Shown here in pieces: positions 1 through 64,000 of a DNA stretch of 64,000 bases. Location: the NCBI RefSeq assembly GCF_022605165.1, contig NC_063069.1, positions 2,542,001 through 2,606,000 on the forward strand. The letters run 5' to 3'. The notes beneath the pieces were generated by a model. That model was given only the letters and a program-made list of their open reading frames with translations. It had not been told where the DNA came from and made no database searches. The stretch's first letter is position 1. The number at the start of each line of letters is the position of its first letter. Both the position numbers and the translations under genes were made by a program. This stretch comes from Purpureocillium takamizusanense (Eukaryota > Ascomycota > Sordariomycetes > Hypocreales > Ophiocordycipitaceae).

Positions 1-502
1 CACCTCCAGCTGCCCGCGTCATTGGTGCACGTCTGGCCAGCCGCAATAGGGGTAGGCGTCGAGATTAGTCGCGCAGTATAGGGGCTGCGACGGCTGCGAC
101 ACCTGCCCCGGCGCTGCTTGGACGCGACCGGGCTTGCATAGATATGTGCATGCAATGAATGGGAGAAAACCTTGCCGTGATGCCTGTTGCATTACACTAC
201 ATATACACTACATTTATGTAAACCCCATGTTCGGGGTAGAAGCCAGTCAACTGCTGGGGCCGTTCGTTCCCCTTGCTCCATCGCGTGGGCCCCCAATGGG
301 TATCGTGTGTGTGTTTGTGAGTCGTCTCGAGACTCTTGACTGATGCGACTATGTCGCCATCCACCTGGACATAATCTATCCATTGGCGCTCCAACTGCGC
401 CCCGTCTAGGACATCAACTCGTCAATCACTTGTGGGCATCGCCGTCATCAGCGGCGAAATGGGTTGTCCTGGGATGGGCTGCCTTTCGTCATCCTCAGAC
501 AA
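1..502. other. left-edge spacer, no gene seen
   Basis: No convincing coding region is visible. Open frames here are short, overlap one another on both strands and have no recognisable motif. The right part is the probable 3' untranslated region of the protease that ends at 503 on the minus strand. Confidence 0.5.
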
Positions 503-2194
503 TCAGACCAGCGCTGCAAGGAGCGCCGCCATCGCAATGCCCGTGCAGAGCTTGGTGGCTATGCGCGCGCCGCCGGCCGGGGCCGCAGAATGCGACGTCT
601 CTGTCGGCTTGGTAGCATCGCCGGTAGCCGTGGCGCCGCCGGACTGCGTCTCATGGCCGCCGAGGCCCAGGGTCGGCTTGCCCGACTGCTGCGAGCTCAC
701 GCCTGTGGCCAACAGCGTCGAGGTTCCCGTCGCCGAGGCAGTTCCTTTGCCGCTAGAAGAGCTCGAGCCTGTCTGGCTGCCACCAGCAGGCTTGGCGAAA
801 CCTTGTGCGTAGCTGTCAGTAACGTCCAAAGGCCTCTGGGTCCCATTGCTACTCACCGATACGCTTCTGGTCCTTGTCAAAGACGGCATACACATTCTTG
901 AGGAACGTGTCGCCGAGGAGCCAGGCCCCAGGCACAGCCTCGTGCCCGTAAATATTGCTTGTGCACTTGCCCGAGCTGTCCTTGGGCGACACCCAGTCCT
1001 TGGGGGATATCGCAAAGTCGACGCCGGAAAAAGTCAGCGTCAAGGGTTTGCTGTCGCAGGGAACCGTGTACGTCAGCCCGTCGCCGCTCTCCGAGCCGGG
1101 GATGACGCCGTGCACCTTCTTCACCAGGTCGGCAGGGCCAAAGATGAACGACGTGCCCGTGTCGATGTAGCTCTTGACTCCACCGACCTGCGCCTTCGAT
1201 CCGTCGTACGTCACGTCGTCGAGTTGAATGGCCCAGTCTCCACCACTGGAGCTCACCGGCGTGTAAGTGATGTCGCCCTTGTACTTGTCCGAGTTGGTGG
1301 AGCCAAATCGTATCTCGCCCGTGTTGGTGCCATCCGACGCCCGGTTCAGGGAGACGGCAAACATGCTCTTGTCGAGCTTCTTGGCGTCTCCCATCGACTT
1401 GACAAAGTTGTCGTTAGCGCCCTGGCTCATGGACAGGCCCAAAATTCCGTCAAACGCAAAGCGTGTAAAATCGTCTGACGTATTGGAGGCCAGGCCAAAG
1501 TTATACGTGAACGAGACGCCGGCCAAGGAGATGGTATCGGTGGCCAGCGTACCGCTAACGGTACCCGATCCGTACGAGATGGAGAAGTCCTTGTTGGCGG
1601 TCTTGAACGTGCTTGAGTCGTCGGGGCCGAACGTGCTGTGCATTGTGCAGGCCTTGCTTGTGCATGAGGAGCCCATGACCCAGCTAGAACCGGCACCTGT
1701 GTCGACCAGCATGTACATAGACTTGCTCTTTGATCCGAGCTTCACCTTGACAAAGTATGAGTAATCGGCGCCGTCCTGGTTGACTCCGGCAGTCATGTCC
1801 TTAGAAGGGTCGTCGGCCCCCGTGACAGGATACTGGTTGGATCGTCTCACGACATCAGGAGAGGTCTCGCCTTGAGCTGGATGGGAGCGTTGATACTTGG
1901 TCGCGAGACGCTTGGCCTCTCGGGCGGCTCTCTCGGCGGGCTTCGTTGAAGTCTGAATCTGAGAGTTAGCACCGTCATCGTGGGACCAGACGACTCATAC
2001 AATGAACTGACCACATCTGGCTTCCGTTGAAGACCCAAGCTAAACCCTGACGCACCTTCCCCGTCAACATCTCGATTCACCTCGCGCGCGGATAACGTTC
2101 CGTCCTGCTTCTGCAGCCAGTCTGGGGCGAACGGGAAGAAGGCGGACACGGATGATGTCAACAATGCCAGCTGCAGAAGCGGCAGAGTATGCAT
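503..2194 (-). CDS. GPI-anchored pepsin-family aspartic protease (yapsin/CtsD-like)
   Basis: Predicted secreted aspartic endopeptidase (family A1), probably held at the cell surface. Exons read on the minus strand are 2194-2012, 1958-853 and 812-503, giving 532 residues. The start MHTLPLLQLALL opens a clear signal peptide ending near SVSA. A propeptide follows, rich in charged residues and cut by the first intron. The mature domain has both catalytic motifs, DTGAGSSW and DTGTSF. The last exon encodes a Ser/Gly/Thr-rich stalk ending in a hydrophobic tail (LCTGIAMAALLAALV), as expected for GPI attachment. The last splice is uncertain: a good GTGAGT donor lies 4 bases upstream but breaks the frame, whereas a weak GTAGCA donor (40-bp intron) keeps it. 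The family assignment is firm. The GPI anchor is inferred from the tail. Confidence 0.88.
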
Positions 2195-3220
2195 GGTGAG
2201 GTCGTGCCACGGGCACAATCGTCGTACCTGTTGGCGTTACCCACGGCACGGGAAGCTGCGAGTGAAGCGCGGATCTCGCTGCCGAGGTATGACGAGGCCC
2301 TCGGGTGGCCGTGAGAGCCCAATTCGGTCAGGAGGCTGTCGGTCCGTGGCGAGTGGTGCAGCAGGGTTTGACGGGTCGAGAGCAGTCGAGAGCAGTGGCT
2401 CGGTTTCGGCGGCGAAGACGCGGGTGTCCACGAGGGAGAAAGGCGGACGGGCGCTGGCAAGATGGGGTCCGATAACGAGTAATTAGATATTATGTGGCAT
2501 CGCTGGTCGAAACAGCAATTCCCATGCAAGTCGAGCAGGACTCGCGGTGAAGATGCTGACGGCCGCTGGAGATGCTGCAGGAACCAGCGACGTGTGAGCG
2601 AGGCAGGTCGTTTGCAAAGGCGAGGAGGGGGGAAAGGGAGAGAGAAAGAAAGAATGAAATAGGAGGAAAAGATTTCGGCATGCGTTCACGCTCACGTACC
2701 AGGAACAAGACCAATTCAACAGAAACCAAGACGACAGGGGAAACCGCGCTGAACAGAAGAGGTCGCGTTGCCTGCCTTGGCAGAGCAACCGAACTGGAGG
2801 CGGGCCGTGTCTGGCTATCCCCCTGCTGGAGAGGCGGACTGCTGCTGTTTTACAAGAAAGGACGAAACAAAACGGCGGGCAAATGAAACAAAGAAACAAA
2901 AAAAATTCAAGCGAGAGGCTATACTAGTATTGTTCCCCAAATGGTAAAGGCGGAAAAGAGAAAACAAATGGGAGAATAGAGAAGCCGTGAGGTGCAAATC
3001 GACGACGACGAACGACGACGGCGACGATGATGATTATGATGATGGGGGAGGTGGGGAGGACGGAGGACGGACGGTTGTCGTTGGCACGAGCCACCCGATG
3101 GAAGGGCCGCACCCTCATGGTCCATCTGATTGATCCATCCAATGGCTCCACGGCGGCGTGCCACGACCGCCGATTGAGGTGGTGTCGGGTCCAGAGCAGC
3201 GAGCAGGCGCTCGAGTCCAG

Positions 3221-3291
3221 GGCAAGGCAGGGCAGGGCAGGGCAGCACGGCACAGCTCACAGCACGGCACAGCACAGGGCAGGGCAGGGCA
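3221..3291. repeat. GGCAG/GCACA degenerate minisatellite
   Basis: Overlapping GGCAG and GCACGGCACA units run for about 70 bp. The antisense ORFs it generates are cysteine/proline repeats and are not believable genes. Confidence 0.8.
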
Positions 3292-4617
3292 CCGGAGCGG
3301 TTCGCGTCAATCACTGGAACGGTGGGTCGTGGCCCCGGGTTGCAGGGCCGCCCTGGAAGCCAGAGGGTCTCAGGGAATGCCAGCGGTTGGCCCGGGTGTC
3401 GACGGGGGCAGGGCACTCCACTGTCCTGGCCGGGGTGGGTGAACTTAGTGGTGATGTGGTGGGTACTACGTACTCGGGGCTAGCGGTACGTACCTGTATG
3501 GGAGTGGAGGGGCCCCGCCGCCCCTGGGGACGTGCAGCCGGGACCCCGGCTGGGATGCACAAACCTTGTATCGTAGATGCACTCGAGACGAGAGCAGCAC
3601 AACGCACGACATGACCGGTAACCACCAAGATGGATGCGACTCGGCCGACAATGGCTGCACGCCTGCCGGCGCCCTGGACAATGTTCACGCGCCGCAGGCC
3701 GACAGACATCCCCCCCGTCCCATCACCCGCAGCTGGGCAATGTCCGACGCTGCATGTTGGCTCTCAGGCGGCACATGCACCTACAGTACGAAGTACAAGT
3801 GCTAGATCTAGTACTTGCCTTGACCTACCTCGATGATTCTATGTACTAGTATCAACGGCGGCCATGAAGAAATGGGGTCCAAGCGCGGGTTTTGTCCGCC
3901 CGATCGATGCCGCTGGGCTGGGCTCAGCTGGGCTGAATATCGAACTCGTGTTGCCCAGTGTGCCCTGTCCCTGTTCCGTGCGCCTCGCAAGCCCTGAAAG
4001 CAAAAGAAACTTTTTGATGCCTGCACGATTACCTTGGATATGGCGCTCTCGAGAGTGGCGGCGCACTGCGTGTAATACTAGTAGTAGTACGTAGTATCGT
4101 ATCCATCCATTCCTTGGGCGGAGGAAGCCTTGGAAGGGGGCCGAAGGCGGCCCACCGTTGACGTCGGCGGATGCGCGGATGGATCCATATACGGACGGCG
4201 CGTCAGCGCAGTGGCCACTGATGATGCCATGACGGGCACCTTAGTACGATGGACTTCAACCCGACGGGACACGGGGGGGGGAGGGGCAGCACACCAGACC
4301 CGCTGTCGTTGGAGCTTCCAAGTTCATCGGGGGCTCGGCGGGCGCGCCGTGGACGAGGCCCTCCGGTAGGTTTTGCTGTGCGGGCGGTCGCGCAACCCGC
4401 TGTAGCGGCTGTGGCTCGGTGCCAATTGGCCGCCGCCGGTGCCGCGGGCGACCCTACCACGCTCCGGCATTAGACTTTCCGAGCCACGAGACGCTGCGGA
4501 GATGTGTTGGAAACGAGGGCGCTTGGCCCTGGGCTGTGACTTGGCAAGCTTGGCTGGGCTTTGTTGGTCTTGAAAAGCGGCTTTTGGGGAAGACGAGCCC
4601 TTGCGTGCGGCGGCGAT

Positions 4618-4634
4618 GGTGGTGGTGGTGGTGG
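4618..4634. repeat. GGT trinucleotide repeat
   Basis: About five to six GGT units in tandem in the gene-poor spacer, with no associated coding signal. Confidence 0.8.
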
Positions 4635-5080
4635 CAGTGGTGCCGCCTGCGCCGCCTCGTATCTGCGCAGCTGGTCAGCTCAGCCAGCCTGCCTGCCTGC
4701 GCACAAGCCTGAGGTGCCTGCCAGTGCACCGTCGCCGGCATGGTCTCTGTTGCTCTCGATACCAGAGCCTGCTCAGAAGCACATTTGCTTGCCGGTGCAT
4801 ATTGTACGTACTAGGTAGTACCTGTACGGTTCGATCCGATTACAAAGCGTCGTAAGGGCAGACGGATAGCTAACTACCTAGTACCTGTAGTACCCATGTG
4901 GAGAGAGAAAGAGAGAGAGCGAGACGAGGGGGGGAGGGAAGAGGGAGCTCGGTCCCGCTAGAATTGCCGCTGGTGGATGTGGGACCTACGCCCCAAATGC
5001 CCCAAGCTCCTCCCGATCGACAGGCCAATTCGGCGCCTCGAAAGGGACGGCCGCTGACGCACCACTAAGTAAGTTAGGTA

Positions 5081-5110
5081 TCATCATCCTCATCCTCATC
5101 CTCATCATCA
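5081..5110. repeat. CATCCT hexanucleotide repeat
   Basis: Tandem CATCCT units, slightly degenerate at both ends to CATCAT, in the gene-poor spacer. Confidence 0.85.
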
Positions 5111-7977
5111 CCACCGTTACAGTATCAGGGGCTTGCCAGTCTCATCACTTCTTTCGCACTCGCCGTCGTGTTGGCACCGTGCATGCAAATACATCTTCCT
5201 CGCAGCGGCGAACCCCGTCTCTCATTACAATGCGCAATGCGCCGCAGGTTCAGGGCGGGCAGCCGTCTGCAATTGATTCAATTGTCTAGACGAGTCGATC
5301 GGCTTTGCATCCGAGCACATGCAATCAATGCTTGCATGCATGTTTCTCGGCCTCGCTCCGCTTGAGGCACATGCACATCGGTGCGTAGGTACCTTCCACA
5401 CGGTCGCGCGCGACCGAACTCGACGACGGTGAAGGCGTAGACTGACTGTTAGTTGCCCCTTGGCGGTGCACTGCAAACTACTAAGTAAACGCTCCTTCGC
5501 GGCGGTGCATCGGACAAGCTTCCATCACACATACATGCCTTTCTCTCTCGCTCTCTGACTGCGCCTTTTACCCAGCGAGCAATTCCAGCTTCAGATTGCC
5601 ATCCACCTGCCGCTACTGCTAGTAGTACTACGTACTGCTTCTTGCAGATCCCTGTTGGTCTAGGTTGCATTGCCCAATGCTTTCCTTCCCTTGCCCACCC
5701 CACGTAAACAGGGGGGGCCATGTTGATCTCCCACCGCTCGCCAGGGGGCGGGGGTTGGCAGTCGCAATATTGACGTGGATGTGGCTTTCGCAACCCGGCA
5801 TGGGCATCTCATCTATTCTCTCCATGTTTGGCATTCCCATGTCGCAGGGCACGGCATGACACGGCACACTAAAACAAAACCAACAAACAACAGAGGGCAA
5901 GGAACCGAACCGTGTGGTTCACCTTCATGAATCGACGTGTTTACTCACACATTGACGAGACAGGGTAAAAATAGCCGCCGTCTTGTACGAACACAGGTCG
6001 TAGGTACTAAAGTATTGAAGTTGCAGAGTACGTACATACAATGCACGCATGGCGACCCCCCAATGAACCCCAACAAGGCACTCGACACCTCCCGCCAACG
6101 CCGCCAATGCCGTCCACCGTTTCAGACTCATTTTGGCGGCCCCAGCGCTCGCGCGCGCCTATCCCATGCCCATTGTGAGCCGGCCGCAGCAGGTCTAGGC
6201 GATGGGCCAAGATCGTACTACTAACGTAGGTACTTACCTAGGCGGGTGGCGCCTCGAGAGTCAAGGCCGGCCGCGCGCCAGGGGGAAAAGACGTCACGGC
6301 GCCTGTCACAATGTCTGCAGAGCCGCCCGTGAGTTGTGACGGCGTTGTGTGTGTTGCGGGCATGCATGGGCCTCTCTGCACCGCTGGTGCCAACTGCTAC
6401 GCACGTACGTATGTACTTCGTACACATACGTTCGTTCGTTCGTACTACGCATGTCGTAGTAAGGATTCGTGATTATATGTAGCCTCTTGTTTCAGACCCT
6501 GCGAGGGCAGGCCGTTGGCGAGGGCGGCCGAGCCTGGACCGCCCTCGTGTGTCTGCTGCGCCCTCTCAATTGTCCGTGTTTACTGCCTAGGTATGTATAT
6601 TACCTGCATTCCTGACAGCTGCTCACATGTAAAGTATATGTACTTTGTAATTCTTTGCGTGTGTGTGTGTCTGCACGCAACGTGCATTACGTTAGTACAG
6701 AAAAAAAAGCCCACAAGCCTGGCATTGGCAAAGCAAGCGATCTCCCAACGCCGCTCAGCTGCCTGATCTCGCGTCTGGCGTTGCACCGCCGACGCTGTCT
6801 GACCTTGGCGGCGAGGCACAGCACCGCCGAGATCACGATGACGACTCGCGACGTGCAGGCGGGGGGCGATCGTTTGCAGCGAATTTGACCAAAGAAGGCA
6901 CGCAGCATTTTGGCGCCCCGCGGTGCTTGTTCCCCGAGGGTAAGCGCCCGCCCTCCCTCGCTTGCACCATATGGGTCAAGACAGCACAAACGAAATGCTC
7001 GACAAAGGTTCAGATACCGACAAGCGTAGTAGGAGCAAGTATTACATTACGCTCCTGTACGTCCTAGCCCGCAGAGGGCAGTAGCAGACTATCAATCACC
7101 CTCTTCTGGCATCGCAACGTCCCACCGTCACCATCTCACACTTTTCGGAGGCTTTGTGATTCTCTGCCCATATTCACGGGTGGGCATCTCCGTGGTCCTG
7201 GCGAGAGATGCTCGGGTGAAAGAGTGAGGTGATCAAGGAACCAGCACAACTCATGAGGGCGTGGGCCGGTTGTCGACGGCGATCCACCATATCCAGGAGC
7301 AGCAACAGCCGCGCTTCCTGACAGCGTGGTCTGATATCTGGTCAGGGAAAGCTAAGACGTCGTCCCACGTCGAACGTTGAAAGTCGGGTCACTATTAGCA
7401 ATACGATGGGATGGGCCATCGCATGTTTGAGACATAATACTGCTAGGTCGGTTCCCATGTGCCTTTCCGAAACCGATGCTCATGCCGTCCACGGATGGCT
7501 GCAAAGCGGCCAGCTTCACGGCCACCTTCGCTGCGTAGAAGTGCACGCCCGCTCTTCGCCTGGGCACGCAGCTTGCACGTCGCCGCCGCCGCTCATGGCA
7601 GCCAAACTTCGCCCTCGGGATACACACGTAGTGTCGAATATCCAAGCTTCTGTCCATTGCACCCCGTCACCCGTCAAAAGGCTACGACATGGCTGTACGT
7701 CCACTTGATGCCATCGCCGCATGCCTGTGCAACAGCCTTGCGACGGAATGGGCGCCTCGTGAGCCAGCGGCCGACAACATTCCTCCCACCGAACTGCGTC
7801 TACTAGTAGCAGAGAGACTCCCACGAGCACCAGATAAACACAGACCGGTAACCCGGCAACACCAAAACGGCTTTTTCCCCGTCCCGACAAGATAGACCAC
7901 GCACCTCGTTTCACAACACGAAGAGGCAAGGGGTAATACTGGTCGTGGTGGTGCGTCGGCTATCCTCGCCCCCCCGC

Positions 7978-8997
7978 CTACTTGAACTTGACCCAGCTGG
8001 CAGCCTGGTCGAGGGCCCTCTGCTCAAGGCTTCCATCTCGCGTGCCTGCCCGGAGCGCAGTTCTCGCAGCCTCGAACTGCTGTTTACGCCCCGCGTCCAC
8101 CGCCCCGGTGGCGACCACGTTGCGAAGAAAGTACCAGACGGACTCGTTCCTCCAGTGGAACGACTCCGTGAGCTGCAGCGTCTCGCTAAAGACACCCGCG
8201 GCCTCTCCCGTCCATGCCCTGAGCAGGAACAGGAGGAACATCCACCCGGAGACGTCGTCGTGGTGGCTGAAGCACCAGCGCTTGGCGTCCGCCACCAGCG
8301 ACGGCCCGTCCAACAACGCACGCTGTGGCTCGTTTCGCGCCGTCGCGGAGAGCGCGACCAGCTGTCGGGCGTGGCACCAGGCGTAGTAGTTGCGGGGGTG
8401 CCGCTCCGCCGACACGAAGACGACGTCGCGTATGTCTGCTGCGAGGTCGCCCGCCGCGGCAAGGTCACCGAGCTGTGCCGTCAGCCATCGGCGATGGCTC
8501 CAGAGGACAGGAGACTTGGTGTGTCGGTGAAGGCGACTCGTCAGAAGGCTGTCGATGAAGTACTTTTCCTTGCCGAGAAGCTCCCTGACGTGTTCATGTT
8601 TCGAAGTGTTGTTGGATATGAGACGTTTGCGGGTATTCGCCGCCGTGAGGTGCTCGGCGTCCATGAGGAGAATGGTAGCAGTGGCCCGCAGGATCCGGTC
8701 CTCCGCGACCTCCTTCCCGTGAACAAGGTGCTCGTTCAGTATCCTTCTGGCGACGATAAATGCCTGCACAAGCCGCAGCTTGGGTATAGCAATGGCGTTG
8801 ACGTCTTGAAGCAACGTCGTGTCCGCATCTGGGATGTGGCTCTGGCCCAGCAGTTCTATCTCGAGCAGGGAGCCGTGCGCTTGGATCAGCGCCGAGGATA
8901 TCTCCTCGAAGACCCTCTCGTGATTGCCATTCTTGAGTGCCACCTTGACGCCCTTGTCGAGCGCCCGGGACATTTGAGAAAACTGAACGGTGGACAC
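7978..8997 (-). CDS. protein prenyltransferase alpha-subunit repeat protein (PTAR1-like)
   Basis: A 339-residue single-exon protein with PPTA-type helical repeats. Diagnostic Trp/Arg segments include SPVLWSHRRWL, RNYYAWCHARQL and DVSGWMFLLFLL, evenly spaced in the second half. In the family these repeats build the alpha subunit of farnesyl/geranylgeranyl transferases. Free-standing PTAR1-type proteins act with Rab geranylgeranylation factors. The protein departs from the classical farnesyltransferase alpha subunit, so a PTAR1-like role is more likely, but the substrate is not shown. MSTVQF is taken as the start, and the in-frame Met nine residues in (MSRALDKG) is an alternative. It is divergent from GET1 with only 241 bp between starts, so the two share a promoter region. 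Confidence 0.75.
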   Translation of the reverse strand: MSTVQFSQMSRALDKGVKVALKNGNHERVFEEISSALIQAHGSLLEIELLGQSHIPDADTTLLQDVNAIAIPKLRLVQAFIVARRILNEHLVHGKEVAEDRILRATATILLMDAEHLTAANTRKRLISNNTSKHEHVRELLGKEKYFIDSLLTSRLHRHTKSPVLWSHRRWLTAQLGDLAAAGDLAADIRDVVFVSAERHPRNYYAWCHARQLVALSATARNEPQRALLDGPSLVADAKRWCFSHHDDVSGWMFLLFLLRAWTGEAAGVFSETLQLTESFHWRNESVWYFLRNVVATGAVDAGRKQQFEAARTALRAGTRDGSLEQRALDQAASWVKFK

Positions 8998-9238
8998 ACA
9001 ATTCGCAGTGAAGTGCGTGTCTGGAGCTCAACCTGGCTCCCGGGTAACTTGAACGTTGGCGGAGCGGGAGGCAAGCGCTGAAGTTGGGTTATGTCATCAG
9101 CGCGCCCGCCCAGCCAACAGGACAGCTCGAGTCCGACGGCGGCGCAACCGGACCCCACGATGCCACTCAAGTGCCAGCTCAACCGCCATCCTCCCCGACC
9201 CGAGCTCTCCTGTCTCTGCTCCCCCAGACGGCGCCAAG

Positions 9239-10095
9239 ATGTCGACCCTTTTGTTTGTCATCTTCGCCATCGAGCTGCTGGCGCACGTCATCAACGCCAT
9301 CGGCGCCGCTCAGATCAACAGCCTGGTGCGTGTGTCCCCTGCGGCTCAACTTATCATTGAGGGATCGTGGAAAAGACGGGATATGGCTGACGCAGATCGC
9401 ATATAGCTCTGGACGTTGATCAACTACCTCCCCGTGTCGACGTCCAAGGCGGCGGCAGAGCAGCGCAAGCTCCAGGCGGAGTACCTCCGCGTGCGGCAGG
9501 AGCTCAACGCGACGAGCAGCCAGGACGAGTTTGCGAAATGGGCCAAGCTGCGGCGGCAGCATGATAAGCTGCTTGACAAGCTCGACGCGGCGAGTACGTC
9601 CCCCTCCCAACACCCTTCTCCTTAATTTTTCTTTTTGCCACCGGCTGCGCACACGAGACGGGGACGATGCTGATTGGTACCGGTTGGCGACTTGCAGAAA
9701 AGGGCCTCGAGGCGTCGCGGAGCAAGTTCGACAACTACCTCACGGCGGTGCGACTGCTGCTGACCAAGGCGCCGCAATATTTCCTGCCGTTTTGGTACGG
9801 CAAGGAGGCCATGTTCTGGCTGCCGTACGGCTGGTTCCCGTACTACGCCGAGTGGATCATCTCGTTCCCGCGCGCGCCGCTGGGCAGCGTGAGCGCCCCG
9901 TCGTGGCAGCTCGCCTGCTCGGGCTTCATCGCGCTCGTTTCCGAGCTGGTCGTGTTTGTGTGGACGGCGCTGTTCAGCCGCAAGGCCGCGGCGGAGGGCA
10001 GCAGTACCACCAGGGAGAAGGGACAACAGCAGGCCAAGACGCCGAAGAAGAAGGTGGCCGTGCCGGCCGAGCAGTCGGAGAAGAAGGAGTTGTAA
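9239..10095 (+). CDS. GET1: Get1/WRB, ER receptor subunit for tail-anchored protein insertion
   Basis: Membrane subunit of the GET complex, which receives tail-anchored proteins from the Get3 ATPase at the ER. Exons 9239-9325, 9407-9593 and 9698-10095 give 223 residues, typical of fungal Get1. The first transmembrane helix starts at [15 protein letters not shown] charged cytosolic coiled coil follows (residues about 40-100, with [10 protein letters not shown] and [13 protein letters not shown]), which is the Get3-binding region. Two further helices lie near [15 protein letters not shown] and [17 protein letters not shown]. The lysine-rich tail is disordered. Both introns have clean GT-AG borders and preserve frame. 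Confidence 0.93.
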
Positions 10096-11001
10096 AAGAT
10101 ACAGGCGGCATACACATATATCACGGGGCGAAGGCTACCGCTACGGCCGCCGCCGCCGCCGCTACTAACTTATTTACTACGTGCATTATATGAGCATTGG
10201 GCATCGGGGCGCAATAAAATGTATCTCCCTTAAAATTTGACGCAAAGTTCATCATTGCTTGACGCTGAGACTTTGTAACACGATAGAGAAGAACCCTTGG
10301 CAGGGTTATTTGGGATTGTTCTAGGCAACATATTGACTCTAGCGACCACGGGAAAGAGGATCGCCAAAGCTTCGAAAGTGCCAATGCGCATGTAGGGATC
10401 TACGCTCGCGTCACGGGGAGACGGAGGGGGCTGCGGGACGATGAGGACGAGCGATTGGTTTATTAGTTCTATCATGCGAGAAATAGAAGAGTGTCGATGT
10501 CGGCGACGGCGACGGCGACGAGGCTGCGGGAAGGGGAGAGCAAAGTGGCCGATGGCAGTTGCTGCGAGTTGAAGAAGAAAAGAATGGTGAGAGGAGGAAT
10601 TTTTTGGTGGGCAGGATATTAACGAAGCGCTGGCGCCCCACCTTGCAGGCCAGCCCCACCTGGGTGTTGATGAATGAGCGGACGGGCGCTGCCGCACCTC
10701 CTCCAACTGATGGCCCCCCCCTGGCGATGACGCCTGTCGTCCTAACATCCTTCGGCAACTACTAATGTTACTGCACCCTGGCCTGGTTCGTTTATTTACT
10801 TGGTTGATGACGAATGCACTTGGGCCTGCTCGAGGCGTTTCGCCAAGATGCGCCCCCCGTACCTCGTACTTTCGCATCTGAGTATTTCCCCGTCGCTGCT
10901 CTGGTGACACCGTCCTCTGTCACTCTCGGCCTCTCTCTCAGCCCTGATGAACGTCTGCGAGAACGGCGAGATCAGAGCCCGTCTACAGCAGACTCCACGA
11001 C
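10096..11001. other. spacer between GET1 and the hydrolase gene
   Basis: Contains the GET1 3' region (a CCG run and a polyadenylation-like AATAAA at about 10212) and the promoter of the hydrolase gene. A 226-codon minus-strand frame exists but has polyarginine from a CGG/GAC repeat and no motif, so I do not call it. Confidence 0.5.
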
Positions 11002-11913
11002 ATGAGCGATACCAAGGATGCAGATGCAGACACGCCCGCGCAAGGCGATGCGGCGGCGCAGCAGCAGCAGCAGCCCTCGGCCGCAGACGAGCTCTGGCAC
11101 CTGTCGCTCAACGACTCTAAGCCTGACACGATCGTCCTCCTCCATGGCCTAGGCAGCTCGCATTGCGAGTGGGAGCTCGTCTCATCGCATCTTGGCGCCT
11201 ACCACCTCCTCGTGCCAGACCTTCCGGGACACTCGTCATCGGCGGGCCTCTCGCCCTGCTCCATCCCCGCGCAGGCCACGCGTGTTGCCGACCTGATCCG
11301 TCGGCGCGCGCATGGCGGCGTCGCGCACCTCGTCGGCATGTCCATGGGCGGCTTCGTGGCCGTCGAGACGGCGCGCGCGCACGCTCCCCTCGTGCGCTCC
11401 GTCTTCGGCTCCGGCTGCGGGCCCTTTGCCGGCTGGCGCCTCTGGGCGGCGCGGTACCCAGGCGCGCTTGTCGCGCTGCAGGCGGCGCACAGTATGCTCC
11501 CCGCCTTGCTGGCTGACCGTATCAACGACGCGGCATGGCGGGCGCAGGGGCTGACGGTAGGCGAGGACCTACGCAGCGACATCAGGCGCAACGCTCGCGG
11601 GGCGCTCCTCAGGGAGGTGTTTGGGAGCATCGCCCTCGTGGAGCTGGGCGCGCTGCGGGCGGCGCCGCCGACGGCCAGGGCGCTGGCCGTGACGGGCGGC
11701 AGGATGGAGGACGTCGAGGCGACGCGGAGGCTGGGCGCGGCGCTCAAGGCGGGCTGCGCGCAGAGCAGGGCCGCCATCGTCCGGGAGGCGGTGCACCCGT
11801 GGAACCTGCAGTTCCCAGAGCTGTTCGCCAGAGGCGTGTGCGCGTGGGTCGAGGAAGAGCCGTTGCCTGAAGAGTACGAGGACCTGCTGCCCGAGACTCT
11901 AGGCAAGGAGTAA
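11002..11913 (+). CDS. alpha/beta-hydrolase fold protein
   Basis: A 303-residue single-exon hydrolase. The oxyanion-region motif LLHGLGSS (about residue 49) and nucleophile elbow GMSMGG (about residue 113) are in the right order. EAVHPWNLQFPELF near the C-terminus offers the catalytic His. The N-terminus has a Gln-rich low-complexity stretch. There is no signal peptide, so it is probably cytosolic. The substrate cannot be read from the sequence: the family includes esterases, lipases, C-C hydrolases and epoxide hydrolases. It is convergent with the FAD monooxygenase, the two stops being 173 bp apart. Confidence 0.82.
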   Translation: MSDTKDADADTPAQGDAAAQQQQQPSAADELWHLSLNDSKPDTIVLLHGLGSSHCEWELVSSHLGAYHLLVPDLPGHSSSAGLSPCSIPAQATRVADLIRRRAHGGVAHLVGMSMGGFVAVETARAHAPLVRSVFGSGCGPFAGWRLWAARYPGALVALQAAHSMLPALLADRINDAAWRAQGLTVGEDLRSDIRRNARGALLREVFGSIALVELGALRAAPPTARALAVTGGRMEDVEATRRLGAALKAGCAQSRAAIVREAVHPWNLQFPELFARGVCAWVEEEPLPEEYEDLLPETLGKE

Positions 11914-12086
11914 TTCGGCGTGCCCCCCTCGTGGGTGGTTGGCGTTTTGCTCAGACTGGGCAACAAGAGGGAGAAGTGGGAAAGAGATATTTCTTTGTGG
12001 CTCTCAAACAACTTATCATACAAGGCATTAGGAACACCATCTTCGTCCCGCGGCTGGGCTACCTACCTACCCACCTACCTACGTTC

Positions 12087-13445
12087 CTATCGGCCAGCCA
12101 GCCACATGAACCAGGTGCCAAACCACAAGACGATCCTGAAGCGCCAGTACCGCCACCCCGTCCAGTGTCCCATGGCGATGCGGTCGCGCGACGTCTTGAG
12201 CGTCCGCCGTGCCCGCGGAAGCGCCAGCGCGTCGTACGCCGTGACGGCCTCGTCGAGCGAACCCGCCGCGCACAGCCGGCTGGCCAGGTCCCAGCCGTCT
12301 TTGAGGGCCAGGTTGGCGCCGTTGCCGGCAAACGGGCTGACGGCATGGTTGCTGTCGCCGAGGAAGACGACGCCGGGGAGGGGGAGGGACCCATCGGCAT
12401 CGATGTGGCCAAACGGCTCCAGGTCCCGTGCCGGCAACACAAACGACGTGTCCTGCTCCGTGGCGCGCACGACGCTGGGGAACGGCTCCGCGATGGATCG
12501 CCCAAGAGCGAGGGCCTCGTCCTTGAGCGCCGCAAAGGCCGTCGCCGACGTGCGGTCGTACGCCACGGGGCGCGCGCTCTCGGGCTCGAGCCGGCTCAGC
12601 GCCCAGACGACGCCGGTCTTGTCGACGGGGGAGAAGAAGCACGCCGCGCCCTCGCCCGTGAGCACCATGCCCCAATCCCTATCGAGGGGCGGCGGGAGGC
12701 CCCCCGGGAAGCGGCCCACGCCGCCGAGTTGCACGGCGCCGGCGTAGCGGAGGAGGGCGTCGCGGCCGGGTCGCAGGCTGGCGCGCAACTTGCTGTGCGC
12801 GCCGTCGGCGGCGATGAGGAGGTGGCAGTCCTCGGTGGTCGGCGGCTCAGGATGGCCATCGCCAGCGCCGGCGCTGGGGGACGGGGAGATGTGCACGCGT
12901 ATCATGCCGTTTGGGAGGCGCTCCGCCGCGGTGCACGTCCGGTGCCAGCGGATGGCGTCAGTCCGCTCGACGCCCTCGATGAGCACGTCGCGGACGTCCC
13001 GTCGCGTGATGCGGATGACCGCCGTGGGCAGGCCGGCGTGCGGCGCGGCGTTGACGCGCAGCAGCTCGCGCCAGGCGGAGGCGTCCCAGATGCGAAACCC
13101 TCCCGCGCCGTCGCCCGCAGCACCGTCCCCGGCGACGGCGCGGGCGAGCATCTCGTCGAGCAGGCCGAGGTCGCGGCAGGCGATGAGCCCGCCGTCGGCG
13201 TCGGCGCCGTGCAGGGACAGCGAGTAGCCCTCGCGGGCGGGGCCGATGCGGCGGCCGTCGCGGTCGAGGAGCAGCAGCTCGGGCGCGGACCCGGCGGACG
13301 GCGGGGCTGAGTCCCAGAGCCTGCGCAGGGCGATGGCGAAGGACAGGCCGGCCATGCCGCAGCCGGCGACGATGATTTTCTTGCCGGCGAGGAAATGCGG
13401 AGGAGGAGGAGGCTGCGTCGTCGTCGTCGTCGCCGCCGCCGCCAT
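12087..13445 (-). CDS. FAD-dependent aromatic-ring-type monooxygenase
   Basis: A 452-residue group A flavoprotein monooxygenase in one exon. The N-terminal dinucleotide-binding motif is VAGCGMAGLSFAIAL (residues about 27-41). The middle DG motif LLIAADGAHSKLRAS and the C-terminal GD motif LGDSNHAVSPFAGNGAN complete the para-hydroxybenzoate-hydroxylase fold signature. The extreme N-terminus is an Ala/Thr/Pro run encoded by GCC/GTC repeats. There is no clear membrane tail. Family members use NAD(P)H and O2 to hydroxylate phenols or related substrates, but the substrate is unknown. No PKS or NRPS gene lies close enough to place it in a cluster. Confidence 0.85.
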   Translation of the reverse strand: MAAAATTTTTQPPPPPHFLAGKKIIVAGCGMAGLSFAIALRRLWDSAPPSAGSAPELLLLDRDGRRIGPAREGYSLSLHGADADGGLIACRDLGLLDEMLARAVAGDGAAGDGAGGFRIWDASAWRELLRVNAAPHAGLPTAVIRITRRDVRDVLIEGVERTDAIRWHRTCTAAERLPNGMIRVHISPSPSAGAGDGHPEPPTTEDCHLLIAADGAHSKLRASLRPGRDALLRYAGAVQLGGVGRFPGGLPPPLDRDWGMVLTGEGAACFFSPVDKTGVVWALSRLEPESARPVAYDRTSATAFAALKDEALALGRSIAEPFPSVVRATEQDTSFVLPARDLEPFGHIDADGSLPLPGVVFLGDSNHAVSPFAGNGANLALKDGWDLASRLCAAGSLDEAVTAYDALALPRARRTLKTSRDRIAMGHWTGWRYWRFRIVLWFGTWFMWLAGR

Positions 13446-15046
13446 GGTTGATGCGTGGATGGGGTTGCGTGTAAGGAAGTCACGAGTGATGGTGATGATG
13501 GTGGGCTGGACGATGAGCTTTAATGCAGCCGACGATGAGGCGAATCTGTTGTTGTGGTGATGCTCCGTGCCGCCGAGTTGGCCGTGTTCCGGGTGTCACA
13601 GCATCGCGGCCCAACATCCAACGGGCTTTATATATTAAAGACGGGTTTCCCTGTCTGCCTTTTTGCCTGCCCGTTCATGGCCATCAAGCGTCATCAGGGT
13701 ACAACCATGCCCGTCCATCGTCAACACTAGGTGCCCAGGCATTCCTCCTGTCCTCCTTCGTAACTACGAAATACTTCCTCATACAAGCGTCTCGTAGCAG
13801 CTTGTTTACGCCCCAGCCCCCCCCTCGTGGCTGACGACGCGCCAGCCGCTGGCGTCAACCTAAGCAATTCGAGCGGTAGCAGCAACAGCTGCCGCACGCA
13901 GCACACTCCCTTTTCTTTCTTGTACTGGCTGACGACGACGGGGAGAGCCTGCCGTCTAGTTCCATCCGCGGGGCGCTGACGAACCAAAGACGTTTTTGAA
14001 ACGCGCGTCACGCATGAGCGGCGTCTCTCTCGTCGAAAAAAAAGGGTCAAGAACAAGGCGTGCACCCGCCACCACCGGCTCCGGCCGTTTCCTGATTCGG
14101 CGCGTGAGATTGGTTCCGTGTGCCGGCCGACCGGCCGGGGCCGCGCCTAGTACTCGTGTTGCGGGGGAGTGAGAGAGGGACCGGCGAGCGGCTCGCGCCC
14201 GAAATCGTGGTCTTCGGGCCCGAGGCCGGGGGATGTTCCCATGCCTTGTCGTGGCAGCATGAGGAGTTTGATCGAACTGTATGTAATAAGCGACGTCTCG
14301 GCGGTAACGTCGCTTTTTCGTGAGTCGTGAGCTGAGCGTGAGGAATAGATGCTAGGTATGAGAGCCAGCGAATGTATGTACGAGGTTGGCCATCTAAGGC
14401 GACCGAACGACGAGTTGTCTGCGTCTTGCGCCTGCTCCAGCATCGAAGGTAGTTCGCAACAACTTTACACGACCCTGTCACATGGACGTCCTGCGGAGAG
14501 AGGCCACGGCCCCACGGCTTTCACGATCCCGGCCGACATGGAAGCTATGACGAGGGGCTGCCGCTGAGCCCAGCGCTCGGGAACGCCCCACAGCGCTTGC
14601 GCCACCGGCCTCACTTCCCGGGCTCTGCAAAGCCCGTCAATAGGCCCCACCTGGCCCCCGGCCCGTGCTCTGGCGCTGGCGCTGGCGCTGGCGCTACAGC
14701 ACCCGCCCTGCCCTGGTCCCTGACGCACCCGCCCTCCACTGCTGGCTGCCTGCCCTGGTGGGCTGCAGCAGCGCGGGCGCGCCTGTTAATACCCACCAAC
14801 GGCAACGGGGAACCTGACGTGGTGTGTCCTCAACTCGGCCGGGGTCTGTCTTGTCTTCCTTTGTTCGTCCACCTTGCTCTTCGTCCTCCTCCTCCTCGAG
14901 CCCGCCGCGAGCGTCGAGACAACGACGCCGTTGTCCCTCCCCTCCACCCCACCACGCAATCGACATCACCAAACCCCTGGTCAGCGAAAACCAGGGCGAC
15001 ACCTACCTGCCTTCCCACTGTCGCCGCCACGCCATCGCCCGCCGCC
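13446..15046. other. divergent promoter region, no gene
   Basis: Separates the FAD monooxygenase (-) from the membrane protein gene (+). Short frames on both strands have no motif. It contains a tandem TGGCGC hexamer repeat at 14671-14694 and a CT-rich stretch at 14865-14900, plausibly the core promoter of the right-hand gene. Confidence 0.55.
14671..14694. repeat. TGGCGC hexanucleotide repeat
   Basis: About four perfect TGGCGC units in tandem in the intergenic region. Confidence 0.85.
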
Positions 15047-16266
15047 ATGGCGATCTCCTGGGACTCGTACGTCGTGCCTCGCACTCGCTCCTCCTCCCCT
15101 TTCGCGTTTGTCGCAAAAGACGAGCTCCAACGTTAACCCTACCTCTCCCTTTTCGCAGCATCCGCTCCCTCCTCCTCTTCTTCGGCCCCGTCCTCCTCCC
15201 CAAGGCCATCTCCTGGTACCGCTCCGTCCGCGACGCCTCCCGCGACGCCAACCTCCCGCTGTGTCCCGCCCCCCCGCACGCTCGCCGCGCCATCGGCCTC
15301 CTCGCCGGCCTCGCCGCCGTCTTCCTCGTCAGGGCCCTCCTCCCCGTCTTCGCCCCCGAGAACCTCTTCGCCGCGACGCAGAGCCGCCTCCAGATCCCCG
15401 TCGACGTGCTCTTTGCCCGCGTCGCGGCTGCCCTCCGCCACCGTGGCAGCAGCAGCAGCAGCAGCGGCGGCGGCGGCGGCGGCGGCGGCACCATGTCGTT
15501 GCTGTCGCCCTCGGACGAGGCCCTCAGGGCCCGCTTCGTCAACCTCGAGAGCCGCCTGCTGTACCTGCAGTTCGGCCCGGACGTCCTCGCCGACTGCCCG
15601 TTCTGCACCGCCGACGAGCCCCGGACCTACTTCTATTACGCGCTCCCCGCCCTGCTCGCCCCGCACCTCGCCAACCTCGTCGCCCTCGCCGTTGTCACCA
15701 GCCCCTCGCTGACCGGCAAGCCGGGCGCGCAGTGGCGCCGCCTCGCCGTCGTCACCGCGTCCGTCGTCGCCGCCCTCGACGTTTACCTCGTCAGCTCCTA
15801 CAACTACCAGGCCAACGCCCGCGCCCTGCGCCTCTCCGACGTCGACTTCTTCTTCTGGCGCGCCCGCGCCGGCCGCCTCGTCGCCCTCGCCGCCCTCGAC
15901 GCCCTGCTCGCTGCCCTGCTCTACCTCTCCGCCACGAACCGCGCCTTCGCGCAGCTGCCCTCGCCCGCCGAGCGCGTTGACGCCGCCGCCCGCGCCGTCG
16001 CCGCTGCCAAGAGCAGGATGAGCGCCGTCGGCATCATCAAGAACACGGCCCTGCGCGACGAGGACCTGCGCGCCCGGTCCCACGCCTACTGGACCCACGA
16101 GGTGCGCCTCATGCGCGACGTCATGGAGGAGCGAGACGTCATTGAGGGCGTCAACGACGCGCTCGCAAACAGAATCGACATTCAGGCCATCTCCAGGGAC
16201 GCCGACATGTACGCCCACAGCGTGCTGGAGCAGCTGCGGCAGGATTCCGCAGACGGTACCATCTAA
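15047..16266 (+). CDS. fungal multi-pass membrane protein, function unknown
   Basis: Exons 15047-15066 (only 20 bp) and 15159-16266 give 375 residues starting MAISWDS. The frame across the intron is exact (TC|C = Ser). Hydrophobic segments suggest about five helices: LLLFFGPVLLPKAI, IGLLAGLAAVFLVRALLPVF, YALPALLAPHLANLVALAVVT, AVVTASVVAALDVYLVS and LVALAALDALLAALLYLSAT. A Ser/Gly low-complexity run lies in a loop near residue 110, followed by CPFCTADEPRTYFYY. The C-terminal third is soluble and charged. I do not recognise a characterised family. The conserved-looking opening FFGPVLLPKAISWYRS suggests a fungus-wide protein. Confidence 0.75.
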
Positions 16267-16592
16267 TTACGGCTTCTTTGTAAAAATTGAAACCAAGGAC
16301 AAAGGCGCACATAGACATAGACTACTGGAATTTAAAGCATCCTTTGAGCGAGACCTGGTTTGGTCCCTGAACCATCGATATATCCAAAGTGATTGCGTGC
16401 AGTGGTCCCTGCATAAACAGTGTTCACATGGACGGCATGTCCCTTCCGAGGCGTCTATTCATTACTCTGATCATTCGCCATGAGGCCACGCGACATGTTC
16501 CCCCGTCGTAAACACGCAGAATCTTGCGCCGTACACAATGCAGATACGCCTAGCCAAGCACCCCCCTCCCACGCCCCCGGGGCCGCCTTTCT
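16267..16592. other. convergent 3' spacer
   Basis: Lies between the stop codons of the membrane-protein gene (+) and RUD3 (-). It presumably holds both 3' untranslated regions, and no other feature is seen. Confidence 0.6.
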
Positions 16593-18512
16593 TCACGGCC
16601 GCGAGTCGGACCGCCCTGTACCCGTGCCCGTCGCCGCACTACTCGTGCTGTCCTTGCGCGACGGCGGGACGGGCGGTTCGCCGGCGCCCTCCTGCGCGCT
16701 GCGTTCGAGGAACCCGGCCCACAGCTCCGCCAGCGACTCCCTGTCCTTGGCCGACGTGGGCTCCGAGAAGAGGTCGGCGCTGAGGGACGGCGAGCTCGGC
16801 GTGCGGTGGAAGGGCGACATGGGCAGGCGCAGGCTGCCGCCCGAGCCGCCGGGACGCGCGAGCCCAGCCTGCTCGCGCTGCTCGTCGGTCCAGTTGAGGT
16901 AGCCGGCCATGACCTGCAGGACCTGGAAGCGCTTGGCGTCGCCGCGATCGAGGGTGAGGAAGTGGAGGAGGTGGTTCGTGATGACTTGCCTGTGGCGGTT
17001 GGTCAGCGGCGAAGCTCGTCATTTCGCGGTTTGCTGCGCGAGAGAAAGGGGGAATAGCAAAAAGGGGGGCGGGGGTGACATGCCTGTCGACGTTGTCTTC
17101 TGGTTTCGTCTTCTTGAGGTAGCGCAGTGCCTTGGTCAAGTGGTCGTTGAGCACAATGGCCTCGTGTCTCAGCTTGCCTATCAAGAGGTTCTTCTCCTTG
17201 ACCTCCTTCTCGAACGGCGCCGTGCGCTCCAGCTCCTTGGAAAGCTCCTCCTTGACCCCCTCGGCCTCGGCCCTACGGGATTCGGCCTCTTGCACGAGGC
17301 TCTTCTGCGCCTGGAGCTGCGCCTCGGTCGTCTCGACCATCTCGCGCAGCTCTTTCTTGCGAGCCTCCTGGATTTCGCGGAGGGCGTTTTGTAGGTTGTC
17401 CACGAGCGTCGCCTGGCTCTGGCGCTCGGCGGCGGCGCTCTCGTAGCCTTGCCGTAGCGTGGCGACCTGCTCCTCGAGCTCTGAGACCTTATCCGCTAGG
17501 CTCTCCTTGATGGACCGCTCCTCCATGGCGAGCACCTCCCACTCGCCCATGGCATTGGACGTCTGCTCAACCTCGTCCTTGAGGTGCTGCACCGTCCGCG
17601 TCAGCTCCTCCTTCTCCTTGTGCCAGTTGTGCGCTGAGAGGTTGTTGCGGCTGCGCAGCGTGGTCAGTTCGCGCGTCGCGTCCTGCAGCTCGTCCTTGAG
17701 CCTCGCGAACTCCTCGCCCGTCGACTGGAGCTGCTCATTTTGAGCCTCGAGCTCCTCGATGCGCTCCCTCGCCTCCTCGAGCTCCGCCTTATCGCGCTTG
17801 AGCCTGTCGCTCAGGGACTCCTTGATCTTCTCGACGCGGCCAAGCAGGTTCTGATACTGCTCCTCGGCGTGCTCCTTGGCGCTGTTACTCTCCTCGAGGT
17901 CGGCCCGCAGCTGCGACGTCTCCTGCTCGTGGGTCTCCTGGATGCCCTCGAGCTGCTTGCGGAGCTGCTCGACCTCTGCGCGCAGGGCCTCGCGTTCCTT
18001 GCCCATGGCATCGAGCTTGGCCGTGGGGTCTGAGTCGGCGCCGTCGTCGGGCGGTTGAACAACGTGGCCGTTGCCAGTGGGTGCGGGCTTCATGGTGGTG
18101 GTGGTGGTGGTGGTCGCGTCCGTCGTGGGGCCGTCCTGCAGGAACATCGGTCAGCGACAGGTCATGGACAGGGGGGGTGCTGGGCTGCGGGAAGCGGCAA
18201 GGCTGCAAATGATGACACTGACAGGCTGCGTTGGCGACTCCGGCTCATCGTCACCGCCGCCGTCGACGTTGTTGGGGGGTTCCTCGCCGTCGATAGCGCC
18301 GCGGGCGTCGCCGTTGCCGGTCTGCAGGGTGTCCTTTGTCCTGTTGGCGCCCTTCTTCTTCTTGTTGGCCTTCTTCTTGGGCGCTGCGCCTGCGTGAGCA
18401 CCTGGCGGGCGTGGTCAGCATCTCAATGGGGGAGGGGGCAGCCGGGACGCTGGCGTGGCCTACCTGGACTGGACGCTGCCTGGCTCGGCTCCGTGGCGGC
18501 CGTCGACGACAT
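16593..18512 (-). CDS. RUD3: Rud3-like Golgi matrix golgin with GRAB domain
   Basis: Cis-Golgi golgin that tethers vesicles in ER-to-Golgi traffic and is recruited by Arf GTPase. Minus-strand exons 18512-18464, 18401-18223, 18135-17084 and 16989-16593 give 558 residues. The N-terminus is basic, then Asp/Gly- and Thr-rich. Residues about 110-400 form one long coiled coil rich in Glu/Lys/Leu heptads. The end carries the GRIP-related Arf-binding (GRAB) domain: QVITNHLLHFL, then RFQVLQVMAGYLNWTDEQR, across the last exon junction. The third intron starts GCATGT rather than GT, and only this GC-AG choice keeps the frame. The C-terminal tail after GRAB is Ser/Pro-rich. The assignment rests on the coiled coil plus GRAB combination. 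Confidence 0.88.
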
Positions 18513-19964
18513 GTCTGGATTCGCGTGCGGGAGGTAGCGGTGACTAGAGGAGCCTCATCGGTGCGCGTGGTGGCCGCCCGGTGCGTCGCTGGCAATGCAA
18601 TGGTTGCGTTGCTGGCGCGTTGCGTCTAGGTAGTCGGTCGGACGGTGGAAACGAGGGTCGTTTGTTGCGGGAGGTGAGGTCCAGCGGGACGACGACAACG
18701 GCGGCAGTAAGTTAGTAGTAGCATCCAGCCAGTACCAAGGTACTGTACTGTAATAATGTACGTGTAGCGCAAGTGGAACGTGGAGCTTTTATTTACCAAG
18801 GTGGTAGCGCTTTCATTCTGCCACGAACCACGCCTGCCCGCCCACCACGCCCGACCGTGCTGGGCTGGACCGGCTCTCCCAGCGACAGCCCAGATGTACA
18901 GGTAATACTGTAGGTAAGGTAAGGTACTTACCTTACTTCATACTTACCTACCTGCTACTGTATCACTTCCAATGCTACAGCACGCACGGACGGGACTGGC
19001 ATTAGAGCTGGCCAAGGCTCGGTCGTCGTCAGCCATGGCAGTCTCAGAACATGCATATGGTCGCACGCGCGCTGTGCGGTGCATGTCCAGGCGCCCCTTG
19101 TCTTCAGTTGATGGGCCTCCTGTTGTGCGAGTTGGCTCCCCTCATGCAGGGTGCGCGTTCGTGGCGAGGCGGCGTCGAGTCCCTCAGGGCTCTTAACCCG
19201 TCTGTGGCTCCTGGCATTCATGTACGAAATATCTACCTGTACCTTGGTAGGTTCGTGGCACGACGCCGTGTGGGAGTTGAGTGCTGCCAAGTGGCCACAG
19301 CGCAGCTCGTCATTGAAACTCGGAGCCTGGATACGAGCCAAGCATCTCGTACGAGGCAGCCACAAACATGCTGCACAAAGTAAGTGCACGTCAGAATCCC
19401 TCTCACACGGCCACGGCACAGATGGTCCATTCACCGTTTACATGTGCCCGTCTCGGCGGCGTAGAAAGACTCTTTCTACGCCCGCAGGGTCGCAAGACGG
19501 GTTTCAGTGCGCCGATTCGCATCCCGCCCCCCGTCCATGGAGTGTTTCCGTCCCGTCTGCCAGTGGGTTCCGGCCGTTGTTTGACTGTGGGCACCGACCG
19601 GGCTTAGTCAGAGCGCCTGGCCCCGTAAAATTTGTCTGTCGCAGCCGTCCAGGCGATTCCTCTTCTTTTTTCTCCTCTCCATCTTACAAACAATCTTCGC
19701 TATCATACTATTGGACAAGTTGACAACTCCCGTGGCTTGTTCACAATCGAGCGCGAAGTAGATCGTCTCGCCTTTCATAATCCCGTTGCTTGCTCTTTAC
19801 TCTCCGTGAGCGCTTCGGGTTCGCTTATGCGCGTACATGCAAACAAGAGAAAATTCTCGGATACCAAGTCGTAGCAGATCGATCCCGTAAACTTCGTGAA
19901 TGAGAAGAAAACATTACGCCGCATGCGCCCACGATAAATTGTGCTTGAATTACAGAGAAGCCCT
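18513..19964. other. spacer between RUD3 promoter and NOP15 3' end
   Basis: No gene recognised. The left part holds the RUD3 promoter with GTAC/TAGGTA palindromes (18735-18760 and 18905-18955). A strong small hairpin lies at 19458-19482. Confidence 0.5.
19458..19482. other. perfect 11-bp inverted repeat with 3-nt loop
   Basis: The 11-mer GGCGTAGAAAG at 19458-19468 is followed by ACT and its exact reverse complement at 19472-19482. It would fold into a stable hairpin in either strand. It is not inside a recognised gene, and its function is unknown. Confidence 0.6.
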
Positions 19965-21173
19965 CTAGGCCTTTGACTTCTTCCCCTTGCTGGCTTTTGA
20001 CGTCTTCGCCTTGGTTGCCTTGGCCTTGGGTGCGGATATCGTCTTCGCCTCGGCCTTCGGCTCCTCGACCTCCGCCTCCTTGTCAGCCTCGTCGGCTACC
20101 GGGGCCGCCTCAATGGCCTTGGGCTCAGCAGCCTTGCCGTTCTCGACAGGCAGCGGCGCCGGCACGTCCTTGAGCACAGGAGCTTCGAACTCGTAACCCA
20201 GGGCCTTGAGCTTCTCAGCCTTCTTAGCGCGACTCTCCCGCTCCCTATCCATCTTGGACGCCCAAGCTGACTCTGTCAGCGGCTTGGCCAGCTTCTGACC
20301 CGCCATCTTGTTCCAGGGCACCTTCTTGAACCTCCGGTTGGCTCCCTTGAAGAGGTCCTCGTGTATCTGGCTCTTGGGCACCACCTTGACCTTGAGAATG
20401 TGCCCGAACAGCAGGTAGTTGTCCATCGTCTTGGCTACAATCTCGGCTGTCGACTCCTCCTCAAACTCGACAAACGCAAAGTGCTTGCTGGCGCCCGTCT
20501 TCTTGTTGCGCGACAGACGGAGCCTGGTGATTGGGCCGAACTGCGTCAGGTACTGCCGCATCTCGTGCTCGTAGAAACCGTGGGGAATGCGGCCAATGTA
20601 GATGACGCCGCGCTCGCCCGTCGGCGCCTTGGCGGCCTTCATCACCTCCTTGGAAATGACCGGCACCTTGCCCACGTCTTGCCCGGGCTTGAAATCGGCC
20701 GCCTCGTCCGCGCCCTCCTCGTCCTCCGAGTCCAGCTCATCGGCTAAGAGGAGAACGCCGCCATCCTCTTGCTGCTCTTCTGATTCCGAGTTGCCGTCGG
20801 CCGGCTCGCCCTCGACCTTTTCCTCAGTCGGCGCAGGCTTTGAAGCCTTCTTGGGCTTTCCTGCCTTCCCGGGTTTATCTGCCTTCTTGGGCTTCTCCGC
20901 GACCTCCGCCTTCTTTGTCGACTTCTGCTTCTTTAAAGATACCGGAGAGGCATCTTCAGCAGCTGTATCATGTACTGTTAGCCCATGCGACAACACTGAG
21001 GCGACGTATCGCTTCGTCTTACCCTTGCGCTTCGTCTTGGTCTGCTTCGCGACGGCCTTGGTTGCGGCCCCGTTGCTCTTTTGAGCGTCGGGAGCGACTG
21101 CGAGGGGTCAGCAAAAGTTGAATATGTGCGAAAATGGGGTCAAACCCTTTCTCTTCCTGAGTTCGGGCGCCAT
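19965..21173 (-). CDS. NOP15: Nop15-like nucleolar RRM protein for 60S ribosome assembly
   Basis: Nucleolar RNA-binding factor of early 60S pre-ribosomes (the NIFK/Nop15 family). Minus-strand exons 21173-21146, 21097-21023 and 20962-19965 give 366 residues. The N-terminal third is Lys/Ala/Pro- and then Glu/Asp-rich. One RRM follows: RNP2 is GVIYIGRIP and RNP1 is KHFAFVEFE. The conserved post-RRM segment RRFKKVPWNKMAG places it in this family and not among general RRM proteins. The C-terminus is a Lys/Ala-rich tail ending KGKKSKA. The first exon is only 28 bp and encodes MAPELRKRK. It is divergent from the SMN-like gene (437 bp apart). Confidence 0.9.
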
Positions 21174-21610
21174 TGAGTCAATATCGCGATGTTGTGCGCC
21201 GGAAAGAATAACGGCCAACCTCACTGATGATGGTAGCAAAAAAAATACGATTCTGCCGTCTTGGATGCAGAGCGGTGAGGGTGGTGCGTGTCTGGTGTGC
21301 AGCGGCGCCGCGACGCTGGTGGGGTCGTCCGGGCTTAGTGCGTTGGGCCACCACCGCCACGGCTCCTACCGAGCACCAGACCGCCGTCAGATTGGAACTC
21401 ACGCGTGGTCTTCTCAGCTGAACTGCAGCTTCACCATCGCGACTCCCACGGTGTATACACAAATGACGCGACTATCTGAACTCTGCTTCAACCCCCGCTG
21501 ATAACAAGTCCTTCCTAGAATCCGAGAGCGATCTTCAAGCATCGTGCAGGAGGAGCCAAGTCAACTGGTCGTGAGTCGTGACAGGAACTCGCGGAGGCGG
21601 AGCCAACCAG
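21174..21610. other. shared divergent promoter of NOP15 and the SMN-like gene
   Basis: A 437-bp gap with a start codon at each end and no coding signal. The two genes act in ribosome and snRNP biogenesis, so co-regulation is conceivable but not shown. Confidence 0.55.
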
Positions 21611-22366
21611 ATGGACGACAAAGCAGTCTGGGACGACTCTGCTCTCGTCGACTCCTGGAACGAAGCTCTAGAGGAGTACAAGGTATGGAATGTGTCTGAA
21701 TACACTAATGTCGTTACTAAGCCTCCCCAGAAATACCACAGCATCCACGCAAAAGGCGGCAGCGTCAAAGATCTTCTTGCTGAGGAGTCATCAAGGTGGG
21801 TTGGACCTGCACACAAACCCGACTCACAGCGCTGATGCCTTTCTGATACGTAGAGGCAGGCCCACGGCCTCAAAGTGTGATGACCATGTTGCTGGGACGC
21901 CGGCGGCGGTGGCCCTAGAGGGTGGCGACGAGGACCAAGCCATGTCCACGAATGGCGAGAAGGCGGAAAAGGTGCGTTCGCTGCCCCCGTTGCGCGAATC
22001 AAGGGCGATCATGTTTCTTGGCCCCTGCTTCGAGATCCCCGATGCGCAGTATCGGAAGATCCTGACATGAGGCAGGACACGAGGCCCGGCAGGGGAGATC
22101 CGGCACTGCACGACGGAACAAACCAAGTTCCAGTTGCATTCTCACCACAGGCAGTCATGGGCTCCAGTAAGTCGAAGCAGGAAAGCCCCGCCAAGGCGCA
22201 AGATGTTTGATCCGCGGCACACCGCGACGAGAGCCGGTTGCTGACGAGGCCTCCAGTCCAGGACGAGAGTCTCAAGAGGCTCATGATGTCGTGGTACTAT
22301 GCGGGATACTACACCGGCCTCTACGAAGGAGAGCAAAAGGCTCAAAAGCAACTGAATGAACAGTAA
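21611..22366 (+). CDS. SMN-like protein (survival motor neuron family, snRNP assembly)
   Basis: Core scaffold of the complex that loads Sm proteins on spliceosomal snRNAs. Exons 21611-21682, 21731-21795, 21854-21971, 22076-22166 and 22257-22366 total exactly 152 codons (151 residues). The N-terminal helix VWDDSALVDSWNEALEEYKKY matches the Gemin2-binding region of SMN (the split at 21682/21731 falls between the two Lys). The C-terminal exon holds the YG box, the oligomerisation motif with Tyr/Gly at i,i+3 spacing: SWYYAGYYTGLYEGE. The middle is short and disordered and has no Tudor domain, as in yeast-type SMN (S. pombe Smn1). The gene has four introns in 756 bp, so gene finders may miss it. 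Confidence 0.88.
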
Positions 22367-24387
22367 GACTGGCACTGACTGCCTTCACAAACGTCTGCCA
22401 CTCCGCCCAAGGCCCCTCAGGCGACTCCGATTTGGTCACTGCCAGGGGAGGCAGCTCACGACGACTACAAAAAGGCGTGAGTAAGCACGCAGGGCGAATT
22501 GCGAAGAAATTCCGAGTCGTCGCATGTCCAGTCGGTGACAAAGACGGGTGGTGGAGATTTGCGACACGGGACGTTGCACCATGTCGAGGATGGAACCGCC
22601 TCGCCGATACCCCGTGCCGCGCGTGTGTAAGAGCCCAGACGGCGACGACTGTGCAGCTACGGATGAACGGCGCTGGGGCGGCAGCGGTCGCTACACTGCA
22701 GCCGCCGTGCCGAGACTGTGGGCATCGTTGTGGTGGCTCCTCGGACGGTCCGAAGATGGTTTCACCCACAGGCATTCGGCGAGAACGATGCCGATTGAGG
22801 ATGAAGTGAAAGGTCCCACTGCTTGAAGCAGTTTTCAAAGTCTTTACGACTACGAGATGAATGCAGACCTCCGGTTGACATATTCACGAGTCGAACTCGG
22901 ACGGCCGACACAGCGGGAACGTAGCGGCCCTGCAAGGTGCGGCAGAGTATTCCGCCAGAACAGACAACGCTTGGGGTTGACGATAATAAGATACCATGTA
23001 AAACTCATCTGGAGGACGAATTTTTGCATTCTGCTGTAGGTGAAGTAGCGGCCCCGAACGAAGCACGGGGTCGTCAAGCCTGTCAATTCCCCACGAAGCC
23101 AAACAAGCTGTCGTCCAGACTCCAGCCAGACGGCATGATAGCCGCCGATAGGGTTGCGGAGAGCCGCGCGAAGAGGAGGGTCGCAATCGGCCGAAAAAGC
23201 CAAGATAAATACGCTGCTGGTGCGACCGCGAGCGAAAGAAGCCGCGGGCAGTGCTTTTCTGTAGCGTCGACGCAATGCGCAAGAGGCCGTGTTTCATCAG
23301 CGGCTTGGGCGGTTTGAGCCACACCACCATTTCTTCAGGGCCGAGGGGAGTGTGAACGAGGTTGGCGGATGTGCCCCATGCGCAGGCCGCCGTAGCACGT
23401 TCAGGTGGACGCGGCAGCGAGTGCGACGAGGTACCCGAGCCCAGCCACGGGATTCTTTCCCCATCAATTCTGCCTGCAGAGATCGCAGGGACTGTCGGTC
23501 GAGAGGCTTGTCGCAGGACGTCCCTGTGGTTGTGCCGAGTCTGTCTGCTATGGCTTATAACTCACTGCTGGCGGGCGCTTTTCCAGTCTCCACAACCGAC
23601 TGGACACGCCCGAATTTATAGCAATGTGTCACCACTCACGCACCATCGCGGTACCCCAAGGTTGACGCAAAAGACCCTGGGAGCTGCAAATTTTATCGAT
23701 TTGGCGAAAATAGTTTTCTATTTTCCTCTCAAAGCTCTTGGCTGCGACCAAAGACTGGCCGGGAGCCACAACGTCAAGAGCCAGCCGCGCTCTTGCCCGT
23801 TTGGGAAGGGACTAGGATAGCACTCGGTAGGGAGCAACTCCAAAACGCGATGTGAGACAGACCTGTCACAGAATCCTCCCCGCGGTCCCTTGGGCTTACA
23901 CGGCGCCGCGCCCGTCACTTAGAGCCCGGATGGCCGCGACCCCGAAATGACTTGATCGACCGGCAAGCACGGGCGTCTCGACAGTCGACAGTCGACACGG
24001 AGTCGCCACGACGAAGGGGCGCGGCTGGACTTGGCGTGGTTCGTCCAGGGGCCGGAAGCCTTACGGTCAAGGGGGGGGCCGGGAAACATGGGACGACAAT
24101 GGATGGAGGCATCCTGGGCCGTCGTCTAGGCCTCGATATATCTTTGTTGCCTGCCTCCGCTCGTTTCTAGGTCTTGAGGTTTCTGTTTCCCCAATCTCTC
24201 GCTCTCTCTCCCCTCGCGGGTGTTTCGTTGTTAGATCGCGCCAGCTCTCCGTCTCTCCTTCTCTCGTCGACCTCACTTGTAACGAGCAGGCCCTCACCCC
24301 GACCGACACAACGCGCTTTGATATCCCTTGACAGGCGCATATTTACCGGATAATTCACGAGTATCACGACACAACATATACCCCGCC
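22367..24387. other. 2 kb spacer, no gene recognised
   Basis: Several 80-185-codon frames overlap on both strands but none has a motif, signal peptide or consistent splice sites. Base composition looks less GC-rich than the flanks in 22850-23050. CT-rich sequence at 24170-24275 is probably the core promoter or leader of the cupredoxin gene. A decayed transposon relic is possible but not demonstrable by eye. Confidence 0.45.
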
Positions 24388-25544
24388 ATGAAGTTCTCGA
24401 CAACACTGAGCCTGGCCCTCGCGCCAGTGGCACTCGCTCGCAAGGTCCGCGATGTGTTCCCGCCCCGGTCTGAGGTCGGTGCCATCGATGACAAGGCAGG
24501 GCTCGACATCCTCGATGAGCGTGGCGTAACCGTCATCGAGGGCATGAGGGGCGCGGGCATCACTGTCAACTCGCGCACCGACGTCGTCATCATTTGGGCC
24601 AACCCGGGAGGCGGCGCTGCCACCACGACTATCAACCAAGCTGTGACCGTCACCAAGACGGTCACCGCCGGCGGTGGTGGTGGTCGGGAGACCAACGGCG
24701 CCGGAGCCCGGGCCACGCACACGGTCAAGGTCGGCGGGGCCGGCGGCCTCACCTTCCAGCCGCAGGAGCTCAACAACGTCCCGGTCGGCGACATGATCGA
24801 GTTCGAGTTCGGCCAGCAGAGTCACAGTGTGACACAGTCGTCGTTTGCCAAGCCATGCGTGGCCATGGCTGGCGGCATGGATTCGGGCTTCGTGCCCAAC
24901 CCCAACGGCACGGTGTCGCCACCGCCAAAGGTTGCCATGCAAGTCATGACCACCGACGCAACGTGTAAGTCACGGACCAAGAGGAGATGGAGCAGAAGCA
25001 GACGGAGTGGAGGCACTCAGACCCAGAAACGGAAGACTGACACCACTCTGTAGGGTTCTACTGTAAGCAACAAGGCCACTGCGGAAAGGGCATGGCCTTC
25101 TCCCTCAACCCTACCGCCGAGAAGACGCACGCGCAGTTCCAGGCCGCAGCCATTGCCCAGAACGGCACCGGCCAGGCGGCGCCCATCGCAGGCGGCAACG
25201 GATCCAACGGTGGCAGGCCCTCGGGCACATCTCCCAACGCGCCCGGGGCCACCGGTGGCAACGGCGGCGGCAACAGGGGCGGCAACGGCGGCGGCAACAA
25301 CAACAACGCTGGCAACAATAACGGCTCCGTTACCCCGGGCCAAGGCACCCTCAACCCCGACGGCAGCTGCAGCTGCGTCGTGAGTTGTGCGTCCGGCGCG
25401 TTCCCAGCTCAAAACCAAGGCGTCGGCTCCTTTGGTGGCATGGGAGGTGAGTGACTAGACACCCTGAAAGCCGCGCCCACCGACAAGATACTGACACTGC
25501 TCGTAGGTGCCCTGCCCCTTAACATGGCTGCGATGAGAAAATGA
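24388..25544 (+). CDS. secreted cupredoxin-domain protein (extracellular serine-rich-protein type)
   Basis: Exons 24388-24964, 25054-25446 and 25507-25544 give 335 residues. MKFSTTLSLALAPVALA is a signal peptide. Residues about 20-105 are a non-cupredoxin extension, ending in Thr/Val- and Gly-rich sequence. A plastocyanin-like fold follows: HTVKVGGAGGLTFQP opens it, SHSVTQSSFAKPC gives the first His ligand, and FYCKQQGHCGKGM gives Cys, His and Met. All four type 1 copper ligands are therefore present. The remainder is Gly/Asn-rich low complexity with a Cys-containing CSCVVSCASGAF segment. There is no GPI tail. Related fungal proteins are cell-surface or secreted and often host-induced. The role here is unknown. 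Confidence 0.84.
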
Positions 25545-26161
25545 GGCGAGAACGGGTGGTCGTGGTCGGCCCTTGCATACTAGAGCGCAGGTGGTGCCGG
25601 TAGCTTTTTGTTCCCTTTGACAGGTTGCCTGGATGGCCCTGCTCTGCGTCCTCAACGGACGAGAGTGTATACGCACTACATATGACTGGTTCGTATTTTC
25701 GTTTCTCGATGCAAATAATGGAAATGTCTGGGAGGCAAAAGCTACGTCGTGCCTAAAGAGCCGTGTGACCTACGCCACGTCCCTAGGGCAGGGAGGTGAC
25801 TCGATCTTGGTTACAAGTCGTGCAGAGCCGACGCGGAGGCGCCATCGTACATCACGGAACCGTCACGAGAATCGTGTATATTAGAAACGCCTACTTAACT
25901 GTGTGGCTACAAAGCGCAGCTCATACCCATGCACCTCCGGTTCGCCATCGCTATCCAAGTGTCGTAAATGAAGAGTCCCTCCAACTGCTTGTGGACGTAT
26001 GAAGGAAACGTCCCCTCCCTCGCTTGCTGCTCGGCGCCGCGGCAATCCGAGTCGTTCAATATTTGACCGGTGAGGCTGTCTTCGGGCGGTCGACCGCTCT
26101 CGGTGCGCGATTGGCTGGTATTGCTGCTGCTGCTGCGAGTCGGCTGGGCTGGGCGGCCGTT
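25545..26161. other. convergent 3' spacer
   Basis: Lies between the cupredoxin gene (+) and the SERF gene (-). No coding signal, only presumed 3' untranslated sequence. Confidence 0.55.
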
Positions 26162-26786
26162 TTATTTCTTAGAAGCCTCGGCTGCCTTCTTGGCCTCCGC
26201 TGTATGTTTAGGCGTGTATTAGCAGGTGAGCAGCATATGCGCGTGCGCGAGGGTAGCAATTAAGAAGAGGAAGAAGAAGCAGAAGAAGCAGCATCGTGAA
26301 GGGAAGGGAGGGGAGTGGAAACGGGAGCTGGAATAGGGAGTGGGAGTTGGAGGGAGGAGGGGGGATGGTTGGTTGATGGGTCGGCGTACCAGCAGCCTGC
26401 TTCTGGCGCATGATGTCGGCGGCCGCCTCCTTGGCCTTTGCAAACTCGGTGCCGCTCATGCTGTTCTTGGATTTCTGCAGTCGTCGTGCGAGGAGGGGCC
26501 CCGTCGGTCAGCGTCGCCGTCTTCTTCGTCTGGCAGGTCCACGACCGCGCCCCAAGACTTCTGGTGTGTGTGTGTGTGCGCGCGCAAGCAAGCCACGGAG
26601 CGCGCGAAAGCCGGTTGCTCGGTAATAGAAGGAGCTGCGGGGACTCTTCTCGGCTGTTGCGACAAACACACACACAGAGAGAGAGAGAAACGGGAGGGGG
26701 GTTGAGGTGGGCGAGCGACTTACAACAGAGGCCTGGGCCTTTTGGTTCTTGGCGCGAGCCTGGTCACGCTGGTTGCCGCGGGCCAT
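26162..26786 (-). CDS. SERF-family (4F5) small basic protein
   Basis: A 61-residue protein split over three exons (26786-26724, 26474-26390, 26199-26162 on the minus strand). It opens with the family signature MARGNQRDQARAKNQKAQ, continues KSKNSMSGTEFAKAKE and ends in Lys/Ala repeats (AEAKKAAEASKK). SERF proteins are small, disordered and highly charged. In yeast and animals they modify protein aggregation and bind RNA or nucleolar components. Introns of 249 and 190 bp are longer than the coding exons and contain GA/CA simple repeats. All splice sites are GT-AG and the frame closes exactly. Confidence 0.88.
26661..26690. repeat. CA/GA microsatellite inside a SERF-gene intron
   Basis: A short (CA)n run joined to (GA)n in the first intron of the SERF gene. 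Confidence 0.8.
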
Positions 26787-29060
26787 GGCGTGGGACAGGA
26801 GGGTATACGCTTCGGGAGATGATGGTTGATGCTTTCGAGCGCGCAGGCGGGCGGGCTGCGTTGGGTGCCGGTTGATGATGGGGCGAGTTTGGAACGCGCG
26901 GGAAGGAGAGAGGGCGCGGGAAAAAAAAAGGGTGAAGCGTGGCCGTGGGCGAGGCCCGTCGTTGGGGCTGGTCCATGAGAGGTTTATAGGACTGAGCGGC
27001 GGGGGGAGCCAATGGGGCGCCACCTTTCACAATAGCGTGGCGGTGCCCTCCCTCCAGCAGGCGTTCCAGCAGCACCTCAGCTGGCCATCGCCTATCCGGC
27101 GTCACGTCGGGTCCATCCCACCGCCAAACCTGTTCCCTCCTTTTAGGTAGACACGGGCGGGTGGTGGGGTGGCGTACGGGGGCACCCCTCGGCGGGGACG
27201 GCGCTGGGCCGCTCCGTGGCCTGACAGCGGCCGCCCGGGCGCTCATTGTCGGGCCACGGGGCGGGCGGCTTCCATTAGGTATTGCTCCACCTTGACACAA
27301 CCGCTTTCGTTGACCCTCGCTCACGACGGGATCGAGCCCCTGGATTCACGGAAATGCCGCCTGCTGCTGCTGCAGCTATTTTGAAACTCATAACTTGGTA
27401 GGTAGGTTTGTTGCCTTCAGTAGTTTGTGCCGCCTGGCACAGGATGGCTAGCGGGGAGGGCGGCGGTGAATCTCGGCATTCACGTAGGCGCCCGCGCAAG
27501 GGAACATGAAGGTCACGGGTGACACGGGCGAGTGCAGGATGGTTCATGGCTCGGCTACGACCCCAAGGGCCGATGCGTCTGTGGTTTAATTGCAATGTTC
27601 GTTGAAATGATTGCCCTGATAAGCGCGCGGGTTGTTTGCTCACGCACCACCTGTAGCTGGGGCCGGCGGCTTATTATTTTGAGGCTTATATACTGTATGA
27701 GACACCTGACTGCTGCATTCAAGATGCGAGCCGCGTTGAGTACGGCTGCACCTTGGAAGCACGAGATCGTCTGATGGATCAGCGTACCATTTCATTAACG
27801 GAAGCGTGGTTCGAGCTTGCACGCGCATCACTATATTACGTACTTCGTAGTTATGCCCCTTGTCCCCGCCGCTCATCATTGAATCCCAAAGCCTCCACTG
27901 GACGTGATGAAGACAAACAGGCTCGCACCTTGCGTGAATCTGCAGCAAACGACTTCATGCGCAGCATGATGAACCGGAAACGCGCCCTCAGGACGTGCCT
28001 GGACATATTTTCGTCCGTCCGTGCAGACGCCGGCAGTTCGCCACAGCAGCTCTGCACTGCATCCATCCGTACCTAGGTGTAGGTGCCTTGGCGCCCGTCT
28101 GGCTGGCGGTTAGCGGGCCATTGTCGCTGAAACACGCTCTTGCGCACTCGCGCCCAATCGATGTCGAGTCACGACAAGGCCCCAAACGTCGTGCCGTTCC
28201 CCAGACCATCCGCTCCACGACTCCGCGATTGGATCATGTTTGCGGCCGCTGGACCGCCTGGGTCTCGAGCAGGGCCTCCTCCCGCGCCCCTTGCGCGATG
28301 ATAACCATGATATGCTCGCTCCCCCACATCAGCTCTCAGGCGCGCACGCCTCGCCATCGCGGTCATGGATCATACCCCTAAGGCCGCTCTGCGTCGCGAC
28401 CAGGCGCCTCGGGGTCCATGAAACACGCTGCCCTCGCCGGTGCGTCTGCGACGGCATCGCTGCGGGGGACTGGTTGGATCTCGTTGCTCCGAACCCTTCT
28501 TGCCGCTGCTTCTCGCCGTTCAGCCGCCATGGGACCGACTCTGTCGTGCTCAGGGCTTCAGACGGCGTCCATTGTCCAATCCTGTGACTGGAGCGGGCGT
28601 GCTCCCAGGCTGGGTCGGCATGATGCCGGAACTAGTTACTTGCAATACGTACGTTGTAGGCACATGCCGCTTGGTCGTTTGTGTTGCGACGGTTGCGCTG
28701 GTATTAAAGAACCTGTGCCGGGCCCACGCGCCGTGGTCGCCGCACCTCCCATTCATGTGGTCGACAATGGCAGCAGTCAAACAATAGATCACCCTCTATA
28801 TTCTCTTTTCTCTTTTTTTCTTCCCTTCCCTCTCTTGAGCATTTCCTGCATTCACCTTCAGCAGCATACATTCCCTACTCGTCTCCTTCTCAAGGACTGG
28901 ATCCTCATCACCAACACCAACTTTTCTTCTCTCAAGTGCCTCGACGTGCCGTTGCGTCGAGCCCGAAGCCTGCAAGTCAGCTTCAAACCCGCAAACTAAT
29001 CTTCTTATAACTTTCGCCGTCGAGGGACGGTCTTCTCACTGCTCTGTAAGTTTCCTCACA
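26787..29060. other. 2.3 kb divergent spacer
   Basis: Separates the SERF gene (-) from the DUF7598-like gene (+). No frame in it shows domain motifs or a splice-consistent extension. The pyrimidine tract at about 28797-28840 is likely the core promoter/transcription start region for the right-hand gene. Confidence 0.5.
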
Positions 29061-29957
29061 ATGAATCCCGCCATGGCTACAGAGTCTGACCAGCCTCACA
29101 GCGAATCTCGCGACCCGACCACGGTCCCCCTCCCCTTCACCATGTTCGGCATGAGCTTCGGTTCGCTCCGAGGCATCGGCATGGTCGTCCTCCAGGCCCT
29201 GCGCGTCCTCACCATCGTCACGCTGGCCGCCGTCGGCGCCTCGTGCTGGGTCCTCATCATCAAGGTCGACAAGGCCCGCGACACCTTTGTCTTCGAGTGC
29301 GCCTCCCACTTCTTCACGTCGGTGCTTTGCATCGTCCTCATTGTCGCCGAGGCCCCTTTCCTCGGCATCATAAAAGACTATTTCAGCAGCACCTGGCCGG
29401 TGCTGTCCAGGGAACACGGTCTTGGCTGGCTGGGTTTCGGCATGGTCGCCATCGGCTGCGACATGCTCGGCAACCTCAACCGGCCCGCCTACGACCCCGA
29501 CAACATGGGCTCCGAATTTGCCAAGCTCGTCCTGGCGTCGTCGATCCTCGCCATCACGTTTGGGTTCATCAACATCCTCTCCGCGCTGGTGTGGCGGGAC
29601 GGCAAGGAGGGCATCACCTCGCGGGACATCCGGTCCGACGGCTCGCTCGCCAACCCGCGCCGCCAGTCGCTGCCCGACTATGCCACCAGCGCGCGGACCA
29701 ACTCGTCCGTGCGCAACGAGAAAACGCGAAGCAAGTTCGTGTCCATGTTTTGGAAAAAGGGCGACGATGGTGAGAAGCCCAGACCCCATATCAGTGGCCC
29801 TTTCCAGGCTCACCACGATGTCGAGCGTGACGCCGACGTGGATGAGGACCGGAGGAGCCCCATCGTGCCGGGGCTCAAGCGTCCTGCCACGGCGCTGCAC
29901 CCCATGCACACTGGGCGCAGCAGTCACTACTCCACGGCGCACATATCGCGCTTCTAG
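29061..29957 (+). CDS. four-TM fungal membrane protein (DUF7598-like)
   Basis: A 298-residue single-exon protein. Four hydrophobic helices occupy residues about 35-190: RVLTIVTLAAVGASCWVLII, HFFTSVLCIVLIVAEAPFL, GWLGFGMVAIGCDMLG and LVLASSILAITFGFINILSALVW. The C-terminal 110 residues are hydrophilic, with Ser/Arg-rich segments suggesting phosphorylation. The layout and the GNLNRPAYD segment match fungal membrane proteins annotated with domain DUF7598, whose function is not established. MNPAMATES is the first ATG of the frame, and the second Met at codon 5 could also serve. Confidence 0.78.
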   Translation: MNPAMATESDQPHSESRDPTTVPLPFTMFGMSFGSLRGIGMVVLQALRVLTIVTLAAVGASCWVLIIKVDKARDTFVFECASHFFTSVLCIVLIVAEAPFLGIIKDYFSSTWPVLSREHGLGWLGFGMVAIGCDMLGNLNRPAYDPDNMGSEFAKLVLASSILAITFGFINILSALVWRDGKEGITSRDIRSDGSLANPRRQSLPDYATSARTNSSVRNEKTRSKFVSMFWKKGDDGEKPRPHISGPFQAHHDVERDADVDEDRRSPIVPGLKRPATALHPMHTGRSSHYSTAHISRF

Positions 29958-30915
29958 ATTCGCCATTCAAAGCCGAACGGACGGGCCGACAGGTTTGGGG
30001 AGGCGGAAGCCGCGGCGGGCATTGGGTCAGGGCGTCACAGAAATAAAGGCGTTGCGTGATTGCGTTTCCTTTGAAATACCCCGTACTTGGACAGTACAAG
30101 ACTCTCTTTGTTGTTGTACTTTGTAATTTAGCATCAGCCGCGCGCAAACCTTGTGTGTTGTTTGGCTTCGTTACGCGCAGCACGCATCAAAGCGCCGCGG
30201 TCTGTCTTGGTTGGAGTGATTTCCCGCACGATACCTAGCACTGTGCGTCATATGGGCGCTCGTGGCGAGTGCACAGTGCGAAAGGGCTGCTGTCATCTAG
30301 CCCCCACGTGACACGCGACCACTTATTCCTCGCAGAGCGCTGGTGCTTCGACGCTCAAACATCTCTCTCCCATCATCGCCTTCGCCCATCGCCCGACTCT
30401 TCCCCGTCCCCTTGCTCCTCTTCGCCGCAACCTCGGCCTCCGAGACGACTGTGACAAAATCACCTGGCCATTTGGCAACCGCCGTGACGCCCGGTTCGCA
30501 TCTCGGAGCACCCGACGCGGTGGCCCCCGAAGCAGCGTGCTGTGGCTGCGGCGCTTGCCCGACCCCACGAGCGACTTCCTGTAGAAAGCAGCCGTCCTCT
30601 CAAAACAACCCTGCATGGTGTTAACCTGAGCTTTACGAGGCGCTACAAGGTGGTCCTGGGATATTGAGGTTGGTTCTAGACGTGGTGGAGGCTGCCCGGG
30701 CCTGGAAAGGCACTGTGGAATAAACCTGAACCGCTTCTAAACAATCTGCCTGCCTATTGTTCATTGTCTCGCTTCGCACCTGTCGCGGCGACCTGCAAAG
30801 CGGCCGGTATACTGAAACCTGGCTCTGTCGAGCACGCCTCTTTTTGTCACTCGTGCGGCCCTCGGCAATCGCACTGTCTGCTCTTCTAAACTCGGAGTCC
30901 CAATCCACTTTGACC
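29958..30915. other. spacer upstream of PCF11
   Basis: No coding region recognised. Short overlapping frames only. It should hold the 3' end of the membrane-protein gene and the PCF11 promoter. Confidence 0.5.
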
Positions 30916-33249
30916 ATGTCGTCCGACGCGGAGGAAGTGGCGGAGGATTACCGCCACGCTTTGGAGGACCTCTCGTCGAACATGCGGTTCGAAATCAGCA
31001 ATTTGACTGTGATTGCTCGCGAGAACACGGAACATGCCCTGGCCATCGCCGAAGTGCTCCAGCAGCACATTCTCAAGGTATGATATCCCCTCGGCGAGGC
31101 CCGCTGGCCGCCCACATGCCTTCGTCGTTCCCGCGGCTAGATAGACGCTGTGCAACGTTCGAATCCCTTGACTGCAAGCTGACGTGGGTACAGGCTGCTC
31201 CGAACAAGAAGCTCCCCGCCCTATACGTTCTGGACTCGATCGTCAAGAACGTTGGCACGCCGTACACTCTGTACTTTGGCCGCAACCTCTTCAAGACATT
31301 CATGGAGTCGTACGCCGTCGTCGATCATAATATACGCCGCAAGATGGAAGAGATGCTCAAGACGTGGAAGGACCCGGTTCCTGGATCCATGGACACCCGC
31401 CCCGTCTTCTCTCATGAGCTGGTGCGCCCCATCGAGAACGCCCTGATGAAGGCGAGGGCGGCGAGCATGCCTCCGCAAGGCCCAATTCCCGGCAGACCGC
31501 GGTCTGCCATGCTCCCGAATCGAAACACGCCGACTCCGCCGGCCATGCGTGGACAAGGACAACCTCCACCAGCGGGGCCGTACCCTCCTCACATTCTTCA
31601 ACAGTCGGTTAATGGCGGTCGTCCTGGGGAGACAGCACCCGCTGCCTTTGGTTTCCCCGTACAGCAACAGCAGCAACAGCAGGTATGTGTCCCGGATCTT
31701 TCTGTACGGTCCATTGCGCTGACCTGGCACGCCGTTCTAGTATCCACCACACTTGACGCCTCAGCCCGGCATACCCGCTCAGGCCCTCTATCAGCCTCCG
31801 TATACCGGCTCGTACGGACAGGGGCTTCCGGCTCCGGTCGGGATAAGCGTAGACACATTGAGCAATGACATTCAAAACCTGATTGTCGCGATGAAGGCCG
31901 AGTTCACGCAGAAGCCGCATGACGCCGGGGTTCAGAACAGATTAAAAGCGCTGCTGGACCTGCAGGGGGTGATGCAGCGGACGAGTCTTCCCCGGGATCA
32001 GCTTGAGCTCATTAAGAACAAAGTAACTGAACTTGCTGCCGTAACATTGAGGCCTGCGTCGGCCCCGGGCTCTACTCAAGGCTCGACACTCGTACCGCCG
32101 ATGGCACATGTTGCAGCGCCGCACTCTGCTTCTGTAACCCCAGCGCCGGCTGGCAACGCGCCGGTGACGTTGGACGGCCTTCTTGGTCACGGTGCTCTGG
32201 CAGCTCTCCTGTCGCGGCAGTCGGCCACGCCTCAGAACACGACGCCTAATCCTCCATACTCCAGCCAGGCAATACGCTCGCCGCCGCCGCCGCCGGTTCA
32301 GGCCGAGCAGACAAAGCCGCCGGCTCCGACACAGGCACCGAGCGCATTGTCTCTGCTCGATCAGCTTCGCCAAGCGGGCGTGCTTCCCAATGCGACTCCG
32401 CCAAACGCAGCCCCGGCTGTGGCACCGCCCCCCCCTGCGCAGGCCTCGATACTGCCACCAAATATTGCCAGTCTGCTCTCCTCGGCAAAGGCCCAGGGGT
32501 TGACCGGCCTGGCTCCGCCTGTTGATCCCGGGCTCAGCCCGGCCGCGTTGAAGTCTCAGTGAGTTTTGAGTCGGCGGTCTTACCGGACACGACGAGTGCT
32601 GACCTGATGATGTAGATTCCGACCCGACGCAGTTGCCGCTCTCTACGATAAGTTGGGGCCACCTTGCACCCAATGCGGTCGAAGGTTCCGGACCGACGAA
32701 GAGGGCAGGAAGAGGAAAATGGCACATATGGACTGGCATTTCCGAGTCCACCAGCGCAGCACCGAGGCCGAGAAGAGGGGCACGCACCGGAGCTGGTACG
32801 TGGACAGCCAGGTATGTCGAGACCCAGGAGTTCTGCCAGAGAATCATGTTGTGGCTAACGTGTCGTAGGATTGGTTAAAGTCTCGTGAGGTCATCGACTC
32901 GGACCATGTAGGCACCTCGGACAACTCGGCGTCTCAAAACGTCGAGGTCGACAAAGGACCAAAGTACATTCCCGTCCCAGACCCCAGCAGCGGCATCAAC
33001 ACGGTGTGCCCCATTTGCCAGGAGCGGTTCGAGAACAAGTGGCTGGACACGGCTCAGGAGTGGGTATGGCTCGACGCCGTGCTCGTGGGCAACCGGGCCT
33101 ATCATGCCTCGTGCCACGCCGAGGCGACTAGAGATCGCGAGGGCACGCCGGGCACATCGCGACGGACGCCCGAGCCCGTGCTGGGCAAGCGCAAGGCGGA
33201 GACGAACATTTCGTCGCCAAAGATCCGGACCATGAAGACGTCTGTTTAG
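30916..33249 (+). CDS. PCF11: Pcf11, pre-mRNA cleavage factor and termination protein
   Basis: Subunit of the cleavage/polyadenylation machinery (CF IA), binding the RNA polymerase II C-terminal domain to couple 3' processing with termination. Exons 30916-31077, 31194-31682, 31741-32558, 32616-32811 and 32869-33249 give 681 residues. Residues about 5-140 are the CID: EDYRHALEDLSSNMRFEI, then KKLPALYVLDSIVKNVG and YTLYFGRNLFKTF. A Pro/Gln-rich linker with a short polyGln follows. The C-terminal half has FRPDAVAALYDKLGPPC with zinc-binding CTQCGRRF...DWHFRVH, then CPICQERF...YHASC, the paired fingers flanking the Clp1-binding region. The polyGln ends exactly at the second intron. Confidence 0.94.
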
Positions 33250-33958
33250 GGATACAGACTGTGGTGGACATGAGATTAGAGGAGGGGCTGGACACGGATT
33301 GATACCAGGAATGGAGGGGCTTCACGGCAGGACTCAGGAGCGTTCAAGCTGGCGGAGGGGGTAGCGGCATTGGAGCGGCAGCATTGATGAGTAGCATGAA
33401 CGGCGTTTTGGGGGCATTGCTGAGGAGGCGGAGCAATGGCTGGCAGGTGGGAGGATGTGGTGGCGCACCGCGAGAGGTGCTTTCAAAGGTGTAAATACCA
33501 CGGACTTGCAACTTGGTCCCTATCGCGATGCTTGGGAGTGTTGGCGGTCCTGTTGCGATGGAGAGTGGCATAACGGGTGCATACAAGAGCGTGCGTGACT
33601 GCTTCCCCTGTAGTCTCTTCACCGCTCTCCACATACAAATCAGAGGAATCAGATCAATTGACGCATATGCATACATGTGTGTTGTGTAGGTTGTGAGTCA
33701 ACTTTGGAGTTCCAACCGCCGCCGCCCGGCTCGAGCCGATGCGGCCCCACCCCCACAGCCAAGTCACAGGACAGCGCGTCACGGCACTTAAGCTCTGACG
33801 CGTGCCGCTCCAACCAGCGTCCCGTAATTATTTCACACATCAAACGCCACGCATTTGAACGTTTGCCGCCGCCTCTTGGGCGCACCACCTCCTTCCACTG
33901 CCGCCGCTGTTGGAGAGCCAGTCGTCTATCGGCTCCTACGTCCCATTGCTGCTGGACA
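33250..33958. other. spacer between PCF11 and MGS1
   Basis: A 709-bp gap with no gene. It presumably holds the PCF11 3' region and the MGS1 promoter. The frame open upstream of the MGS1 ATG (from 33677) has no conserved sequence and is treated as leader. Confidence 0.55.
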
Positions 33959-35683
33959 ATGGCGGTCGACTGCCCCATCTGCAACAAGCCCGTCAAGTCG
34001 TCCGAGATCAACAGCCACATCGACTCGGGCTGCGTGAGCTTCATCGTCGACAAGCAGCCCACGCCGCCGCAGTCGCAGAGCAATGGCGCGCCGCCGCCAC
34101 ACGCGACGCCGTCGTCTTCGTCGCAGAAGCGGAGCGCCGCCAGCTTCTTCTCGACGCCCGCGCCCAAGCGCGTGCTCACAAACGACAAGGTGCTGACGAC
34201 GCCGCTGGTCGTCAACGGGGTCGGCGCGGCGGGCAAGAAGAGGAGCTTCGATGAGGGACCCGGGGCTGGTGTGGCGCCCGACCCGGCCAACGCGATGGAC
34301 GTCGAGCAGCCGACCGCGACGAACGGTACAAATGGGACGAACGGAACGAATGGAACGAGCGGGAACCATGACGTGCCGCCCCAGACCGAGTCCGACGACG
34401 GTAGGGTCGTCAAGCGGACCAAGACGCAGCGCGCGGCGCCGCTCGCCGAGAGGATGCGCCCGCAGACGCTCGACGAGGTGTGCGGGCAGGAGCTCGTGGG
34501 CCCCAACGGCGTGCTGCGGTCGCTCATCGAGACGAACCGCGTGCCGTCCATGATCCTCTGGGGCGGGTCGGGCACGGGCAAGACGACGATTGCGCGGTGC
34601 ATCGCGCAGGTGGTGGGCAGCCGGTTCGTGGAGCTCAACGCCACGAGCACGGGCGTTTCCGAGTGCAAGCGGCTCTTCCAGGAGGCGGCGGGCGACATGG
34701 CGCTGACGGGGCGCAAGACCATCATCTTCTGCGACGAGATCCACCGCTTCAACAAGGCGCAGCAGGACGTGTTCCTCAAGCCCGTCGAGGCTGGCACCGT
34801 GACGCTCATCGGCGCCACCACGGAGAACCCGTCCTTCAAGGTCGCCAACGCGCTGCTCTCGCGCTGCCGCACCTTTACCCTCAAGCCCCTTTCCGCCGAC
34901 GACGTCGTCGCCATCCTGCGCCGCGCCCGCGCCGCCGAGGAGTCGGTGTACCCGCCCACGCCGCTCATCGACGACGACATGATGGCCTACCTGGCGCGCT
35001 TCAGCGACGGCGACGCCCGCACGGCCCTCAACCTCCTCGAGCTGGCGCTGTCGCTGACGGCGCGCGAGGGCGTCACCAAGGAGGACATCAAGTCGTCGCT
35101 CACCAAGACGCTCGTCTACGACCGCGGCGGCGACCAGCACTACGACTCCATCTCGGCCTTCCACAAGTCGGTGCGCGGGGGCGACGCCGACGCCGCCCTC
35201 TACTACCTCGCCCGCATGCTCCAGTCGGGCGAGGACCCCCTCTTCGTCGCCCGCCGCATGGTCGTCATCGCCTCCGAGGACGTCGGCCTCGCCGACAACA
35301 CCCTCCTGCCCCTCGCCACCGCCGCCTACACCGCCGCCCAGCAGATTGGCATGCCCGAGGCCCGCATCCCCCTCGCCCACTGCGCCGTCGCCCTGTGCCT
35401 CGCCCCCAAGAGCACCCGCGCCTACCGCGCCCTCAACAACGCCTACGCCGCCCTCCGCGAGCCCGGCGTCGCCGGCCTGCCCGTGCCCCTGCACCTGCGC
35501 AACGCCCCGACCCGCCTCATGCGCGACATGGGCTACGGCGCCGAGTACAAGTACCCGCCCAACTACCGCGACGGCCGCGTCCGCCAGGCCTACCTCCCGG
35601 ACGAGCTGCTGGGCCGCCGCTTCCTCGAGGATAGGGACCTCGGCACCGAGGTCGACCCAGACCTGGCCATGGACGATGCGTGA
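33959..35683 (+). CDS. MGS1: Mgs1/WRNIP1-type AAA+ ATPase with ubiquitin-binding zinc finger
   Basis: Replication-fork maintenance ATPase, 574 residues, one exon. The UBZ finger is at the N-terminus (CPICNKPV...HIDSGC, residues 5-24) and in the family binds ubiquitinated PCNA. A disordered linker contains a (Thr-Asn-Gly)n tract. The AAA+ core follows: Walker A GGSGTGKTT (about residue 202), Walker B IIFCDEIH, sensor TTENPSF and arginine-finger region LLSRCR. The C-terminal half is the MgsA/RarA tetramerisation domain (EDVGLADNTLLPLA, then MRDMGYGAEYKYPPNY). The start MAVDCPICN places the finger at the N-terminus as in homologues. The length is close to yeast Mgs1. Confidence 0.93.
   Translation: MAVDCPICNKPVKSSEINSHIDSGCVSFIVDKQPTPPQSQSNGAPPPHATPSSSSQKRSAASFFSTPAPKRVLTNDKVLTTPLVVNGVGAAGKKRSFDEGPGAGVAPDPANAMDVEQPTATNGTNGTNGTNGTSGNHDVPPQTESDDGRVVKRTKTQRAAPLAERMRPQTLDEVCGQELVGPNGVLRSLIETNRVPSMILWGGSGTGKTTIARCIAQVVGSRFVELNATSTGVSECKRLFQEAAGDMALTGRKTIIFCDEIHRFNKAQQDVFLKPVEAGTVTLIGATTENPSFKVANALLSRCRTFTLKPLSADDVVAILRRARAAEESVYPPTPLIDDDMMAYLARFSDGDARTALNLLELALSLTAREGVTKEDIKSSLTKTLVYDRGGDQHYDSISAFHKSVRGGDADAALYYLARMLQSGEDPLFVARRMVVIASEDVGLADNTLLPLATAAYTAAQQIGMPEARIPLAHCAVALCLAPKSTRAYRALNNAYAALREPGVAGLPVPLHLRNAPTRLMRDMGYGAEYKYPPNYRDGRVRQAYLPDELLGRRFLEDRDLGTEVDPDLAMDDA
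34318..34365 (+). repeat. coding ACN-AAY-GGN repeat in MGS1
   Basis: Tandem 9-bp units encode Thr-Asn-Gly several times, between the ubiquitin finger and the ATPase core of the MGS1 protein. The frame is preserved, and such a repeat is expected to vary in length between strains. Confidence 0.75.
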
Positions 35684-36163
35684 GGAACTGGCAGAAGGAA
35701 GGGGGGATGGCGGGCGTATAGGGGAAGAGCTTGGGACCGCTGCATCGAACGATGAAAAGGGGAGGGGGGAGAAGGGCTGGGCTAGGCGCTTCACACGGGC
35801 AGAAGTGCTGGCCATGTAACATTTGCATAAGTGGACTGTTAATAAGTCTACAGGGCGTTGGAATATTGAAGCCGGCATCGAGCCGTCGCTTGGGAAACAC
35901 TGGATATCATACATTTTGCACACTTGTGTGCCTCCTCGAATACCATTGTAGGAACCTCCTCTCGTGATTGTTCGTATGATATTGTGCTCGAGGGGCTATT
36001 GCCAGTCGTCTAAGCAGCCATGTGTGTATATGGCACGGACAAGTTCATAAACCGTCTACTGTTGACAGACCGCCACCCTCCGCCAGCCAGCCTTCCCACG
36101 AAATGCAGCTACAAACTCCCCACGCACTTATAAAGACACATATGCTCGCTGTAGAATATCAAA
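35684..36163. other. convergent 3' spacer between MGS1 and YEN1
   Basis: 480 bp between facing stop codons with no coding signal. It presumably contains both 3' untranslated regions. Confidence 0.55.
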
Positions 36164-38654
36164 TCAATCGTCGCCAGTCAAGTCCACGATGGATACGTCG
36201 CTCCACCTCACCGCGCTGGCCTTGGCGCCACGCGATTCCGGCAACTTTGGCCCTCCACGATCCCTGGGCGCGGCCCGCTCGACCTGATCATCATCCCACT
36301 CGTCTTCATTGCGTCGATAAAGCGCGGCGCCGCGCTCAAGGAGTTTCTTCTTCCTTGACGGGCTTGGCGGCGGGCTTTGCTCTTCAGCGGGGGTGGGCGT
36401 CTCGCCCTCTGATCGTCGCTTGCTTGGAGAGGCTGATGGTGGTTGCCGGTTTATCAGCGCCGAGAGCGGTGCCAGGTCCAGCTCAGAAGAATCGGCAAAC
36501 TCTTCGAGTTCAGGTGGACCTCCAGGCCTGTTCTCAGGCGTGGCGGGCCGCGGGAGCGCTAGGGCTGGGCTGCTGATCGCCTGACTTGATGACGGTTGCG
36601 AGCTTTTGGTCGCAAACATATCCATGGAAAGCTGTGTGTATCTCGAATCCTCGAGTCTCTTGGATGAGGCTACCCTTCTGAGTGGTTCCCTACCCTTCTT
36701 AGGACTCCGACTATGGTCTACCCTCTGAGAACCACTACGCGGGACACGAGTCGAGCGCATCGGGCTACCATCCCTGGTATGACTGGAATTCGGTACCCCG
36801 CGAGACCGTGGCCGAGGGGATGGGGAGGGGGGCAGTGAGGGTGGCGGCGCGGCAGGGCTCGAAGAGATGAGAATCGTCTCCGGCCCAGTTGTAGATGCGG
36901 TAGGTGCCCTAGGCGTCTTGGGTGAGCCAGGGTCTTTGGGGCTCCTCGATGGCTGCTTACTCTTGCTCGGGGACGGCGATCGAAGGAGAGGCGGGACCTT
37001 GAGCCTTGATTTCTGTGTAGCCTTCGCCCCAGGTTCAAGTTCGGCCGCTCGGCCGGTCTCGTCGTGTCCCGCTTTAGATTTGGTTACGCGTACAAAACCA
37101 TCGAGCGCACCTCGAGGCATGCCGGAGCCTTTCTTTGGCTTGGGAGCGGCTGTAGTTTTCTTTGCTGGCGACTTCCGGGGGATTTTGGCAGCAGTGGCCT
37201 CCTCCCAAGACCGAACCGTGTCGGGGATAAACCTCCTTGCCACGCTCTCCAGAACCCATGTCAAGTCTGGTTTGCTGACATCGAAGACCTTTGGCGCTCT
37301 GGCACCGTCAGCGACACCGGCAGATTCAGCGTCCGCACCAAAGTCGTCGTCGCTATTAAGAGCCAGGCCGTCTCGTCCGGAAGCAACAACCTCGTCAACC
37401 TCCTTTGACAAATCGATCGGCACAACCTCTTCGGGAACGTACGCGAGTCGCAGCTCTGGTGTGGCGTCGGTCGAAAAGTGTTGACGCCGCCCGGATATCC
37501 GCTTCACCCAGCCGTCATGGTTCGCCTCGCCTTGAGACAACTTTTGAACGAGAAGAGCCTGCCCCAGGACCCGAATGAACTTGATCGCGCCGATTTTGTA
37601 GTCCCAGTCAAACGTCTCGCGCGTAAACTCGCGCAGAGCCTCGAGGTGTATCGTTTGTTTCCTCTCGACTTTCTGGCGCACGGCATCCAACGTGGACCGC
37701 GGCGACACGACCGGATGGGTGTAATATCGGAGAACCTCAATATTGGGAAAGTCTTCGGGAATGACCAAAGCTCGGTGTTTTGTCCTGAAATGGCCTTGCT
37801 CGTTTGTCCTGAGCTCGTGCGTCAACGACTCTCGCCAGTCCCGGATGCCGTTGGTGTCGGAAGCTTTGAGTGTGCAGATGGACCTGCCGAAGCCCGCTTT
37901 GGCAGCCTCGTAAGCCACCTTCACGCCACAGCCCGGGATACCATCTGGCAGGTAGTCACCGCCGCTCATCAGGGCGATGAGGACCATGCCTTGTCGGTCG
38001 AGGCCAAGTTCCGCAATCTTGGGGTCGCTCACGTCGTAGAGGGATACGTGGGTTGGGGTTTTCGAGGTCTTGCCTTCGGCAGACCAGTTTCGGAGAGTCT
38101 TTGTACAACCAAACATGATTGTGTCCACATCTTCGCTCAAGACGGCGTCCACTATGCCATGCTGTTGTAGCAGGGCGCACTCGGCCTCGGCCTCTCCCGG
38201 GGCGTCGTGGACTGCGAAGCCAAAGAGCCGGATCAGTTGCTTTGCCTGCGCGGTCGCGACACCATCACCTCGTCCGGATCGCTTGTTTCGCTTGAAAACG
38301 GGCTTGTTTGGGCCATCGAAGACGAAGACGGGCTGCACGGGTGTCCCCATCAGGCGGACGAGGCGGTAAAAGAGGGTTCGAATGGCCGGGTTTGTGCCAC
38401 CTGGGTACCGTTAGCCGTTGGGCCAAAGACTAGGTGCTTCGCGAGCGCATACCTCGGGCGGCCTGTGTCTGGAACTGCCATATTGCGATGTCGATGGCGA
38501 TTCGAAACGGTCTGTTTTGGTGCTGGATGCTGTCGGCAGCCAGCTGGGCGAGCGAAACCCGTTTCCCCGGGCCCAGCTGGCCGTAAATCCTGAAAAGTCA
38601 GCGACGACTATCATGAATTGTTGGGGATTGAAAGGCCTACCCCTTGATACCCAT
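36164..38654 (-). CDS. YEN1: Yen1/GEN1-type XPG-family structure-specific nuclease
   Basis: Predicted Holliday-junction/flap nuclease, 795 residues. Minus-strand exons are 38654-38641 (14 bp), 38589-38453 and 38400-36164. The start MGIKGIYGQLGPG is the canonical XPG N-terminal opening, reached only by joining the 14-bp exon. XPG-N continues IAIDIAIWQFQTQ. XPG-I carries the metal-binding acidics in GEAEAECALLQ and VLSEDVDTIMFG, followed by the helix-two-turn-helix SGGDYLPDGIPGCG. The C-terminal 350 residues are Ser/Pro/Lys-rich with many SP/TP sites, as expected for cell-cycle kinase control in Yen1. The segment around residues 210-330 corresponds to the GEN1 post-nuclease domain. GEN1/Yen1 is preferred over Fen1, Exo1 or Rad2 by length and layout. 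Confidence 0.87.
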
Positions 38655-39018
38655 GGACGCGGGCGCAGCGCCGGGGTGCGGTGCGCTGCGTGAAGTTGAA
38701 CCATCAATCAGTGTTGACGTTGACGTTGCGGCAGGCACTTGTCGCTAGAGCGACCACCAGAAAGACAGCTGGAGGGTCCATGCCAGCCCAGTGCGACGGT
38801 CGGTGGCTTTCACAGTGGAGAGCCCCGCCGATGCGCTACCTAGCGCATCTGCGCCCCTATGTAAGGTTAGTACCCCGTAAACTGTGCGAATACACTGTAC
38901 GTGCCTAGGTAATTAACACGTCCATACACGTCCCGCCAGCACCACCACCAACTCTTCATATACAGCCAATCTCGCCATCAACTCACTCCCTCACGTCCAT
39001 ACCATAGGCGCGGCGGCT
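38655..39018. other. shared divergent promoter of YEN1 and ARP10-like gene
   Basis: 364 bp between two start codons. No coding signal. GTAC/CCTAGG-type sequence at 38890-38910 resembles the palindromes of the other spacers. Confidence 0.5.
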
Positions 39019-40727
39019 ATGGCTTCTGGTGCGGGCCAGGCATTGGCCCACAGGAGCGTGGCCGGCATTCGTTCGGGGCCGCCGCCGGCGCAATCGCCAT
39101 CGACGCCTCACACGCCCCCCCGGGTCCTCTCCTCGACGTACAGCTCGCCGTCCACCATCCGAGCTGATGATGACTTTGTCCTGATTGAAATCGGCTCACG
39201 CTTCGCTCGCATAGGCTTTGCGGGCGATTCGCTGCCAAAGGCCACCTTGTCGTGTGGGCCCGAGCAGGGACGTCGCGCCGGCGATTTCAGGACGTGGCAG
39301 CAGCCCGCAGCACCATCCACAGAATCGTGGAGCGACGACTATGAGATATGGCGTTACGACCTGAGAAATCTGGACCTGGGTCTGTTTCACGACAAGTTAG
39401 ACCGTCTGCTTAGGGACGCATTCACAAGGTCCGTGAAAGAGGCCACGCCCCACAAGCTCCAAACTCACACTCATCCAGATATCTGCTCATCGACTCGCGT
39501 CCTAGACGAATGGGCCTCGTCTTGGACCCTGAAGTGCCGCTACCACTGCTCTCAGTTGTCCTGGACACCTTGTTCAACAACTTCCAGGCCCCCATCATCT
39601 CTCTCATGTCATCACCGACGATGTCTGCCGTGGCCGCCGGTCTCCGTTCTGCGCTGGTCGTGGACATGGGATGGGCAGAGACGGTCGTTACCAGTGTGTA
39701 CGAGTACCGGGAGGTGAGGACTACGCGGACCGTTAGAGGAGGCAGGTTCCTCCTCGACAAGCTGTACAAGCTGCTCCACCGGTTGCTCAAAGGGGAAGAC
39801 TACGACGAAGGGGCACCGCGTCTCCTGAGTTTTGAGGAATGCGAGGACATTCTCTGTCGCCTCCTCTGGTGTCGGGCTTCGGGCTTCAAATCGCCGCAGC
39901 GTCAGTCGACGCAGCTGGATACTGTGGAGGAGCAGGACGAGTCCGAGGCGGAGCCGAGTCAAGGCACGGGTGTGGCCAAGATCCCGCTGCGGTCTACAAC
40001 CCCGCCGATCACGCTGCAGGTCCCGTTTGACAAGCTAGCCGATGTCTGCGATGACACATTCTTCGAAGCGTCTGCGTCTCCCTCGACTTTTGACGATCAC
40101 GAGCTGCCGCTGCATTTGCTTGTGCACCTTCACCTCGTACAGCTGCCCATGGATGTCCGAGCTGTGTGTATGGCGCGAATCATGTTCACTGGAGGCTGCT
40201 CAAGCATCTTGGGCGTCAAGCAGAGAGTCATGGACGAGGTCACCAGCATCGCGGACAGGCGCGGATGGACGCCGGTTTCAGGGAAAGGCATCGAACAGCT
40301 GCGCCACAACCAAAATATTAGACGAGCGAGCGTGCAGAGGTCCAGTATCTCGTCGGTGGCGACATCCGAATGCAACAGCGAGGACCTCGACAGCCGGTCC
40401 GAGGCGACCTCGGCCGAGCCTTCTGGCGATATTGAGGCAAAGATTGCGCGGAACCGGCCAGTCCCTCGGCAGCTGCAGGGCCAGCTTAGAGCCCTTCACA
40501 CGCTTGGGCCGTGGGCAGGCGCAAGCCTCATGTGTCAGCTCAAGATTCCGGCCATGGCCACGATAGACCGTGAGCTGTGGCTGCAGCAGGGAGCCGCTGG
40601 CGCGAGCCGGCCGAACGAGGTTGACGCCAAGGCGCAGCAGAGGCAGAGCATGGGCGCCGGCGGGCTGATCCGGGGCAGCGGAGGCCATCACACGAACTGG
40701 ACGCTGGGCGTTTGGGGCGCATATTGA
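39019..40727 (+). CDS. Arp10/Arp11-like actin-related protein (dynactin pointed end)
   Basis: Exons 39019-39428 and 39479-40727 give 552 residues. After a disordered Pro/Ser-rich N-terminus of about 50 residues comes an actin-fold opening (DDFVLIEIGSRFARIGFAGDSLPK), then YLLIDSRPRRM across the intron. SALVVDMGWAETVVTSVYEYRE matches the second phosphate-binding strand of actins. ICMARIMFTGG-type sequence (here VCMARIMFTGGCSSILG) and the GPWAGASLM segment near the end match the actin C-terminal subdomain. A long insertion rich in Ser/Asp (about residues 270-310) and another near 430 enlarge it beyond actin. This pattern fits Arp10 of yeast or Arp11/RO-7 of Neurospora, the dynactin pointed-end subunit. 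Other divergent Arps are less likely. Confidence 0.75.
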
Positions 40728-41148
40728 TTGAGTTGCGCCGACAGCGCTGGCCGTGGAGTTTAGTATCGCGATGAGGAGCACGCGGGCCAAGTAATACCCA
40801 AGTAGAGACGGGCTGGTAGCACAGCAGTGCCCTCCACCAATGCGAAGTCTATACAAACGCGCGCGCATACTTCATTACTTGGTAGCGACTGTTGAATGCT
40901 GCGAGCGCGCTGATACCCTCCAAAATATTTGACTGAAACAGTACGCAGCCATGCCTGCGGATTAACGTGCGAGATGTCGGTGACGATGGCTTCCTTGATC
41001 GGGCGACTTCGGGTAATTGCATGATCCGCGCCGCCCAGCGCGCAAAATGTCAATTGGGCCAGACGTTGGGGGCTCCAGCTCACTCCACATCTCAACCTCC
41101 AAAGTCCAAACACGCCATGAGCGGCTCACACGGAGCTCATCCACCACC
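40728..41148. other. spacer between ARP10-like and SerRS genes
   Basis: 421 bp with no separate gene. The SerRS frame stays open upstream to about 41017, but that part lacks similarity to the enzyme and is treated as leader. Confidence 0.5.
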
Positions 41149-42699
41149 ATGAATAGGGCATTTACGTGCCTTCGCTGCCGGGCACCGAGGCCCCGGGTGC
41201 GGGCCGCCGCCGCCGCCGCCTTCGCGCGCAGCTTCGCAGACAACGGCAAGCGCCCGTCCATGGCCCCCAAGCCCATCATCGACATCAAGCACATACGACA
41301 GAATCCGGAGCTGTACGAGCTCACCTGCCTGGAGCGCAACTACCCGCGCCAGGCCGAAAACCCGGCGCGCATCCTGCAGCTGCACGAGCGGTGGCAAGAG
41401 CTCCAGCGTCAAGGCCGCTCCCTGCGCGAGCGCTCAAATCTACTGCGCAAGTTCCTGGCAAACCCGGCGACAAGCAGCGGCGACGAGGACGTGGCAGAGC
41501 TGCGAGCCATGACGCGCGAGCAGGTACAGGAAGAGGCGCGGCGGCTCAAGGGCGAGCTGTCGGGCATTGAGCAGGGCGAGGCGGCGGCCGTGAGAGAGAT
41601 GGAGGCGCTCGCGCTCGAGATGCCCAACCTCACGAGCGACGACACGCCGCGGGGCCACGAGCCGGTGGTGCTGAGCTACATCAATGAGCAGCCGCGTTTC
41701 GACGAGGACGCGAGCGATGAGGCCGTCTGGCGCTCGCACGTGCACGTCGGCTCGGAGCTGGGGATACTCGACTTCGCGGGCGCCGCGGCGTCCTCTGGCT
41801 GGGGCTGGTACTTCTTGGTGGGCGAGGCGGCGCAACTCGAGCAGGCGCTGATTCAGTACGCGCTGGCTGTGGCGACGCGGCACGGGTGGACGCAGGTTGC
41901 GCCGCCGAGCATCGTCTACAGCCACATCGGTGCGGCGTGCGGGTTCCAGCCGCGGGACCAGAACGGCGAGCAGCAGGTCTACGCCATCGCGCAATCGCAG
42001 GCTGACGCCGACAGGGGCGTGCCGGAGCTGTGCCTAGCGGGTACGTCGGAGATCCCGCTTGCGGGCATGCGGGCCAACACGACGCTGGACGCTGAAGACC
42101 TGCCCATGCGGCACGTGGCCGTGTCGCGCTGCTATCGCGCTGAGGCCGGGGCGCGCGGCGCCGACACCAAGGGCCTGTACCGGGTGCATGAGTTTACAAA
42201 GGTGGAGATGTTCGCGTGGACAGCGCCGGACGAAGCCGAGGCACAGGATGTGTACGAGGAGATGCTCGACATCCAGACGGAGATCCTCTCATCATTGGGG
42301 CTCTACTGCCGGGTGCTGTCGATGCCGACGACAGACCTGGGGGCGTCGGCCAGCCGCAAGGTGGACATGGAGGCCTACTTCCCGAGCCGGCGGCAACACG
42401 GCCTTGACGATGGCTGGGGCGAGGTGACGTCGGCGAGCTCGTGCGGCGACTACCAAACGCGGCGACTGGCGACGCGGACGCGGTTGGACGGGCGCATGAC
42501 GTTCCCCTTCACGGCCAACGGCACGGCGCTGGCGGTGCCGCGCGTGCTGGCGGCGCTGCTCGAGAACGGCTGGGACGAGGAGACGGCCACGGTGGCGGTG
42601 CCCGAGTGCCTGCGCCCGTGGATGGACGGCAAGGAGCGCATCGGCGGGCGGAGGCGGGGGACGAGAGCGGGCAAGCAGGAGGGGAAGAAGACGGCGTGA
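41149..42699 (+). CDS. DIA4: mitochondrial seryl-tRNA synthetase
   Basis: Charges mitochondrial tRNA-Ser. The protein has 516 residues in one exon. I start at MNRAFTCLRCRAP because it gives an Arg/Ala-rich amphipathic leader ending near FARSFADNGK, typical of mitochondrial import. The N-terminal coiled-coil arm (residues about 80-150) is Arg/Glu-rich. The class II catalytic core follows: the TxE loop LAGTSEIPLAG, motif 2 SRCYRAEAGARGADTKGLYRVHEFTKVEMF (positions 42124-42213; class II Arg, Glu and Phe present) and motif 3 TANGTALAVPRVLAALLE. The C-terminus is basic. It is the last housekeeping gene before the secondary-metabolite genes. Confidence 0.93.
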   Translation: MNRAFTCLRCRAPRPRVRAAAAAAFARSFADNGKRPSMAPKPIIDIKHIRQNPELYELTCLERNYPRQAENPARILQLHERWQELQRQGRSLRERSNLLRKFLANPATSSGDEDVAELRAMTREQVQEEARRLKGELSGIEQGEAAAVREMEALALEMPNLTSDDTPRGHEPVVLSYINEQPRFDEDASDEAVWRSHVHVGSELGILDFAGAAASSGWGWYFLVGEAAQLEQALIQYALAVATRHGWTQVAPPSIVYSHIGAACGFQPRDQNGEQQVYAIAQSQADADRGVPELCLAGTSEIPLAGMRANTTLDAEDLPMRHVAVSRCYRAEAGARGADTKGLYRVHEFTKVEMFAWTAPDEAEAQDVYEEMLDIQTEILSSLGLYCRVLSMPTTDLGASASRKVDMEAYFPSRRQHGLDDGWGEVTSASSCGDYQTRRLATRTRLDGRMTFPFTANGTALAVPRVLAALLENGWDEETATVAVPECLRPWMDGKERIGGRRRGTRAGKQEGKKTA

Positions 42700-43764
42700 G
42701 CGTGAAAACGGGTAAAGAAGCGTTGAGAGGAGGGGAGGGAGGTGCTCGTTTCGTTTCTCCCTCGAAGAGAACGTCCCCGATGTGGCTCGATTACTGTATC
42801 ACCAGAATCTTCCTTTGTTTGAAGGACTTGGCCATTCATGGTCATTATCACCACACTGTCTGCAGCGACCGAGCTCTCTAGCATGTTGTGTCATGGGCAA
42901 ACGGGCAAGTCCAGACCGCGAGCTGCCAAAAGTGTAACTTGCTCATCAAGCAAGCCACGACGTTTGTGGTCAGTGAGCACCAGAGCCTTCAGGAACATGG
43001 CCCAGGCCCTGTACAACGGGTAGATGTAGTTTCGTGGAGGCACGTGAGTGGTAATGATGAAAGTACCATGGTGTGAAAGGACCCAGAGGGGGCGTTGTTC
43101 TTATCCTCATGAGCGATGGGCTATCACCATTTTCACTTGGAACTCAGGATCTCGATGCCCTTCAGGTTCTTGCCATCTCTCAACATCGGGTTCGCTCGTC
43201 TTATGAGCCGTCACACCGCTCATTACACTATAGCCCGCCATATTCTCGTCATATAGCTTGTGTGTCACTCACCTCCCAGCGCGGCGCAGGATTTTCATCT
43301 AGTAGATATTCTTACTGGGAACAAAAGATGTCGTCGTCGTCACGCCAAATGAAAACTTCGCCGCACTGCGCCCTCGGGCAAGAGGACGCTACGTATCGCA
43401 AGGCACTTACTTGCCGAGGGCCGCACGGCGGTTGCATCCCGGCTTCGAGCAACAGAGCTAGCTACTACAGAAAAAAACGTCACCCTGCCGGGATGCCGTG
43501 TGATGCAGTACAACATAAAGAGGCTTACGTCGTAGTCACGTAAGTTAGTCTGCTGAAATTCTGAGACACGGACTAACATATTAGACAGCCCAAGGCACCC
43601 AACCAAGACACCGACCGCAGCCCCTGTCTACGCCGTGACCGTGGGATAAAGCAGAGAGCACACCCCCGTTTCTAGGTGTCGAAAGGAAAGGGGAAAAAAA
43701 AAAGAGTTGACGCACCCAGCACGTGTCAGGAGACTTTGCTCGCGCGCAAACCCCCCTCGCAGCC
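42700..43764. other. spacer at probable left boundary of the metabolite cluster
   Basis: About 1.1 kb without a recognisable gene. A 156-codon plus-strand frame at 43073-43543 has no motif and unremarkable composition, so I do not call it. An A-run at 43693-43703 lies close to the thioesterase-like gene start. Confidence 0.5.
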
Positions 43765-44945
43765 ATGTTCGGCGGCGACAAGAACCCGATCCAAGTGCAG
43801 GCGCAGCCGCCTGGCCTGGAGGCGAGCCCGCCTCCGCCATTAGTTCTGATCCACGACGGCGGCGGCACGACCTTTAGCTACTTCATGCTCGGCAAGCTGA
43901 ACCGCGCCGTCTGGGCCATCGAGAACCCCGAGTACTCCAGCGGCAAGGCATGGGCCGGCGGAGTGGACGAGATGGCGCACCGCTACATAGATGTCATCAT
44001 CGAAGCGGGCATCAGGGGCGCCATCATTCTCGGTGGTGAGCTGTATTCTTTTTCTTTGCTCCCTTCTCTCCGTGTCGTATGGAGGGAGGCGCTTGGTTTG
44101 TACTGACCTCGTCCGACTCCCTCGCAGGCTGGTCTTTTGCGGGTTACGTCTCCTTGACCATGGCTCACATCCTGGCTCGGGACCCACGCGGGGACCTCCT
44201 CCATGTCGCCGGCTTTCTCATGATCGACGTTCCGTACTTTACTCCACGGCCGCAGCTCACGGTTTCCACCTCGGAGCCTGAGATAGAGGGCATCCCGGAC
44301 CTGGTGCGCACGGCGTTTGAAAACGTCGACGACATGATGGAACGCTGGGAGAAGCCGCGCTGGGACGGGCCCGCGGCGGCGGTGGTTGGCAGGGGGGAAG
44401 GGAAGCTTCAGGTTGCCGGGCAAGTCCTCGCGATGCCGCCGCCTGAGGGCATCCTGCATAGGCCTTTGGGAGGCACCTCCTGGACGACATCTCACAGACA
44501 AAACGGTCAACCTCCGACTTTGGAAGTGACCAACCCTATCATCCCACCGCCCGGCGTGATGATTCGGTGCGCCCAGCCTCTACCAGTCACGAAGCAGTGT
44601 CCCTCGACGCCCGCTCGCCTCGACGTCCATCGAGACGACGTTTCACTCGGCTGGGACGGGAACTACACCGACTTCCTCCAGGCCGTCATCGACGTCGACG
44701 CCGACCACTACAATGTCTTTGACATGTGTGACGTAGAAAAGGTACAACATTCACTTCCCTGTGTTTAAGGGGGGTTTGACAGTGCTGACATTAGCACCAC
44801 ACAGATGGAGAACCTCACGGCGCAACTCATCACCGGCCTCGAGATTCTCGATGGCCTTGACGTCTTTAGTCTCTCAAGCGATGATGCAAATCACTCATCC
44901 GCGCCGTCGCATGCATCGCCTGGCTCTATGCCTGCACATCTATGA
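43765..44945 (+). CDS. stand-alone thioesterase-like alpha/beta hydrolase (PKS/NRPS type)
   Basis: Exons 43765-44035, 44128-44741 and 44805-44945 give 341 residues. LVLIHDGGGTTFSYF near residue 27 is the usual opening of PKS/NRPS thioesterase domains. GGWSFAGYVS, created exactly across the first intron (G|GC), is the nucleophile elbow. DADHYNVFD near residue 287 fits the late catalytic His. The middle is longer and more Pro-rich than in integrated thioesterase domains. In fungal clusters such free enzymes release or edit thioester-bound intermediates. The neighbouring NRPS has no release domain of its own, so action in trans is plausible but unproven. It is convergent with the dioxygenase gene. 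Confidence 0.8.
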
Positions 44946-45179
44946 AGTAGCTACGGCCAGCCGCCGAGCCTTGGGGTTTCGGCGTCTCTTCGAGTTGGCT
45001 CCAGGTCGTTGATGACGGGGATGGCGTACTGCTGCTGCTGTCAAGCCGACCAAGCGGGCAGAGAAAGCAGGCCGACGGTATTGGGGGAGAGGCGAACTAA
45101 CTACGTGGACCAAAACGAATATAATCTATTTCTACTCGACCTTTTCTCGATCCAGAAAAAAAAAGAAGGGAAAACACCC

Positions 45180-46343
45180 CTAGTATAGTATCTTGGTCAT
45201 GCGGCGCTGAAACTCCAACGCGTCAATCTCGTCATACAGGGCCGGCTTGTCCTTTGTGACAAAGTGCGGCAGCGGCCCCACGGACATGCTCCTGTGCGCC
45301 TTGAAGAAGAAGATGCCCGAGTACCGCTCCGGGCACTCCCCGTCCTCGAGCCCCCTCAGCGCCGGCGGGACCGTCACCTGGTGGACGCCGGCCATGACGT
45401 CGCCGTTTGTCCAGCGCTGGAACGTGTCGCTGATGTTGACCACCATCTCCGTCGGCCCGTCGGCGCTCCCCGGGCACACGGGCGCAAACGTCCCCGGGTT
45501 CCTGCGGTCCTCGAGCTCGAGCCCGCCGATGGCGTCCTGGAAGAGGAGGGTGATGATGCCAAAGTCGGTGTGCGGCCAGGTCCGCTTCACCTTGCCCTCG
45601 GCGAGCTTCCTCAGGTCGGTGCGCGGGTAGTGGTTGAGGCGCAGCTCGCTCGACGCCGGCTGGCACCGCTCGACGATGACGCCCGGCGGGAGGCCGAGGC
45701 CGACCTCGATGGCCTCCATGAGGGTGATGCAGATGCCCTGGAACTGGCCGTAGCAAGCCTCCATCAGCGTGCGGAAGCCGGGCAGCTCGCTCTCCGTCGG
45801 CCACTTGTTGGGATACTGCGCGTCGCCCGGCGGTCCGGCGTCAAAGTGCTCCTATAAAGAAGAGAAAAAAACATCATCTTAGCCTACAATCACTGACTCT
45901 GCCTGTAAGAGAAGATGGGCCTCCTTCTCATACTCGCGCGTCGGTGAGCTCGTCCCATGATTCTTGCCCCTGGAGATTCTCCTTTCTGAGCTTGGACGTC
46001 TGCTCGGCGCCGACCCAGCTGAACCCGCGCTGAGGCTCGGGTCCCCTGGCGTTGGCGATCCTCATCTTGACGTCAGTCGGCAGCGCGAAGAAGTCGACTG
46101 CCTACATCCGATGGTGTCAAGTCAGCTCTACATTGAATGGGATAGCCGCCCCAGTTGAAGGAAAGAGTCGTCCTAGCTTACAGCCTTCATGTACTGCCTG
46201 ACGACATCCTCGGGGACGCCGTGGTTGACCAGCTTCACGAAGCCGTGGTCCTTGAAGCTTTGGACCAGGTCTTCCGCGAGTCTCTTTCGCTCGGCGTCGC
46301 TGCCGTGATGAAAGGAAGACAGGTCCAGCGTAGGGAGATGCAT
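45180..46343 (-). CDS. 2-oxoglutarate/Fe(II)-dependent dioxygenase (isopenicillin-N-synthase fold)
   Basis: Minus-strand exons 46343-46182, 46101-45934 and 45851-45180 give 333 residues. The DIOX_N region is at the start (MHLPTLDLSSF, DHGFVKLVNHGVP, DFFALP). The iron triad is His and Asp in WPHTDFGIITLLFQD plus the distal His of GVHQVTVP. RYSGIFFFKAH gives the Arg and Ser that hold 2-oxoglutarate. A TGA met on reading through exon 2 is intronic: the donor is GTATGA, and skipping it joins DAR to EHFDAGPPGD in frame. Such enzymes hydroxylate, desaturate or cyclise natural products. Its position 1.7 kb from the NRPS 3' end suggests a tailoring step. MTEISHLL at 46406 is an alternative start. Confidence 0.87.
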
Positions 46344-46660
46344 GACGGACAATTGGCCTTGTAAAACTTGAACTGATACGTGAAGGAGATGCGAAATCTC
46401 CGTCAAAGAGGATAATGTTCAAAACTCAGCAATGGTACTATTTCCAAGAACTGGAATCTGGTGAGTTGAACCTGCCACGGGTCTCACCAGAGACGAGGCG
46501 TGAGTATGAGGGCAGTTATTACTGTACCCTACCTACGCATTTTGCCTCCAAGTCTCAAGTCAAGTTCCATCCAATACCATGATGCGTCATCACATATTGA
46601 CACCCAAGCCGGGTCATCGACACCCAAGCCGTCTATCCGTTGCTGGGGTTCGGAGGGCGA

Positions 46661-46661
46661 C

Positions 46662-46698
<37 letters not shown>
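46661..46698. repeat. CT dinucleotide microsatellite
   Basis: An almost uninterrupted (CT)n run of about 38 bp with one TTT interruption. Confidence 0.9.
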
Positions 46699-46923
46699 AA
46701 TCTTTCTGTCAGAGCGCCCTCCGCGTTGAGCTCTTTGCATTTGGTGGCTGCAAGTCTGCGACGTTGACAAGCACCTCTCCGCCCGCGTCGGCTGAAGCCA
46801 TCCATCGCGGGAAGACTAAGCCGCAAGCAGCACTTGGCAGCGGCAGCGCTTCCTCGCCCTGGGGGATCGTCATGCGCGAGACGCGGGTCGTGTCGTGTCG
46901 TGCCGTGCGCGGGAACGGGAACG

Positions 46924-46936
46924 CCCCCCCCCCCCC
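46924..46936. repeat. homopolymer C run
   Basis: About 13 consecutive C bases, a likely site of sequencing or length error but outside any gene. Confidence 0.85.
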
Positions 46937-47814
46937 ATTGCATATCCTTGACGTTCGTATCCTGCGCGAAGAACCCCAGGCGCTAATCTATGTGGGTTGT
47001 GCCGCGGGTGTGTGCACTGGCGGCTTATTACACCGGGTTGGGAAAGATACTCGTCGTCTGTCTATGTTCTTTCCCTAGCAGACGGCATAACTCATCATGT
47101 ACGACGGCCGCCGGCATATGCACCCTGAGGGGTATACTGCTGGATCGTGGTGCTACCCTGGCTTCCGCAAGATAGAGAAGACTTGATGTTGCGTGACGCG
47201 TCGAACCACCACCCGCAATGCGGACGGCAATGCAGGGGCCACACACCCGCCCCGCCCAGCGGTGAGAGCGGGAAATCTATAACTCGTCAGCTTTGTTTGT
47301 GACGGTTTCACGTTCGACATAAGAACCTTTCAAGTCCGGGCCGGACCGGTGGTCTCGAGTCTGAGTTGTCACCCGAGCTTGGCGAGGAAACGCACAAAAG
47401 CCCGCATGCAGCGGGCCATGCCCTGCTTCAGCTTCAGCCATATGAGGTCGGTCCTTGTTGTTCAATGCCGCAGAAAAGGCTTGCAGCGTGCATTGCAGGT
47501 TGCATTTATTGTCTACTACGTGTTGCGTTTTGCTCGCGAAAAGAACACCCGTTGTCTCCCCCCGGCTCGCTCCCGCGTCATGTACTGTATGTACGCACGC
47601 CACGCGCGAACGGATTAGCTGTTTTCGATCTATATCGGCAAGGAGCTCACGCAACTTCAGCTGTCAAGAGAAAGAGCGGTCTGACGATCCGACCCGGATG
47701 CGGATATCGTACAGTTGTATTGCAGACGTTGACGTTTTTTCTCGTTCGGAGTCTTTCCGTCGTTTCTTGCGGCTCGTCATACAACTGTACCCATTGTCAC
47801 CAAAAAAAAGAAAA

Positions 47815-47830
47815 AGAGAGAGAGAGAGAG
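47815..47830. repeat. GA dinucleotide microsatellite
   Basis: A short (GA)n run adjoining an A-rich tract downstream of the NRPS stop codon. Confidence 0.8.
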
Positions 47831-48043
47831 ATTATCAAGGCTCGACAGGCATTAGAGACAAAAAGTACTTTTTCATAATTAGATACAAGCATTTTTTAGC
47901 GGTCCAGCAAACCATTACTGATTACCGAGGCGCAGATCCGGACACGGGGGTTTGTCCAGGCTTGATACTCGTTGTCCAAGTTTCGGGAGCCTCTCAAACG
48001 TGATAGGTCGTAACCCAACAACAGGCGATAGCCAATGTATGTC

Positions 48044-51000
48044 TCACCGGGAGGTACCGTCGGTTCTCGCAGCCAACTGGCAGAGCCTAGGATGCCGGAC
48101 GATATCCACGACTGTCAGCTCGAGACCGGCCTGCCGCGCCTCCACCACCATCCTCATCATGCCGATGGAATCCCCCCCTAGAACAGCAAAGCTATCGTCT
48201 AACCCTATAGTGACGGGATCAATCTTAAGAACCTTGGCCCAAATCTGCTGCATCTGCCGCTCTACATTGGTCACGGGCGGCCTCTTCACTTCCAGCCTGC
48301 CCGACTGCGGCTCGCTGAGCTCCCGCATCGTGAACGCCATGCCGATTTCCCGTAGCTGCTTCCGGTTCAGCTTTCCAGTCGGCGTCACCGGCAGCTGTTT
48401 CATAGAGATGAACGCCGACGGCACCATGTAGGCAGGCAATGCTTCCGCTATTCTCGTTCTCGTTCCCGCCGGAGTCGGTAGTATCCTCGCGGCGGCGGTG
48501 TGATGCTCCGGCTCGGCGGCAGTTGTGGCTGCAGCATCAATCTCAAGAAAAGCCGCGAGCACCGGCCCAGACTGCGCGCCCCGTGGCGTGATGAGCTCTG
48601 CAACAACTCGCGTTGCATCAGGCATGCATTTCTGCACGCAGTGCTCGATTTCGCCTAGCTCAACCCTCTGGCCCCGGATCTTGACCTGCGTGTCCTTGCG
48701 ACCCAGGTATGCCAGCATCCCTCGCTCGCTGTAGCGGACCAGGTCTCCTGTCTTGTAGAGTCGGCCATGCCTTCCTGGATGAGTGGCTGTGCCTCGAAGG
48801 AGCCACTTCGGGTCTTCGATGAACACGGCTGCCGTCTTTGCTGGATCATTCAGATAGCCGCACCCGACGAGGGGACCTTCGAGAAGAAGTTCGCCAACAC
48901 ATCCGGGTGGTAACAGGATATCATGGTTGTCTGGATCCACAACCCACGTCAGCAGCCCAAGCCCTGCCCCTATGTGGGTTATATCTTGGGGGCTCGTCTG
49001 TTCCCAACTGATCGTACTCGGGCCGCATTCCGCGGGCCCGTACGCGTTGACAACTCTGACCTTGTCCCACCAGCGTACAACGTCGTCAATGAACACGGCT
49101 TCTCCGCCGAAAATCAGGGTCTGAAGCTGAGGTACCGAGCTTGGAACGATGAGGCGAGCCACCGAGGTCGTAACGTTGGCAAGAGTGACTCGCATGTCTG
49201 CCATGACCTGATTGATATTGTCCTTGCGGTCTTTCTCCGAGGGAATGCATAAGCACCCGCCTGACGCAAACGCGGCAAAGGCATTGTGGATGGCCACGTC
49301 AAAGGCGTAGGACGCAAAGTCAAACACCCGAGAATCCTGGTTGAACCCGAGAGCCCGTAGCTGGTGCTTGAGACTGGAACAAAAGTTTCTGTGAGACAGC
49401 AGAGCCCCCTTGGGCGTACCTGTGCTGCCCGATGTGAAGACGGCAAACATTGTTGCCGACGGAGTGACGTCGACGGGCAAGGGCCTGGCGGAAGAGTCAA
49501 AGAGACGCATCGAGTCTTGCCCAAGCTCAATGACCGTTCCCGACAACCGCGAGCTTAGACGTAGGTTGGCGGCCGAAGACACAACCACTTTCGACCGCAC
49601 TTGCTGGACAATAGCCTGGATACGCTGCTCTGGTAGACAGGTGTCTATCGAGACAAACGCCCCGCCCGCCTTGAGCACGCCAAGCATAGCGGCGGGAGCC
49701 CACATGGACTTCTCGAACAAGAGCGGCACGATCATATCTGGCCCAACGCCATATTGCACAAGACGGCCAGCCAAGCGTGAGGAAAGCTGGTCTAGCTCAC
49801 GATAGGTAAGTTGGCCGTCCCAGGAATGCACGGCTGGTGCGTCAGGCCTTCTCATTGCTTGTTCTCGGAACACGTCGTGAACACAAACATCCCACGGGGC
49901 TGGTAGTGTGCTGTTCCAGTTCCATATTTGCTCCAGATCATGCGGTGTCATGACTTGGATATCGGCCAATTTATCGACGGCTTCGGCGTCCTCCAGCTGT
50001 CTTGTCACAAACTCGAGGCGTTCAAGGAGCTTGCGTACCGCCCATGGTTGGATCACTCTTGAGTCAAAGGTGGCTTTGACTGTAAGGCTCCCGTCGCCAA
50101 GGTACACCTCTATCAGAAAGGCGTACGTGTTGAACCATTGCTGGTGTCGGATCGGCTGCCACGTCCCGTATTCTTCCTGGGAAGTGCCAGTCTCAGGCGG
50201 GTGAATAATCAACAGCGTCTGGAAACTGCAGGCTTGCCGGCCGTCGGGAGACATCTCAGCAATCCCCTGTAGTCCTATTTGCTCATGCGGGGTCATGTCG
50301 AGTGACTGCTGCTGCACCGCGTCGACATAGTCCCACATTGTCTGGTTCTCATCTGGCTTTACACGTAGCGGGACTGTTGCAAATGTCGGCGCTGCCATGG
50401 TCTCCACGCCGGTCACGGGCGCGCTCCGCCCAGACACGGTAATTCCAAACACAACGTCGGGGCAGTTGGTCATCCGGCTGATGAGCAAGGCCCATGCAGC
50501 ACGGACTAGAGTCGAAGTCGTGACGTTCCTGTCTGTCGAGCGCACCTGAGGCCGAGGCAGTTGATACTCCACAGTCTGATCTGCCATCGGCTGCTTGATA
50601 GTCGGCGGTAGACTCGGAAAAGGTGTCAGGCCCTCACAGCCCGATAGGGTGTCTTGCCAATAGCGCCGCGAGTCTTCGTTGTCCTGTTCTTTCACGTATT
50701 TGATGAAGGTTTGAAAGGGAGGCGGAGTCTCGATGGCGTCGCCACGATACGCCCGGCTCACCTCGTCGATAAGTAGAGGCATCGACCACCCGTCGTAAAG
50801 CGTGTGATGGATCGACCAGACAAACCACCTGGGCGCCACGGCTTCCGAGGTTTCTTTGACAAGCCCGTAGCGTACCAAGGGCCGTCCCAGTCCCATGGGA
50901 TCTTCCCTGTCCGCGCTCAGGTACTCTTCCAGGCCCGTTGCCTTGACCCAACGGACCGGCTCGTCACAGACGACTTGCAAGAGACCGAGTTGTCTGTGCT

Positions 51001-53348
51001 GGACAAGTCTGGTGCGCAAAATGGGCATGGTGCGGGCTGCCCGCTCCCAAGCCGCGCAGAAACGCTCAAGGTCAATATTCTTTGACAACTCCATGACGCC
51101 CTGCATGCTGTATTCTCCAGGGCGCTGCAGAGTTAATGCCATCAGGCCTTGTTGAAGGGGCGTGCAGGGGTATGCGTCGGAGATTTTGGCTGGCGTTGCG
51201 CTGCACGCCTTGGTCAGGTCTTCGAGAAGTGAAGGAATATCGACCCCATCGCCAATAAGGGCAAAAGGCACAAAGTCCTCCGAGGAACTGGGGACCGAAT
51301 GAAAACTGTGTTTCGAGTGCTCGTGTAGGACTGGGTAGCGGAAGCAGTCCGTCACGGTCAGGTTGATGCCGAGTTTGCGTGCCTCGCCGACTACCTTCAT
51401 TGCCGCGATCGAGTCGCCTCCGAGATGGAAGAAATTATCGTCCAACCCAATTTTCGCTGTTGGGATATCGAGAACCTGGGACCAAATCTTTTGGATGCAC
51501 CGTAGGATCTCCGAAGAAGGCTGTCGCTTTGGCCCCCGGTTGGACGACAGCATTTCGGCAAGCATCTCAACGGAGAGGGACGAGCCAATTTCTCGCAGCC
51601 GTTTCCGGTCCAGTTTCCCGGTCATTGTCTGTGGGAGCTTCTCGATGGAGAAGATTATCGAAGGAACCATGTAACTCGGCAGATGCGCTGAGATCTTCGC
51701 TTGTATATCGGCGGCAAAGGGATATATGACGAGGCCGACGTGGTCCTTATCCGACTTGTTTTGACCGACAGCATGGCCATTTCTGCCGGGGCCATTGCTT
51801 TCGTTTTGGATGAATGCCGCCAATAATGGTTTGGCGTTCTTGCCTTGCGGCACAACGACCTCGGCGACGGTACGAGCCGTACTCTTGACGTATTTGTGAA
51901 GCCAGTGCTCGACTTCTCCAAGCTCGACCCGTTGCCCGCGGATCTTGACTTGCGTATCCTTGCGCCCGACAAAGACCAAATGGCCGTCTTCGTTGTACCG
52001 AACCAAGTCGCCTGACTTATAGAGCCGGCCGTGTCGTCCCGGTCGGCCAGGTGCTCCCTGGAGTAACCACACTGGATCCTCGATGAAGGCAGCTCTGGTC
52101 TTGTCCGCACCATTCAAGTAGCCCTGACTAACGACGGGCCCTTCCAGTAACAGCTCTCCAACGCATCCCGGGGCCACAAGTTCTTCGTGGTTCTGGGGGT
52201 TCACGATCCAAGAGACCGCGCCAACGGCATCTCCTATGTGAGTGGCATACTCCAGGCTCGACGGATTGTAGTTGATGTTGGTGTTGAACGGGCACTCAGT
52301 GTTGCCGTATGTGTGAGCGATGATCGCTTTTTTGCCCAGCCATATTTCCATGTCCCGGGCTCCCGTCGCTTCGCCGGAGAACAGGATCAAGCGCAGAGTA
52401 GGTGTTTCTTCAGGGCTCAGGAGGCGGGCGATGGAGGGGGTGATTTCGATGACGTTGGCACCAAAGGACGTTATGCTCTCCGCTATTCGGTGTTTCCTGT
52501 CGTGATCGCTCGGTACGCAAAGGCAACCACCTGCTAAGAGGGCATGAAAAACATTGCAAATAGAAGCGGAGAAGCTATACGATGCCAAGTCGAAGATTCT
52601 TGATTCCGTCGTGAGCCGCAGACGGTTCATTTGGTAACAAACAGCGGAGGCAACGTTCTCATGAGTTACCATTACCCCCTTCGGCGTCCCGGTGCTGCCA
52701 GATGTGAACGAGATGTAGGCGAGAGACGAGGACGAAGGGCAAGGCAGGCGCCGCTCTGCTTGATGGCCCAAGGCGCCGTCGAAGTAATCAAGATTGACAA
52801 CGACGACGTTTTGCACCAATCGTGAGCTCAGAGGTCGATTGGGAAGAGACGTCAGAATCAGAGTCGCTTCGAGCTGGCGGACAATATCTTGGAGCCGACT
52901 CTCAGGGAGAGATGGGTCCAGCAGAACGAACGCCCCTCCCACCTTGAGGACTGCAAGGATCGCAACTGTCGTCCATAGAGATTTCTCAAAGCATAGCGGC
53001 ACGAGTGTCCCTGGTCCGACACCGACCTCAATCAGATGACTCGCCAGAGCTGCGGCCTTTCGGTCAAGCTCGCCGTACGACAGCCGGCCGTCCCAGGCGC
53101 ATACCGCCGGCGCAGATGGCTGCGATCGAGCCCACTGTTCGAATATCGCGTGGGCACAGCGCGCGACTGCAGGCGGAACTGGGCTGTTTCGCTTCCATAT
53201 TCCCTCAAGCTCTTGCGGGGTGACGGTCTGAACGTCTTCAAGTGCTGCGCTTGGCTCGACCGGGCCAACAAGTCAGCGGGATTAGAACAGTTGGGGTCGT
53301 AGGAAAGACGTGGTGGCTTTGGGTCTAACCGTCATTTGAACCGAGCAT
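48044..53348 (-). CDS. non-ribosomal peptide synthetase, domain order A-T-C-A-T
   Basis: Minus-strand exons 53348-53330 (19 bp) and 53244-48044 give 1,739 residues. The large frame has no usable ATG before its first A domain. The 19-bp exon supplies MLGSND and joins in phase to ALEDVQTVTPQELEGIW. A1 has TSGSTGTPKG (about 187), a variant A5 (TYGNTE), SGDLVRY and TGKLDRKRL. T1 is FFHLGGDSI (Ser618). C has an intact HHTLYDG (His819/His820, Asp824). A2 has TSGSTGTPKG (about 1278), AYGPAE and TGKLNRKQL. T2 is VLGGDSIGM (Ser1699), 41 residues from the end. There is no starter C, terminal C, TE or R domain. By eye alignment the pocket codes are SACILSTFN for A1 (the usual Asp235 is Ser) and DVHVIGAPS for A2. 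So A1 may take a substrate without an alpha-amino group. Confidence 0.92.
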
Positions 53349-54132
53349 TGTTGTCTGCCGTAAGGCGATGTGGAAAATGGATGGTAAACGCCCGCCGAAG
53401 TGGTCCTTGTTCCTCAAGTCCCTCTGTCATGTTTCCAGGGAGCGCCGCCAGCTTTCGCTGAATATAAAAGGCGATGATCCCTATGGCTGCAAATCGGAGG
53501 CTGGAACTGTTGAGCTTGGATACACCTGTACACAAAATGAGATGGCACGATCCTTCTCAGCTGCCCTCAACAAGGCGCACAATGTCTTACCAAACACAAT
53601 GTCTTCACCTCACAACTGCTCTTCGCGGTGGAACCGTCTACGCGGTGCGTGCGCAATTAGCCGTGGTGCAAAGGTGTATCTTGTGGGATTCTCACCGTCG
53701 TTGGTACTACCACAGACAAGGTCTCAAGCCAAGATTCCTCGCCGGGTCCTCGCCGGGCACTCTCAGACCGCCTTTTTGCCTTTACCCTGACCGAAACATG
53801 CCATTTCCCTTTTCGTTGCGGCGCCGCGCCACAGGGGAGTCGAGGAGCGTGCGTGTCAAGGCCCTTGGCTGTTCCTAGAACCCATGTAGCAGCACGTACT
53901 TTGTATGTCAGTGTCTACTCGCAAGAGCAGGCGTGGATGACGGAATCAACAATATCGAAAAGTGCACAACTCTTGGGCTTCACCGCTGGCTCTCGATCCC
54001 GCTGTTCTCTTGCTACTGTCATGTAAACTTCTGTTGGCTTTTTACTGCGTCGTTAAACCGCGTTCCAGCCTCGCGTCCAGCACTAGTAGTGTCTCAGCCA
54101 AAGATCGGCGAGATGGTGTTGACGCCCACGGA

Positions 54133-54143
54133 AGCGGACCGCT
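54133..54143. promoter_or_regulatory. AGCGG-A-CCGCT palindrome
   Basis: A perfect inverted repeat with CGG and CCG half-sites one base apart. Such CGG pairs are typical of fungal Zn2Cys6 regulator sites. Binding is speculative. Confidence 0.35.
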
Positions 54144-54926
54144 CCCGATCCCGGGACCAACTAACAAGCTAATGCATGCAGCCCGCTCGGAAAGGGACGC
54201 GGCATGCGCCACCGTTCCCTCAGCGAGCGCGACGTTGTCGTACAGCCCGCCTTGCCGCGCCGTTCCAAAAGGCTGTCCACAGCAAGTCACCGTGATGGTT
54301 TTCATGGCCCGCCCTTTTAGTCGTCAGTTATCACTTTTCGTCCGATGAATTGCCTCGCATGCTATGTCTAGCCCCAGCTGAGTGAAATTGTCAGCTTCAT
54401 CCCCAAACGATCAATGGTAGAACTACCCCTGACAGCTCAGCTCACAACTTGATACAGGTCGCCCCGCGCAGGCCCTGGCGAAGGGGCTGTACGATCGCAC
54501 AACGGCGACGAACGTTAGAGGCTGCCGAAAAGCGCGCAATTGCCGCTCAAGCGGGTTAGCCTTGGCTTTGTGATGTGCCATACTTGTCTGTGGCGTCTGC
54601 ATGAGCGGCAGAGACTTGTCCTTTGTCCCCGGAAATGACGTGCTGTCGATGCGTTGGGTGATGATACCACGAACGCATACGAAGACATGCACATCTCGTG
54701 GCACCTTCCGGGCTTGATGAAGCGCCTCGGGTAGGTGCATGCTACAGCCGAGCATGAGATTGAACGTTTTCAAGCACCGGCCCCGCCACTGCCGGACCCC
54801 TGCCACCAGGCAGTTCGTGAAAAGCTGTCCGTCACAGTCACACCGAAGCAGCAATGTATATGTAGGTACGGAAGTACAGTACTTCGCATATGTCGAAGAA
54901 ACAGATGTGCGGTGAAGCGTCCGTCG

Positions 54927-54939
54927 TCCGAGACTCGGA
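54927..54939. promoter_or_regulatory. TCCGAG-A-CTCGGA palindrome
   Basis: A perfect 13-bp palindrome containing CCG-N5-CGG in the divergent promoter of the two synthetase genes. Its form fits a dimeric Zn2Cys6 factor site. I did not find the same element next to the thioesterase or dioxygenase starts. Confidence 0.4.
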
Positions 54940-55615
54940 GTCCGGCAGAGTCCAGCCGTCGATGGCTAGAACACGGTATGCCCAAACTCATTGAGACTAC
55001 CGATATGTAGCTGGCTGTCTACACTCCGATGGAACCTGTGTAGCGGTCAGCCAGACTATGCTCAAAACGTCATTGGAAGAGAAACAAATTATCAATCAGA
55101 GGCTTGAGGCTTGCCCCGTTCGAAGACCATGGAGCGCAGGCTCAGGCTTCCAAGGACGGTTTAATGCCTGAGACGTGCCGCTGTACTTGCAGGCTTGGCC
55201 CTGGCCGGGAAGGTGCTTGCAGTAGCTGCGCCATGCACGTCTTTCTAGTCATTTTCAGGTGCAAAGTGCTCCTCTCAAAGCTGCCGAGTGGAACGAGGAT
55301 CGGCAAAGGCCTTCACAAGCCGGGCGATGCGCTATAATACTGTCCAGAATTGTATTTGACGATCAGAACGGGCTGCAAGACATGCAGGCCGTGCATATGA
55401 GCTGAATTATGCGGCTTTGATGGTTTTCACTGCATGCCCTTGAAGAGAGACTCGCAACGTAGTCGACTTGTACACCTCAAGAGGTCGTGAATTCGTGGTG
55501 TCTTGTGTTATAAGCTCATATCGTGACGGCCATTCACACTCGCCAGAGCCGTCTAGTATCTCTCTGGCAGAAGGCCCCAGAGACTCGACCACCCCCCAAG
55601 TGGCGTACCTTGAAC

Positions 55616-58600
55616 ATGACCGTCCTCTCGGCAGAAGAGTACCGGACCACGATTGGGGACTTCAATCTCACCGACGATGCCTCGACACTGGGGCACTGCG
55701 TGCATCAGCTCGTCGAGAGCGCCGCTGGCGGCCATCCCGACAAAACTGCCCTGGTTTGCGGCGACAGGGCAGTGACATATGAAGAGCTCAACAGCCTCGC
55801 AGACCAACTTGCCGACATCCTCATCGAAGAGGGCATCGGACGGGGAGACGTCGTGGGCGTGGGCCTGAGTCGTTCGGTCCACCTCGTTGCGGCGCTGTTA
55901 GCAGTAATGAAGACCGGCGCTGCATACGTCCCCGTCGACCCGACATATCCCGCCGAGCGCATCAACTACATGCTCAACGACGCTGCCGCCAAGCTCGCCG
56001 TCGTTAGCACCCGCACATGTGCTGCTCTGGACGCATGGAAAGGCACTTGCCTAAACATTGACGAGATAACGGCTCGTATGCCTTCGACGCCTCGGAGCGG
56101 GAGCGGGAGCCTCGGGGTCGATGTGCAGCCCGAAGATCTGGCATACGTCCTGTATACGTCTGGTTCCACCGGCCGGCCTAAAGGCGTCGATATGAGCCAT
56201 GGGGCCGTCTGCAATATGCTTCTGTCTCTGCAACAGAAGCCCGGATGCAGTGAAGCCGACCGGCTCCTGGCAGTCAGCACAATTTCCTTTGACATGGCAG
56301 TCCCAGAACTGTTTCTCCCGTTGTCATGCGGTGCGACGGTAGTCATGGCTCAGGAACACCACGTCAGAGACGCGGGTGCACTACTACAGCTCATGCGGCG
56401 GCATGGAGTCACCATGATGCAGGGCACTCCAACAATATGGCAGATGCTAATTGACGCAGACTGGAGCGGAGAACCTAGACTCGTCAAAATGCTGTCCGCT
56501 GGCGAGCCGCTCTCCCGCCAGCTGGCCGACGATCTGCTCAACTGCGGCGATCAGATGTGGAACCTATACGGTCCGACTGAGGCGGCAGTTCATGCAACGG
56601 CGTGGAACGTCGTCCGAGGCGAGGAGATGATTGTCGGCAAACCCATAGCCAACTATCGACTTTACGTGCTTGGTGAAGACCTATCACCGGTGCCGTTGGG
56701 GAGTCCTGGAGAGATATACATAGGCGGGCCGGGCCTTGCTCGGGGCTACCGCAACAAGCAAGAGCTCACGAAGTCTCAATTTATCAGCAACCCATTCCAC
56801 CAGGGCCTAATGTATCGCACCGGTGATCTAGGCTGCTTCATGTCCCCGGGAAAGCTGCGTGTTCTTGGCCGAGCCGACGACCAGGTCAAGATCCGAGGCC
56901 ACCGGATCGAACCGGGCGAGGTCGAGTCCGTCATCACAGACCACGACTGCGTGTCTCGGGCGGTCGTCATCAGTCGACATGGCCGGTTGGTCGCCTACTG
57001 CGTGCGCATGACCGCAGATGCACCGGAGTCCAGACCCGAAATCGCGCTGGACCGGCTGCTGCGTCCGTGGGTTTCGGCACGCCTACCAGCCTATATGGTG
57101 CCGGCGTTCTTTGTCGAGCTTGATGCCTTCCCGGCGACGCTGAATAGAAAGATTGACCGCAAGGCACTTCCAGATCCTGTGCCAGCTTCTTCAGTGGCTG
57201 CGAAGGGGATGGTTGACTCGACGCCCGATGCCGACTTGGAAAACCAGATAATTGCCATATGGTCTGGCATCCTCGGCCATGACCAAATCAGCGTCCACGA
57301 CAACTTCTTTGAGATTGGAGGCGATTCTGGGCGCGTGATCCGCGTACAGACGAAATTAAAACAGGTTCTCGGCCGGTCCGTATCGCCAGCCAAACTCTTC
57401 GAACACTACACTGTCAGGACCTTGGCATCGTATATAGGGGGAGGCATGCAAAAGGAGCAAAATAAGGGGAACTTGCATCAGCCCGGCGGGCAGACCAACC
57501 ATCACGAAGCCAGAGACGAAGATATTGCCGTAATATCAATGGCATGCCGGCTTCCTGGCGGCGCCATCACTCCAGAAGACTTTTGGACCCTGCTCGAAAA
57601 AGAAGTAGACGCGATTATAGATGTACCCGAGGGTCGATGGGATGATGATGATGCCGGCCAAAACGGCTCCTACTGCCGCCGAGGAGGATTCATCCCATCC
57701 ATTGACATGTTTGACGCGCCGTTTTTCGGCATCTCGCCGCGGGAGGCCGCATCTCTCGACCCGACACATGCTCTGATGCTGGAGATGTCCTGGGAGGTGT
57801 TGGAGCGAGCCGGCTACACAACGGAGCGGCTACGTGGGAGCCAGACCGGTGTCTTCGTCGGCGTGAGTAGCATCGCGGCCTACCAACACGGCTACGACTG
57901 TGCTGGCCTGGAGGGCTACTCCATCACAGGCACCGCCGGTGGCACGCTGTCCGGTCGTGTGTCATACGTGCTAGGACTGGAGGGGCCGGCCATGACCATC
58001 GACACGGCATGCTCGTCTTCCCTGGTGGCGACGCACGTTGCCTGCAATGCGCTCCGGCAAGGCGAGTGCGACATGGCCGTGTCTGGCGGCGTGTCCCTCA
58101 TGCTCACGCCGGGTTTGCACGCTGAGTTCAGTCGACTGGGCGGCATGTCGGCCGACGGGAGCTGCCGAGCGTTCGCATCGGACACGCAGGGCACGGGCTG
58201 GGGCGAAGGCGCCGCCGCCATCGTCCTGAAGCGGCTATCCGATGCCCAACGTGATGGCGATGTAATCCATGCCGTGCTGCGTGGCACGGCCGTCAACCAC
58301 GGCGGACGTAGCAGCGCCAGCCTCACAACTCCCAGCGGACCGGCGCAGCAACGGCTCATCCGTACGGCGTTGGCGGCGGCGCGGCTGCAGCCAGGTGACA
58401 TCGACTACGTGGAGGCGCACGGGACGGGCACCAGGCTCGGAGACCCGATCGAGGCCGGCGCCCTCGGTGAGGTATTTGGCGAGGATCGAGGAATCCAAGA
58501 ACATGGCCGGAGCGGCACGCTGTGGGTGGGTTCGGCAAAGTCCAACATCGGACACACGCAGGCCGCGGCCGGCCTGGTCGGGATGGTCAAGGTCATGCTG

Positions 58601-61600
58601 GCTATGAGGCACAACTCGCTGCCACCGACGCTCCACGTGAACGGCGTGCCCACGCGCGAGGTGGACTGGGAGGCCGTAGGCATGGCTCCCGTGCAGAAGC
58701 AACAACCATGGCCGCCTAACAAGAGCGGTCGGCGGCGTCGGGCGGGCGTGAGCGCGTTTGGCATCGGCGGGACCAACGCACATGCCATTATCGAGGAGCC
58801 GCCGCCGCCGCCGCCGCCGCCGTCTCTCCGGGGCGCACAGTCCGCTCCGCTTCCCCGCGTGCTGCCGCTGTTGCTGTCGGGACGAAGCGAGGCGGCGTTG
58901 CGTGACCAGGCCGACAAGTTGCGACGACACCTCATGAGCAGCAAAGGCGGCGACGAGGACGAACATCGGGCCCTGGGCAACGTGGCCTATTCGTTGGCCA
59001 CGACACGAAACCACTTCAAACATCGGCTGGTGCTGAGGGCCAAGGACAAGGCAGAGTTGCTCTGCAAGCTCGCAAACGCGTCTGGAGGCGGCATAGACTA
59101 TAACAACGCGACATCCCCATCCAGCCTGAGGAGTGAGAGGAAGAAGCCCCGCGTGGCGATGCTCTTCACGGGCCAGGGCAGTCAGTGGGCCGGCATGGGC
59201 AAGGGACTTGCCGGCCAGTATCCCGTCTTCCGCGCGTCGCTGGAGGCCATCGCGGACAAGTTCAAGACACATCTCGACGCGCCTCTGCTCCAAGTCATGT
59301 GGGCAGATCCAAGCAGTGAGGCTTCCGAGCTCCTGGAGCGCACCGAATACGCACAGCCGGCCCTATTCGCGCTGGAGGTGGCCCTGTGGCGGCTGTGGGA
59401 GAGTTGGGGCGTGCGGCCAGACATCGTGCTCGGGCACAGCGTCGGCGAGCTGGCCGCCGCCCACGTAGCCGGTATCATGGGAATCGACGACGCCTGCCGT
59501 CTGGTAGCAGAGCGTGGGCGCTTGATGCAGCCTCTGTCCGGTCACAGCGGCGGTGGTGGCATGGTGTCGCTCGAGGCCAACGCGTCCGAGGTGACCGACG
59601 CGATTGCGACGTTGGGCTTGCATAGCAAGATCGATATTGCGAGCCATAACACGCCCACCCAGTCAGTCGCCTCAGGGGATGTCGATGCTCTCGCCAGTCT
59701 CGTAGCCTATTTTGCGGATAAGGGCCGCAAGTCCACCAAGCTCGGCGTCTCTCACGCCTTCCACTCCCACCACATGGATAGCGCGCTGGATTGCTTGGCA
59801 AGAGCCGCCGCAACGGTGCGTTTTCAACCTGCGCAAACAACCATCGTCAGCAGCGTCACAGGCGCGGTCGCGCACATCGGCCAACTTGGAGAAGCCAGCT
59901 ACTGGGCTCATCAGGCACGCGCTCCAGTCCGCTTCAGCGACGGGATCCGAACCCTGGTCGACCAGGGCGTCGACGTGTTCCTGGAACTCGGCCCGCGGGC
60001 GGTGCTGTGCAGTATGGGCGCCGCCTGTGTGGAGGATGCCAATGTGGCCAACTCAATTGCGTGGTTGTGCTCGTTGGCGCCGAAGAAAGAGGACGCAGCC
60101 GACTTCATTCAGGGTAGCCTCGCCCAGTTGCACGTGCGGCACGTGCCTGTCGACTGGCCTGGCTACTTCCGCCCCTTTGATTGCCGACGTGTTGAGCTGC
60201 CGACGTATTCCTTCCAGCGGTCTTCATACAGCAACGGCACCGCCAGCATCAAAAGGACGGCGAGTGCCCCGAAAAAATGCTCCGGCAGCGACGTCGGCGA
60301 CGCCGGCAGCCCGGCTATAGATGGGCCGCAGCGCTTCCAGTTCGACATCAACTGGCATCAGATAAAGACTGGAGACGAAATCGTCAGCCCTCTCAGCGGT
60401 TCTTGGGGCTTGCTCTGCCCGAATGGTGAGGTGGCATGGGCCGAGGAGGTGTCGTTGGCTCTGCTGTCATCCCCCTCCTCATCAGCATCGCCAACATCAT
60501 CGCCATCACCATCATCATTATCGCCAGTGTTGCCGCGGCTGGTCCACATCTCTCATCTCAAAGACGCCCAACATCTGGACGGCGTGATCTGCTTGTGGGA
60601 TTCACATACCGAGCACATACAACAAGATGTACGAACCTTGACCGAACTGGCGCTCGCCCAGCTTCAGGACGCAGCACGAACCGCCTTCGCCCCGCCGATC
60701 GTATGGATCACACGGCAGGCGGTTGGCACGGGCGTCGACGACGACGGCGCCGTCCAGGGGCTTGCGGCGGCGCCCCTCTGGGGCCTGATGCGCACTGCCC
60801 GGAGCGAGCATCCGAATCTGCGCCTGCGTCTCATCGACCTGAGCGAGAGGCAGGCTAATATCAACGGCCTCGCCAGCGCCTTGGCCCTATCAGACGAGCC
60901 GGAGTGCGCCTTGCGGAAGGGTGGGTTGGTGTTTGTTCCCCGGATGGAGCGCCGTGCCCCGTCGTTGTCGGGAGTAAGACGTCACCACGGGCCGCCGACG
61001 ACAACGACGGGGACGCGACTCCCGTGCCGTGAGGGCGCCGTCTTGATCACGGGAGGCACGGGAGGCATCGGCCAGCGGGTGGCCAGGTGGCTGGTTGGCA
61101 CGCACGGCATCCGCGATCTGGTGCTTGTGTCTCGCCGCGGTGCTGCTGCCCCTGGCGCAACGTCGCTTGCCAACGATCTGGCCCGGCTCGGCGCCAGAGT
61201 CTCCCTGGTCGCCGGCGACGTGGCCGACCATGATGGCGTCAAGGCCATCATGTCCCACTTCAACCAGTCCCGTCCCCTGCGAGGGGTGATCCACGCTGCT
61301 GGCGCGCTGGACGACAGCGTTCTCGCGGCTCTGACGCCGCAGCGCTGCGACGCCACCTTTGCACCCAAAGCGTTTGGGGCACTGCATCTGCATCGCCTGA
61401 CTCGCGGCATGGACCTAGACTTCTTCGTGCTGTTTTCGTCCGTCTCCGGCATCTTGGGCACCGCGGGCCAGGGCAACTATGCCGCCGCAAACACCTTCCT
61501 CGACGCGCTCGCGTATTCGCGCCGTGCCCAGAACCTGGCGGCCACCGCTATCGCATGGGGCCTGTGGGACGGTGACGGAATGGCCGCGCGCATAAGCCCA

Positions 61601-63049
61601 TCATCCCGTGTTCGTTTTGCCCAGTCGGGTCTCGATGCTCTTTCCCCTGAAGAGGGCCTAGAGTTGCTGGGGCTGGCAGTGTCGGCGCGCGAAAGCCACG
61701 CGCTGACCGTCGCCGCCGCGTTCTCCGTCGAACGCCTTCAGGCGTACTACCAGGACGGCGCCCAGGAATCGCCTTCCCTGCTCCGATCGCTCATAGGGTC
61801 CGGCCGAAACGGTGGTGATGAGGACGTAAAGCGCGCCGCTCGACGTCAAGGCCGAGGAGAAAGCCGGCAGTGCGACGGGTCGGCCACTCGCACCACGCTG
61901 CACGAGGCGGCGACCGACGAGGAGCGCGCCGCCCTGATGCTGGCTGCGGTCCGGTCCGCAGTGGCCAAGAACCTGGGCTTCTTGTCTCCCGAAGATGTGG
62001 ACATGGACCTGCCCCTGCAGCAGATGGGGCTGGATTCATTGACGGCCGTCTTGACGCGCAACGAGTTGGCTGCCCTGACGGGGCTCGCGCTGCCGGCAAA
62101 CACCACATTGGGCTACCAGAGCGTCAGGGCACTCGCCGAGCTCCTCCTCTCCCTGATCCCACGCGGAGCCCGTGCAAGCCCAACGTCCAGCGCGACGGAG
62201 ACGACAGGCGCGTCAACCCCTCCGCCCACTCCCGCTCCCACATGTAGCGACAACAGCCAAGATGTCCCGAGTGATTCTTCTCCATCGACAACTGCCCCCA
62301 ACAGCCGCCTTCTCTGTCCTGCGCTCGGCCTTGTGCCGCCGCATTCCCCTCCTCAGCTCTTTGCCTCGAGCTGGAGCTACTTCGAAACCCTTGCCTGGTG
62401 CTCGCGCCTCCTGCAAGAATCCTCGCCCACGACTGGCCTGTTGCCCGGCCACGGCCAAGCCATCGGCTTCGTCTTGCCTGGCTTCAACCCTTCCAGCCCG
62501 GAACGAGACCAGTTCATCGGGGGCACGCTGTCCCACCGAAGCGAGAACGGAAAACATGGCAACAACAAGGCATGTTCCAGCACCATGAACAAGAACACAC
62601 CGCCCCCGCTCCGCCACATGCTCTGCCTCTTCCGCCCCTCTGACGCCGCCCACCTAGCGGACGCCTCTCGGCCCATCCAACGCGTCGTGACACTGTTCGC
62701 CCTCGGCGACGGCACATCCGGCTTCCCGGGCATGGTGCACGGCGGCCTCATCGCCACGCTCCTCGATGAGAGCCTCGGCGCCGTCAACGAGCTCAACGCC
62801 GCGCTCGGCAAGCGCCAGCAGGGCGGCGGCACCAGCACCAACATCAACGTCACCGCATCCCTCAGCATCGAGTACCTCGCTCCGCTGACCACGATGGAGG
62901 AGGTGGTGTGCGTGACGGCGTGGCTGGCGGGCGTGCGAGGGCAGAAGACGATTGTCAAAGCCGAGGTGTCCGATTCTCGAGGGGGAATCCTCGCCGCGGC
63001 GGAGAGCACGTGGGCGACAGTCGCGGTGCCGTCAGCAACGCTGGCCTAG
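55616..63049 (+). CDS. NRPS-PKS hybrid A-T-KS-AT-KR-ACP with fused hot-dog thioesterase
   Basis: 2,477 residues in one uninterrupted exon. The ATG of MTVLSAEEYRTTIG is chosen; the frame opens earlier only with GTG. In order: A (YTSGSTGRPKG about 180, YGPTEAAVH, YRTGDLG, GRADDQVKIRGHRIEPGE), T (GGDS, Ser571), KS (DTACSSS, Cys799; EAHGTGT; NIGHTQ), AT (GHSVGE, Ser1275; HAFHSHH, malonyl-type), KR (TGGTGGIG about 1812, LDD motif, GNYAAAN Tyr1955), ACP (GLDSLT, Ser2141) and a C-terminal 4HBT domain (GMVHGGLIATLLDES about 2373). DH, ER and MT are absent. Expected chemistry: one amino acid, one malonate extension, ketoreduction, thioester release. The A pocket keeps Asp235 (by-eye code DMPQLALVH). 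Through ACP the order equals swainsonine synthetase SwnK, which ends in a reductase instead. KS, KR and ACP resemble bacterial modular PKS. Confidence 0.93.
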   Translation: MTVLSAEEYRTTIGDFNLTDDASTLGHCVHQLVESAAGGHPDKTALVCGDRAVTYEELNSLADQLADILIEEGIGRGDVVGVGLSRSVHLVAALLAVMKTGAAYVPVDPTYPAERINYMLNDAAAKLAVVSTRTCAALDAWKGTCLNIDEITARMPSTPRSGSGSLGVDVQPEDLAYVLYTSGSTGRPKGVDMSHGAVCNMLLSLQQKPGCSEADRLLAVSTISFDMAVPELFLPLSCGATVVMAQEHHVRDAGALLQLMRRHGVTMMQGTPTIWQMLIDADWSGEPRLVKMLSAGEPLSRQLADDLLNCGDQMWNLYGPTEAAVHATAWNVVRGEEMIVGKPIANYRLYVLGEDLSPVPLGSPGEIYIGGPGLARGYRNKQELTKSQFISNPFHQGLMYRTGDLGCFMSPGKLRVLGRADDQVKIRGHRIEPGEVESVITDHDCVSRAVVISRHGRLVAYCVRMTADAPESRPEIALDRLLRPWVSARLPAYMVPAFFVELDAFPATLNRKIDRKALPDPVPASSVAAKGMVDSTPDADLENQIIAIWSGILGHDQISVHDNFFEIGGDSGRVIRVQTKLKQVLGRSVSPAKLFEHYTVRTLASYIGGGMQKEQNKGNLHQPGGQTNHHEARDEDIAVISMACRLPGGAITPEDFWTLLEKEVDAIIDVPEGRWDDDDAGQNGSYCRRGGFIPSIDMFDAPFFGISPREAASLDPTHALMLEMSWEVLERAGYTTERLRGSQTGVFVGVSSIAAYQHGYDCAGLEGYSITGTAGGTLSGRVSYVLGLEGPAMTIDTACSSSLVATHVACNALRQGECDMAVSGGVSLMLTPGLHAEFSRLGGMSADGSCRAFASDTQGTGWGEGAAAIVLKRLSDAQRDGDVIHAVLRGTAVNHGGRSSASLTTPSGPAQQRLIRTALAAARLQPGDIDYVEAHGTGTRLGDPIEAGALGEVFGEDRGIQEHGRSGTLWVGSAKSNIGHTQAAAGLVGMVKVMLAMRHNSLPPTLHVNGVPTREVDWEAVGMAPVQKQQPWPPNKSGRRRRAGVSAFGIGGTNAHAIIEEPPPPPPPPSLRGAQSAPLPRVLPLLLSGRSEAALRDQADKLRRHLMSSKGGDEDEHRALGNVAYSLATTRNHFKHRLVLRAKDKAELLCKLANASGGGIDYNNATSPSSLRSERKKPRVAMLFTGQGSQWAGMGKGLAGQYPVFRASLEAIADKFKTHLDAPLLQVMWADPSSEASELLERTEYAQPALFALEVALWRLWESWGVRPDIVLGHSVGELAAAHVAGIMGIDDACRLVAERGRLMQPLSGHSGGGGMVSLEANASEVTDAIATLGLHSKIDIASHNTPTQSVASGDVDALASLVAYFADKGRKSTKLGVSHAFHSHHMDSALDCLARAAATVRFQPAQTTIVSSVTGAVAHIGQLGEASYWAHQARAPVRFSDGIRTLVDQGVDVFLELGPRAVLCSMGAACVEDANVANSIAWLCSLAPKKEDAADFIQGSLAQLHVRHVPVDWPGYFRPFDCRRVELPTYSFQRSSYSNGTASIKRTASAPKKCSGSDVGDAGSPAIDGPQRFQFDINWHQIKTGDEIVSPLSGSWGLLCPNGEVAWAEEVSLALLSSPSSSASPTSSPSPSSLSPVLPRLVHISHLKDAQHLDGVICLWDSHTEHIQQDVRTLTELALAQLQDAARTAFAPPIVWITRQAVGTGVDDDGAVQGLAAAPLWGLMRTARSEHPNLRLRLIDLSERQANINGLASALALSDEPECALRKGGLVFVPRMERRAPSLSGVRRHHGPPTTTTGTRLPCREGAVLITGGTGGIGQRVARWLVGTHGIRDLVLVSRRGAAAPGATSLANDLARLGARVSLVAGDVADHDGVKAIMSHFNQSRPLRGVIHAAGALDDSVLAALTPQRCDATFAPKAFGALHLHRLTRGMDLDFFVLFSSVSGILGTAGQGNYAAANTFLDALAYSRRAQNLAATAIAWGLWDGDGMAARISPSSRVRFAQSGLDALSPEEGLELLGLAVSARESHALTVAAAFSVERLQAYYQDGAQESPSLLRSLIGSGRNGGDEDVKRAARRQGRGESRQCDGSATRTTLHEAATDEERAALMLAAVRSAVAKNLGFLSPEDVDMDLPLQQMGLDSLTAVLTRNELAALTGLALPANTTLGYQSVRALAELLLSLIPRGARASPTSSATETTGASTPPPTPAPTCSDNSQDVPSDSSPSTTAPNSRLLCPALGLVPPHSPPQLFASSWSYFETLAWCSRLLQESSPTTGLLPGHGQAIGFVLPGFNPSSPERDQFIGGTLSHRSENGKHGNNKACSSTMNKNTPPPLRHMLCLFRPSDAAHLADASRPIQRVVTLFALGDGTSGFPGMVHGGLIATLLDESLGAVNELNAALGKRQQGGGTSTNINVTASLSIEYLAPLTTMEEVVCVTAWLAGVRGQKTIVKAEVSDSRGGILAAAESTWATVAVPSATLA
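60467..60529 (+). repeat. Ser/Pro low-complexity insertion in the hybrid synthetase
   Basis: TCA/CCA-type codons encode a run of Ser and Pro inside the structural sub-domain before the KR catalytic domain. It is in frame and probably a flexible surface loop. Confidence 0.7.
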
Positions 63050-63832
63050 AGTTAAGCTAGGAGCCCGTGGACGACGCAATGCCGTCATATTGGTGCCTGA
63101 AGCAAATAGGAGGAGCGTCAGAGAAGTGCAGGCGTTAGTATTGCCACTAGAGTGTGGGACGCAGGTTGTTGTTGTTGGAGGGGGGGCGGTAGGGAAAAAG
63201 GGGTTGAGACAGCATCGTGCGTACAACGCAACGAGACGCCCAGGGATCACGAGTGCTGTGACAGCAGCAACCTTTGCTCGCTTGTTCGCATCTCCTCACG
63301 GGATACTTCATGGTGGGGCGTCCGCCGTCAAAAAAAAAAAGCTAAGCATGTCGTATTCGCACAAAGTATCCTTGGCTCTATTGTAGTTCCGACGTAATCT
63401 CTCATGGACTGGTGACAGACAGTTTACATCAAACTTGCTCTTCCCTCCCCGACCCTTTAAACGCCGAACCAAATGTGACGCCGCTTTTGAAAGGAAAAAA
63501 CATGAGCCATACCGGACAAGACAATCGAGGCGTCCCCGTCGTTCGTCCGCGCGACGCCAAAACAGAACCATCATCAGAGGGCTTCAACACCCCGGCCACC
63601 CCATTGCCGCCCGCTGCGCGTGACCATGGCTCCAAGGGAATGAGAGCTTCGCGATGCCATAAATGCAGTTTGCGAGACATGAAAAAAAAAAGATGCCGGC
63701 TCCTCGGAGGAGGCGGAGAGCGACGAGCGTCGTCGGTGCATGCGCAGAATCGTGGTTTCAAACGGAGAGACACTGCGCCAGGCCGTGTCCGGATCCTGCG
63801 ACTCCACTGTCTCGCGCAAGTAAATCGCCAGC
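63050..63832. other. spacer downstream of the hybrid synthetase
   Basis: Convergent 3' region with two A-runs (63330-63341 and 63683-63691). No gene is recognised here, and the overlapping frames on both strands carry no motif. Confidence 0.5.
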
Positions 63833-64000
63833 CTATGACGAGGCGCTGATGTGCCGGGGATTGATGTGCTGATGGTGGTGGTGGTGGTCATCGCCGTCGT
63901 GGTGGAGCGTCACGCTGTTGAAGTCGACAAACGGGTCTTCGATTTCGGCTCCGGGAGTCGCCAAACCGCTGTCCAGCGGCACTCCCTTGAGCTTGGAGCC
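63833..64000 (-). CDS. 3' end of a gene cut by the window edge
   Basis: An open minus-strand frame runs in from the window edge for 55 codons and stops at TAG (63835-63833). It reads KGVPLDSGLATPGAEIEDPF, then a Val/Asp/Phe stretch, a His/Asp-rich run and the end PRHISASS. The acidic, His-rich hydrophilic tail resembles the cytosolic end of a transporter or a regulator, but the family cannot be told. It could belong to the metabolite cluster. Confidence 0.45.
   Translation of the reverse strand, partial: GSKLKGVPLDSGLATPGAEIEDPFVDFNSVTLHHDGDDHHHHHQHINPRHISASS

Follow-up and report, generated by a model that had tools for sequence, protein, structure and literature searches.

A SwnK-lineage NRPS-PKS of Purpureocillium takamizusanense with a predicted hot-dog thioesterase domain in place of the terminal reductase

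How does a one-module NRPS-PKS that ends in neither a ketosynthase nor a reductase release its product? The question is raised by a gene in a 64,000-nucleotide stretch of the Purpureocillium takamizusanense genome (contig NC_063069.1, positions 2,542,001 to 2,606,000; hereafter the window), whose single unbroken frame (55616-63049, + strand, 2477 aa) reads A-T-KS-AT-KR-ACP-4HBT. Release decides the product of a one-module hybrid: a SwnK core with a hydrolase end would give free gamma-amino-beta-hydroxy acids, as opposed to the indolizidine-closing intermediate proposed for SwnK. A gamma-amino-beta-hydroxy acid unit is what lets pepstatins bind aspartic proteases. The reading that we consider probable, if well short of certain, is that the gene encodes an NRPS-PKS of the SwnK lineage in which a predicted hot-dog 4HBT domain stands in place of the reductase (R), with hydrolysis as the likely mode of release.

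Domain organisation of the hybrid

The frame is open from 55514; the first ATG, at 55616, was taken as the start and matches that of a Hirsutella relative (P0002) in an alignment judged by eye, and the stop is a TAG at 63047-63049. Domains were called as Pfam matches above the cut-offs (Table 1). They bear out the complete domain order given by the initial annotation, including PF03061 in frame behind the ACP. Neither a C domain nor an R domain (PF07993) was matched by Pfam in the hybrid, in which a linker of about 60 residues separates the ACP from the tail. In the window this region contains no stop and no change of frame. An intron between the ACP and 4HBT was also considered; there are a few splice-like motifs, but an intron is considered unlikely because the gene models of P0002 and of P0021, a Trichoderma relative, keep the fusion.

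Table 1. Features of the hybrid and its possible cluster partners (nucleotide positions in the window)
Feature	Residues	Position	Strand	Evidence
Alpha/beta-hydrolase thioesterase (PF00975), with one predicted intron; may be a cluster partner		43711..44765	+	
2OG-Fe(II) oxygenase frame; may be a cluster partner		45183..45851	-	
NRPS frame A-T-C-A-T, no release domain; divergent neighbour, possible cluster partner		48047..53272	-	
Adenylation domain (AMP-binding), code DMPTLALVHK	34-378; C-terminal part 435-512	55715..57151	+	Pfam; code same in P0002 and P0004
First carrier (T), Ser571	544-607 (best of two PP-binding stretches)	57245..57436	+	Pfam and motif
Ketosynthase, Cys799/His935/His980	635-877 and 885-1008	57518..58639	+	Pfam (N and C parts) and motif
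Acyltransferase, Ser1275, HAFH at 1380	1183-1510	59162..60145	+	Pfam and motif
SpnB_Rossmann, Rossmann-like structural part of KR		60686..60931	+	Pfam
Ketoreductase, GGTGGIG, LDD at 1898, Ser1942/Tyr1955	1807-1985	61034..61570	+	Pfam and motif
Second carrier (ACP), Ser2141		61898..62155 (ends approximate)	+	Second PP-binding stretch and motif
Linker, site of R domain in SwnK-type relatives		62156..62335 (ends approximate)	+	
Tail, conserved N-terminal part (invariant W and C)		62336..62620	+	Conservation among relatives
4HBT hot-dog domain (PF03061); His2375 (62738), Asp2384 (62765), Thr2413 (62852)	2372-2457	62729..62986	+	Pfam, 26.9 bits (cut-off 20.6)

The catalytic motifs reported as visible in the sequence were all located, namely Asp226 and Lys512 of the A domain and the T, KS, AT, KR and ACP residues of Table 1, whose catalytic roles we presume. 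Judged by its motifs, the A domain has retained the Asp and Lys typical of amino-acid-activating domains; its ten-residue code was compared with the codes of relatives only. HAFH is, as a rule, the motif of a malonyl-type AT. At the motif level the hybrid has the set of a statine-type synthase, with an A domain that carries the expected residues at the Asp235 and Lys517 positions, a malonyl-type AT, a KR with its active residues and neither DH nor ER; the AT type, the LDD-type KR and the lack of DH and ER are as the initial annotation describes them. A DH between AT and KR is ruled out by Pfam, by the absence of an HxxxGxxxxP motif in that interval and by spacing, which is 291 aa in the hybrid and 193-301 aa in the short relatives apart from P0210 (556 aa), against 852-860 aa in twelve long DH-bearing proteins. 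The LDD motif is present in all four tail-bearing KRs, as opposed to four of the 68 short R-bearing ones without the tail. This bias may reflect either kinship, with three of the four belonging to one clade, or a different stereochemistry.

In a predicted model the tail folds as a THEM4-like hot-dog thioesterase, and its first Foldseek fold matches are THEM4 and THEM5 (PDB 4gah, 4ae8 and 4ae7; 15-26% identity). THEM4 is an acyl-CoA thioesterase; it and THEM5 are human standalone proteins without any fusion, whereas the tail is fused behind an ACP. The HGG/Asp/Thr letters are shared with THEM4 and conserved in all 23 tails collected below, and we take them to be the catalytic set. A chance resemblance to 4HBT is ruled out by the Pfam score, the fold and this conservation. 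By Pfam the tail is a 4HBT domain and, on the strength of the model, it likely has the hot-dog fold, with thioester hydrolysis its predicted activity.

Distribution of the tail and kinship with SwnK

With the last 263 residues of the hybrid (P0001) as query, 20 other proteins with the tail were recovered, to which a search with the A-T-KS region added P0183 and P0196, giving 23 with the hybrid itself. The full order A-T-KS-AT-KR-ACP-4HBT occurs in three of them (P0001, P0002 from Hirsutella minnesotensis and P0021 from Trichoderma aggressivum) and is a minority of the wider tail-bearing group. In P0004 (source ENA) an R domain, its motifs intact, separates the ACP from 4HBT, while R and 4HBT are found together without KR in P0005, P0012 and P0013. 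Eight members have neither KR nor R, and another eight (P0008, P0009, P0011, P0015, P0017, P0018, P0183 and P0196), likewise without these two domains, have a methyltransferase embedded in the A domain. KR is missing from 19 of the 23. The T and ACP domains of relatives were taken from Pfam lists, and carriers stand outside this comparison of domain make-up. P0010, which is without most of its A domain, is probably a cut gene model. Both proteins that share the order with the hybrid are labelled hypothetical or uncharacterized: P0002 (HIM_07865) is 71% identical to it over A-T-KS, while P0021 (Triagg1_3930) differs in its A code, DMLAVTLIYK, and has a separate place in the trees.

The suggestion that the architecture is undescribed stands in part. 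The open-access literature searched gave no description of a hot-dog release domain in any fungal NRPS-PKS, nor was there a fungal enzyme for statine among the statine papers listed, and within the SwnK kind the order with a 4HBT end is new in the sense that no description of it was found there. It is not a one-off, given that P0002 and P0021 carry it in full and that 22 other proteins share the tail. Some members may already be among the 502 fungal hybrids in the supplement of PMC9606254. The thioesterase models named in passages of PMC8582187 do not include 4HBT, so standard domain typing could miss the tail; from passages of PMC6854747 the word 'thioesterase' is absent.

The initial annotation also held that known A-led fungal hybrids end in KS or R, which proved too narrow. 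FnsA, the naringenin synthase of Pestalotiopsis fici, is given in passages of PMC9606254 as A-T-KS-AT-DH-KR-ACP-TE; like the hybrid, it is an A-led fungal NRPS-PKS with a C-terminal domain, there called TE, but it has a DH, uses aryl acid substrates and adds three or four malonyl units, whereas the hybrid is without DH. A 2011 table excerpted from PMC3091305 lists A-T-KS-AT-KR-ACP-TE for a dermatophyte gene. The gene may be a SwnK ortholog with its terminal domain labelled TE; SWN clusters, with SwnK ending in a thioester reductase, were later reported in dermatophytes (PMC5473758). The KS-ended case is TAS1, with the order C-A-T-KS, from which the hybrid differs in having AT, KR and ACP and no C domain match.

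Bacterial systems also bear comparison. CorA, the coralinone synthetase of myxobacteria, has an A-T-KS-AT-ACP-TE end and a proposed beta-keto acid product in the passages of PMC10979478 consulted; its TE end is a precedent for the KR-less tail-bearing sisters of the hybrid, from which enzyme it differs in being bacterial and dipeptidyl and in having no KR. KR-bearing statine-type modules, such as that of didemnin, would join an amino acid and a malonyl unit and reduce the ketone to a 3-hydroxy-4-amino unit, a route that passages of PMC12081711 call not experimentally verified. These belong to bacterial multi-module lines, whereas the hybrid is a single module; in pepstatin, a separate F420H2 enzyme performs the reduction.

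Kinship was judged from the A-T-KS search, the best 120 of 7231 matches of which were mixed with bacterial multi-module rows; the corresponding KS-to-ACP search (best 120 of 7030) was dominated by multi-module bacterial PKSs and uninformative on the nearest relatives. Among those best 120 of 7231, the closest full-coverage proteins without the tail are of the SwnK type, A-T-KS-AT-KR-ACP-R, with 57-62% identity over A-T-KS. Two proteins identified by label only as swnK or SwnK-like (P0235 and P0168) are 58-60% identical to the hybrid over this region, 'SwnK-like protein 1' of Slafractonia (P0168) at 60%; their A codes differ from that of the hybrid. For comparison, the mark of a SwnK ortholog taken from PMC5473758 is more than 70% identity to SwnK orthologs; among the matches listed, no experimentally proven SwnK was identified. 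P0001 lies within the SwnK-type lineage both in a KS-AT tree of 67 chosen rows and in an A+KS+AT tree of 34 chosen rows, in the latter of which two bacterial outgroup rows are without the A region. By sequence, then, the hybrid is a relative of SwnK and not a separate invention. SwnK itself, A-T-KS-AT-KR-ACP with a terminal thioester reductase according to passages of PMC5473758 and PMC8403587, shares with the hybrid this order and a single round of chain extension, but has R at the end where the hybrid has 4HBT.

The nearest neighbours in the A+KS+AT tree are nested by the state of their ends: P0001 and P0002, with 4HBT only (SH-aLRT 100), are joined by their sister P0004 with R and 4HBT (97) and then by P0241 with R only (97). 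P0004 has the A code, the LDD-type KR and the tail of the hybrid, the code being common to it, P0001 and P0002. This pattern suggests that the release domain was exchanged in steps, and we infer the direction to have been from R, through a two-ended stage with R and 4HBT, to 4HBT. Of 85 relatives with an R domain, 83 have its Rossmann and YxxxK motifs intact, the exceptions being P0190, a partial match, and P0005, in which 4HBT follows R. The degenerate R of P0005 and of its ortholog in the present genome would fit an R that can decay freely where 4HBT accompanies it. Since relatives occur in the R-only, R plus 4HBT and 4HBT-only states, the change of terminal domain can be tested directly.

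A single origin of the tail followed by simple vertical descent is opposed by two results. The AU test, on the A+KS+AT tree, which holds 16 of the 23 tail-bearers, rejects a single clade for them (p 0.0226), and the tail tree agrees only partially with the KS-AT tree, P0007, P0019 and P0020/P0021 changing place. This implies that the tail was gained, lost or exchanged more than once.

A separate observation concerns twelve proteins of 3783-4044 aa (P0178, P0199, P0209, P0212 and eight others) with a long A-MT-T-KS-AT-...-KR-R organisation, of which the named ones are from Nocardia or Actinoallomurus. The four identified above fall inside the fungal lineage of the KS-AT tree, a placement that suggests bacterial-fungal transfer.

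Release chemistry

From the domain content we infer a catalytically active enzyme with one-pass chemistry and hydrolysis over lactam formation. The A domain would activate one alpha-amino or imino acid and load it onto the T domain, the AT would place malonyl on the ACP, the KS would form one C-C bond with decarboxylation, and the KR would reduce the beta-ketone. The beta-hydroxy-gamma-amino thioester that the initial annotation had expected from one pass, with no reductase to release it, is supported by this content. Water, directed by 4HBT, would then cut the ACP thioester to give a gamma-amino-beta-hydroxy (statine-type) acid, or a gamma-lactam on ring closure by the amine. As 4HBT is the only release domain present, release most likely proceeds by hydrolysis to the acid, or to its lactam, and the free acid, instead of an aldehyde, is the likely product. 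ACP thioesters are here assumed, by analogy, to be substrates of 4HBT. We know of no activity or product for any tail-bearing member, and with KR missing from 19 of them the statine reading covers only four.

Hot-dog thioesterases can also edit, and an unlikely but reasonable alternative is that the tail acts in the manner of a type II thioesterase, clearing misloaded carriers while the product leaves through a trans-acting enzyme. A candidate is at hand in the alpha/beta-hydrolase thioesterase (PF00975) about 11 kb from the hybrid, which could release the product, and a standalone homolog of the tail exists in the same genome. The intact R motifs beside 4HBT in P0004, P0012 and P0013 show that a second release domain is compatible with the tail, which might act differently there, by editing or by competing. 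Against this, neither Pfam nor comparison with R reveals a further release domain in P0001, P0002 and P0021, the tail motifs are kept where R is degenerate (P0005 and its ortholog), and the constant C-terminal place of the tail, directly behind ACP or R, suits release.

It is improbable, to a somewhat greater degree, that the tail itself closes the chain through an amide, yielding 4-hydroxy-pyrrolidin-2-ones, indolizidinone-type lactams from a cyclic imino acid, or tetramic acids in the KR-less sisters. We know of no hot-dog domain that releases by forming a lactam, and the conserved HGG/Asp/Thr set is that of hydrolases such as THEM4. The gamma-amino group is nevertheless, from general chemistry, well placed for five-ring closure, and in passages of PMC5473758 the SwnK intermediate is proposed to undergo ring closure, to an iminium ion, after release.

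Combining the hydrolytic release favoured here with the tree, a fuller scenario can be offered tentatively, as possible though doubtful. A standalone THEM4-like thioesterase would have become fused behind R, the state of P0004; R would then have decayed (P0005 and its ortholog) or been lost (P0001 and P0002), turning aldehyde-releasing alkaloid synthases into single-protein makers of free statine-type acids or, without KR, of gamma-amino-beta-keto acids, and in this fungus the acid may then be passed to the divergent NRPS.

Neighbourhood and related copies in the genome

The hybrid, the NRPS, the oxygenase and the thioesterase plausibly form a small four-gene cluster; use of the hybrid's product by the NRPS is a guess. 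Selected ORFs beyond the cluster on the left are of a housekeeping type (seryl-tRNA synthetase, actin-like, GEN1-like and MgsA-like), and those selected on the right comprise a MUG190-like gene and ORFs without a clear family. When swnN, swnR, swnH1 and swnH2 were looked for beside the hybrid, these selected flanking ORFs gave one 2OG oxygenase and no reductase match.

At the Asp235 position, where Asp would bind the alpha-amino group, the NRPS has Ser in its first A domain and Asp in its second. The NRPS frame lacks a methionine in its first 200 residues, and no C domain turned up upstream of it; the 5' end of the frame is therefore either incomplete or in unrecognised exons. This state of the neighbour, together with an in-frame stop in a sister gene of the hybrid elsewhere in the genome, would fit a decaying, non-functional cluster whose loss is so recent that the hybrid frame has stayed open. 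With a 7.4-kb frame, intact motifs and the Hirsutella relative, which shares the domain order and is 71% identical over A-T-KS, standing against it, decay is highly improbable.

The genome also contains a standalone homolog of the tail (L012, 1289-2344, - strand), which is unplaced among the fused tails in a further tree used for this point only; there the row own_L001 was read in the wrong frame, and it, own_L003 and own_L004 form very long branches. The sister gene just mentioned (L011, 1862-9073) is a second tail-bearing hybrid, with the order A-T-KS-AT-ACP-R-4HBT, and is the ortholog of P0005 of Purpureocillium lavendulum (81% identity by tblastn). Both motifs are missing from its degenerate R, the in-frame stop lies before the tail, and a class-III aminotransferase frame adjoins the gene.
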